A stretch of 43,293 nucleotides of DNA from Candidatus Krumholzibacteriota bacterium (GTDB lineage: Bacteria > Krumholzibacteriota > Krumholzibacteriia > JAJRXK01). Location of the stretch: the NCBI GenBank assembly GCA_024276305.1, contig JAJRXK010000019.1:1-43293 (forward strand), given 5' to 3'. A model generated the notes under the pieces. The model ran no database searches, had not been told where the DNA came from, and saw nothing but the letters and a program-made list of their open reading frames with translations. Positions 1 through 43,293 of the stretch are shown piece after piece. The translations under genes and the position numbers were made by a program. Position 1 is the first letter of the stretch, and each line of letters begins with the position of its first letter.

Positions 1-2
1 CG

Positions 3-437
3 GCCGATGAGGATCTGCTCCACAATCTCGAACTCACCCAGGCCATGGTCGAATCTTCGGAGTCTCAGTCCACCGATGGCGGTGATTCTCAGGACCAGCA
101 GGACCAGCAGGACCAGCAGGACCAGCAGGATCAACAGGATCAGCAGGACCAGCAGGACCAACAGGATCAGCAGGATCAGCAGGACCAGCAGGACCAACAG
201 GATCAACAGGATCAACAGGATCAACAGGACCAGCCGGACAGCACGGAATCTTCTTCGGCGGCGCCCGATACCAACTCGGTGGCTCAGGGTGATAGCTTGC
301 AGACCCTTCCCGAGGGGATGACTCCTCAGGAGGCGATGCAGCTTCTCGACGCCCTCGATCACGACGAGGAGGAGCTTCGACGATCCATCCAACGTCGTCT
401 GCGAGGCGGAGAAACGGAGAACGCTGGTGAGTGGTAG
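3..437 (+). CDS. batC: BatC-like TPR protein, C-terminal part (5' end outside window)
   Basis: The reading frame is open from the first complete codon, so the gene begins upstream of the window. The first residues ([14 protein letters not shown]) resemble the last helix of a TPR array as found in BatC proteins. They are followed by a low-complexity linker of 15 Asp-Gln-Gln units and an acidic Ser-rich stretch. The C-terminus ([19 protein letters not shown], then [10 protein letters not shown], ending in Glu-Trp) matches the short conserved tail of BatC-type proteins. Bat proteins work with a MoxR ATPase and VWA proteins (BatA/BatB) at the inner membrane, with a proposed role in stress tolerance or envelope complex assembly. 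The stop overlaps the batD start by 11 bp, so the genes are probably translationally coupled. The family call rests on the tail motif plus the neighbours batD and batE. Confidence 0.8.
93..236 (+). repeat. 9-bp tandem repeat encoding (Asp-Gln-Gln)15
   Basis: Fifteen consecutive in-frame 9-bp units of the type GAY-CAR-CAR run from 93 to 227, followed by a degenerate DQP unit at 228-236. Units differ only at synonymous third positions (gac/gat, cag/caa), so the protein repeat is perfect while the DNA repeat is not. The tract lies in the linker between the TPR region and the conserved C-terminal tail of BatC. Expansion by replication slippage is the likely origin, and the synonymous drift suggests it is not very recent throughout. 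Confidence 0.95.
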
Positions 438-2181
438 CCTCAGACTCCGCTGGAGGTTGGGCATTCTGGGATGCCTGGCCCTGGCGTCGACACCGCTCCT
501 GGCCCGGGCCGCGGTCGAGGTCGGAGTGGAGATCGACCGCGAGGAGGTCGTGATTGGCGAGCAGGTGGTTCTCACGATTTCGGTGAATGGAGATGTGCGC
601 GACGTTCGCGAACCGGAGCTCGGAACGGTCGAGGGGCTGGAGATCTACGGGGGAGGGCAGTCTCGGCGGTACAATTTCGTCAATGGTAGAGTCAGCGCGG
701 TACATTCCTTCACCTTCTATCTCCGTCCGCTCCACGCAGGGAGCTATCGCCTCGACTCGATGCGGGTCGTGGTCGAAGGCCGGTCGATCGAAGTGCGCCC
801 GGTGGAGTTTCGGGCTCTTCCGGCCAATGCAAGGACGAAGACCGAGGATCCATCCTCGGCTCCGCCGGCCCAGTCCGGAGACGCGGATGTATTCATCACT
901 CTCACCGTGGATCAGGATTCGGTGGTGGTGGGCCAGCAGGTGATCCTCACCTTCGGCTACTACCGGGCCACGCGAGCCTCGGCCTTCGACTCTCCGGAGT
1001 ACACCCCGCCCACCACCGAGGGTTTCTGGAGGGAGGACCTTCCCCCGAATCGACGGACCTCCCGCGTGATCCGTAGCCGTCGTTATCAGGTCACCGAGAT
1101 TCGCTATGCCCTTTTTCCGACCCACGCGGGCGAACTCACCATCGGCCCGGCGCAGTTGCGGCTGACCGAGGACGTCTTCGGTTCCTTCTTCCGCTCCCGC
1201 CGGAGACGCGGCCCAACGGTGATGCGCACCGAGGACCTCACCGTTCATGTGGACCCTCTTCCCCCGCCTCCGCCAGGCTTCTCAGGAGCGGTGGGTCGAA
1301 ACTTCGCCTTCGAGGCCAGCGTGGATCGCCAGGAATTGGCGGTGGGCGATGCGCTCACCCTCACGCTGCGCCTCGAAGGAGATGGCCACCTGGCCAGCGC
1401 TCGGGATCCCGAGATCGACGGGGGTGAGTTGTTTCGCCTGCACGATGCGGGGGGCGGAGTGGACAGCCGACCCACTCTGGCGGGACTGCGCGGAGTGCGG
1501 GTGGTGCAGAAGCTGCTGATCCCGGCCCGCCCCGGGGCGCACTCCATCCCAGCGGTGGACTACATCGTCTTCGATACCGACGCGATGGACTACCGCACCC
1601 TGCGGACCTCTCCCATCCCCCTGCAGATCGTGCCCGCGGAAGGGGGAGGGACGGCGACGGTGGTGGCGGGAGGACGACAGTCCGAGATCGCCTTGCTCGC
1701 GCGGGACATTCTTCACATTCGGAGCATCGACCCGGACCTCGAGCCAGTGGGCGGACCCCTGGTCCGGCGACCGGTATTCTGGGCTCTGCTCGTGGGTCCG
1801 ATCTTCTTCTGGGTCGGCAGCGGGGAATTGGCCCGGCGCAGACGGGCCCTCGCGGCCGATCCCCAGAGGTTGAGAGACCGGAGAGCCCGCCGACGGGCCC
1901 AGGAGATCCTGGACTCGAGTCGGCCTGCGGACGAAAAGGTCGACGCCGCACTCCGAGCCTATGTCGCTGATCGCAGCGGACTCAGTCCGGCGGGACTCCG
2001 TCGAGCGCAATTGCGCCAGGTGGTCGTCGATCTGGGCGCGGACGAGGTCGAGGCGGAGGAAGTCCTGGCGATTCTCGACGAGTGCGATGCTCTCCGTTTC
2101 GCACCGGGATCGGGTGAGAGCGAATCGCTGACCGATCGGGCGGCGGCTCTTTTGGACCGACTGGAGGCTCATCGTGCTTAG
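427..2181 (+). CDS. batD: BatD-like membrane-anchored protein (oxygen tolerance family)
   Basis: 584 residues from a GTG start that overlaps the batC stop. A signal peptide (about residues 1-28, hydrophobic core [12 protein letters not shown], ending LARA) exports the protein. The large extracytoplasmic part contains repeated beta-sandwich-like units; each begins with a phrase such as [38 protein letters not shown] or [19 protein letters not shown], which is typical of BatD. One transmembrane helix follows at about residues 449-468 ([15 protein letters not shown]), then an Arg-rich cytoplasmic tail of roughly 110 residues. Its place between batC and batE supports the call. It is expected to act at the inner membrane with BatA/B/C/E and MoxR. 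No enzymatic motif is seen. Confidence 0.9.
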
Positions 2182-2986
2182 TCCTCGGGGCTACCGACGA
2201 GCGCGGGTCTTCGGGATTCTCGCGGTGGCGGCGCTGAGCTTGGCCGGCTCCCTCTCCTTCGCCGCGACCGGTGGTTCGGCCAGAGATCTGGCTTCGGCTC
2301 GGGAGGCTGCGATCGCCGCTTCGAAGGCCTATGAAGAGGGAAACTTCGCCCGGGCCATCGAACTCTACGAAGAGGCGATCGCAAGCGGGCTCGACCATCC
2401 GGTCCTCGACTACGACCTGGGCAACGCCTACTACAAAAAGGGGGATCTGGGTCGGGCGATCCTCTGGTACGAACGGGCCCGGCGGAACGCTCCCCGAGAC
2501 CGAGCGATCGCCCACAATTTGGCCCAGGCCCGGTCCCAGATGCAGGATCAAGAGATCTCCACCCATCTGGCTCCCATGCTGCTGCGTCCGGTGAGTTGGG
2601 TCCGTGACCAGCTCTCTCTGAACGGTTGGTCGACCTTGGTCTTGATCAGCCTCTTGGTGGTCGTGGTCACGGGAGTCTGGCGGCAGTGGTCGACTGACCG
2701 TCGCTCGTTGACCCGGCGGATCCTGGAGCTGTCGATGGCCTTGACGCTCCTCTCCGCTACCATGACTCTCTCCCTCTACCGCAGTCAGTACTGGAGTCAA
2801 CGAGCGGTGGTGGTGGCGGAGAAGGCCGAAGTCCGGTCGGGTCCCGGGGCGGACTACGATCTGGCCTTCCGCATCCATGCCGGCTTGATCGTGAATGTGG
2901 ATCAGAGCCGGGGGGAGTGGGTGAGGATCGACCTCGGCGGAGATCTGGTGGGCTGGGTGCTCACCGAGTCCCTCGAGGATCTCTGA
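2174..2986 (+). CDS. batE: BatE-like TPR and SH3 domain membrane protein
   Basis: 270 residues; the GTG start lies 8 bp inside the batD end. After an N-terminal hydrophobic segment (about residues 12-30, signal peptide or anchor) come TPR helices at about 40-115 (YEEGNFARAIELYEEAI, then LDYDLGNAYYKKGDLGRAI). Two transmembrane helices follow at about 152-172 and 185-205. A C-terminal bacterial SH3-like domain occupies about 210-268 (AVVVAEKAEVRSGPGADYD to GDLVGWVLTESLEDL). TPR, transmembrane helices and SH3b in this order is the BatE layout, and the upstream batC-batD neighbours fit. It probably scaffolds the Bat complex at the inner membrane. The next gene begins 7 bp after the stop. Confidence 0.88.
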   Translation: MLSPRGYRRARVFGILAVAALSLAGSLSFAATGGSARDLASAREAAIAASKAYEEGNFARAIELYEEAIASGLDHPVLDYDLGNAYYKKGDLGRAILWYERARRNAPRDRAIAHNLAQARSQMQDQEISTHLAPMLLRPVSWVRDQLSLNGWSTLVLISLLVVVVTGVWRQWSTDRRSLTRRILELSMALTLLSATMTLSLYRSQYWSQRAVVVAEKAEVRSGPGADYDLAFRIHAGLIVNVDQSRGEWVRIDLGGDLVGWVLTESLEDL

Positions 2987-2993
2987 GTCGCTG

Positions 2994-5150
2994 ATGACCG
3001 CGGCGGACGAAGAACAGAGAGGATCGGGGCCGGTGCGAGACCAAAGCATGGACAGCTCAGTCGAAGACCGTCTGGGTGCAGGCACGGTCTTCGCGGTGGT
3101 GGTCATTGCCTCCCTCCTCTTGCGTTTGGTCTACCTCTACTTCTTGCGACAGGACATTCTCTTTGCCCAGCCCATCATGGATGCTGCGGTGCACGACGGA
3201 TGGGCGAGGGGCGACGAGTCGATCGTCGCCATCTTCGAGAGAGGGGTTCCCTACTTTCGCGCGCCTCTCTACATCTGGTTCCTGAAGCTCGTCTACAGCC
3301 TCAACGACTCCTATCTCGCTCCGCGATTCGTGCAGGCATTGCTCTCGGCGGTGACCGCAGGGTTGGTGGCCGACCTGGGGAGGCGCCTGGCGGGACCGAT
3401 CGCGGGGCTCTTGGGGGGGTTGCTCCTGGCGATGGCCTGGCCGGTGATCTACTTCTCCGGAGAGCTGCTCATCGTGACCTTCTTCATGACCCTGGTCATG
3501 GGGGCGCTCTGGCTCCTGGTCGTGGGAAGTGCGAGAGACAGCCGTCGGTGGGTCATGGGGGGAGCGCTGCTTCTGGGCCTCTCCGCCCTGGCGCGCCCGA
3601 CTTCGTTGGTTTTGGTCCCGGCTCTGATTCTGGCGCCCTGGTTGGTCTGGCCTCAGGAGGGTGGGGAGAGGCTCCGCTCCTGGAGAAGGTCGCGAGCTGC
3701 GATCTGGATGATCGTCTTGACCTTGGCGCCGGGCGGCGCGCTCACCCTTCGCAACCGGGTGGTGGGCCATGATTGGGTATTCATCGCCAGCCAGGGCGGG
3801 GTCAATCTCTTCATCGGGAACAATCCGCTTGCGGACGGACGCACCGCGGTGGTGCCGGGGACCCGCGCGACGTGGTTGGGGGGATTCGAAGACACCCGCC
3901 GACGGGCCGAAGTCGACGCCGGTCGTCCTCTGCGGCCCAGCCAGGTCAGCCGCTACTACCTTCGCAAGTCCTTGGAGAGTTGGCGCGACGCGCCTCGGGC
4001 CATGGTGCGCCTCTACGCCAAGAAGATTCGCTATCTCGTGGGGGCCGGAGAACGACCGAACAACAAGAATCTTCACTTCTGGAGAAGCCGGAATCCCATG
4101 TTGCGGCTGCCGGTCTGGCCGAGCTGGGCCACGCTCTTCGCGCTGGGATTGGGCGGGATCCTTCTCATCGAGCGAAGGCGGCGCGCCTACTATGTGCTGG
4201 CCTTTCTGGGCCTCTATGCGTTGGGTCTGCTTCCCTTCTTTCTCAACGAGCGGTTTCGCCTGCCCCTCATGATTTCTCTGGGAGTGTTCGCCGGCGTTCC
4301 ATTGGCCCGCGGATTGGCCGCCCTGTGGCAGCGCCGCTTTCGCTTGGCCCTGGTGGCCTTCGTGCCGGTCGCCCTGCTCTTCACACTGAGCGAGTTGGAT
4401 CGGCTCGATTTTCGGGATGACCGCATCGATGCGGATGCATTCAGTCGTTACACGCTGGGGAATCTCTACGCCGAAAGAGGAGAGACCGACCTGGCGTTGC
4501 GCAGCTATCAGGAGGCCTTCGACATTGCCCACCGCTTCGGGCTCAAGAACTTCGATTCGGTCGAAACGATGCTGCGAACGAACATGGTCCGGCTCCTGAT
4601 CCGGAAAGGCCGTCTGCAGGAGGCAGACCAGCACCTCAGCATCTTGGAAGATCAGGGACCGCCGAGCCCCGAGGTCGTGCTCCTGAGGGCTCAGCTGCGT
4701 CTTCGGCGTCACGAATACGCGGAAGCGTTGCCCCTGCTGAAGATGGTGCTCGACATCGCTCCCGACCAGCCCCAGGCCCTCTTGGGCCTGGGTTGGTGTC
4801 AGGTGGAGAATCACGCCTTCATTGCGGCGCAGAAGACCTTTCGGCACCAACAAGAGGTTGCGGGAGTGAATGCCGAGGCACTGGCCGGGATCGGAGTCAC
4901 AGAGCTGTTGGGGAACCAGAATGCGGTCCTGGCCCGGAGCTTTCTCGATCGGGCACTGGCCCTCGACCCCACGGTGGCGCCGGCCCACCAATATCTGGCC
5001 GAGATCTACCGCAAAGAAGGCAATATCGCGAAGATGACGGTGCACCTGCGTGAGGCTCTCCGCTATGACCCCCTGAACGATCGGGTGCGACGCTTCTACA
5101 ACCGGCTGCAGCTCCCCCAGAAGAAACCCGCTCCCTCGCCTCGGGACTAG
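2994..5150 (+). CDS. GT39-like membrane glycosyltransferase with C-terminal TPR repeats
   Basis: 718 residues. The N-terminal two thirds form a polytopic membrane protein: about ten hydrophobic segments, the first near residues 30-50, and an early extracytoplasmic loop with acidic residues (QPIMDAAVHDGWAR). These are features of the PMT/ArnT-like GT39 superfamily, which uses lipid-linked sugar donors. The phrase SQGGVNLFIGNNPLADG is a familiar signature of this family in bacteria. From about residue 480 the protein is soluble and made of TPR-like repeats (YTLGNLYAERGETDLALRSY; LGLGWCQVENHAFIAAQKTF; HQYLAEIYRKEGNIAKM). It starts 7 bp after batE, so it may be co-transcribed, but a role in the Bat system is not established. 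ATG 2994 was taken; ATG 3048 (MDSSVEDRL) is an alternative. Sugar donor and acceptor cannot be told from sequence. Confidence 0.8.
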   Translation: MTAADEEQRGSGPVRDQSMDSSVEDRLGAGTVFAVVVIASLLLRLVYLYFLRQDILFAQPIMDAAVHDGWARGDESIVAIFERGVPYFRAPLYIWFLKLVYSLNDSYLAPRFVQALLSAVTAGLVADLGRRLAGPIAGLLGGLLLAMAWPVIYFSGELLIVTFFMTLVMGALWLLVVGSARDSRRWVMGGALLLGLSALARPTSLVLVPALILAPWLVWPQEGGERLRSWRRSRAAIWMIVLTLAPGGALTLRNRVVGHDWVFIASQGGVNLFIGNNPLADGRTAVVPGTRATWLGGFEDTRRRAEVDAGRPLRPSQVSRYYLRKSLESWRDAPRAMVRLYAKKIRYLVGAGERPNNKNLHFWRSRNPMLRLPVWPSWATLFALGLGGILLIERRRRAYYVLAFLGLYALGLLPFFLNERFRLPLMISLGVFAGVPLARGLAALWQRRFRLALVAFVPVALLFTLSELDRLDFRDDRIDADAFSRYTLGNLYAERGETDLALRSYQEAFDIAHRFGLKNFDSVETMLRTNMVRLLIRKGRLQEADQHLSILEDQGPPSPEVVLLRAQLRLRRHEYAEALPLLKMVLDIAPDQPQALLGLGWCQVENHAFIAAQKTFRHQQEVAGVNAEALAGIGVTELLGNQNAVLARSFLDRALALDPTVAPAHQYLAEIYRKEGNIAKMTVHLREALRYDPLNDRVRRFYNRLQLPQKKPAPSPRD

Positions 5151-5201
5151 TGGCCCATCTGGACCGAAGCCGATCCTCCCAACCCGTGGACGGAGATACC
5201 C

Positions 5202-8063
5202 TTGCACCGTGAGATCCGTGTTCGTGGCGCCCGCCAGCACAATCTGAAGAACATCGACTGTACCATTCCCCGAGATCGACTGACGGTCTTCACCGGCGTG
5301 TCGGGAAGCGGGAAGTCATCGTTGGCATTCGACACCCTCTACGCCGAAGGTCAGCGCCGCTATGTCGAGTCCCTCTCGAGCTATGCCCGGCAATTCCTGG
5401 GGCAATTGGAAAAGCCCCACGTCGATCGGATCGAAGGGCTCTCTCCCGCGATCTCCATCGATCAGAAAGCTCCCAGCCGCAACCCCCGATCGACGGTGGG
5501 GACGGTGACCGAGATCCACGACTATCTTCGTGTCCTCTTCGCCCGACTCGGAGTCCAGCGCTGCCATCGTTGCGACCGTGAGGTGGGGAGGCAGTCGCCT
5601 CAACAGATGGCCGAGGCTCTTCAGAGCCATGGTGAAGGGACGCGTCTCTTTCTCTTTGCTCCCCTGGTGCGGTCTCGAAAAGGGGAGTACCGAACTCTGC
5701 TGGAAGGCCTGGTCGCGGAGGGGTTCACCAGGGTTCGAATCGATGGCGAGTTGCACGACCTCCAATCCGGCTCTCTGCCGAAACTCTCTCGTACCATGAG
5801 CCACGACATCGAAGTGTTGGTGGACCGCTTGGTTCTCGGCAAGGTGAAGCGGTCGAGATTGGTGGACTCCATCGAGACTGCGCTGGGATTGTCCGAAGGG
5901 CTTCTTCTGGGAGAAACGGAGTCTGGAGATCAGACCTTGCTCGGCGAGCAGCGGGCCTGCGTCCACTGTGCGGTCGCCTTCGAGGAGCTCATTCCCCAGC
6001 ACTTCAGCTTCAATTCCCCGCGCGGAGCCTGTCCGCGCTGCAATGGTCTAGGGACCCTCCTGACCGCAGATCCCGATCGACTGATCACCGATCCCGCGCT
6101 CTCGGTGATGGATGGAGCCATCGCGCTCATGGGCAAGTTGGCCGAGAAGGAGAGCATCGGCTGGGGGGCGCAGAAGCTCATGCGGATCGCCGAGGTCTAC
6201 GGCATCGATCTGGATCGTCCCTGGAATCGCCTCTCCAGAGCTCACCGAGAAATCCTGCTCTACGGCGATGATCGTCGGATCCAGTACCGCTACGAAGGCA
6301 CGAACTTCAAGGGGGACTTCGAGGGGGATGTGGTGGGTGTCGCCACCGAGATCGAAAGACTGGTCAAGCAGACTCGCAGTGAACGGCGTCGCCGCTACTA
6401 CGCGCAGTTTCTTCACGAAGGCCGCTGCCCCGCCTGCAACGGGGCCAAACTGAAGCCCGAGAGTTTGGCGGTCCGTCTCGGTGGGCGCAACGTCGCTGAA
6501 ATCGGAGCAATGTCGATCTCCGATGCCCACGACTTCTTCTCTACGATCGACCTCCCGCCTGAGCAGTTGGAGATGGCCCAAGATGCACTTCGAGAAGTGA
6601 CCAACCGTCTGAGCTTTCTTCTGAATGTGGGGCTGGAGTACCTCACTCTGGACCGGTCTGCTCCGAGTCTCAGCGGGGGAGAGAGTCAGAGAATTCGACT
6701 GGGGAGTCAGATCGGATCGGCCCTGGTGGGAGTGCTGTACATTCTGGACGAGCCCAGCATCGGTCTGCATCAGCGGGACAACGCGCGCTTGCTGCGAACC
6801 CTGGAAGGGTTGCGGGACTTGGGTAACACCGTGGTGGTGGTGGAGCACGACGAAGAGACGATCGCAGCCGCGGACCACGTGATCGACTTCGGTCCGGGTG
6901 CGGGCATCAAGGGGGGAGAGGTCGTCTTCAGTGGCTCGGTGGCCCAGTTGCGGCGCAGCGCAGGCAAGAGCCTCACCGCGGCCTATCTCACCGGTCGTCT
7001 GGACGTGGTGCAGCCCAGACCTCCCCGGCCCCCAGGCCGCGGTCGATTGGGAGTCCGTGGCGCATCCCTGAACAACCTGAAGAAGATCGATGTCGATTTT
7101 CCGATTGGGCTCTTCACGGTGGTGACTGGAGTCTCGGGGAGCGGAAATAGCAGTTTGGTGAACGAGACGCTCTTTCCCGCTCTCGCAAGAGAGCTGGGGG
7201 CGACTCGCCGGCGCGTCGGTCCCCACCGACGGCTCACCGGGCTGCGCCATGTCGACAAGGTCATCGACATCAACCAAGATCCCATTGGACGGACTCCCCG
7301 CAGCAATCCGGCGACCTACGTCAAGGTCTTCGGTCTCATCCGCGAGATCTTCGCTCAACACCCCCTGGCCCGATCACGGGGATACCAGCCCGGACGGTTC
7401 AGTTTCAACGTGAAGGGCGGTCGCTGTGAATCGTGCGAGGGACATGGTCAGAATCGGATCGAGATGCACTTCCTTTCCGACGTATGGGTCCGCTGCCATG
7501 CCTGCCGAGGCCATCGATTCAATCCCGAGACCCTCGAGGTGCGCTACCGCGGCAAGAGCATCGCGGACGTCTTGGAGATGGACGTGCAGGAGGCCCTCGA
7601 GTTCTTTGCGAATCATCCCCGGATCGGCCAGATTCTCCAAACCCTCCACGATGTGGGTCTCGACTATCTCAAACTGGGTCAGCCCGCGACCACGTTGAGC
7701 GGAGGGGAGGCCCAGCGGATCAAACTGAGCCGGGAGCTCGCTCGACGCGCCACTGGCAATACCGTGTATATCCTCGACGAGCCCACCACCGGGCTGCACT
7801 TCCACGACATCCGGCGCCTGCTCGAAGTTCTGCACCGCTTGGTGGATGCGGGCAACACGGTCATCGTGATCGAACACAATCTCGACGTCATCCGCAGCGC
7901 GGACTGGGTCGTCGACCTCGGTCCCGAGGGTGGGGACGGAGGTGGTCGAGTGGTCGCGGAGGGGCCTCCGGTGGCAGTAGCCAAAGTGAAGAAGAGCCAC
8001 ACCGGCCGTCATCTGGCGAGAGCACTGGCCGCCAAGAGGAAGGCCCGAGCGCATGGGGCCTGA
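5202..8063 (+). CDS. uvrA: Excinuclease ABC subunit A; second Walker A lysine is Asn
   Basis: 953 residues, normal UvrA length, from a TTG start with GGAG at 5192-5195. UvrA is the damage-sensing ATPase that loads UvrB in nucleotide excision repair. Visible parts are Walker A-1 GVSGSGKSS (K38); the zinc-module segment with CVHC and CPRC around HFSFNSPRGA; signature-1 LSGGESQRIRLGSQ with Walker B YILDEPSIGLH; the second zinc module CESC and CHAC around IEMHFLSDVWVR; and signature-2 LSGGEAQRIKLSREL with Walker B YILDEPTTGLH. The oddity is Walker A-2, which reads GVSGSGNSS: the P-loop lysine is Asn at residue 649 (AAT, 7146-7148). The rest of NBD2 is intact, so this is not a decayed gene. The stop overlaps the following deacetylase-family gene by 11 bp. 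Confidence 0.95.
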   Translation: MHREIRVRGARQHNLKNIDCTIPRDRLTVFTGVSGSGKSSLAFDTLYAEGQRRYVESLSSYARQFLGQLEKPHVDRIEGLSPAISIDQKAPSRNPRSTVGTVTEIHDYLRVLFARLGVQRCHRCDREVGRQSPQQMAEALQSHGEGTRLFLFAPLVRSRKGEYRTLLEGLVAEGFTRVRIDGELHDLQSGSLPKLSRTMSHDIEVLVDRLVLGKVKRSRLVDSIETALGLSEGLLLGETESGDQTLLGEQRACVHCAVAFEELIPQHFSFNSPRGACPRCNGLGTLLTADPDRLITDPALSVMDGAIALMGKLAEKESIGWGAQKLMRIAEVYGIDLDRPWNRLSRAHREILLYGDDRRIQYRYEGTNFKGDFEGDVVGVATEIERLVKQTRSERRRRYYAQFLHEGRCPACNGAKLKPESLAVRLGGRNVAEIGAMSISDAHDFFSTIDLPPEQLEMAQDALREVTNRLSFLLNVGLEYLTLDRSAPSLSGGESQRIRLGSQIGSALVGVLYILDEPSIGLHQRDNARLLRTLEGLRDLGNTVVVVEHDEETIAAADHVIDFGPGAGIKGGEVVFSGSVAQLRRSAGKSLTAAYLTGRLDVVQPRPPRPPGRGRLGVRGASLNNLKKIDVDFPIGLFTVVTGVSGSGNSSLVNETLFPALARELGATRRRVGPHRRLTGLRHVDKVIDINQDPIGRTPRSNPATYVKVFGLIREIFAQHPLARSRGYQPGRFSFNVKGGRCESCEGHGQNRIEMHFLSDVWVRCHACRGHRFNPETLEVRYRGKSIADVLEMDVQEALEFFANHPRIGQILQTLHDVGLDYLKLGQPATTLSGGEAQRIKLSRELARRATGNTVYILDEPTTGLHFHDIRRLLEVLHRLVDAGNTVIVIEHNLDVIRSADWVVDLGPEGGDGGGRVVAEGPPVAVAKVKKSHTGRHLARALAAKRKARAHGA

Positions 8064-8985
8064 GGTTCACTACGCCGTCGGTGCGGTCGATGCCCTCGAC
8101 ATCGGACATCATGTCTTCCCCACCGAGAAGTACGGGCTGGTGCGTGACGGACTGATCCATCGCTTGGGCGTCGCAGCGAGCCGCATCCACTCGGCGCACG
8201 AGATCGAAGACGAAGATCTCGAGCGTGTGCACACCCCTGCCTACCTGCGCGACCTTGCAGCAGCCCGCCGCACTTGGGCCACCGAGAGCAGCGAGATGCC
8301 GGTGGAGGCCGAGGTCATTGCGGCTTTCCGTCAAATGGCCGGTGCCAGCAAGACGACGGTGGAACTCGCCGCACGCTGGGGCATCGGATTCCATGTCGGA
8401 GGTGGGTTCCACCACGCCTTCCCGGACCACGCGGAGGGATTCTGCTATCTGCACGACATGGCGATCGCGGTGGAATGGTGGAGGGCCGAGGAAGGACTGG
8501 ACCGCGTTCTCTTCGTCGATGTGGATGTGCATCAGGGAAACGGGACCGCGGTGATCTACGCGGGAGATTCCGAGACCTTCACTTATTCCATCCACCAACA
8601 GAGAAACTATCCGCAGAAGCAGCGCAGTGACCTCGACCGAGGCTTGGAGGACGGAATCGGTGACGGGGACTATCTGGAGATCCTGTCGCAGGATCTAGAC
8701 GCGATCGACGCCATCTTCCAACCCGACCTGGTGTGCTACGTGGCGGGCGTGGACCCGCATCGCGACGACATTCTCGGGGGTTTGGGACTGAGCTCCGAGG
8801 GACTGCTGAGGAGAGATCGTCTGGTCCTCGACCGCTTCGGGCGGCGGGGGATTCCCATCGCGGTCTTTCTCGCGGGTGGCTATGCCCCGCAACCGCAGCT
8901 CACCGCCGAGTTGCACTTGCAAACGGCTCGTGCCGCCGAAGAGATCGCAATGCAGTACGGTCAGCTCCGGTCCGGCCCTTCGTAG
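8053..8985 (+). CDS. Histone deacetylase-family amidohydrolase (class IV/HDAC11-like)
   Basis: 310 residues, the full length of a single arginase/deacetylase-fold domain. Catalytic elements are visible: the His pair H120-H121 in [11 protein letters not shown], zinc ligands D158 and H160 in [10 protein letters not shown] and D234 in AGVDPHRDD, and the late catalytic Tyr Y277 in LAGGY. The substrate is an acetylated lysine, polyamine or other acylated amine; bacterial members are poorly assigned and the sequence does not decide. The segment GFCYLHD carries His where many relatives have Asn (GFCxxND). The ATG overlaps the uvrA 3' end by 11 bp, which implies translational coupling. The 3' end overlaps queD on the opposite strand by 25 bp. 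Confidence 0.9.
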
Positions 8986-9338
8986 ACGCAGCGAGTCGTG
9001 CAGGTCTCCGCCACCGTCACCCTTTTCAATTGGGGGAGGCGAGGTCGCACGCGATCGTAGATCCAGGCCGCGAGAATCTCCGAGGTGGGGTTCTCGAGCC
9101 CTTCGATCTCATTGAGATATCGATGGTCGAGCTCATCGCGGACCGGTTCGTAGGCCGCTTTGATGTCGGCGTAGTCGACGAGCCACCCCTGGTTCTGGTT
9201 CACGGGCCCTTCCACCTCGAGGGTGACGCGGAAGGAGTGCCCATGCAATCGAGAGCACTTGTGGCCTTCGGCCACCCGGGGGAGCCGATGGGCGGCTTCG
9301 AATCCGAACTCTTTCTCCAGGCGTACGCGCATCGACAT
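8961..9338 (-). CDS. queD: 6-carboxy-5,6,7,8-tetrahydropterin synthase
   Basis: 125 residues, typical QueD length. It converts 7,8-dihydroneopterin triphosphate to 6-carboxytetrahydropterin, the second step of 7-deazaguanine (queuosine) synthesis. Zinc ligands H17 (EAAHRLP), H32 and H34 (LHGHSF), catalytic C28 in the QueD-type C-x3-HGH arrangement (KCSRLHGH), the D71-H72 pair (LDHRYLN) and E111 (AETCTT) are all present. The phrase [11 protein letters not shown] is also as in E. coli QueD. An upstream GGAGG on the minus strand, about 5 nt before the ATG, supports the start. It stands alone: queC, queE and queF are not in the window. Its 3' end overlaps the deacetylase-family gene tail-to-tail by 25 bp. 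Confidence 0.95.
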
Positions 9339-9490
9339 TCTTTCCTCCGCTGGGTGGCGGTCACAATCTGCGATGGACTCGAAGGTGCCGCCACCGCCGG
9401 GTCGGCGCGAGCTTTGCTCCTCTGAAGGAGACCCCGCATTCTGGGCTGATTGGGCCGAGAACCCCCGCTGCCTTGGGATTCCGCACGACC

Positions 9491-11365
9491 ATGACCGAAA
9501 CGACCGCAGAAGCTTCCTCCGCTCGGCGGCAGATCTTGCCCGCCGAAGACCTGCTCACGCCGATGCGAGAGGCCCTGGCTGCGATGTGTGAGGCCCAGAA
9601 GCGGAGCGAAGAGGCGATGCAGACCGTTCTCGACGGCCTCGAGCGGGCGGTTCGCGAGCCGGTCGAGATGGACGAGTCTCCCGCGGAGACTGCCTCCCGT
9701 GAGGCGGACGAGTCTCCCTCGGAGACGCCCTCCCCCGAGGCGGACCCACCTTCACCGCCCTCTCCCGGTCCGGATTCCCCCTCCGAGCCGACGACGGACG
9801 CCGATCCTCGGCTCTTGCTGCGTCGTCGGATGGTGGCGATGCAGAAACGGGCTTCGGAGATCGACCGGATGACCACCAGTGACGAGATGGCGGATCATCT
9901 CTCCGCGGTGGCTTCCTCTTTCGGCTTGCGCCAGATGCTCCTCATCGAAAAGGGACGGAACCTTCATGCCACCTCCTGCCGGGGCTTTCCCAACCTCGAC
10001 GACCGCGCGGGGAGCCTGAGCCGGGTGGTGGTTCCCTTCGACCGGGAGGGGCTCTTCGGGGTCACGGTGGCCGAAGAGCAAGTCTATTCGGGGCCTCGGC
10101 CTCTGCGGGGAATGCCCGTCGATCTGGTTCTGGTCATGGGCAAGCGCGCCCCGGCCTGGTGCCTGGTCATTCCGCTGCGCTATCGCAATCGGTGGGGCAA
10201 GTTCCTCTACGTCGATGCCGCCGCAGACCAGCTCGAGGACATTTTCGAACTCGAGCTGCTGGCCCGGATCGCGGTGCTGCAGTTGCGAGCCGCACGGTCC
10301 CGCCCGCACCAACCAGCAGAGGGTCTGCGCAAACTCCGGAATCTCACCCTCCGGGAGCGGCACGCACGAAAGGTCAAGGTGGCTCCGCCGGCGAAGGCCG
10401 AAGTGATGGAAGAGAACGCTGTGGTCGAGGATCCCCTCTCGAAGAAGAAGGCTTCGGCGGAGAAGAAGATCGAATTGCGGGAAGCGAGCAAACACGCTCG
10501 TTTCGATGCGGACGGCCACCTCGTACAGGCTTTGCAGCCCAAGCAGATTCTGGCGCACATCGGAGAGATTCCCCCCATGCCCCACGTGGCTTCGCAGGTG
10601 CTCTCCAAACTGAACGATCCGGATACCACCGTCGCCTCTCTCCAGGAGATCATCGCCACCGACCAAGCCCTTTCGGCGCGCCTGCTCCAGATCGCCAACA
10701 GTTCGCTCTATGGGAACATGCGCGAAGTATCGGTCATCGGGGAGGCAGTCATGAGGTTGGGCTTCAATGCCATCCGATCCTGGCTGCTGTCCACGATCAC
10801 TCGGAGTGTGTTCACCGCGGCGGGGTCGTCCTCCGAAGCCCATCGCCTGTGGCGCCAGTCCGTGCTCTGCGCGATGGTCTCCCAGACCCTGGCCGAGCGC
10901 ACCGGTCGGTGTGATCCGGAAGTGGCCTTCGTGGCGGGTCTGTTGCAGAACATCGGACTCCTCCTTCTGGCGCGGAATCATCCCGACATCTTCTTGGAGA
11001 TTCACGAGAATTGTTGCGAATCGCTGCAGTCCTACTACTTGGGAGAACGGCGAGCGCTGGGCTTCGATCATGCCGACCTTGGAGCTCTGCTGCTGAGTAA
11101 GTGGGGATTGGGCGACGAACTCACGGCGGCGGTGGCCAGCCACCATCGTTTGGAGTCCGCAGGCGAGTCCCGCGATCTGGCGGCCACGATCGCCCTCGGT
11201 GAGGAAGTGGCGCTGCGGCTCGGAGAGGGTCCAACCGAGTCTTCGGACGCCCCCCTCTCGGAGACCGAGGGGGCGTTGGTTCTCTCGATGGGAGAGGCGG
11301 AACTCGAAGCCGTCTACGAACGGGTCGCGGAGCTGGCCCTCGACCGCAGCCTCTTTCAGGCCTGA
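9491..11365 (+). CDS. HDOD-domain signalling protein with GAF-like region
   Basis: 624 residues from ATG 9491; an in-frame TTG at 9473 would add six residues and neither start has a clear ribosome site. The first ~110 residues are acidic and Pro/Ser-rich and include a duplicated 12-residue unit ([24 protein letters not shown]). Residues ~125-280 look like a GAF-type sensory fold ([19 protein letters not shown] to [10 protein letters not shown]). A charged linker leads to an HDOD domain at ~348-560 ([40 protein letters not shown]). Where HD phosphohydrolases have His-Asp it reads GLLQNIG, so no phosphodiesterase activity is expected. HDOD proteins act in signalling and regulation; the partner here is unknown. 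The convergent thymidine kinase gene ends 3 bp downstream. Confidence 0.85.
9671..9742 (+). repeat. Two 36-bp imperfect direct repeats in the HDOD gene
   Basis: Copy one is 9671-9706 and copy two 9707-9742, directly abutting. Both begin with the shared 11-mer gacgagtctcc and end with gaggcg. They encode the 12-residue units [12 protein letters not shown] and [12 protein letters not shown] in the disordered N-terminal region, with a partial third unit ([16 protein letters not shown]) after them. The unit length keeps the reading frame, so this looks like an in-frame duplication in a linker. Confidence 0.85.
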
Positions 11366-11368
11366 GTC

Positions 11369-11968
11369 TCAGCCCTGCTCTCGGTCTGCGGTCACGCCGG
11401 GCGCTTCGTCTTCGGGCGCTTCGAAGTGATAACGGCAGCGGGCCTCGTACATCCCCTGTGCGCCGATCTCGATCCGTTCGTGCGAAGTGGTGAGCCGCTG
11501 GGTGTAGTTCGCGGGCGCGCCACAGACCATGCAAATGGCCAGTTGCTTCGAGACATACTCCGCCGCCGCGAGGATCTGGGGCATGGGGTGGAAGGGCTCT
11601 CCCCGATAGTCCAGATCGAGTCCGGCCACGATGACCCTCTTGCCACGATTGGCCAATCGTGTCGCGACCGTCAGCAATTCCTGGTCGAAGAATTGGGCTT
11701 CATCGATGCCGATCACATCGGCTCGGTCGTCCACTCCGGCCAGCAGCTCGGCTGCCGTCGATACGCAGATCGAGCTGAGTTTCATCTGGGAGTGGCTGAC
11801 GATGTGATCCTCTTCGTAGCGAGTGTCCAGCCGCGGCTTGAAGATCTGCACCCGCTGGCGCGCAATGACGGCGCGTCGAAGCCGCCGAATGAGCTCCTCG
11901 CTCTTTCCGCTGAACATGCAACCGGTGATGGCTTCGATCCAGCCACCGGAGGTGTGCAATCGCTGCAT
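11369..11968 (-). CDS. tdk: Thymidine kinase
   Basis: 199 residues, the size of type II (TK1-like) thymidine kinases, which phosphorylate thymidine with ATP in nucleotide salvage. The P-loop is [11 protein letters not shown] (residues 16-26, K22), the catalytic acid is E90 in GIDEAQFFD, and the zinc site is C146-x2-C149 (CMVC) with C178 and H181 (CRYH). The lasso segment YTQRLTT is also present. The start ATG has AGGAG a short distance upstream on the minus strand. It is convergent with the HDOD gene (3 bp apart) and divergent from the btpA-like gene across about 160 bp. Confidence 0.95.
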
Positions 11969-12079
11969 GGGTCAGGACTCCTGAGAGGTTGCCGAATGAA
12001 TTCGGGCACCTCATCATAGACGTGGAACTCCGGAGGAACAAGAGTGGGGGCGGACAGAGTTCCCCCCCGACCCGAGGCG

Positions 12080-12088
12080 TGCTACACT
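12080..12088 (+). promoter_or_regulatory. Possible extended -10 promoter for the btpA-rmlA-rmlB genes
   Basis: TGCTACACT (-10 hexamer TACACT at 12083-12088 preceded by TGC) lies 42 bp before the ATG at 12130 in the tdk/btpA divergent gap. The -35 position, 17 bp upstream (about 12060-12065), reads ttcccc and is poor, so this would depend on the extended -10. It is a motif match only, without experimental support. Confidence 0.35.
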
Positions 12089-12129
12089 CCCGCCCTGCGC
12101 TCCGCCGACACTCCAACCATGGAATTGCG

Positions 12130-12984
12130 ATGCCCCCCGAACCGCTCTCCCGCGAGGCCTTCCGCCGATGGATCTCGCCTCCCATCTGGGCCATGGTGCA
12201 TCTGGCCCCTCTTCCGGGCAGCCCCCAATATGCGGGGAGCATGCATGCGGTGGTGGAAAGGGCTCGGGAGGACGCCGCCAAGCTGGTCGAGGCGGGATTT
12301 CGAGGCCTGGTGATCGAGAATTTCGGTGATCTGCCGTTCTATCGGGACCACGTGCCTCCGGTGACCGCCGCGGGTCTGACCCGGGTCTGCGCCCAGCTCA
12401 AGGCGGACTGGCCAGACCTGCGCTGGATGGTCAACTGCTTGCGCAACGACGCCAACACCGCGGTCTCGGTGGCGGCGGTCTGCGAGGCCGACGCGATCCG
12501 GATCAACGTCCACACCGGGGCGGCGCTCACCGACCAAGGAGTGATCGAGGGGAATGCGGGGGAGACTCTGAGGCTGCGACGCAACCTCGGGAGCGAGGTC
12601 CGGGTCTTCGCCGATGTGGCGGTGAAACATGCGGCTCCGCTGGCTCCGCGTTCCTTGGCCGTCGAAGCCTCGGACCTTCGTCTGCGGGGGCAGGCGGACG
12701 CCCTGCTGGTCACCGGGAGCGGAACCGGAACGGCGGCGGATCCGGGGCAGGTGGCGCAGTTGAGGGCAGGTGCGCTCGATGCGCCGATTCTCGTCGCCAG
12801 CGGAGTGAACGAGGCGAACGCCAGGGAATGGGCGGCCCTGGTCGACGGCGCCATCATCGGGAGCAGTCTCATGAATCAGGGCCTCGCGGGTCATGGAGTG
12901 GACATCGATCGCGCGCGGCGGGTCTTCGAATCCTGGATGGAGGCGGTTGCGACCTCGTCGCCCGCTTCGGGGGAGAGAACATGA
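12130..12984 (+). CDS. btpA: BtpA family TIM-barrel protein
   Basis: 284 residues from ATG 12130; the frame is open further upstream, but that part is compositionally unlike protein and would overlap the putative promoter. It begins WISPPIWAMVHLAPLPGSPQ, the hallmark start of BtpA proteins, followed by GFRGLVIENFGDLPF. The C-terminal part resembles a TIM-barrel phosphate site (ADALLVTGSGTG, then ILVASGVNEANA, then DGAIIGSSLM). BtpA was named for a role in photosystem I accumulation in Synechocystis; in non-photosynthetic bacteria its function is not known, and some relatives sit near sugar or nucleoside metabolism genes. The stop overlaps the rmlA start as ATGA, so the two are coupled. Confidence 0.85.
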   Translation: MPPEPLSREAFRRWISPPIWAMVHLAPLPGSPQYAGSMHAVVERAREDAAKLVEAGFRGLVIENFGDLPFYRDHVPPVTAAGLTRVCAQLKADWPDLRWMVNCLRNDANTAVSVAAVCEADAIRINVHTGAALTDQGVIEGNAGETLRLRRNLGSEVRVFADVAVKHAAPLAPRSLAVEASDLRLRGQADALLVTGSGTGTAADPGQVAQLRAGALDAPILVASGVNEANAREWAALVDGAIIGSSLMNQGLAGHGVDIDRARRVFESWMEAVATSSPASGERT

Positions 12985-13709
12985 AGGGCGTGATACTCGC
13001 GGGAGGATTGGGCTCCCGCCTGCATCCCCTCACCAAGGTGACGAACAAGCATCTGCTGCCCGTCTTCGATCGGCCGATGATCTACTACCCCATCGAGGCG
13101 CTGGTCCGTGCTGGAGTCGAGGACGTGTTGGTGGTCACCGGGGGAAATAGCGCGGGAGACTTTCTCAAGCTTCTCGGGAACGGTCGTGATTTCGGTCTGC
13201 CGACCATGAACTACACTTACCAGGAGGGAGAGGGAGGCATCGCCGACGCTCTCCGCCTGGCGAAGCACTTCGCGCGGGGCGACGATATCTGCGTGATCCT
13301 CGGCGACAACATCTTCGAGCGGAGCATCCGGCATGCGGTCGCGGCCTACCAGGACCAGGGAGGGGGGGCTCGGATCCTCTTGAAAAAGGTTCCCGATCCC
13401 GAGCGTTTCGGAGTGCCGATTCTCGATGGCGACAAAGTGGTGCGCATCGAGGAGAAGCCCGAATCTCCTCAGAGTGATTTTGCCGTGGTGGGGATCTACA
13501 TGTACGACAATCGGGTCTTCGAGATCATCGAGACCCTCGAGCCGTCTCAACGGGGCGAGCTCGAGATCACCGATGTGAACAACTGGTACATCGACCAGGG
13601 CGCCATGTCCTGGAGCGAGATGGAGGGCTGGTGGACCGACGCCGGGACCTTCGAATCGCTGCTGAGAGCGAATCAACTCGTGGCCTCGACTGGCGCGAAC
13701 AACCCCTGA
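12981..13709 (+). CDS. rmlA: Nucleotidyltransferase, short RmlA type (glucose-1-phosphate thymidylyltransferase)
   Basis: 242 residues from the ATG that overlaps the btpA stop (ATGA). It joins a sugar 1-phosphate and a nucleoside triphosphate, most likely glucose 1-phosphate and dTTP. Visible motifs are the nucleotide-binding loop MKGVILAGGLGSRLHPLT, the conserved NKHLLPVFDRPMIYYP, the metal-site region CVILGDNIFE, EEKPESPQSDFAVVGIYMYD, and the end motif WTDAGTFESLL. It is about 50 residues shorter than E. coli RmlA and matches the short form in some bacteria, so this is not a truncation. rmlB follows after 14 bp, supporting dTDP-sugar synthesis. rmlC and rmlD are not in the window. Confidence 0.9.
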   Translation: MKGVILAGGLGSRLHPLTKVTNKHLLPVFDRPMIYYPIEALVRAGVEDVLVVTGGNSAGDFLKLLGNGRDFGLPTMNYTYQEGEGGIADALRLAKHFARGDDICVILGDNIFERSIRHAVAAYQDQGGGARILLKKVPDPERFGVPILDGDKVVRIEEKPESPQSDFAVVGIYMYDNRVFEIIETLEPSQRGELEITDVNNWYIDQGAMSWSEMEGWWTDAGTFESLLRANQLVASTGANNP

Positions 13710-13723
13710 TTGCGGGAGATGGT

Positions 13724-14755
13724 GTGAAAGTCCTGGTCACTGGAGGCGCCGGATTCATCGGCAGCAATTTCGTCCTTCATCTGCTCGAACGCGACCCCGA
13801 GATCGAGATTCTCAACTTCGATGCGCTCACCTACGCGGGCAATCTCGAGAACCTCCGTGCCGTCGAATCGGACTCCCGGCATCGCTTCGTGAAGGGAGAC
13901 ATCTGCGATCATCACGCGGTCGCCGAAGCCCTCGACGAGAGCATCGATGCGGTGGTGCACTTCGCGGCCGAGAGCCACGTGGATCGTTCGGTGGAAGGCC
14001 CCGGCATCTTCCTGCGTACCAATGTCGTGGGGACCCAGGTTCTGCTCGAGCGCTTGCGACAACTCGGCCACCTCGATCGTCAGCGTTTCGTGATGGTGAG
14101 CACCGATGAGGTCTACGGAAGCCTGGGTCCGAGCGGAGCCTTCACCGAGACTACGCCTCTTGGTCCGAACTCGCCCTATTCCGCGAGCAAGGCCTCCGCA
14201 GATCTGGTCTGTCGAGCCTATCACCACACCTTCGGCCTGGACGTGGTGACGACGCGGTGCAGCAACAATTACGGCCCCTTCCAATTCCCGGAAAAGCTCA
14301 TCCCGCTCATGATCGCCAACGCTCTCGAGGAGAAGAGCTTGCCGGTCTACGGCGACGGCCGGAACGTTCGGGATTGGCTCCACGTTCGGGATCACTGTAC
14401 GGCCATCGACACGGTGATGCGCCACGGACGAAGCGGAGAGATCTACAACATCGGGGGAAACAGCGAGCGAGAGAACATCGAGGTGGTACGCTTCATTCTC
14501 GACCATCTCGAGAAATCTCACGAGCTCATCAACTACGTCACGGATCGCCCCGGCCACGATCGGCGCTACGCCATCGATGCCTCGAAGATTCGTGACGAAC
14601 TCGGCTGGGAGCCCCAGATCGATTTCGAGCGAGGGATGGGAGAGACCATCGATTGGTACCTCGCCCACGCGGATTGGCTCGATCAGGTGCGCAGCGGGGC
14701 CTACCGCGGATACTACGAGCAGATGTACGGCAATCGGGGAGCGCATCGGGGCTGA
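13724..14755 (+). CDS. rmlB: dTDP-glucose 4,6-dehydratase
   Basis: 343 residues from a GTG start with a GGGAG ribosome site at about 13714-13718; the frame stays open upstream into rmlA but the family begins here (VKVLVTGGAGFIGSNF). It is an extended short-chain dehydrogenase with the NAD-binding TGGAGFIG (residues 6-13), the catalytic Thr-Asp-Glu T127-D128-E129 (VSTDEVYG) and the Y152-x3-K156 pair (SPYSASKAS). The substrate-binding phrases RCSNNYGPFQFPEKLIP and DGRNVRDWLHV are diagnostic of RmlB. It makes dTDP-4-keto-6-deoxyglucose, the branch point for rhamnose and other deoxysugars of surface glycans. It is the third gene of the btpA-rmlA-rmlB set. Confidence 0.95.
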   Translation: MKVLVTGGAGFIGSNFVLHLLERDPEIEILNFDALTYAGNLENLRAVESDSRHRFVKGDICDHHAVAEALDESIDAVVHFAAESHVDRSVEGPGIFLRTNVVGTQVLLERLRQLGHLDRQRFVMVSTDEVYGSLGPSGAFTETTPLGPNSPYSASKASADLVCRAYHHTFGLDVVTTRCSNNYGPFQFPEKLIPLMIANALEEKSLPVYGDGRNVRDWLHVRDHCTAIDTVMRHGRSGEIYNIGGNSERENIEVVRFILDHLEKSHELINYVTDRPGHDRRYAIDASKIRDELGWEPQIDFERGMGETIDWYLAHADWLDQVRSGAYRGYYEQMYGNRGAHRG

Positions 14756-14997
14756 GCTCCCGCCACGGGGCTTCCTTGACAAGGGTGCGGAGATCCGGGA
14801 AGCTGCTCGTCTTCAACCCCATGATTCTCCCGAGGAACGGACCCATGCGCTACCGTCGAGTCTGAACGAAAGACCGGGGCGCAGGTCTGCGTCCCTCCTA
14901 GATTCCCCTCGGATCTCCGTCGCTCCGGAGTTCGGGGCGAGTCGCCGTCGAGGCGGTGGCTGCTGGTGTCGTCTTCGATGACCCAGGAGTTCTACGA
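14756..14997 (+). other. Intergenic region between rmlB and the importer operon
   Basis: 242 bp without a convincing gene, the longest gap in the window. It holds a perfect TTGACA at 14776-14781, but the hexamer 17 bp downstream (gaagct) is a poor -10, so the promoter is uncertain. An AGGAG at 14985-14989 is the ribosome site of the next gene. No clear terminator hairpin with a T-tract was seen after rmlB. Confidence 0.5.
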
Positions 14998-15876
14998 ATG
15001 AATGGATCGATGCGCAGGATGCGCGCTCTGGCGGTGGTGAGTGTCTTCTGCCTCGGTGCCTGTGCTCAGGATTCGACGGTTGCTCTGCGCTTCACCGCGA
15101 TTCCCGATGACAATACTTCTGAGTTGAAGCGTAAGTTCGAGCCCCTGGCGGAGTACTTGGCCTCGGCCCTGGGGGTCGAGGTGCAGTACATCCCCTCGTC
15201 GGACTACGGCGCTTCGGTCGAGATGTTCAAGAATGGCGATGTGCAGTTGGCCTGGTTCGGCGGGTTGACCGGAGCCCAGGCGCGCCAAGCGGTCCCCGGC
15301 GCGCATGCGATCGCTCAAGGGGAGGAAGACCGGGCCTACTACAGCTACTTCATCGTCAACGCATCGACGGGACTCCAGCCCACCGATGCCTTTCCCCTCG
15401 CGCTGGCGGATCTGACCTTCACCTTCGGATCTCCCCAATCCACTTCTGGCCGGCTGATGCCCGAGTATTTCCTGCGGCAGGCCACGGGAAAGTCACCGCG
15501 AGAATTCTTCGACCGGCCCTATTCCTTTTCCGGTTCCCACGCCCAGACTCTGGCCTTGGTGGCCACGGGGAGCTTCGAGGCGGGCGCGGTGAATTATCGC
15601 AGCTACGAAGCGGAAGTGGCGTCGGGGAAGATCGACCCTTCCCGGGTTCGAGTGATCTGGAAGACCCCGGCCTTCGCCGACTACAACTTCACGGCCCACC
15701 CATCACTCGAAACTCGATTCGGAGAGGGCTTCACCGAGAGGTTGAGAACGGCGCTGATCGCCCTCGACGATCCCGAGATCTTGACCGCCCTTCGGCGATC
15801 CAAGTTGGTGAGGGCCGAGGACGGAGACTATGAGGAACTCTCCACCATCGCCCGATCTCTCGAATTGCTGCGATAG
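14998..15876 (+). CDS. ABC importer substrate-binding lipoprotein (PhnD-like; putative selenate/phosphonate type)
   Basis: 292 residues from ATG 14998, chosen for the AGGAG 8 nt upstream and because it gives a proper lipoprotein signal: hydrophobic core ALAVVSVFCLGAC with lipobox L19-G-A-C22. The mature part starts with a conserved phrase (LRFTAIPDDNTSELKRKFEP), then LAEYLASALG, QLAWFGGLTGAQAR and TFGSPQSTSGRLMPEYFL. These are the landmarks of PhnD/phosphate-phosphonate binding proteins. The wording (AIPD, WFGG, STSGRLMP, FSGSHAQTLA, AGAVNY) looks, from memory, closest to the subgroup annotated as putative selenate binding protein. Substrate is therefore unproven. It is the first gene of a tightly packed four-gene operon. 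Confidence 0.85.
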   Translation: MNGSMRRMRALAVVSVFCLGACAQDSTVALRFTAIPDDNTSELKRKFEPLAEYLASALGVEVQYIPSSDYGASVEMFKNGDVQLAWFGGLTGAQARQAVPGAHAIAQGEEDRAYYSYFIVNASTGLQPTDAFPLALADLTFTFGSPQSTSGRLMPEYFLRQATGKSPREFFDRPYSFSGSHAQTLALVATGSFEAGAVNYRSYEAEVASGKIDPSRVRVIWKTPAFADYNFTAHPSLETRFGEGFTERLRTALIALDDPEILTALRRSKLVRAEDGDYEELSTIARSLELLR

Positions 15877-15883
15877 ATTCGGG

Positions 15884-16654
15884 ATGGACGTCGCATTCGA
15901 AACCGATCGGGTGTCGGTGGTCTTCGGCGGCCGGAGGGCTCTCGACGCGGTGTCGTTGCGGATCGGCGCGGACGAAGCGGTCGCGGTCGTGGGTCGCAGT
16001 GGGGCGGGCAAGACCACCTTGCTGCGTCTGGCCTCGGCTTCGGTGCTGCCCACCGAGGGAGGGGTCGAGGTCTTCGGAGAGCCCCTGGCCGAAATCTCGA
16101 TGCGGCAGCTGCAGACTCTGCGTCGGCGTCTGGCCACAGTGCCGCAGGATGGCGCTCTGGTCGGGGAATTGCGGGTCCTGGAGAATCTCCTCGCGGCCCA
16201 TCCCCACCGCCAACGCTGGTGGCACCTTCTCCGTGACAGTCTCTGGCCGCCCCCCTCCGAGGTCCTCCGGGCCCACGGTCTCCTGGAGAGTTTGGGCGTG
16301 GGCGACACCCTCTATCTGCCGACGGGCAGTCTCTCGGGAGGGGAAGCGCAGCGGGTCGCGGTGGCCCGGGCGCTCTTCCGTCGCCCCGGCCTACTGCTGG
16401 CGGACGAACCGGTGGCCAGCGTCGACCCCACCCGGGCGGAGGAAGTGCTGGCCCTGATGCTCGACTCCCAACGGCGTCGAGGGGGGGCGACGGTGGTGAG
16501 CCTCCACCAGCCGGAATTCGCATCGGCCTTCTTCGATCGAGTGGTGGGTCTCCGAGACGGGCGGGTGGTCTTCGACACCTCTCCGACGGAGCTCGGCGCG
16601 GAGGACTGGGCCGCGCTCTACCGCGGGAGCCAAGCCGGGGGTGAGGCCTCTTGA
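15884..16654 (+). CDS. phnC: ABC importer ATPase (PhnC-like)
   Basis: 256 residues, ATG 7 bp after the binding-protein stop. It is a complete ABC ATPase: Walker A VGRSGAGKTT (residues 36-45), Q-loop in ATVPQDGALV, signature LSGGEAQRVAVARAL, Walker B LLLADEPVASVD and switch His in VVSLHQPEFA. Together with the two permeases downstream it should energise import across the inner membrane. The symbol follows the family most similar in layout, not a demonstrated phosphonate substrate. The stop overlaps the first permease start (TTGA). Confidence 0.85.
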   Translation: MDVAFETDRVSVVFGGRRALDAVSLRIGADEAVAVVGRSGAGKTTLLRLASASVLPTEGGVEVFGEPLAEISMRQLQTLRRRLATVPQDGALVGELRVLENLLAAHPHRQRWWHLLRDSLWPPPSEVLRAHGLLESLGVGDTLYLPTGSLSGGEAQRVAVARALFRRPGLLLADEPVASVDPTRAEEVLALMLDSQRRRGGATVVSLHQPEFASAFFDRVVGLRDGRVVFDTSPTELGAEDWAALYRGSQAGGEAS

Positions 16655-17484
16655 GGGTCGAAGAGCGGAGGTGGACGGGAGCGGTGATCTGGGTGGGGGG
16701 CCTGGTCGCGGTGGCGATGGCATCGACCTATCTCGGATTGGGAGCCGATCTCCCCTGGCGGCATCTGCGATGGGAGCAGGGCCGCGAATTCCTGGCCGCG
16801 GCGCTGCACCCGACCCTGGTCTCGGAGGAGACCCATCGCTCGCTCTTCGCGGACCTGGTCCAAGCGCTGAGGGGAACGGTGGTCTTTGCGGTGGCCGGAA
16901 TGAGCCTGGCCCTGCCGCTGGGTCTCCTTCTGGGTCTGGGGGCATGGGACGGATGGTGGCGGGAGAGCCGGTCGCCGCTCCTGCGGGGGCTGGGGCGGAT
17001 CCTGCGTTCGAGTGCCCGCACGCTGGCGGCGGCGCTGCGATCGGTCCATGAGCTCCTCTGGGCCATGCTCTGGCTGAGCGCGTGGGGGCTTTCGCCCTTC
17101 GCGGCGGTGCTGGCCATCGCGCTGCCCTACGCCGGGATCTTGGCCAAGGTCTTCACGGAACTCGCCGACGAAGCGCCGCGCCGTCCCTACCAGGCCCTTC
17201 GAGAGGGCGGGGCGAGCCAGGCGGCGGCGCTGCGCTGGGGGCTTCTGCCCCAGGTGGGAGCCGACTTCTCCGCCTATGCCTTCTACCGCTTCGAATGCGC
17301 TCTTCGTTCGGCGGCCATCCTGGGATTCTTCGGCTTCCCGACCGCGGGGTACTACATCTCTCTGGCCTTCGAGAACCTCCACTACCGTGAACTCTGGACC
17401 TTTCTCTACCTCTTGCTCGCGATGGCCGCGGTCATGGAATCCTGGAGTGGCCGTCTGCGCCTCGAGAGTCGGAGGTGCGGGTGA
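16651..17484 (+). CDS. ABC importer permease 1 (PhnE-like)
   Basis: 277 residues from a TTG that overlaps the ATPase stop by 4 bp. An N-terminal helix (VIWVGGLVAVAMASTYLGL) is followed by about five further helices. The EAA-type loop that docks the ATPase is visible as YQALREGGASQAAALRWGLLP. After it comes SAYAFYRFECALRSAAILGF, the characteristic PhnE phrase Y-R-F-E. It overlaps the second permease by 10 bp. Two different permease subunits suggest a heterodimeric channel. Confidence 0.85.
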   Translation: MRVEERRWTGAVIWVGGLVAVAMASTYLGLGADLPWRHLRWEQGREFLAAALHPTLVSEETHRSLFADLVQALRGTVVFAVAGMSLALPLGLLLGLGAWDGWWRESRSPLLRGLGRILRSSARTLAAALRSVHELLWAMLWLSAWGLSPFAAVLAIALPYAGILAKVFTELADEAPRRPYQALREGGASQAAALRWGLLPQVGADFSAYAFYRFECALRSAAILGFFGFPTAGYYISLAFENLHYRELWTFLYLLLAMAAVMESWSGRLRLESRRCG

Positions 17485-18422
17485 GCGAAGCGATGTCTCC
17501 GATCCGTCGATTGCACCGACACCGGCCCCGGCGGCCCTTCGTGAGGGGAAGTGCGACCCTGATGCTGGTCACGGTGGTCGCGGTCTGGTGGGGAGGAGGC
17601 CTGTGGTCTGCGCCGACTCCGGGAGTGGCGAGGTGGGAGAACCTACGGCGTTTCCTGACCGAATTGCGTCCCTATCCCCTGCAAGGGCGAGATTGGGACC
17701 TGGGGCTGGCCTGGGAGTGGTGGTCGGAGCGGATTGGGCCGGTGGTGGTCGAGGCATCTCTGTCCACCCTCGCCCTGGCGGTGGTCGCCGTCGCGGCGGC
17801 CGCGGCGGGTGGGTGGTTGGTCTCGGTGGTCGCGGCACGACCTCTGGGCTGGAAGGATCCCTTCCTCCGGCCCTCCCGGAGCCGGGGCATGCGAGTCCTG
17901 ACCGCGGTGCCAAGGTATGCGACCCGGGGAGGCCTGGTGCTCCTGCGGGGAATTCCCGTCTACGTCTGGGCCTTCTTGCTCCTGGGGATCATGGGGATCG
18001 GGGCCTGGACCGCGGTGGTGGCGTTGGCGATCCACAATGCGGGCATTCTGGGCCGACTCTTCGCCGAAGGAATCGAGAATCTGCCTCCGGCGACGGCCCA
18101 GCGGGCGCGAGCGGAGGGGGCGGCGCGGAGCGCGCTGTGGGTCTGGACGCTGCGACCCCAGCTGGAAGCCCGGTCGTGGATCTACGTCTTCTACCGCTTC
18201 GAGACCTGCGTGCGGGAGTCCACCGTGCTGGGCCTGCTGGGGCTCAACTCGCTCGGCTGGTTCATCCAAGACGCTCGGGCGGGGCAGAGGTTGGACGAGA
18301 TGTGGGCCTTCGTCCTGTTGGGATCGGGAATCATCGTGGCCAGTGATCTCATGTCCCACGAGATTCGGACCCGACTGCGACGATCGTCGCAGTCTCAGTC
18401 CTCCGCCGCGAGTCTGCCGTAA
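17475..18422 (+). CDS. ABC importer permease 2 (PhnE-like)
   Basis: 315 residues from GTG 17475, with GTG 17481 as an alternative; it overlaps permease 1. The PhnE layout is seen: a long N-terminal periplasmic-facing region, then helices including STLALAVVAVAAAAAGGWLV and VYVWAFLLLGIMGIGAWTAV. The EAA loop is ATAQRARAEGAARSALWVW, and the motif FYRFETCVRESTVLGLLGLN follows. It completes a binding protein, ATPase and two-permease importer. Its 3' end overlaps the opposite-strand HEAT-repeat gene by 28 bp. No C-P lyase, phosphonatase, phosphite dehydrogenase or selenium-metabolism gene lies next to it. Confidence 0.85.
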   Translation: MRVSEAMSPIRRLHRHRPRRPFVRGSATLMLVTVVAVWWGGGLWSAPTPGVARWENLRRFLTELRPYPLQGRDWDLGLAWEWWSERIGPVVVEASLSTLALAVVAVAAAAAGGWLVSVVAARPLGWKDPFLRPSRSRGMRVLTAVPRYATRGGLVLLRGIPVYVWAFLLLGIMGIGAWTAVVALAIHNAGILGRLFAEGIENLPPATAQRARAEGAARSALWVWTLRPQLEARSWIYVFYRFETCVRESTVLGLLGLNSLGWFIQDARAGQRLDEMWAFVLLGSGIIVASDLMSHEIRTRLRRSSQSQSSAASLP

Positions 18423-19696
18423 CGGCGAGTCACCGACAGACGCATCAGGGCGCGCTGGGCGACCGTCCCGACCCGGTCTCCGAATCCATCGCGCTCGGGG
18501 TCGTCGATCCACAGGCGGAGGTGGGGTTCGGCCGCCGCGTCCCCGATATTGCCGAGAAGATAGGCGGCTTCGGCCCGAACGTTGGGCGAGTCGTCGTAGA
18601 GGGCTCGGATGAGCTTGGCCTGGGCGCTGCGACCGAGGGTATCGGCCAGGGCGCTGCAGGCCACGATCCGGACTTCGGCACTGCTGTCGCTGAGAGCTCG
18701 CTCGAGGGCGTCGAGGACCTCCGCTCCGCCGAGCTTGCCCAGCGCGAGAACGGCCTCCTGTCGTACGTCGTGATCCTCGTCGTCGAGGAGGTTGCGCAAG
18801 CGGCGCACTGCCTGTCGATCACCGATCTCTCCCAGCGCATTCGCTGCTTCTTCGCGGATGATGGGATCGCGGCTCTGCAGGAGGCCGAGGAGAGCGAGGA
18901 GCGCGCGCTCCGGCCGAATCTTTCGGAGGGCGATGACCACTTCTCGGTGCCAGAGCGAGTCGTCTCGGTGAAGCATGTCGACCAGGCAACGCACGGAGCT
19001 CCGGCTCCCGATCTCGCCCAGGGCGGCGATGGCATCTCCGCGCACTGCGGCCCGAGTCTCGTGGGCGACACAATTGCGGAGCACTCGTTCCGCCCTTCGA
19101 GCGGTGTCGGTTCCGAAGTCCGGTTCCAGCGCCGCGTCGGCCAGGCGCTGAAGGGCCCGCACCGCGGCCAGGGGGTCGGGGTGGGTCAGCCGTCGCACCA
19201 GGGGTTCGGCCAAGTGACGCACCAACGCCCGGGTGTCGATTCGAGAGCGGTGTCCACAGAGTCCATCGGACGCTCGCCTTCGCACGCTCTGGTCGGGATG
19301 GTCCATGAAGCCGATCAGGATCCCGGTGCCGCAGAGGTCGGGGACGTCGGAGAGCACTTCGACCAACCACCGCGCACCCGAGGGGCGGGCGGCCAGCGCC
19401 TCGGCCCACGCGGTCAATCCCGCCATTCCCCGACGGGCGAGCAGATCCGCCGCGAGATCCATCGATTCGCCTACTTCCTGCTCCCCGCAGTGATCGAGGA
19501 AGGTGATCAGCGCATCGTTCTCCCAGGTACAGAGGTCGGCCAGGATCTCTTCCCGCCACGCGGGAAAGTTGCAGTAGAGATGGAAGACCTCGACGAAGGG
19601 ATCGTGCAGCCCTCCCCGAGCGTCGAAGCCCGATCCCAGGCGTCCGAGAAGTTGGATCGCAGAGCTGCGATCTGGCTGTGGAGAGAAGTCGATCAT
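18395..19696 (-). CDS. HEAT-repeat protein
   Basis: 433 residues from ATG 19696; an upstream in-frame TTG (19747) would add 17 residues. The C-terminal half is a run of about six HEAT/PBS-lyase-type repeats of about 31 residues, each with the form VRxEAVLALGxIGxxxAVxxLxxLL: for example AVRGDAIAALGEIGSRSSVR, IREEAANALGEIGDRQAVRR and VRQEAVLALGKLGGAEVLDA. The N-terminal half is helical with weaker repeats and no signal peptide, so it is cytoplasmic. Such arrays bind proteins or tetrapyrrole-linked partners; no catalytic residues are seen. The partner is unknown. The 3' end overlaps the importer permease by 28 bp and the start is divergent from the B3/B4 gene. Confidence 0.85.
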   Translation of the reverse strand: MIDFSPQPDRSSAIQLLGRLGSGFDARGGLHDPFVEVFHLYCNFPAWREEILADLCTWENDALITFLDHCGEQEVGESMDLAADLLARRGMAGLTAWAEALAARPSGARWLVEVLSDVPDLCGTGILIGFMDHPDQSVRRRASDGLCGHRSRIDTRALVRHLAEPLVRRLTHPDPLAAVRALQRLADAALEPDFGTDTARRAERVLRNCVAHETRAAVRGDAIAALGEIGSRSSVRCLVDMLHRDDSLWHREVVIALRKIRPERALLALLGLLQSRDPIIREEAANALGEIGDRQAVRRLRNLLDDEDHDVRQEAVLALGKLGGAEVLDALERALSDSSAEVRIVACSALADTLGRSAQAKLIRALYDDSPNVRAEAAYLLGNIGDAAAEPHLRLWIDDPERDGFGDRVGTVAQRALMRLSVTRRYGRLAAED

Positions 19697-19779
19697 GTTG
19701 GTATAAGCATTCGACGACGCGGCCCGCTCTGTCAATCGTAGACGCAATGCGATGCCGAGAATTCCGAGGAGTTGACGCC

Positions 19780-20469
19780 ATGTTGAAGTTCCGACTGGCC
19801 CCGGAGCTGTCCGAGAAGGTGAGCGCCTGGTCCGTGCACGTGGATTCGATCACGGTCCAGAATGACGGGAGAGCGTGGGCCGAATTGGAGAAGTGCGCGC
19901 GCGAATGGGAGAAGCGTTGCGCGGGGCTCACCGCCGGGCAGGTCGAAGGGATTGCGGAGGCCCGCCGACTCTATCGGGAATTCGGGGTCGATCCCACGCG
20001 GACTCGTCCGAGCAGTGAGGCCCTTCTGCGCCGCGCGCTGAAGGGGCAGAGTCTCTACCGCCTCTCGAATGTCGTCGATGTGGGGAACTGGGTTTCGCTG
20101 GAATTCCTCCTCCCTCTGGGGCTCTACGATCGCTCGCGCATCGTCGGCGACGAGGCCCTGGTCAGGATCGGAGGCGAGGGCGAGGAGTACGCGGGGATCC
20201 GCAAGGGACCGGTGCACCTTCAGGGACGGCTCTGCGTGGTCGATGCCGAGGGGCCTTTCGGCAGCCCGACCAGCGATTCCCTGCGTTGCTCCATCACCGA
20301 GAGTTGCCGGGAGGTCAGCGCCATCGTTTTCGCTCCGGCGGACATCGATCCCCACCGTCTCGAAAGAGCGGGAGAGGCGTTGGCACAACGCCTCTGCGAC
20401 TTTGCGGGGGGACAGCGGGTGCGAAGCGGCCGGGTGCAGAGGGGGGGAGACTCAGGCGCCCCGGTCTGA
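19780..20469 (+). CDS. Stand-alone B3/B4 tRNA-binding domain protein
   Basis: 229 residues from ATG 19780, chosen for the AGGAG 8 nt upstream; the open frame extends further 5' but without a ribosome site. The sequence is a single B3/B4 domain as in the beta subunit of phenylalanyl-tRNA synthetase: ARRLYREFGVDPTRTRPSSE, then LLRRALKGQSLYRLSNVVDV and GNWVSLEFLLPLGLYD, with GSPTSDSLRCSITESCREVS towards the end. In the synthetase this domain hydrolyses mischarged Tyr-tRNA(Phe). Stand-alone versions are widespread and may act in trans on mischarged tRNA or another amino acid, but the substrate is not settled. The 3' end overlaps the MFS gene by 18 bp tail-to-tail. Confidence 0.82.
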   Translation: MLKFRLAPELSEKVSAWSVHVDSITVQNDGRAWAELEKCAREWEKRCAGLTAGQVEGIAEARRLYREFGVDPTRTRPSSEALLRRALKGQSLYRLSNVVDVGNWVSLEFLLPLGLYDRSRIVGDEALVRIGGEGEEYAGIRKGPVHLQGRLCVVDAEGPFGSPTSDSLRCSITESCREVSAIVFAPADIDPHRLERAGEALAQRLCDFAGGQRVRSGRVQRGGDSGAPV

Positions 20470-21594
20470 AGATCTCAGGCGCAATCCCGTGTGGATCACC
20501 GCTAGACTCCCGCAGATCGCGGCCAGGAGAAAGGGAGCCCGCAGTCCCAGGGGAGAGACCAGAGCTCCCCCGACCAGGGGAATCGTGGCCGAGGCCACTC
20601 CCAGAACGGCTTCGTGGACCCCGGCTTGGCTCCCGCGGGAGTGGGGGGCGTCGAGGGAGTAGTAGATCGAGGACTGGTAGGCGAATCCCAGCGCGATGCC
20701 CAGTCCGGCTCCCAGCGGCACCAAGAGGAAGATCTGTGGAGACTGGGGCAGGAGGCCCGCCGCGGCCACCAGGAGAAGTTGGGCCGCAATGAGGTACCCC
20801 TTCCGATAGTGCCACCACTGGCGGCTTCCGGCCTGCAGGAAGAAGAGGGTTTGGCTGAGGAAGACCACCGCCAGAAGAGTGCCGACCTCCCGCTCGCCCT
20901 CACCCCATCGCACCGCCAATTGAGGGAGGTGGTGGTTCACCGTGGCCACGATCCCGAAGCCCACACCGTTGGCGATCCAGGCGCTGTGAAGGAAGGCGCG
21001 GTGGCGGTGGGGAGCGGGTCGCCGGGGATCTGCTCTGACGGCCAGGTGGTGGTCGCGCGGGCGGTCCATCCAGGGCAGGACCACTGCCGCCATGGCGTAG
21101 GCCGCCGCCGCCAGGATGCTGACGAAGCCCGGACCCATCCGAGCGAGCAGGATCGAGCCGAGCAGCATTCCCCCTCCCTTGCCTGCACTCCAGCTCACAT
21201 TGAAGAGACTCACCATGGCCAGGAGACGGTGGCCGCGGTGGAGTTCGGAGAATCCCGCTTGGAGGGAGGGCCAGAAGAAACCGAGTCCGACCCCGATGAA
21301 GGGGATCGACGCGAAGAGCGTGGGCAAATCGTCCGCTCGCGCCAACGAGAGCGCACCCAGGACTGCGAAGGCCAGGCCGACGCGAATCGGCCTTCTGCGG
21401 GGCCATCGATCCGAGAGCCGGCCCGCCGTGGCGGCGACCAGACTATAGGGTGTGGCGTAGAGAACCGGAACCAGGCCCAACTGCAGAGCCCCCCCTCCAA
21501 GGGCGAGAACCCGGAAGGGCAGGCTCAGCATCAGCAGATACAGACCGAAATCCGTGCAGAATGCAGCCAGCGCGAGTCGAGCGGAGGGTTTCAT
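20452..21594 (-). CDS. MFS transporter
   Basis: 380 residues with about twelve hydrophobic segments in two halves separated by a charged cytoplasmic loop (MDRPRDHHLAVRADPRRPAP). The loop between helices 2 and 3 carries the MFS motif A-like GRLSDRWPRRRPIRVGLA. Helices such as ASIPFIGVGLGFFWPSLQAG and QIFLLVPLGAGLGIALGFAY are typical. There is no close match to a substrate-defined family by eye; the general pattern (few charged residues in helices, short loops) allows drug, sugar or metabolite transport. The start is divergent from the FadL-like gene across about 175 bp. Confidence 0.85.
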   Translation of the reverse strand: MKPSARLALAAFCTDFGLYLLMLSLPFRVLALGGGALQLGLVPVLYATPYSLVAATAGRLSDRWPRRRPIRVGLAFAVLGALSLARADDLPTLFASIPFIGVGLGFFWPSLQAGFSELHRGHRLLAMVSLFNVSWSAGKGGGMLLGSILLARMGPGFVSILAAAAYAMAAVVLPWMDRPRDHHLAVRADPRRPAPHRHRAFLHSAWIANGVGFGIVATVNHHLPQLAVRWGEGEREVGTLLAVVFLSQTLFFLQAGSRQWWHYRKGYLIAAQLLLVAAAGLLPQSPQIFLLVPLGAGLGIALGFAYQSSIYYSLDAPHSRGSQAGVHEAVLGVASATIPLVGGALVSPLGLRAPFLLAAICGSLAVIHTGLRLRSSDRGA

Positions 21595-21643
21595 GTTCTG
21601 GATTTAGCACGGAGGTAGACCTTTGGTCACCTTCGACTTTTGC

Positions 21644-21673
21644 TTGAGCCGAGGCGGTCTTGCTGAGTACTCT
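21644..21673 (+). promoter_or_regulatory. Weak sigma70-like promoter upstream of the fadL-like gene
   Basis: TTGAGC at 21644-21649 and TACTCT at 21668-21673 are separated by 18 bp in the gap between the divergent MFS and FadL-like genes. They match the consensus at 4/6 and about 3/6. The implied 5' leader is about 90 nt. This is a motif match only. Confidence 0.3.
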
Positions 21674-21770
21674 TGGCGCCGTCCAATTCAGGTATTCCCG
21701 AAAGAGAGTGCGTGAGGATTCTCTTCGCACTGGGCACCGACGGCGGTGATCGGGAATGGAGGAGGTTGTC

Positions 21771-23039
21771 GTGAAGCGTTTTCTGTGCTGGATCGCGACT
21801 GCGGCTCTCGGTCTCTCTGCGACCGTGGCTTCGGCCGGTGGGTTCAACATCTACGAAATGGGTGCGCGCGCCACCGCGTTGGGGGGGGCCTTCACTGCCA
21901 CCGCTGATGATGGTTCGGCCGTGTTCTACAACCCGGCCGGGCTCTCCTGGCTCGACGAGGGATGGCATGCGAGCGCAAACCTGGCGCTCATTCTTCCCAC
22001 GTCCAAGTATGTCCGCGCCGATGGGCTGACCAGTCAGCTCTACCCCGGTTCGGCGACCGCCAAGACCAAGGATCGGGTCTTTCCCCCCGGTGGCGCTTAC
22101 TTGACCTACCGCACCTCCTCCGACTGGTCCTTCGGCTTCGGCTTCTTCACTCCCTTCGGGCTCGGGGTGGACTGGGATGACCCCGACAATTTCGCCGGCC
22201 GGAAGATCGCCACGAATTCCGAGATCCAAGGCCTGTACTTCAGTCCGGTGGTGAGTTGGCGGCCCGCGGACTCCATCGCGATCGCCGGCGGATTCCACGC
22301 GGTGATCACCACCCTGACCCTCGAGCGTCTTCTGGTCGGAGGCACGAACCTCGATCAGAATCTCGGCGACATCAAGATATCGGGGACCAGCGACGTGGCC
22401 TACGCGCCGGCTTTTTCGGTCATGCTGCGACCCAGCGACCGATTCAGTTTCGGGATCAACTTCAAGGGCGGAGTGACCAATCACTTCGAGAAGCAGGATG
22501 CGGAATTGGTGAGCCGTCTCGATGGCAGCACCACGAGCGACAAGGTCTCGGGAGATCTCGACTATCCTTCCATCGTGGCCATCGGAACGCGCTTCGCGGC
22601 CAGCGACCGGTTGTCCTTGATGCTGGACTTCACCTGGTTCGACTGGAGTGTTTTCGACAAGGTCCAGTTGAGTTTCTCCGAGGGGAACTTCCCGACCACG
22701 ACCTTGGTCGAGAAATACGAGGACGGCCAGCAGTGGCGCATGGGTGCCGAGTACGAGGTCAACGACAACTTCTCGTTGCTCTTCGGCTACGTCCGCGACT
22801 ACACCCCCCAACCTCGCTTCTCGATGAGTCCGTTGCTTCCCGATGCCAATCGCAACGACTACAGCATCGGCTTCACCTACCGCAGCGGGAGTTATGAATT
22901 CACCGGCGGCTACATGCTCGTCGACTTCGCGGAGCGCTCCACCGTGGAAAGTGGTGTTGGAACCTCACTCGATGGTTTCGACGGGAGCTACAATTCGGTG
23001 GCGCACATCCCCACCTTCGGTGTGAGCAAGTCCTTCTAG
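21771..23039 (+). CDS. FadL/OmpP1/TodX-family outer-membrane transport protein
   Basis: 422 residues from GTG 21771, preceded by AGGAGG at about 21759-21764; the in-frame ATG at 21756 lies just before that site and is unlikely to be used. A signal peptide runs to Ala22 (core CWIATAALGLSATV, end ASA). The mature N-terminus GGFNIYEMGARATALGGAFT and ADDGSAVFYNPAGL is the diagnostic FadL/OmpP1 plug region. The rest is beta-barrel-like with alternating aromatic strands (DWSFGFGFFTPFGLGVDW) and a C-terminal Phe (GVSKSF), as required for BamA recognition. The family brings long-chain fatty acids or other hydrophobic compounds across the outer membrane. An SGNH hydrolase gene follows after about 12 bp, and an acyl-CoA synthetase lies beyond it. 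Confidence 0.92.
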   Translation: MKRFLCWIATAALGLSATVASAGGFNIYEMGARATALGGAFTATADDGSAVFYNPAGLSWLDEGWHASANLALILPTSKYVRADGLTSQLYPGSATAKTKDRVFPPGGAYLTYRTSSDWSFGFGFFTPFGLGVDWDDPDNFAGRKIATNSEIQGLYFSPVVSWRPADSIAIAGGFHAVITTLTLERLLVGGTNLDQNLGDIKISGTSDVAYAPAFSVMLRPSDRFSFGINFKGGVTNHFEKQDAELVSRLDGSTTSDKVSGDLDYPSIVAIGTRFAASDRLSLMLDFTWFDWSVFDKVQLSFSEGNFPTTTLVEKYEDGQQWRMGAEYEVNDNFSLLFGYVRDYTPQPRFSMSPLLPDANRNDYSIGFTYRSGSYEFTGGYMLVDFAERSTVESGVGTSLDGFDGSYNSVAHIPTFGVSKSF

Positions 23040-23051
23040 GAGGGGATGAAC

Positions 23052-24485
23052 ATGAACAAAGCAAGAAATCCATTCCTTCTCTTCTTGGTGGCGGTCTCAG
23101 CGGGTCTCTTCGCCTGTAGTCCCGACGACCCCAACGCCCCGACCATTGTCGGCAGCAAGGTCTACACGCCGATTCGGGTGGTGGCCCTGGGCAACAGCCT
23201 GACCGCTGGATTCATGAACGGGGGGCTGCGCATCGACGGACAGATGGCCGGCTATGCCAACCGCGTGGCCACTCAGGTGACCACGGCGCTCACCGGAGCG
23301 CCTCGGCCGATGAACATTCCCTTCGTGGCCAGTCCGGGAATCGGCAGTACGCCAGGGATGGGACCTCTCTACGTGAATTCGATGGGCCAGGTCACTTCCG
23401 ATTCGCTCACGGTGGATCCGCGGTCCCTGCTCTTGGCCGCTCGCTTGCCTCAGCCCTACGACAACCTCGGGGTTCCCGGAGCGACGACCAGCGACATCAC
23501 CAATGCCACCGATTCGACGAACAGTCAGAAGCCGGGCAATTCCTACTTCGATGCGATCCTGCGCAATTCGGCTCTTCCGCCGGGTGGAGCAACGCAGCTC
23601 GATCAGCTCGAGGCTCTGGTAGAGGTCGGCCTCCCCCGGACTCTGGTGCTCATGTTGTGGATCGGCAACAACGACATCCTCGGCGGAGCCCTCGGTGGCG
23701 ATCCGGTCGTGGGACAGACCATCACTCCGAGTTCGGTCTTTGGGTCCATGCTCGACGGGATCTTGGCCCGCATCGATGCGTTGGGGATTCCCATGGTGGC
23801 CATCGCCAACATTCCCAGTATCACTTCGGCGCCCTATTTCACCGCGGTGCCGAGGGCCTTCCCCGACGGCCAGGGCGGCTTCCTCCCGCCCTTCAACACC
23901 GATGAGTCCGACGTCGCGCTGATTCTTCTGCCGGCGCAGACCCTGATCCTCAACCCCGATGGCACGCCTAATGCCGACTATCTGCCGGGCGGGTCGTCTT
24001 CCCTTCCCTCGACCCTGACCCTCACCAACGCCGAAGTCGCGGCGGTGGAGGCAGAGGTCGCAGCCTACAATGCGATCATCGCCGCCCGGGCCGCTGATCG
24101 AGGATGGGCTCTGGCGGACATGAATGGAGTGTTGGCGGGCCTTCCCAACAACCCCCTCGATCCGGGGACCTTTGCCGTCCTCAACGCGGTCTACCCTCTG
24201 CAACCCGACCTCGTGAATGGGGGATTGTTCCAGAATGCGCAGAGCGCCTTCAGTCTCGACGGGATCCACCCCAGCGAGAAGGGTTATGCGCGGACGGCGA
24301 ATGTCTTCCTGGAGGCTCTGAACGCGGCCTACGCTCAGAACTTCGCCATGGTCGACGTGGATGCGGTGACCAATGTGGCGGGCTTCGAGCAATTCGGTCA
24401 GTCCAAAGTGGTCTCCCAGCTCAGCTTCGATCCTCGGGCATCTCGGGTGTTGAGCGATCTGCCCCAGCTGCTGGGATTGGAGTAG
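23052..24485 (+). CDS. SGNH/GDSL-family hydrolase lipoprotein
   Basis: 477 residues from the second of two close ATGs; the AGGAGGGG at 23038-23045, which uses the end of the fadL stop codon, is correctly spaced for ATG 23052 rather than 23046. The lipobox is L19-F-A-C22. SGNH blocks are visible: block I ALGNSLTAGF (nucleophile S49), block II Gly in NLGVPGATTSD, block III Asn in MLWIGNNDILGG, and block V Asp-x-x-His in LDGIHPSEKGY. It is probably an esterase or lipase anchored to the outer membrane. It is larger than simple GDSL enzymes, with an insert between blocks III and V. Sitting between the FadL-like porin and an acyl-CoA synthetase, it plausibly releases fatty acids for uptake. Confidence 0.88.
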   Translation: MNKARNPFLLFLVAVSAGLFACSPDDPNAPTIVGSKVYTPIRVVALGNSLTAGFMNGGLRIDGQMAGYANRVATQVTTALTGAPRPMNIPFVASPGIGSTPGMGPLYVNSMGQVTSDSLTVDPRSLLLAARLPQPYDNLGVPGATTSDITNATDSTNSQKPGNSYFDAILRNSALPPGGATQLDQLEALVEVGLPRTLVLMLWIGNNDILGGALGGDPVVGQTITPSSVFGSMLDGILARIDALGIPMVAIANIPSITSAPYFTAVPRAFPDGQGGFLPPFNTDESDVALILLPAQTLILNPDGTPNADYLPGGSSSLPSTLTLTNAEVAAVEAEVAAYNAIIAARAADRGWALADMNGVLAGLPNNPLDPGTFAVLNAVYPLQPDLVNGGLFQNAQSAFSLDGIHPSEKGYARTANVFLEALNAAYAQNFAMVDVDAVTNVAGFEQFGQSKVVSQLSFDPRASRVLSDLPQLLGLE

Positions 24486-24515
24486 TCGGTTCCCGTTCGC
24501 TACGGAAGGACGCGA

Positions 24516-24545
24516 AAAGGCCCCCTCCCACGGGAGGGGGCCTTT
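24516..24545. terminator. Bidirectional terminator hairpin between lipase and acyl-CoA synthetase genes
   Basis: A perfect inverted repeat: arms 24516-24529 (aaaggccccctccc) and 24532-24545 (gggagggggccttt), with the innermost pair probably open to give a 4-nt loop. A-rich and T-rich ends on each side allow it to work in both directions. It lies 30 bp after the lipase stop and 23 bp before the stop of the convergent acyl-CoA synthetase gene, exactly where a shared terminator is expected. Confidence 0.9.
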
Positions 24546-24568
24546 CTGCAGGAACGCCGGGAGGATGG

Positions 24569-26350
24569 CTAGACGTACATCTCTTCGATGAGATCCGCAT
24601 AGCGCTCGACCACGACCTTGCGCTTGACCTTGAGACTTGGAGTGAGATGCCCGTCTTCGAGGGTGAATTCGTGGTCGAGTACCCGGAAGTACTTGATCCT
24701 TTCGAATTGGGCGAGATTCTCGTTGGCTTCGTGCACCGCGCGAGCGTAGATGTCTTGGACCTCGTCGCTCGCGATGAACTCCGCCATATTCGCGATTTCC
24801 ACTCCGCGGCTCGCCGCGTAGCTGCGCAACTGCTCGAGGTCTGGAACCAGGAGCACCACCAGATACTTTCGCCGGTCACCGATGAGCACGGCCTCGCTGA
24901 TGTACTTGTTCATCTTGAGTTCGTTCTCCACCGGTTGGGGAGCGACATTCTTCCCTCCGGCGGTCACGAGCAGGGCCTTCTTGCGGTCGGTGATGTAGAG
25001 AAATCCGTCATCATCGATGCGTCCGATGTCACCGGTGTGAAGCCACCCGTCCACGATGGTCTCGGCCGTTTCTTCGGGGAGCTTGTAGTAGCCCTTCATG
25101 ACGTAGGGGCTCCGGGTGAGGATCTCACCGTCGTCGGCGATGCGGACCTCGGCTCCCGGCACCGGAGGCCCCACGCTTCCGGGTCGGAAGCGGTCGTGGG
25201 TGTTCACGGTGATCACTGGAGAGGTCTCGGTGAGGCCGTAGCCCTCGAGGATGGTCAGACCGGCCGAATAGAAGAACTCCGCGATCTCCTTGGCCAGGGG
25301 GGCTCCCCCCGAGACGAAGAAGCGCATTCGCCCTCCCGTTCGGGCTCGCAACTTCTTGAACACCAGGGTATCTGCGATCTTCTGCTGCAGACTCAGACCG
25401 GGGCCCACGCTCTCGCCGGCGACTTTCTTGGCGGTCCAACGTTCGCCGACGCCTTTGGCCCAGAAGAAGAGCTTGCGCTTGAGCGGGCTACCCGAACTCG
25501 CAGCGTCGAGGACCCGCGAATAGATCTTCTCGTAAAGGCGGGGAACCGAAATCATCACCGTGGGGGAGGTTTCAGCCAGATCCGCGGCCACCGTCTCGAC
25601 CGACTGGGCGAAGTTGATGGTCACCCCCTGCCGCAGCATCAGGTAGTAGCCAGCCATCCGTTCGAGGATGTGCGAGAGCGGGAGGAAGGAGAGGCAGGAG
25701 TCGGTCGAGTTGACGGGCAGCACCTCCAGGCAGGCGCTGACATTGCGGGCGATATTCCCGTGGGTGAGCACGACTCCCTTGGGGTTGCCGGTGGTGCCGC
25801 TGGTGTAGATGACGGTCGCGGCGTCTTCCGGAGTGACCGCCGCCGCGCGCTCCTCGACGGCTCCCTCGTGGTTGCGCAGATGGACCTCGCCGAGCTGACG
25901 CAGCTTGGAAAGCGAAATCGCCTCGGAGTGAGGGGTGGCTTCGAAGCAGATGATGTGCCGGAGCGACGGGATTCGTTCGAGGGCTTGGTCGACCTTGGCC
26001 AATTGCCCCGCGTCTTCGACGAAGACCGCGGTAGGGGCTGCGTCGCGCAGGATGTACTCGACTTGATTGGCGAGCAGAGTGGGGTAGATGGGCACCACCA
26101 GCGCGCCCACTCCCAGGATGGCCAGATCCGCCTGCATCCATTCCAGACGGTTGTGGCTGAGCAGAGCCACCAGGTCTCCCTTTTCCACTCCCAGCGACAC
26201 CAGTCCGTGGGCGCTTTCCCGAACTGCGATTTCGAATTCGTCGGTGGAGACGCTCTCCCACTTTCCGTCGACTTTCCGGCGGAACATGTCTGGCTTGCGA
26301 TGTCGCGCCAGCGCGTCTCGGTAGAGTCGGTTGAGTGTGTCAGCGGCCAT
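24569..26350 (-). CDS. Long-chain acyl-CoA synthetase (AMP-forming)
   Basis: 593 residues from ATG 26350 (MAADTLNRLYRDAL), with a GGAGG about 10 nt upstream on the minus strand; the frame continues open upstream only as antisense of mutY. It activates fatty acids to acyl-CoA through an acyl-AMP. The P-loop-like motif is VIYTSGTTGNPKGVVLTHGN, the A5 motif EGYGLTETSPV, the A7 hinge region GWLHTGDIGRIDDDGFLYIT, then DRKKALLVTAGGKNVAP. The phrase FLPLSHILERMAGYYLML is typical of the FadD15-like long-chain group. It is cytoplasmic with no signal peptide. It faces the FadL-like and lipase genes across a shared terminator and is divergent from mutY. Confidence 0.92.
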   Translation of the reverse strand: MAADTLNRLYRDALARHRKPDMFRRKVDGKWESVSTDEFEIAVRESAHGLVSLGVEKGDLVALLSHNRLEWMQADLAILGVGALVVPIYPTLLANQVEYILRDAAPTAVFVEDAGQLAKVDQALERIPSLRHIICFEATPHSEAISLSKLRQLGEVHLRNHEGAVEERAAAVTPEDAATVIYTSGTTGNPKGVVLTHGNIARNVSACLEVLPVNSTDSCLSFLPLSHILERMAGYYLMLRQGVTINFAQSVETVAADLAETSPTVMISVPRLYEKIYSRVLDAASSGSPLKRKLFFWAKGVGERWTAKKVAGESVGPGLSLQQKIADTLVFKKLRARTGGRMRFFVSGGAPLAKEIAEFFYSAGLTILEGYGLTETSPVITVNTHDRFRPGSVGPPVPGAEVRIADDGEILTRSPYVMKGYYKLPEETAETIVDGWLHTGDIGRIDDDGFLYITDRKKALLVTAGGKNVAPQPVENELKMNKYISEAVLIGDRRKYLVVLLVPDLEQLRSYAASRGVEIANMAEFIASDEVQDIYARAVHEANENLAQFERIKYFRVLDHEFTLEDGHLTPSLKVKRKVVVERYADLIEEMYV

Positions 26351-26437
26351 GGAGCGAAGACCTCCGGCGGGAAAAGGGGGCGAGCGACGAGTCTCGACGG
26401 TTGTTCGACGGACGCGCTTCGTCGTATCGTGCGGAGC

Positions 26438-27538
26438 ATGGCCAACACTGTCAACAATCATGGCATGCGTCCCGCTCAGCTGCGTCGCCTCGCGGACGAG
26501 CTTCTGCGGTGGTTCGAGGAGCACCGCCGGGACCTCCCCTGGCGTCGGAGTCGGGATCCCTATGCGATCTGGGTCAGCGAGGTGATGCTCCAGCAGACGC
26601 GGGTCGAAGCGGTGGTGGCCCCCTTCGACCGCTTTCTCCGCCGTTTTCCGGATCTGCCCAGCCTGGCCGCGGCCTCCGAGAACGAGGTGCTGGCCCAGTG
26701 GGCGGGTCTGGGCTACTACCGCCGAGCGCGCCAGCTCCACGCCGCGGCCCGTCTCCTGGCCGAGGACGGGCAGGGGCAGTTGCCGCGGAGTTCGGCCGCC
26801 CTGCGCCTGCTGCCCGGATTCGGTCCCTACACCGCGGGAGCGGTGGCCAGCATCGCTTTTGGAGAGGCGGTGCCCGCGATCGACGGGAATGTCCAGCGGG
26901 TCCTGGCCCGGGTCCTGGCCCTCGAGGAGGACCCCTCCCGTCGCAGCGGATCGGCTCCCATCGAGGTTCTGGCCCGAGGACTCTTGGGGGGAAGCCCTCC
27001 CTCGGAACTCAACCAGGCCCTGATGGAACTGGGAGCCTTGGTCTGCACTCCTCGAAAGCCCTTCTGTGAGACCTGTCCCTGGACCCAGAGCTGCCGGGCG
27101 CGCAGGGCCGGAGTGGCCGAACTTCTGCCACGACGGACGCCGCGGCCGGAGACTTCGACGGTCTCCTGCTACGCGGCGGTGGTTCGGGACGGGCCTCGTT
27201 TCCTGTGGAGACAGCGGGAGGAGGGAGAGCACAACGCCGGACTCTGGGAACTCCCGACCACCCGCTGGCACGCAGGAGAGCCGGATCCGGGGCGGGGACA
27301 CCGTGAGCTCGAGGGACTGGGGGAGGAGCTCGGGAGAGAGTGGCGAGTCGGGGACGCAATGGTCACCGTGCGCCACTCCATCACCCGCTATCGAGTGCGG
27401 TGCGTGGGGCATGAGATCCTCGATTCCCAGGGCCAGGAATCCGAAGGCCTGCGCTGGGGAAGCTCCGAGGAGGCCGAGGCCTGGGGAATCACCGCGGCCG
27501 CCCGCAAGTTCTTGGCGAAACTGCCCCCGCTGTTCTGA
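26438..27538 (+). CDS. mutY: A/G-specific adenine DNA glycosylase
   Basis: 366 residues from ATG 26438 (MANTVNNHG); ATG 26465 is an alternative. It removes adenine mispaired with 8-oxoguanine. Catalytic E48 is in SEVMLQQTRVEAV, the helix-hairpin-helix is LRLLPGFGPYTAGAVAS, catalytic D149 is in AIDGNVQRVLARV, and the iron-sulphur loop is C203-x6-C210-x2-C213-x5-C219 (CTPRKPFCETCPWTQSC). A C-terminal NUDIX-like 8-oxoG recognition domain follows (CYAAVVRDGPRFLWRQREEG to VRHSITRYRV). The open frame extends far upstream as antisense of the acyl-CoA synthetase gene and is not used. Confidence 0.95.
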   Translation: MANTVNNHGMRPAQLRRLADELLRWFEEHRRDLPWRRSRDPYAIWVSEVMLQQTRVEAVVAPFDRFLRRFPDLPSLAAASENEVLAQWAGLGYYRRARQLHAAARLLAEDGQGQLPRSSAALRLLPGFGPYTAGAVASIAFGEAVPAIDGNVQRVLARVLALEEDPSRRSGSAPIEVLARGLLGGSPPSELNQALMELGALVCTPRKPFCETCPWTQSCRARRAGVAELLPRRTPRPETSTVSCYAAVVRDGPRFLWRQREEGEHNAGLWELPTTRWHAGEPDPGRGHRELEGLGEELGREWRVGDAMVTVRHSITRYRVRCVGHEILDSQGQESEGLRWGSSEEAEAWGITAAARKFLAKLPPLF

Positions 27539-27550
27539 ATCGGGGCAACT

Positions 27551-27570
27551 CTCCGGCTTCGGGGCCGGAG
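27551..27570 (+). terminator. Hairpin after mutY
   Basis: A perfect 7-bp stem, arms 27551-27557 (ctccggc) and 27564-27570 (gccggag), with loop ttcggg, starting 13 bp after the mutY stop. There is no T-tract, so it may be a weak or factor-assisted terminator, or only a stabilising 3' hairpin. The icmF promoter -35 box begins 6 bp downstream. Confidence 0.4.
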
Positions 27571-27576
27571 CTGAGG

Positions 27577-27605
27577 TTGCCAGCCGCATGCCTTGGGGCT
27601 AGACT
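27577..27605 (+). promoter_or_regulatory. Sigma70-like promoter for icmF
   Basis: TTGCCA (27577-27582, 5/6 match) and TAGACT (27600-27605, 4/6 match) are separated by exactly 17 bp. They lie 55 bp before the chosen icmF ATG and immediately after the mutY 3' hairpin. This is the best promoter-like arrangement in the window, but it is a motif match only. Confidence 0.6.
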
Positions 27606-27660
27606 GGATCCGAGTTTGTCGAATCTCATGCAACTATTTGCGGCACAAGGAATTGCAAGA

Positions 27661-30600
27661 ATGACCACCAAGCAGGAAGCGGTCGGCACCCGCAGCTCTT
27701 ACGGTCCTGGGTTGAAGCACCAAGTGCGTTTCGTCACCGCCGCCAGTCTCTTCGACGGCCACGATGCGGCCATCAACATCTTTCGTCGACTTCTTCAGCG
27801 CGGCGGAGCGGAGGTCATCCACCTCGGTCACAATCGCTCGGTGGAAGAGGTCGTCGATGCGGCCATCCAAGAGGATGCGCAGGCGGTCGCGATCAGCAGC
27901 TATCAGGGCGGCCACATGGAGTACTTCCGCTACGTGAAGGATCAGCTCCGAGAGAAAGGCGCGCCCCACATCCGGGTCTTCGGGGGGGGAGGTGGAGTCA
28001 TCGTCCCCGAAGAGATCGAGGAACTCGAGGCCTACGGGATCGACAAGATCTTCAGCCCGGACGACGGCCGGCGCATGGGGCTCGAGGGAATCATCTCCTA
28101 CATGCTCGAGCGGAGCGACTCGCCGACTCCCGCCGGAGACGGCAGGACCGGGACCTGCGCACATTGGAGGGAGATTGCCCATGCCATCACCCTCGCCGAA
28201 AGCGGAGCGAGGGTGGATTTCGAGGCGGCGCTCGATGGACTTCGGGCTCGGTCCTCCTCGAACCACGCGCCGGTGGTGGGGATCACGGGCACCGGTGGAG
28301 CGGGAAAGAGCTGTCTCACGGACGAGATCGTACGACGGTTCTTACGGGACTTCGAGGACCGGAGCATCGCGGTGCTTTCGGTCGACCCGACCCGGCGACG
28401 GAGTGGAGGAGCCCTGCTGGGAGATCGTCTGCGCATGAATGCGGTCTACGACCCACGCGCCTACATGCGCAGCCTCGCCACTCGTCAGCGCGGGGGAGAA
28501 CTCAGCTCGGCCATCGAGGATGCGATCGCAGTGTGCAGAGCTGCCGGCTACGACCTCATCCTCGTCGAGACCAGTGGGATTGGGCAATCCGATGCGGGAA
28601 TCGTCGATGTGAGCGAGATCCCGGTCTACGTCATGACCAGTGAATTCGGCGCAGCCAGCCAGCTCGAGAAGATCGAAATGCTCGACCTGGCATCCATCGT
28701 GGTGGTCAACAAATTCGATCGCCAGGGGAGCGTGGACGCCTTTCGGGCGGTCTGCAAGCAGGTCAAGCGAGAGCACGATCTCGACCCGACGACGCCGGTC
28801 GAGGACCTGCCGGTCTTCGGGACCATGGCCGCGCATTTCAATGATCCCGTAGTGAATGCTTTCTATCGGGCGCTCATCGAGGAAGTCGATCGGCGCGCGG
28901 AACAGACCTGGAAGTCCACCCTGGAAATGCCGGTGGCCCAGCGGAGCGATGTTCAACAGACTCTCATCCCACCTCGTCGGGCGCGCTATCTCTCGGAGGT
29001 TGCGGATGCTTCGCGTCATCGGCGTCGAGTGACCGAGGAGCAGTCGGATCTCGTGCGCCGCCTCGATCATCTCGAAGGGACTCTCCGGGAACTGGCCGAA
29101 TCGTCCCCGGCCCGTGAGGAAGTGGAACGCGCGCGCGACCACCTTCGTTCGCAAATCCTACCCGAGGTGCTGCGGCAACTCTCCGAATGGCCCGCGCTGC
29201 GAGAATCCTATTCGGGGGAGCAGATCGTGGTGAAGGTCCGCGATCGGGAGTTCGTCAACGATCTCGGTCACGAGTCCCTGTCGGGAACGCGGATCCCGCG
29301 CGTGGCCTTGCCTCGCACCGAGGACCGGGGCGAGATTCTGCGCTTTCTCCGAGAGGAGAACCTTCCGGGCCACTGGCCCTTCACCGCGGGGGTCTTCCCC
29401 TTCAAACGGACCGAAGAGGATCCCAAGCGTCAGTTCGCGGGGGAGGGCCCTCCCGAACGCACGAATCGCCGCTTTCATTACGTGTGCAAGGACGACGCGG
29501 CCAAGCGTCTGTACACGGCCTTCGATTCGGTGACCCTCTACGGGGAAGATCCCGGTGAGCGGCCGGACATCTACGGCAAGGTCGGCGAGAGCGGAGTATC
29601 GATCTGCTGTGTCGATGACATGAAGAAACTCTACAGTGGCTTCGATCTCTTGGCTCCCTTGACGAGTGTGTCGATGACCATCAATGGGCCGGCGCCCATT
29701 CTCTTGGCCATGTTCTTCAACGCGGCGATCGACCAGGCCTGTGAGCGCTGGTTGAAGGAACACGGAGAGTGGGAAGAGGCTCTGGCAACTCGGCACCGCA
29801 TCTTCCAGGAAAAAGGGATCGACCCTCCTCGCTATCAGGGAGAGGTTCCCGATGGCAATGACGGCCTGGGTCTGGGGCTGCTCGGGGTCAGTGGTGATCA
29901 GCTTCTGCCCCCGGAAGTCTACGCTCAGCTGCGTGCGCAGACTCTGAGGACGGTGCGGGGGACGGTGCAGGCCGACATCCTCAAAGAGGATCAGGCTCAG
30001 AACACCTGCATCTTCTCCATCGATTTCGCGTTGAGGATGATGGGCGATATTCAACAGTTCTTCGTCGACGAGAGAGTTCGCAACTACTACAGCGTATCGA
30101 TCAGCGGCTACCACATCGCCGAAGCGGGAGCGAATCCCATCACCCAGTTGGCGCTCACTCTGGCCAATGGATTCACCTACGTCGAATACTACCTGGGCCG
30201 GGGCATGAGCATCGATGATGTCGCTCCCAACCTCAGTTTCTTCTTCAGCAACGGTCTCGACCCCGAGTATACGGTGATCGGGCGGGTGGCCCGTCGCATC
30301 TGGTCCACGGCGATGCGAGAGATCTACGGCGCCAACGAGCGCAGCCAGAAACTCAAGTATCACATCCAGACCAGCGGACGATCCCTCCACGCCCAGGAGA
30401 TCGCGTTCAACGACATTCGAACGACCCTGCAGGCTCTGCTGGCGATCCAGGACAATTGCAACAGCTTGCACACCAATGCCTATGACGAGGCCATCACCAC
30501 TCCCACCGAAGAAAGTGTGCGGCGAGCGATGGCCATCCAGCTCATCATCGCGCGAGAGTTCGGTCTCTCCAAGAATGAGAACCCGCTCCAAGGCAGCTAT

Positions 30601-31059
30601 GTGGTGGAGGAGCTCACCGACCTCGTGGAAGAAGCGGTATTGGCCGAGTTCGATCGGCTCACCGAGCGGGGAGGAGTTCTCGGAGCCATGGAGACGCAGT
30701 ATCAGCGGAGCAAGATTCAAGAAGAGAGCCTGCTCTACGAAACGCGGAAGCACAGCGGTGAACTACCGGTGGTCGGAGTGAACACTTTTCTCGACCCGAG
30801 CCGCGGTGACAATACCCTTGAGACCGGAGAGCTCATCCGCGCCAGTTCCGAAGAGAAGCGGCGCCAGATCGATGCCTGTCATCGCTTTCAGGCTCGTCAT
30901 GCGCAGGAATCGGGCCCGGCCCTCGAGCACCTGCAGGAAGTCGCTCTGGCCGGAGAGAATGTCTTCGCCGAGTTGATGAACACGGTGAAGGTGGCGACTC
31001 TCGGTCAGATCACTCGGGCTCTCTACGAAGTCGGCGGGGAATACCGCCGGATGGTCTGA
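27661..31059 (+). CDS. icmF: Fused isobutyryl-CoA mutase (IcmF): B12 domain, G-protein chaperone and mutase
   Basis: 1132 residues from ATG 27661, with AAGGA 8-12 nt upstream; ATG 27628 is a less likely start. Three parts in order: a B12-binding domain with the base-off ligand H34 (LFDGHDAA) and HLGHNRSVEEVVDAAIQED; a MeaB-like GTPase with P-loop GITGTGGAGKS (G207-K216) and GTP-specificity motif NKFD; and the mutase barrel with RRFHYVCKDDAAKR, TAFDSVTLYGEDP and SISGYHIAEAG. Where methylmalonyl-CoA mutase has Tyr89 and Arg207 this protein has Phe592 (RQFAGEG) and Gln780 (AQNTC), the pair of the isobutyryl/butyryl-CoA enzymes. It interconverts isobutyryl-CoA and n-butyryl-CoA; the GTPase loads and protects the cobalamin cofactor. 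A P-loop kinase gene starts 2 bp after the stop. Confidence 0.93.
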   Translation: MTTKQEAVGTRSSYGPGLKHQVRFVTAASLFDGHDAAINIFRRLLQRGGAEVIHLGHNRSVEEVVDAAIQEDAQAVAISSYQGGHMEYFRYVKDQLREKGAPHIRVFGGGGGVIVPEEIEELEAYGIDKIFSPDDGRRMGLEGIISYMLERSDSPTPAGDGRTGTCAHWREIAHAITLAESGARVDFEAALDGLRARSSSNHAPVVGITGTGGAGKSCLTDEIVRRFLRDFEDRSIAVLSVDPTRRRSGGALLGDRLRMNAVYDPRAYMRSLATRQRGGELSSAIEDAIAVCRAAGYDLILVETSGIGQSDAGIVDVSEIPVYVMTSEFGAASQLEKIEMLDLASIVVVNKFDRQGSVDAFRAVCKQVKREHDLDPTTPVEDLPVFGTMAAHFNDPVVNAFYRALIEEVDRRAEQTWKSTLEMPVAQRSDVQQTLIPPRRARYLSEVADASRHRRRVTEEQSDLVRRLDHLEGTLRELAESSPAREEVERARDHLRSQILPEVLRQLSEWPALRESYSGEQIVVKVRDREFVNDLGHESLSGTRIPRVALPRTEDRGEILRFLREENLPGHWPFTAGVFPFKRTEEDPKRQFAGEGPPERTNRRFHYVCKDDAAKRLYTAFDSVTLYGEDPGERPDIYGKVGESGVSICCVDDMKKLYSGFDLLAPLTSVSMTINGPAPILLAMFFNAAIDQACERWLKEHGEWEEALATRHRIFQEKGIDPPRYQGEVPDGNDGLGLGLLGVSGDQLLPPEVYAQLRAQTLRTVRGTVQADILKEDQAQNTCIFSIDFALRMMGDIQQFFVDERVRNYYSVSISGYHIAEAGANPITQLALTLANGFTYVEYYLGRGMSIDDVAPNLSFFFSNGLDPEYTVIGRVARRIWSTAMREIYGANERSQKLKYHIQTSGRSLHAQEIAFNDIRTTLQALLAIQDNCNSLHTNAYDEAITTPTEESVRRAMAIQLIIAREFGLSKNENPLQGSYVVEELTDLVEEAVLAEFDRLTERGGVLGAMETQYQRSKIQEESLLYETRKHSGELPVVGVNTFLDPSRGDNTLETGELIRASSEEKRRQIDACHRFQARHAQESGPALEHLQEVALAGENVFAELMNTVKVATLGQITRALYEVGGEYRRMV

Positions 31060-31061
31060 TC

Positions 31062-31628
31062 TTGAAGATCGCGTTCATCGGCACCCACGGGGTCGGCAAG
31101 ACCACCCTGTGTTTCGACTTGGCGGCCCGGCTCAAGCGTCTGGATCTGTCGGTGGACTTGGTGAAGGAAGTGGCGCGTCGCTGCCCCCTGCCCATCAACC
31201 AAGAGACCACGTTCGATGCCCAGGCGTGGATCTTTCACACCCAGATCGCGGAGGAGATCGACGCCTGTTCCCGTTTCGAAGCGGTGATCTGCGATCGTAG
31301 TGTGGTGGACAACTACGCCTACCTCGTCCACCGGGTGGGAGAGCGACCGGAATTCGAGGACACTCTCCGAAACTGGGTCCAGACCTACGACGGTCTCTTC
31401 TGGGTGCCGGTATGGGAGATTCCCAGTTTTGACGGAACCCGCGATACCAGTGTGGAGTTCCAACGCGAGATCGATCGGATTCTGGAGGGACTCATCGAGC
31501 GCTTCGAGGTGCCAGCCCATCGGCTCGAAGCCGGAGACCGCGACTCGTGGATCCCGGCCGTGCTCCGGGCCATGGGCCTGCCTCTCGAACCCCCTCAGTA
31601 TTCTCTCTTTGGCGATTCTCCCCCATGA
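31062..31628 (+). CDS. NadR/AAA_28-like P-loop kinase or ATPase
   Basis: 188 residues from a TTG start 2 bp after the icmF stop. Walker A is IGTHGVGKTTL (residues 6-16), and an early LVKEVARRCPLPINQETTFD region resembles the NadR ribosylnicotinamide-kinase-like fold (AAA_28). A Walker B-like acidic stretch is AVICDRSVVDNYAYLVHR, and an Arg-containing lid region (FQREIDRILEGLIERF) follows. NadR-type proteins phosphorylate small molecules, but no nucleotidyltransferase domain is fused and the substrate is unknown. Tight spacing suggests co-transcription with icmF, so a link to acyl-CoA or cofactor metabolism is possible but unproven. Confidence 0.75.
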   Translation: MKIAFIGTHGVGKTTLCFDLAARLKRLDLSVDLVKEVARRCPLPINQETTFDAQAWIFHTQIAEEIDACSRFEAVICDRSVVDNYAYLVHRVGERPEFEDTLRNWVQTYDGLFWVPVWEIPSFDGTRDTSVEFQREIDRILEGLIERFEVPAHRLEAGDRDSWIPAVLRAMGLPLEPPQYSLFGDSPP

Positions 31629-31632
31629 TTCT

Positions 31633-31662
31633 TTGTTGAATCGGGGGCGGATGCGGTACATT
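31633..31662 (+). promoter_or_regulatory. Weak promoter-like elements before the small-protein/PP2C genes
   Basis: TTGTTG (31633-31638) and TACATT (31657-31662) with an 18-bp spacer occur in the 57-bp gap between the kinase and the small basic protein. Matches to consensus are 3/6 and 4/6. The gap could equally be plain operon spacing. Confidence 0.25.
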
Positions 31663-31685
31663 CCTCCTTTGTTTCGGAGCATCTC

Positions 31686-31931
31686 TTGGATCTCGATCGA
31701 CTCTATGCCTTGTTGAAGTCTTCTCCTCGTGACGCCCGCTGGTTGATGCGCCGGGTAGGCGATGACTACATCGATGTGGTGGAGCAGTTGAGGGCTCAGG
31801 GACGTCCCGTCGAAGTAAAGATGGAAGAGGTCGACGGGATGCACCGTGCGGTGTACCGGGCAGCCGATCAAGCGGAGTTGTTTCCCCCGGTGGCACGCAA
31901 GCGTCGCCGACGTCGGAGGCGTGTTTCATGA
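31686..31931 (+). CDS. Small basic hypothetical protein, 81 residues
   Basis: 81 residues from a TTG start with CGGAG at about 31675-31679. No family is recognised. It has a helical N-terminal half (MDLDRLYALLKSSPRDARWL, then MRRVGDDYIDVVEQL), a middle that could be two strands (VEVKMEEVDGMHRAVYRA) and a strongly basic tail with seven consecutive arginines (RKRRRRRRRVS). The stop overlaps the PP2C start as ATGA, so the two genes are translationally coupled. The ribosome site, the overlap and protein-like composition argue that it is real. The Arg tail could bind nucleic acid or acidic membrane lipids; that is inference. Confidence 0.65.
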   Translation: MDLDRLYALLKSSPRDARWLMRRVGDDYIDVVEQLRAQGRPVEVKMEEVDGMHRAVYRAADQAELFPPVARKRRRRRRRVS

Positions 31932-32638
31932 AGTCCGTCGGTCGTACCCACGTTGGAATGCGACGTGAGCAGAACCAGGACAGCATTCTTCTCCTCGTGG
32001 ACTGCGGCGTATTCGCGGTGGCGGACGGGATGGGGGGCCACCGTGGAGGACAGGTTGCGAGCCGGCTGGTGACCGACGGGATTTCTCGCGCGGTGCTGGG
32101 TCTGCAGTCGCAGATCGACGCACAGGCCCTGGCCGAGATCCTCGAAGCGGTGAATCAGTCCGTCCACGAGGCGGGGCTGGCCAACGAAGGACTCCGGTCG
32201 ATGGGTTCGACCTGCGTACTCGTCCATGTCGATCCCGAGACGGTCCATGTCGCGCACGTCGGAGACAGCCGCCTCTATCTGCTCTCTTCCGAGGGTACGG
32301 CGCTTCTGACCCACGATCACCGTGCGATTCAGCCGATGATCGATGATGGCCTGCTCACCGCGGAAGAGTCTCGCCATCACCCCTTGCGATGTGTGCTCAC
32401 CCGGAGCATCGGGGTCGACGCCGGAGTCAGTGCCGAGGCCTCGGCCCGGGATTGGAATCGCGGCGATCGGCTCCTGCTCTGCAGCGATGGGCTCAGCGAC
32501 TATGTCGTCGAAGAGGAATTCCTCGCCGTGGCACGGGAGACCGAGGACCTGGAGCTCGCAGGTGATCGATTGATCGAAATGGCCAATGCGGCGGGGGGGG
32601 ACGACAACATCTCGGTGATCCTCGTGGAGAACGACTGA
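31928..32638 (+). CDS. PP2C-family Ser/Thr protein phosphatase
   Basis: 236 residues, compact bacterial PP2C (Stp1/PrpC type), ATG overlapping the small-protein stop. It is a metal-dependent phosphatase acting on phospho-Ser/Thr proteins in the cytoplasm. Motifs in order: REQNQDS, VADGMGGHRGGQVAS (metal-binding Asp), GSTCVLVHVD, VAHVGDSRLYLL, RSIGVDAGVSAEASA, LLCSDGLSD (metal Asp) and GGDDNISVILVE (metal Asp). All metal ligands are present, so activity is expected. There is no Hanks-type kinase gene in the window, which is unusual because the two often sit together. A secreted-protein gene follows shortly after. Confidence 0.93.
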   Translation: MKSVGRTHVGMRREQNQDSILLLVDCGVFAVADGMGGHRGGQVASRLVTDGISRAVLGLQSQIDAQALAEILEAVNQSVHEAGLANEGLRSMGSTCVLVHVDPETVHVAHVGDSRLYLLSSEGTALLTHDHRAIQPMIDDGLLTAEESRHHPLRCVLTRSIGVDAGVSAEASARDWNRGDRLLLCSDGLSDYVVEEEFLAVARETEDLELAGDRLIEMANAAGGDDNISVILVEND

Positions 32639-32668
32639 ATCATGGCCCGAGGCGGAGGTGCGATACTC

Positions 32669-33361
32669 ATGCGTTGTGGTTCTGTCCTACCCGCAGTAGT
32701 TCTGGTCGGCGCCTTGGTCTCCTGCGTCGGAGTCGCGGCGGGCCAGGACCAGAAAAGCCAAGAGGGCGATCACGAGCCCGCCTATCCGCCGGCGTTGGAA
32801 GTTCGGGACGACACGATCTACCCTGAATTCCCAGATTCTCCGCCCGACGCTCCGACCCCTCGCCTGCGGATCGTCTTCGACTTGGTCTCCGGTGCGACCG
32901 AGCGTCACGTCGAGCCCGAAGAGCCCTTCGAGTTTTTCGTCGTGGCCCATGACGTACAGGTGGCTCTTCGGGCCTGGGAGGCCAAGATCGTTCTGGATCC
33001 CCGGATTCTGGTGGTCGAGCGAGTCTTCGACGGCATGAATGTGGGCCGCGACGACGAGATCGTCACTGCCCTCAAGCCCCAGGACTGCAAGTGGGGGACT
33101 CCCATCACCCTGGTTCGGTTCAAGGCCATCCTTCCCCCAGGTGAGTCGAATGATCTAGTGCTGGGTCTGGCTCCCATTGACAAGTCGAGCTTCGATCCGC
33201 CGTCCCCAGGATATTTGGTCTGTCGTCCGGAACCGGATCTGAGGGCCTTCGATGCATGCGACACCTGTGCGGTGATCAATCCTCAGCACGTGCGTCCCCC
33301 GTCGGATCGACCGAGTTCTCTCGATGCGATCCTGCGACCGGTGAAGGGCCGCGAACGCTGA
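32669..33361 (+). CDS. Secreted protein of unknown function, possible lipoprotein
   Basis: 230 residues from ATG 32669, preferred over ATG 32642 because GGCGGAGG lies upstream and a normal signal peptide results (MRCGSVLPAVVLVGALVSC). A lipobox-like L16-V-S-C19 allows lipidation; cleavage after AAG is the alternative. The mature part begins with an acidic Pro-rich stretch and then a beta-rich domain (RIVFDLVSGATERHVEPEEP, EFFVVAHDVQVALRAWEAKI, VLDPRILVVERVFDGMNVG). This reads like an immunoglobulin- or cohesin-like sandwich. Four cysteines in the C-terminal half (KPQDCKWG, VCRPEP and CDTC) could pair. No family is recognised. Confidence 0.7.
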   Translation: MRCGSVLPAVVLVGALVSCVGVAAGQDQKSQEGDHEPAYPPALEVRDDTIYPEFPDSPPDAPTPRLRIVFDLVSGATERHVEPEEPFEFFVVAHDVQVALRAWEAKIVLDPRILVVERVFDGMNVGRDDEIVTALKPQDCKWGTPITLVRFKAILPPGESNDLVLGLAPIDKSSFDPPSPGYLVCRPEPDLRAFDACDTCAVINPQHVRPPSDRPSSLDAILRPVKGRER

Positions 33362-33367
33362 TCATTC

Positions 33368-35182
33368 TCAGTCGAGGTGGGCGCGGTCGCTGTCTCCCAT
33401 TTCCACGTCGCCGTCGGGGAAATACTCCTTCCATCGCTGCTCGACCTTGCGTGCAGTGTCGGGATCGCAGAAGAGTTCCTGGGGAAAGTTCTCCCCCAGG
33501 CGCGCGTCGATGAGCACGGGGGCCTCGTAGCTCAGGTGCTGACGCTGGACTGAGATTCGGCGGGCACAGATGTCCGCCGCCGGTTCGAATCGCGTGAAGG
33601 TCGTCCACAGGAAATTGAAGGGAGAACGCACGGCCTGTTCGGCATCGTCGACGAGGACCAAGAGGGGCCAATCCTCGAAGGCCGGAAGCGAGACGATCTC
33701 CTGGGCGGTTCTCGCGGATTTTCCCCGAGCGTCGGCCTCGATCACCAGGCACCCCCGGCAGAAGACTTCGAACCTGCGCAGCGACGAGGGAAGCTCGCGG
33801 TCGAAGACCTGCGGGAGGGTCCGGATGGGATCTCCAAGCCCCAGCATCACTCCCTTGCTCCCCTCATTGACCCTCGGGCCGGTGTAATCCAGGGTGTCCA
33901 TGGCCAGATTGTCGAAGACGTAGAGATCCCGACCGAAGTCGCAGCGCTCGAGTAGGTGCTCGAGAGTTCCGCGGAAGTCGCGAAGGTCTCGCGGTTGATC
34001 GAGAATCAGGAGGAACTTGGTCAGGGACAACTGCCCTTCCCCCAGGATCCTGAAGGCGGCAGCCATCGCCTCGCGTTTGTAGCGTTGGCGTACCACGGCC
34101 GCGCTCAGCGAGTGATACCCCGTTTCGCCGTAGCTCCACAGATCCATGACATTGGGCATCACCAGGGGAAATACCGGCGAGAGCAGGTGCTGGAGGTAAT
34201 CTCCGATGTAGAAGTCCTCCTGACGCGGCTTGCCCACCACCGTCGCCGGAAGGATGGCATCGCGTCGGCGCAAGAGAGTGTCGAGGTGGAAGACCGGATA
34301 GTCGTGACGAAGAGAGTAATAGCCGTAGTGGTCTCCGAAGGGGCCCTCGGTCCGGCGCTGGTGAGGGTCGACATGACCGGAGAGGACGTACTCACAGGTC
34401 GAAACCAAAGGGAGGGGTCCCGCAGGGTTCGGAGAGACGGGGATCTTGGCACCGGCCAGAAGAGACGCGAGCATCAACTCGGGAACGTTCTCGGGCAGGG
34501 GAGAAATCGCAGCCAGGATCAGGGCGGGAGGACCGCCCAGGAAGACATTCACCGGCAGGGACTGGTTTCTGGATTCCGCCACCTGATAGTGGAATCCTCC
34601 GCCCTTGCCGATTTGCCAGTGGATCCCGAACTGAGTGTCGTCGTAGCGCTGCATGCGGTACATGCCCAGATTCGGCGCGCCGCGGCTGGGGCCTTCGGGG
34701 TGCTCGGTGTAGACCAGAGGCAAGGTGAGGAAGGGCCCCCCGTCTTCGGCCCAGGTGCGGAGAAGCGGCATTTCGGTGGCTCGAGGCGGAGACTGGGCGA
34801 CCTCCAGGACCGGAGCGGATCGACTGCGGCCCACGCCCCAGCGCAGCATCTTGGCGGCGAGGTCTCGCTGGCTCCAGAGGCTTCCGAGGGAGGGAGGTAG
34901 GAGAGTGTGGGGCAGGGCTGCGATTCTGCGGACGAACTCCTCGGGGCCAGGACCGAAGGCCAACTCGACCCGGTCGGAGCGGCCGAAGAGGTTGGTGACC
35001 GCACTCGCACCCCGGCCGTCGAGGTTGCGAAAGAGGAGGGCGGGGCCGCCTGCGGCGATGACTCGGCGGTGGATCTCCGCCGCTTCGAGATCCGTGTCGA
35101 CGGCAGCGTGAACCTCGACGAGATCCTGGCGCTGGCGCAGACGCTCCAGGAAGCTTCGCAGGTCGAGGAGTGCATCGGGCAT
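33368..35182 (-). CDS. UbiD-family decarboxylase
   Basis: 604 residues from ATG 35182 (MPDALLDLRSFLERL); an upstream ATG at 35245 in the same frame is less likely. It is a prenylated-FMN-dependent decarboxylase. The active-site region is visible: N171-x4-R176 (GAPNLGMYRMQRYDD), the metal ligand H189 (GIHWQ), and E279 with D284 (RTEGPFGDHYGYYS), matching the Arg-Glu-Glu/Asp triad of the family. It is longer than UbiD of E. coli (about 500). Candidate roles are ubiquinone or menaquinone (including futalosine-route) precursor decarboxylation, or aromatic acid decarboxylation; sequence alone does not choose. ubiX, needed for the cofactor, is not in the window. It is convergent with the secreted-protein gene. 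Confidence 0.9.
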   Translation of the reverse strand: MPDALLDLRSFLERLRQRQDLVEVHAAVDTDLEAAEIHRRVIAAGGPALLFRNLDGRGASAVTNLFGRSDRVELAFGPGPEEFVRRIAALPHTLLPPSLGSLWSQRDLAAKMLRWGVGRSRSAPVLEVAQSPPRATEMPLLRTWAEDGGPFLTLPLVYTEHPEGPSRGAPNLGMYRMQRYDDTQFGIHWQIGKGGGFHYQVAESRNQSLPVNVFLGGPPALILAAISPLPENVPELMLASLLAGAKIPVSPNPAGPLPLVSTCEYVLSGHVDPHQRRTEGPFGDHYGYYSLRHDYPVFHLDTLLRRRDAILPATVVGKPRQEDFYIGDYLQHLLSPVFPLVMPNVMDLWSYGETGYHSLSAAVVRQRYKREAMAAAFRILGEGQLSLTKFLLILDQPRDLRDFRGTLEHLLERCDFGRDLYVFDNLAMDTLDYTGPRVNEGSKGVMLGLGDPIRTLPQVFDRELPSSLRRFEVFCRGCLVIEADARGKSARTAQEIVSLPAFEDWPLLVLVDDAEQAVRSPFNFLWTTFTRFEPAADICARRISVQRQHLSYEAPVLIDARLGENFPQELFCDPDTARKVEQRWKEYFPDGDVEMGDSDRAHLD

Positions 35183-35326
35183 CGGCAAGAGGTCCTTTGG
35201 TCTGGAGGTTCGCGACAGCATAGCGCGGATGGCCAGCTCTGGCATCAGCTCGTCGGGGGCGAGGGGTCTTGTTCGCGGGCTTCAGAATGTGTAGCCTCTG
35301 CATCGGCCCCAGCCTGGAGACGAAGT

Positions 35327-35866
35327 TTGGTCGACATCACCAGTTGCGAGGTCTGCGGTCGGACGATTCCCGCCATCGGACAGGATTGTCCCTATTGCCA
35401 GCGAGACCGCGGGGATCGTGAAAGCGCGGAGAGGCCCTATCTGGGGCTGGCCTTGCGGTTGTTGGTCTACCTGTTCCTGGCCGATGTGGTATCGACGTTG
35501 GTGTTGGCCATCCTGACCATGGTCCAGAACCGAGAGGAGAGTCTGGGGGCGGCGGTGATTCTGATCGCCGCGGCTGCGCGCCTGCTCCTCGGCGCAGCGA
35601 CCCTCAAGGCCTTCTTTCTCCGCGAAGCTCGCGCGCGCACTCTGCCGTTGATCTTCTTGGCCTACGAAGGTCTGACCGCAGGGGCGGTCCTGGCTGGATG
35701 GTTTCCCATCGATCGGTGGAGCGGGGGCTTGGTGGCTCCATTCTGGAAACTACTCTTCGTGGTGCTCTTTCTGCGCTCGGACGTGAAGGCCTACCTGGAC
35801 CCAGGTCTTGCCGATCGGCGGCGCCTGGGAGAACTCCTGCGAGAGGTGGAGAGAGGCCAGCGCTGA
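35327..35866 (+). CDS. Zinc-ribbon multi-pass membrane protein
   Basis: 179 residues from TTG 35327, chosen for GGAG at 35316-35319; the frame stays open upstream but only as antisense of the ubiD-family gene. The N-terminus is a zinc ribbon with C7-x2-C10 and C21-x2-C24 (CEVCGRTIPAIGQDCPYC). Four to five transmembrane helices follow (LALRLLVYLFLADVVSTLVL; VILIAAAARLLLGAATL; LPLIFLAYEGLTAGAVLAGW; FWKLLFVVLFLRSDVKAYL). The end resembles DUF2569-type proteins (a short helix then SxxVKxYL), which is a tentative match. The function is unknown. It ends 1 bp from the convergent ispG stop. Confidence 0.7.
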   Translation: MVDITSCEVCGRTIPAIGQDCPYCQRDRGDRESAERPYLGLALRLLVYLFLADVVSTLVLAILTMVQNREESLGAAVILIAAAARLLLGAATLKAFFLREARARTLPLIFLAYEGLTAGAVLAGWFPIDRWSGGLVAPFWKLLFVVLFLRSDVKAYLDPGLADRRRLGELLREVERGQR

Positions 35867-35867
35867 A

Positions 35868-37112
35868 TCAATCGGAGTGGGCCGGGCCTGCTTCAACCGA
35901 CCCACCGTAGTGGCGCCGGACGTAGTCCTCGAGGAGGCGGGCGAAGTCCTCGGCGATCCGAGGCCCCTGCAAGGTGGTCGAGAGAGCGCCGTCGATGTAG
36001 ACCGGAGCCTTGGGATCTTCCCCTGTTCCCGGGAGGGAAATCCCGATGTTGGCGTGCTTGCTTTCTCCGGGTCCGTTCACGATGCATCCCATGACCGCCA
36101 CCGAGAGTTCCTCCACCCCCGGATAGAGATTGCGCCACTGGATCATTCTTTCGACCAGATTCCGCTGAATCTCTTCGGCCAGTTCCTGGAAGAGGGTGCT
36201 GGTGGTCCTGCCGCAGCCCGGGCAGGCGGTGACCTGGGGGAAGAAACTCCGGATCTCCATGGATTGAAGGATCTGTTGCGCGACCCGGACCTCTTCGCTG
36301 CGATCCCCTCCCGCGGTGGGAGTGAGGCTCACCCGGATGGTGTCGCCGATGCCCTCCTGGAGAAGGAGGGCCAGCGCGGCGGTGCTGGCGACGATGCCCT
36401 TGCGTCCCATGCCGGCCTCGGTGAGCCCGAGGTGCAGGGGCAGGTCGGTGCGTCGGGCCAGACGATGGTAGACCTCCAGGAGATCGGGAACGGTGCTCAC
36501 CTTGGCGCTGAGGATGATGTGGTCCGGTGGAAGTCCGAGAGACTCCGCGGAGACGGCCGACCGAAGGGCACTCTCGACGATGGCTTCCAGCATGACTTCT
36601 CGCGCTTCTGCCGGCTCGTCGAGAGCGGCATTGGCGTCCATCATTTCGGTGAGCAGCCCGGGGTCGAGGGATCCCCAATTGACTCCGATGCGCACGGGAC
36701 GGTCGTGGTCGATGGCCACCCGGATCATGGTGGCGAAGTTCTCGTCGTGCCGGCTGCGGCTTCCCACATTTCCCGGATTGATGCGGTACTTGGCCAGGGT
36801 GGAGGCACAGTCCGGGTATTCGCGGAGAAGCTTGTGCCCGTTGTAGTGGAAGTCGCCCACCAGGGGGACGTTCAGCCCGGCATCCGCCACTCGGCGCCCG
36901 ATTTCCGCGACTTGGCGCGCAGCCTCGGGGGTGTTCACGGTGATCCGCACCAATTCGCTCCCGGCCCGCGCCAGTTCGATGACTTGGGCCGCGGTTGCGG
37001 AGGCATCTTCGGTGTCGGTGTTGGTCATCGACTGGACGACCACGGGATGGCAGCTCCCCACGGGCACGTCGCCGACGTAGCAGGTTGGAGTCGATCTGCG
37101 AGGGATCTTCAT
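35868..37112 (-). CDS. ispG: 4-hydroxy-3-methylbut-2-en-1-yl diphosphate synthase (GcpE)
   Basis: 414 residues. It catalyses the reductive ring opening of MEcPP to HMBPP in the MEP isoprenoid pathway with a [4Fe-4S] cluster. The N-terminal TIM barrel starts [20 protein letters not shown] and includes [11 protein letters not shown] and [11 protein letters not shown]. The cluster-binding C-terminal domain shows C297-x2-C300 (TACPGCGRT), C343 ([10 protein letters not shown]) and the fourth ligand E350. The length of just over 400 and the sequence ACPGCGR fit the alphaproteobacteria-like two-domain form without the large plant insert. It starts 11 bp after the stop of the M1 aminopeptidase gene, at the end of a minus-strand operon. 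Confidence 0.96.
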
Positions 37113-37123
37113 GGTCTGGATCC

Positions 37124-38860
37124 TCAGTTCGCGAGGATCTGATCGATGGTGTTCGAGGTCATCGAATGGTAGGTCGGCCGGGCGGTGGAATAGATTCGCT
37201 CGGCGCGTTCGCGGCCGGTGTCGGTCTTGACGAGTTCCTCGAAGAGGGGCTGCACGAACTTGCGGCGCCCGACCCGATGGAGGAAATCATCGGCCCGGTC
37301 GTAGGCCGGAGAGTAGTCACTGCTGATACCCAGTCGCAGCCATTCGCAGAGGATCTCGGCATTGCCGGTGTCGGTGAGCGAGAAGGACGCGTCGAGGGCT
37401 TCGAGGCGGTCGCGGTCCAGGCCTCGAGGGAGGCGGCGCAGGAAGTGGATCCACTGCAGCGGATTCCACTTGGAGGTGCCCTCGGGGAGAGCGCCGGTCG
37501 CGACGAAGGCTTCGGCCGCCTCCTCTCCGCGCTCGAAGGCATCGCTCTGCGCTCGGGGCGCGGTGTCCGGAATCCCCGGTCCGTGGATCCAGGCTTCGAG
37601 GTCGATGCGAGCCGCGGCTGCAGGATCCTGGGTGAAGAGTTCCTTGCGCAGGTAGTCGATGAATCGTGCGGTGGTCATGGTCTCGAAAGCATGAGCGTCG
37701 AAGTAGGCCCGCAGGAAGCGATCGAATCGTTCCCGTCCGAAGCTCTCCTCCATCAGCCGGAGCAGGAGGTAGCCCTTCTCGTAGGGAACGTCGGTCATGC
37801 TGTCATCGGGATGGCGATCGCCCAGGTCGAGCTCCAGCCAGGTGTCTCGCGACTCGGGGCCCAGTTCTTCGAGGGTGTCCTCGAGGCGAGACCGGCCGAT
37901 CATGGCTTCCATTTCCGACCGCGCACGGCCGTAGAGCTCCTCCTGGATGCGCCGTTCGAGGTAGACGGTGAATCCCTCGTTGAGCCAGAAGTCGTTCCAG
38001 GTCTCGTTGGTGACCAGATTCCCGCTCCAACTATGAGCCAGTTCGTGGGCGATCAGGGCCACCAGTGACTTGTCGCCCGCTAGGATGGTCGGGGTGGCGA
38101 AGGTCAGGCGCGGATTCTCCATGCCTCCCAGGGGAAAGCTCGGTGGCAGCACGATGACGTCATAGCGCCCCCATCGGTACTCGCCAAACATTCGCTCCAC
38201 CGCTTCGACCATCTTTTCGGTGTCGCTGAGTTCGGCGGCCGCACGGGCGAGCATGCAGGGTTCGGTCCACACTCCGGTCCGGGGACCGAGGGGCTCGAAG
38301 GCCAGATCTCCGACCGCCATGGCCACGAGGTAAGACGGAATGGGCTGAGGCATGCGGTAGCGATAGACTCCCTGCCGGGCCTCCGCTTCGACACTTTGGT
38401 CTTCCGCGGCCATCACCGCCCGCAGCCCCGCAGGAACGCGCAGGACGGCCGAGAAGGTGATGCGGCGGGCGGGATCGTCGAAGCAGGGGATCCAGCTGCG
38501 ATTGTGGATGGATTGGCCCTGGGAATAGACGAAGGGGAAAGTGCCGCCGGCGGTTTGCGGGGGTTCGAGCCATTGCAGGCCAGGGGCCTGGGGGGAGGTC
38601 CGGTAGGTGATCCTCAGGCGGGTTGCCCCCTCGGGGATCTCCACGTGCAGGATCTCTCCCTGGACGTCATCGGTCGCATCGAGCCGATGAGTGGCGGCTC
38701 GCCAGCCTCGAGGCTCTTCGATTTCCACCGAATCGATCCGCAGGTCGCGGGTGTGAAGAATGGCTTCGGGGCGGTCGGATTCTTCTAGGTGGTGCTCGAC
38801 CGAGCCCTGGAGGGTGCGGTGGTCGAAGTCGACCGTCAGATCCAGATCGAAGTGGTGCAT
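37124..38860 (-). CDS. M1-family aminopeptidase (leukotriene A4 hydrolase-like)
   Basis: 578 residues, no signal peptide, so probably cytoplasmic. It removes N-terminal residues from peptides. The substrate-binding GGMEN is at 245-249, the zinc site is H272-E273-x2-H276 with E295 (HELAHSW then NEGFTVY), and a conserved Tyr is in [12 protein letters not shown]. The domain order is an N-terminal beta saddle, the catalytic domain and a helical C-terminal domain (roughly 450-578) like that of LTA4 hydrolase. The length (~580-610) also fits that group rather than PepN (~870). It sits between the receiver/ATP-grasp gene (18 bp upstream) and ispG (11 bp downstream) in an apparent operon. Confidence 0.92.
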
Positions 38861-38878
38861 GGAGGACCTCGGGAGGGG

Positions 38879-41800
38879 TTAGTCGGTGGAGTCGGGCTCA
38901 GCGGGCGGCCGCGATCTTCGCATCGCGGAAGGAGGGAGAACGACTCCCCGATTGTGCCGACCATCTACCAGAATGCGCAACGGATGCGAAAGCCGCAAAT
39001 GACGAATGTACTTCGTCTCGTGTTCGGCCGGGCGTGATGCGAGCCAGTCCCAGTCCACCCGGTCCTCCTCACTGCGGTTGTTGACCGTGAAATAGCGAAT
39101 GCGAAGCGAGGTCATGTTCTGGAAGAAGTGGGTCCCCTGGCTCGGGGTGACCTGGAAGTCGGGGAGCGAGGTCTCGACGATGGTCCTGGCCTGGGAAATC
39201 TGGTCCCAGCTCACCGGGACGCCCAGCCAGGGGTCCGCGCTGCCCCAACGACCGGGTCCGATGAGCAGATAGGGCCGTTCCTCTGCGGCCAGGCGGGCAT
39301 TGAGCTCGCCGACCTCGGTCGCGATGGTGCGGGATTGGCTCGCGTCGAAGGTCTCGGGGCGGACGTAGACGATGTCTTCGACATCTTCGAGGAGGCCGTT
39401 GCCGAGGGCCATGGGACTGGAACAGATGCTCTGGGCGTATTCCTCGGGACCGATGCGGACGTCATCGGGTTCTCCTCCGGCCACCAGCCGTCTCAACTGA
39501 AGAAAGCCGAAGGTCCGGGGACTGCTTTCGAGGTCCACCGCGAATTCCAGCTCCACCGGAGACCCCATCCCCCGCGCGGCGATGCTCAGGATTCGCCGAA
39601 GGATGGCTGCGAGGGGGAAGACCTCGCTGTTGAGCACCGGTGCAAAGGTCACCACCGGGTAGCCCTCGTCACGGAGCCCCTCGTAGAGACGGTCGTTCTC
39701 GGCCGAGTAGGTCGAAGCCACCAAGCGCAGAGTCCCGTCTTCGCGGGCAGCATCCAAATCCAGTTTGGTCAGCGTGGCCTCTTCGTCGAAGGAGGGCATT
39801 TGATGAGGATGGCTCAAGTCCAAGGCGTAGAATTGACGCTGCGCCGCGGCCAGGGTCGACTCGGTCGAGCTGAAAGCAGGGACGTGGCGCGGGTGGTGGG
39901 GCGAGAATCGGAGGGCCTGCAGCCCACCTGCGACCTGACGCCCCAGTCCGAGGGCTACGATGGCCAAACCATCTTGCCGACGCATGGGGGCGATGGGGTA
40001 GAAGTTGTGGGACCTTGCGACTCCGGAGATGTGGGGATAGAAGCGATTTCCGTGGGCTTGGCCGATCACCTGCTGGAGGATGACGGCCATCTTTTCGTCT
40101 TCGATGCGAGTGGCGGTCGAGGCGGAGTAGCTCTTGGAAACGCGACTGAAGGTCGAAGCGTAGACGAGTTTCACCGCCCGCGCGAGCTGGGCCAGCCTCA
40201 CTTGGGAGTTCGGGTGGTTGTTCGGCAGCATGTAGGTGCGGTAGATGCCGGCGAAAGGTTGAGTGCTGCTGTCTTCGAGCTGACCGGAGCTTCGGATCGC
40301 CAAGGGGTAGCGAACCCGGTCGAGGAAGGACTCCAGATCCTGTCGTACCGATTCGGGAAGGCGTGCCGCGACGAAACGGTGGGCGATCTCCTCGTCCGTA
40401 CTCGAGCCGTAGGCCAGGTCGTGCAATTCATTGATGCTCAAGAACTCGTCGAAGATGTCGGTTGCGATGATCGAACTCGGAGGCACTTGCACCGTCACAT
40501 CTTCGTATTGCTCACTCACCGCGTAGTGGGCGAGCATGGCGTTCGCGAAGGCCAGACCCCGGCCTTTCCCGCCCAGACTCCCCTGGCCGATGCGCATGAA
40601 CTCGCGTCCGCTGTCGAAACGTTGGGGCGAGAAGTCCGTGATCACGCCGCGTTGCAATTGCAGCCGGTGCGAGCGCAGCGTATCGCTCAAGTAGCGGCGG
40701 AGGGATTCCTTGGAGTCGAAGTCGGCGAGTTGGAAGGGGCGGATGCTCTGGGCCAACCCGAACTCGGTCCGTGCTCTCAGCCAATTCGAGAAGTCGTTGC
40801 GTGAAGAGTGGTAGAGGAGAGAATCCTCTGGAATGTGGGGAATCGCATCTTCGAGATCGCGAAGGCTCTGCGCCCGCCCCCATTCGGTGCCGTCGGGATG
40901 TCGAAAGACGAAATCGCCGAATCCGAAATTGTTTTCGATATAACGACGCACGTCTTTGAGTAGGCGTGGAGACCTCTTGTTGATGAAGTGGAGCTGCGCC
41001 GCTTTGGCGAGGTCATAAGCATCTTCGTTCGATGACTGTAGAAGGGCCGGAAGGTAGGGATCTTGACTGCGGATGTAGCGGAGAAGATCCAAACCTGCGC
41101 TCTTGGACTTGTGACCTTCCCTCGGAAAGCTGAGGTCACTGATCACTCCCAGAAGATAGGGCCGGTATTGCTCGTAGATCTCCATGGCCTCTTCGTAGGT
41201 GCGGGCCAGAAGGATTTTCGGACGGGCCCGCAAACGCAGGAGGCGGTCGGCCAGGTTGATTCCCTCGTCCATGAGCCGTTCGGTCTGCTGCACGATGATG
41301 GTGTAGAGCAGGGGGAGGTAGAGCGAGATGAAGCGGACCGAATCCTCGACCAGGAGAATCGTTCGCACTCGCGCGACTCGAGTGTCGTGGTCGAGATTCC
41401 ACTGATCTTCATACATCTTGATGATCGCGATGAACAAACGAGCATCGCCGGTCCACAGAAACATTTGGTCGACAGCCTCGGTCGATCCTTCTGACCGCAG
41501 GCGCTCGAGTTCTCCGATGTCGAAGGCGAGCAGGACCACGGGCAGGTCGTGGTGGATTTCTCGGATTCTCGAGGCGAGGGTGATCCCGTTCATTCGCCCG
41601 ATCTGGGCCATGGTGATCACGAGGTGGAAGCTCTGTTGAGCCAGGAGGTCGAGGGCCTCAGCTCCGGTCGAGACGCGGGTTACCCGAGGGGCATCACTGA
41701 GGTTGAGATTGACGAATTCGCGTAGTACGAGTTCTGCAAGTCGTCCGCCCTCGTCGAGGGTGAATGCGTCGTAGGGGCTCGCGACCACGAGAACATTGCG

Positions 41801-41887
41801 CACCCGATGGGGCATGAGCTTGTCGAAGCTCACCGCAGTCGCCATGGTCGGGGCGAAGAGATCCGACGAGCGCGTGGGCTCGGGCAT
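38879..41887 (-). CDS. Double receiver fused to PEP synthase/PPDK-like ATP-grasp domain
   Basis: 1002 residues from ATG 41887 (MPEPTRSSDLFAP). Residues ~30-155 form a receiver fold whose phospho-acceptor position is Met93 (LVITMAQIGRMNG), so it is a pseudo-receiver. Residues ~175-320 form a second receiver with acidic pair E181-D182 (LLVEDS), acceptor D251 (VISDLSFP) and K304 (FINKRSP). From ~430 the protein resembles the ATP-binding N-domain of PEP synthase/pyruvate phosphate dikinase: MRIGQGSLGGKGRGLAFAN (432-450), IRSSGQLEDSSTQPFAGIYR (531-550), EDEKMAVILQQVIG. The phosphohistidine swivel and PEP-binding barrel of those enzymes were not found. It could be a phosphorylation-controlled kinase or dikinase-like regulator; the reaction is unknown. 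It lies in an apparent operon with the M1 peptidase and ispG. Confidence 0.8.
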   Translation of the reverse strand: MPEPTRSSDLFAPTMATAVSFDKLMPHRVRNVLVVASPYDAFTLDEGGRLAELVLREFVNLNLSDAPRVTRVSTGAEALDLLAQQSFHLVITMAQIGRMNGITLASRIREIHHDLPVVLLAFDIGELERLRSEGSTEAVDQMFLWTGDARLFIAIIKMYEDQWNLDHDTRVARVRTILLVEDSVRFISLYLPLLYTIIVQQTERLMDEGINLADRLLRLRARPKILLARTYEEAMEIYEQYRPYLLGVISDLSFPREGHKSKSAGLDLLRYIRSQDPYLPALLQSSNEDAYDLAKAAQLHFINKRSPRLLKDVRRYIENNFGFGDFVFRHPDGTEWGRAQSLRDLEDAIPHIPEDSLLYHSSRNDFSNWLRARTEFGLAQSIRPFQLADFDSKESLRRYLSDTLRSHRLQLQRGVITDFSPQRFDSGREFMRIGQGSLGGKGRGLAFANAMLAHYAVSEQYEDVTVQVPPSSIIATDIFDEFLSINELHDLAYGSSTDEEIAHRFVAARLPESVRQDLESFLDRVRYPLAIRSSGQLEDSSTQPFAGIYRTYMLPNNHPNSQVRLAQLARAVKLVYASTFSRVSKSYSASTATRIEDEKMAVILQQVIGQAHGNRFYPHISGVARSHNFYPIAPMRRQDGLAIVALGLGRQVAGGLQALRFSPHHPRHVPAFSSTESTLAAAQRQFYALDLSHPHQMPSFDEEATLTKLDLDAAREDGTLRLVASTYSAENDRLYEGLRDEGYPVVTFAPVLNSEVFPLAAILRRILSIAARGMGSPVELEFAVDLESSPRTFGFLQLRRLVAGGEPDDVRIGPEEYAQSICSSPMALGNGLLEDVEDIVYVRPETFDASQSRTIATEVGELNARLAAEERPYLLIGPGRWGSADPWLGVPVSWDQISQARTIVETSLPDFQVTPSQGTHFFQNMTSLRIRYFTVNNRSEEDRVDWDWLASRPAEHETKYIRHLRLSHPLRILVDGRHNRGVVLPPSAMRRSRPPAEPDSTD

Positions 41888-41908
41888 GGATGCTCTCCCG
41901 GGTTGGAG

Positions 41909-41960
41909 AAAAAGACGGGCCGCGCCGCGGTGAGGATGGCCTCTTGCGACGCGGCCCGTC
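41909..41960 (-). terminator. Rho-independent terminator of gdhA
   Basis: Read on the minus strand, 41960 to 41909. Perfect 11-bp arms are 41914-41924 and 41950-41960 (gacgggccgcg on the plus strand pairs with cgcggcccgtc), followed on the minus strand by five T residues (plus-strand a at 41909-41913). The 25-nt loop can fold a second small hairpin (gagg/cctc). It lies 32 bp after the gdhA stop and 22 bp before the start of the next gene, so gdhA is probably its own transcription unit. Confidence 0.85.
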
Positions 41961-41991
41961 AACTCTCAGCTCTCAGAGAGCGAGGATTCCA

Positions 41992-43293
<1,302 letters not shown>

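Follow-up and report, generated by a model that had tools for sequence, protein, structure and literature searches.

The window, the whole stretch of 43,293 nucleotides that was analysed (contig JAJRXK010000019.1 of a Candidatus Krumholzibacteriota bacterium, assembly GCA_024276305.1), encodes a 1002-residue protein with two receiver domains, an ATP-grasp domain of the PEP synthase type and a conserved C-terminal domain. Its relatives, here called family A, are linked in the genome to glutamate dehydrogenase (GDH). Such a neighbourhood denotes a shared process rather than direct contact between the two proteins. We propose that the main protein is a receiver-gated, ATP-dependent regulator of the neighbouring GDH. 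We regard this reading as evenly balanced between right and wrong; GDH as the target, the chemistry and the role of an invariant histidine, His920, are all parts of it that we infer.

Architecture of the main protein

The main gene is a true reading frame on the minus strand, with an ATG at 41887 and a stop codon at 38881-38879 (Table 1). An alternative TTG start further upstream is possible and would fall within the terminator hairpin described below. Pfam profiles recognise PPDK_N (residues 437-802, E 3.3e-33) and, in two stretches, Response_reg (E 1.2e-12, the best being residues 62-121). An AlphaFold2 model calculated with 69 homologues (pLDDT 86) contains two receiver folds, a helical linker, an ATP-grasp domain and a separate C-terminal domain. 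Foldseek matches this model to rifampin phosphotransferase, PEP synthase and pyruvate phosphate dikinase (PPDK), and to receiver proteins such as PleD. Sequence comparison with solved structures yielded matches only to receivers and to the N domains of PEP synthases. The DUF5752 match in the linker falls short of the Pfam cut-off in the main protein (E 0.00022), and 18 of 29 homologues give this match with E <= 0.01. The linker also bears a strongly conserved motif, YHA.RNHFS.WL.ARTEF.

Table 1. Features of the main gene and its surroundings in the window. Residue numbers refer to the main protein.
Feature	Position	Strand	Basis
Main gene (family A): REC-REC-linker-PPDK_N-C-terminal domain, 1002 aa	38879..41887	-	ORF, Pfam, AlphaFold2
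Receiver 1, residues ~29-147; no acidic pair, no acceptor Asp (Met93)	41447..41803	-	Pfam Response_reg 62-121, fold, column counts
Receiver 2, residues ~174-320; E181, D182, D251 (codon 41137-41135), S285, K304	40928..41368	-	Alignment, fold
Linker domain, residues 321-429	40601..40927	-	Weak DUF5752 match (338-403)
PPDK_N ATP-grasp, residues 430-802	39482..40600	-	Pfam, conservation, fold, alignment
C-terminal domain, residues 803-989; motifs GPGRWGS, DPWLGIPV, PSQG[ST]HFFQN; His920 (codon 39130-39128)	38921..39481	-	Conservation, model
gdhA (glutamate dehydrogenase, NADP-type), extending past the window at its 5' end	41992..43293	-	Pfam ELFV_dehydrog E 1.8e-89
Strong GC hairpin, with T5 after it, in the interval from gdhA to the main gene	41909..41960	-	RNA fold
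M1 aminopeptidase, starting 18 bp past the main gene	37124..38860	-	Linked within the window's own family only
ispG/gcpE, next gene in the same direction	35868..37112	-	Linked within the window's own family only

The two receivers differ in their phosphorylation sites. Position 93 of receiver 1 is Met in 37 of the 69 relatives, Thr in 21, Asn in five, Phe in three and something else in the other three, with Asp absent from the residues listed. Because Met, Thr, Asn or Phe holds this position in most relatives, receiver 1, which is supported as a receiver by its Pfam match and fold, is a conserved pseudo-receiver of the aspartate-less type. Receiver 2 has a long insertion after strand 1 and the full set of residues that define a response regulator: an acidic pair, an acceptor Asp, a Ser/Thr and a Lys. 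E181, D251 and K304 are each present in 69 of 69 sequences from many phyla, and D182 in 63; position 285 is Ser in 63 sequences and Thr in six. Three Bacteroidota homologues taken from named records retain all key receiver residues. A search of the genome for HATPase_c found 47 matches elsewhere and none on the contig of the main gene, which therefore has no histidine kinase. A preliminary description of the protein, made from its sequence, had postulated tandem receivers of which only the second is intact, and no histidine kinase nearby. Our results agree on all of these points, and the loss of D251 that it had named as counter-evidence was seen in none of the homologues.

Five residues of the ATP-grasp domain (K441, R532, E779, E781 and Q797) are invariant among the 69 sequences, and R799 is present in 67. 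In an alignment with genuine PEP synthases of the window's phylum, these key residues fall at matching positions. Given this invariance and alignment of the nucleotide-binding residues, the domain looks competent for binding and using ATP, as far as a sequence can indicate. The phosphohistidine domain (PEP-utilizers, PF00391) and the PEP/pyruvate barrel were found in none of 29 diverse homologues, the main protein included. The place of the barrel is taken by a last domain of ~185 residues, which is not a barrel and ends at about residue 989. An ordinary PPDK is encoded elsewhere on the same contig (C2:101329, 893 aa).

This C-terminal domain is modelled as a confident, compact unit (pLDDT 91). 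It has no clear Pfam match and no meaningful sequence match in the PDB, and a Foldseek search of the PDB returned no significant structural match (best E 0.017). Within the ORF set it was never found without PPDK_N, always following it. His920 is invariant (69/69) and lies inside the motif PSxG[ST]HFFxN; G879, R880, G882, L888, G889, E905, P915, S916, G918, F921 and N924 are invariant as well. Inspected by eye, the domain follows the element order of a swivelling phosphohistidine domain (strand, [ST]DPxW, strand, loop-[ST]H-helix, strand, DGxxxxGV), with His920 at the place of the phospho-His. We considered a hidden phosphohistidine domain on the basis of this visual likeness, but a profile comparison by hhalign with 45 phosphohistidine domains gave a score of 13.9 versus 13.4 for a reversed decoy, further hhalign comparisons gave no match, and there is no phosphohistidine domain among the top 50 Foldseek matches. 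Homology is not claimed.

Because the C-terminal domain with its invariant His is both distinct and conserved, 'half of a PEP synthase' does not fully describe the main protein. The preliminary description was right about the domain make-up that it recognised: the PEP-synthase-type ATP-binding domain is confirmed by the PPDK_N match and the invariant nucleotide-binding residues, and the stated absence of phosphohistidine and PEP/pyruvate domains, including from the C-terminal part, is upheld by Pfam, profile and fold comparisons and by the 29 homologues. What it overlooked are the conserved C-terminal domain with His920 and the recurrent neighbour, gdhA.

Distribution and linkage to glutamate dehydrogenase

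The main protein or a relative is present in 76 of 80 genomes of the window's phylum, and in all 46 of the good genomes. A scan of GTDB genomes confirmed at least 587 relatives. The best 80 of these come from Acidobacteria, Bacteroidota with Ignavibacteria, Calditrichota, Zixibacteria, KSB1, Desulfobacterota, Myxococcota, Firmicutes and further groups; many of the source genomes are metagenome-assembled, and their labels may be imperfect. Family A is thus a core, multi-phylum family and not a local oddity, with a prevalence far above chance.

When neighbouring ORFs were clustered, GDH ranked first (49 of 80 loci). Among the 51 testable loci, defined by at least 2.5 kb of flank on either side, a GDH gene lies within 1.5 kb of the family A gene in 32 and is lacking in 19. 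By comparison, none of the 51 loci has a control neighbour from the window (ispG, ubiD or the M1 peptidase) adjacent to the family A gene. The GDH-linked loci span Acidobacteria, Bacteroidota/Ignavibacteria, Desulfobacterota, Calditrichota, Zixibacteria, Firmicutes and others. Their arrangement varies: over all loci, GDH is upstream on the same strand in 25, downstream on the same strand in 14 and downstream and convergent in eight. Whole-genome tables for the window's phylum place GDH within 2.5 kb of 34 of 51 family A genes and of 33 of 38 genes of a paralogous family, B. As these genomes mostly hold one to four GDH-family genes, we estimate that chance adjacency would be well under 1%. The partners belong to two GDH classes, ~70% and ~31% identical to the GDH of the window. 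We also looked for a fusion of GDH with the ATP-grasp or C-terminal domain and found none in the ORF set.

Two paralogous families share the core of the main protein. Family B (~580 aa) consists of PPDK_N and the C-terminal domain, with no receivers. For the 33 family B genes of the window's phylum that have a GDH nearby, gdh is always directly upstream on the same strand, at a distance of 39-260 bp. One family B gene (locus L111, 8702-10444) and its homologues sit directly behind a GDH that is ~31-34% identical to that of the window; at L111 the preceding 441-aa ORF (7380-8705) has no Pfam match and may be in the wrong frame, and PF00208 matches this place in the genome search. In family C (~1060 aa), PPDK_N and the C-terminal domain are preceded by an unassigned N-terminal region and followed by a nucleotidyltransferase domain, the motif of which (GS.KN...G..SD[IL]D) is retained in 17 of 17 sequences. 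GDH-linked members are found at L111 (10437-13622) and at L112-L115, L119, L120 and L122-L128. Three loci (L111, L112 and L120) have the gene order A, gdh (~31%), B, C and then the 70% gdh, and cassettes of gdh, B and C recur in many other genomes. Family C looks like a second-layer regulator. A search with PADLOC gave no match for families A and B, and matched family C only through the nucleotidyltransferase core; a role in defence was set aside given the lack of a match for A and B.

The same module, PPDK_N and the C-terminal domain adjoining a GDH gene, is seen in the window, where gdhA is the immediate upstream neighbour of the main gene at a distance of 104 bp. The intergenic stretch that holds the hairpin has a calculated folding energy of -56.6 kcal/mol (z -5.6), and two of three close relatives, G008 (L116) and G009 (L118), have similar hairpins. 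Our promoter/terminator scan overlooked it owing to its loop limit, and an Rfam search of positions 32000-43293 produced no match. The hairpin is probably an intrinsic terminator of gdhA or a point of read-through, and possibly an attenuator for the main gene. Since so strong a terminator-like hairpin intervenes, simple co-transcription with gdhA is doubtful, and the main gene is likely to be expressed by read-through or from a promoter of its own. On the other side, the M1 aminopeptidase and ispG genes (38860..35868, minus strand) follow with gaps of no more than 20 bp each, an arrangement conserved in G008 and partly in G007 and G009, but not beyond. An operon with these two genes was rejected as the functional context, the linkage being confined to the window's own family (0 of 51 loci elsewhere).

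A proposed mechanism and its rivals

In the mechanism that we propose, a histidine kinase or a small phosphodonor would phosphorylate Asp251 of receiver 2, with receiver 1 as a structural partner that cannot be phosphorylated. Phosphorylated receiver 2 would then switch the PEP-synthase-type ATP-grasp module. This module and the C-terminal domain would spend ATP to phosphorylate the adjoining GDH, or else bind and retune it, and His920 would be the foremost candidate for carrying the phosphoryl group or for catalysis. Our preference for covalent modification of GDH rests on the invariance of the catalytic-type residues and the His motif, and on the nucleotidyltransferase of family C. Comparative sequence data favour the proposed mechanism in several ways: the adjacency holds across phyla, cultured gut Bacteroidota included, and across arrangements, it involves two GDH classes and the paralogous families B and C, and the ATP-site and receiver 2 residues are invariant. 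Against GDH control stand the roughly one third of testable loci without a nearby GDH, the hairpin after gdhA and the absence of a GDH fusion from the ORF set; against the chemistry, conservation of residues does not prove catalysis, and the protein has no recognised phosphoryl carrier domain. A further reading, which we consider rather improbable, is an ATP-grasp kinase of a new kind, in which PPDK_N would phosphorylate its own His920 from ATP and the phosphate would pass on to GDH, to Asp251 or to both. If true, nitrogen control in many phyla would rely on a relative of PEP synthase where a histidine kinase would otherwise act.

The main rival explanation takes the ATP-grasp domain to be an adenylate sensor, which binds ATP, ADP or AMP with no phosphoryl transfer and makes the protein a non-covalent, receiver-gated allosteric partner of GDH. 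The GDH neighbourhood fits this explanation, and the known dikinase cycle cannot run in a protein that lacks the phosphohistidine and PEP domains. We nevertheless think it unlikely: pure sensors often lose residues such as the E779/E781 acidic pair and Q797, which are invariant here, and the C-terminal domain is conserved to the degree expected of an active site. The nearest structures and families (rifampin phosphotransferase, PEP synthase and PigC/RedH) would also fit a metabolic enzyme under receiver control, activating some small molecule connected with glutamate or 2-oxoglutarate in the manner of rifampin phosphotransferase or the prodigiosin ligase PigC. GDH would then provide the substrate. 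Enzymes of this type, however, need a phosphohistidine domain, which was not detected in the main protein; neighbourhood clustering brought up no recurrent pathway genes, and a regulatory role, not a step in a pathway, is suggested by the two receivers of one paralogue and the nucleotidyltransferase of another. This makes a metabolic enzyme quite unlikely in our judgement.

The absence of a histidine kinase from the contig would be accounted for by a self-contained His-Asp relay, in which the C-terminal domain is a very diverged phosphohistidine domain and the ATP-grasp domain loads His920, from where the phosphate passes to Asp251. The element order, the position of the His and its complete invariance speak for such a relay. 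We find it very doubtful, given the hhalign score barely differing from that of the decoy, the Foldseek list devoid of phosphohistidine domains, and family B, which has the C-terminal domain yet no receivers. Finally, the GDH neighbourhood could be incidental and the main protein a general signalling enzyme, as the preliminary description proposed. The 19 of 51 testable loci that lack a GDH within 1.5 kb are in keeping with this, but across many phyla the genes stay adjacent as their order and strand change, both GDH classes and the paralogue families B and C are involved, and the control genes score 0 of 51; an incidental neighbourhood is highly improbable.

Relation to known systems

Glutamate dehydrogenase provides one of the main routes by which ammonium enters cells, and to our knowledge its control is poorly understood beyond a few model groups. 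Family A is widely conserved yet unstudied, and from its recurrent adjacency to GDH across many phyla we propose that it probably controls how bacteria make or break down glutamate. Such a conserved family, associated with GDH in a wide range of phyla that takes in cultured gut Bacteroidota, would supply a regulator so far missing from this picture and would reveal a new use of the PEP-synthase ATP-grasp domain. In our literature search, no paper turned up that described the GDH link, the C-terminal domain or the paralogues B and C.

The REC-PPDK combination was recorded in the 2018 census of response regulators by Galperin (PMC5847659), and PPDK domains are listed among the effectors of aspartate-less receivers (PMC4395418); the passages that note it give no function. 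The proteins that they list apparently have the same architecture as the main protein, including receivers without Asp. Homologues in Parabacteroides, Phocaeicola and Prevotella have this architecture with all key residues. In Parabacteroides distasonis, the homologue (WP_041525632.1) is annotated merely as 'PEP/pyruvate-binding domain-containing protein' and runs divergently from gdhA, as it does in Phocaeicola. A further NADP-GDH gene of P. distasonis lies 3.5 kb away. The P. distasonis locus (L199; NZ_OY725790.1, 89160-104057), in which the two NADP-GDH genes flank the homologue, also contains RapZ and a nucleotidyltransferase-family gene. NZ_OY725790.1 is labelled as a 278 kb plasmid and may be a fragment of the chromosome.

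According to its title, a study of Bacteroides thetaiotaomicron by Baggio and Morrison (1996, J Bacteriol 178:7212; cited in PMC4539542) concerns one or more trans-acting genes downstream of gdhA that affect GDH activity. That locus is near gdhA in a member of the same bacterial order as Parabacteroides, Phocaeicola and Prevotella, and family A provides a concrete suspect for the trans-acting gene(s). The match to the title is only possible, because the P. distasonis homologue diverges from one gdhA and is downstream of the other GDH gene, with three genes in between.

PEP synthase (PpsA) and rifampin phosphotransferase, the best fold matches of the main protein, have in common with it an N-terminal ATP-grasp domain with the same Lys, Arg, acidic pair, Gln and Arg positions. 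The main protein differs from both in having no detectable swivelling phosphohistidine domain and no barrel, with receivers ahead of the ATP-grasp domain and a new domain behind it. The PPDK of its own genome shares PPDK_N but, unlike the main protein, retains the phosphohistidine domain. GlnD and GlnE represent the class of nucleotidyltransferases that modify nitrogen-control proteins. The main protein has no nucleotidyltransferase domain, unlike GlnE, GlnD and family C; family C, within the GDH cassettes, ends in a domain of the GlnE/GlnD type, with only the core NTP_transf_2 motif in common.
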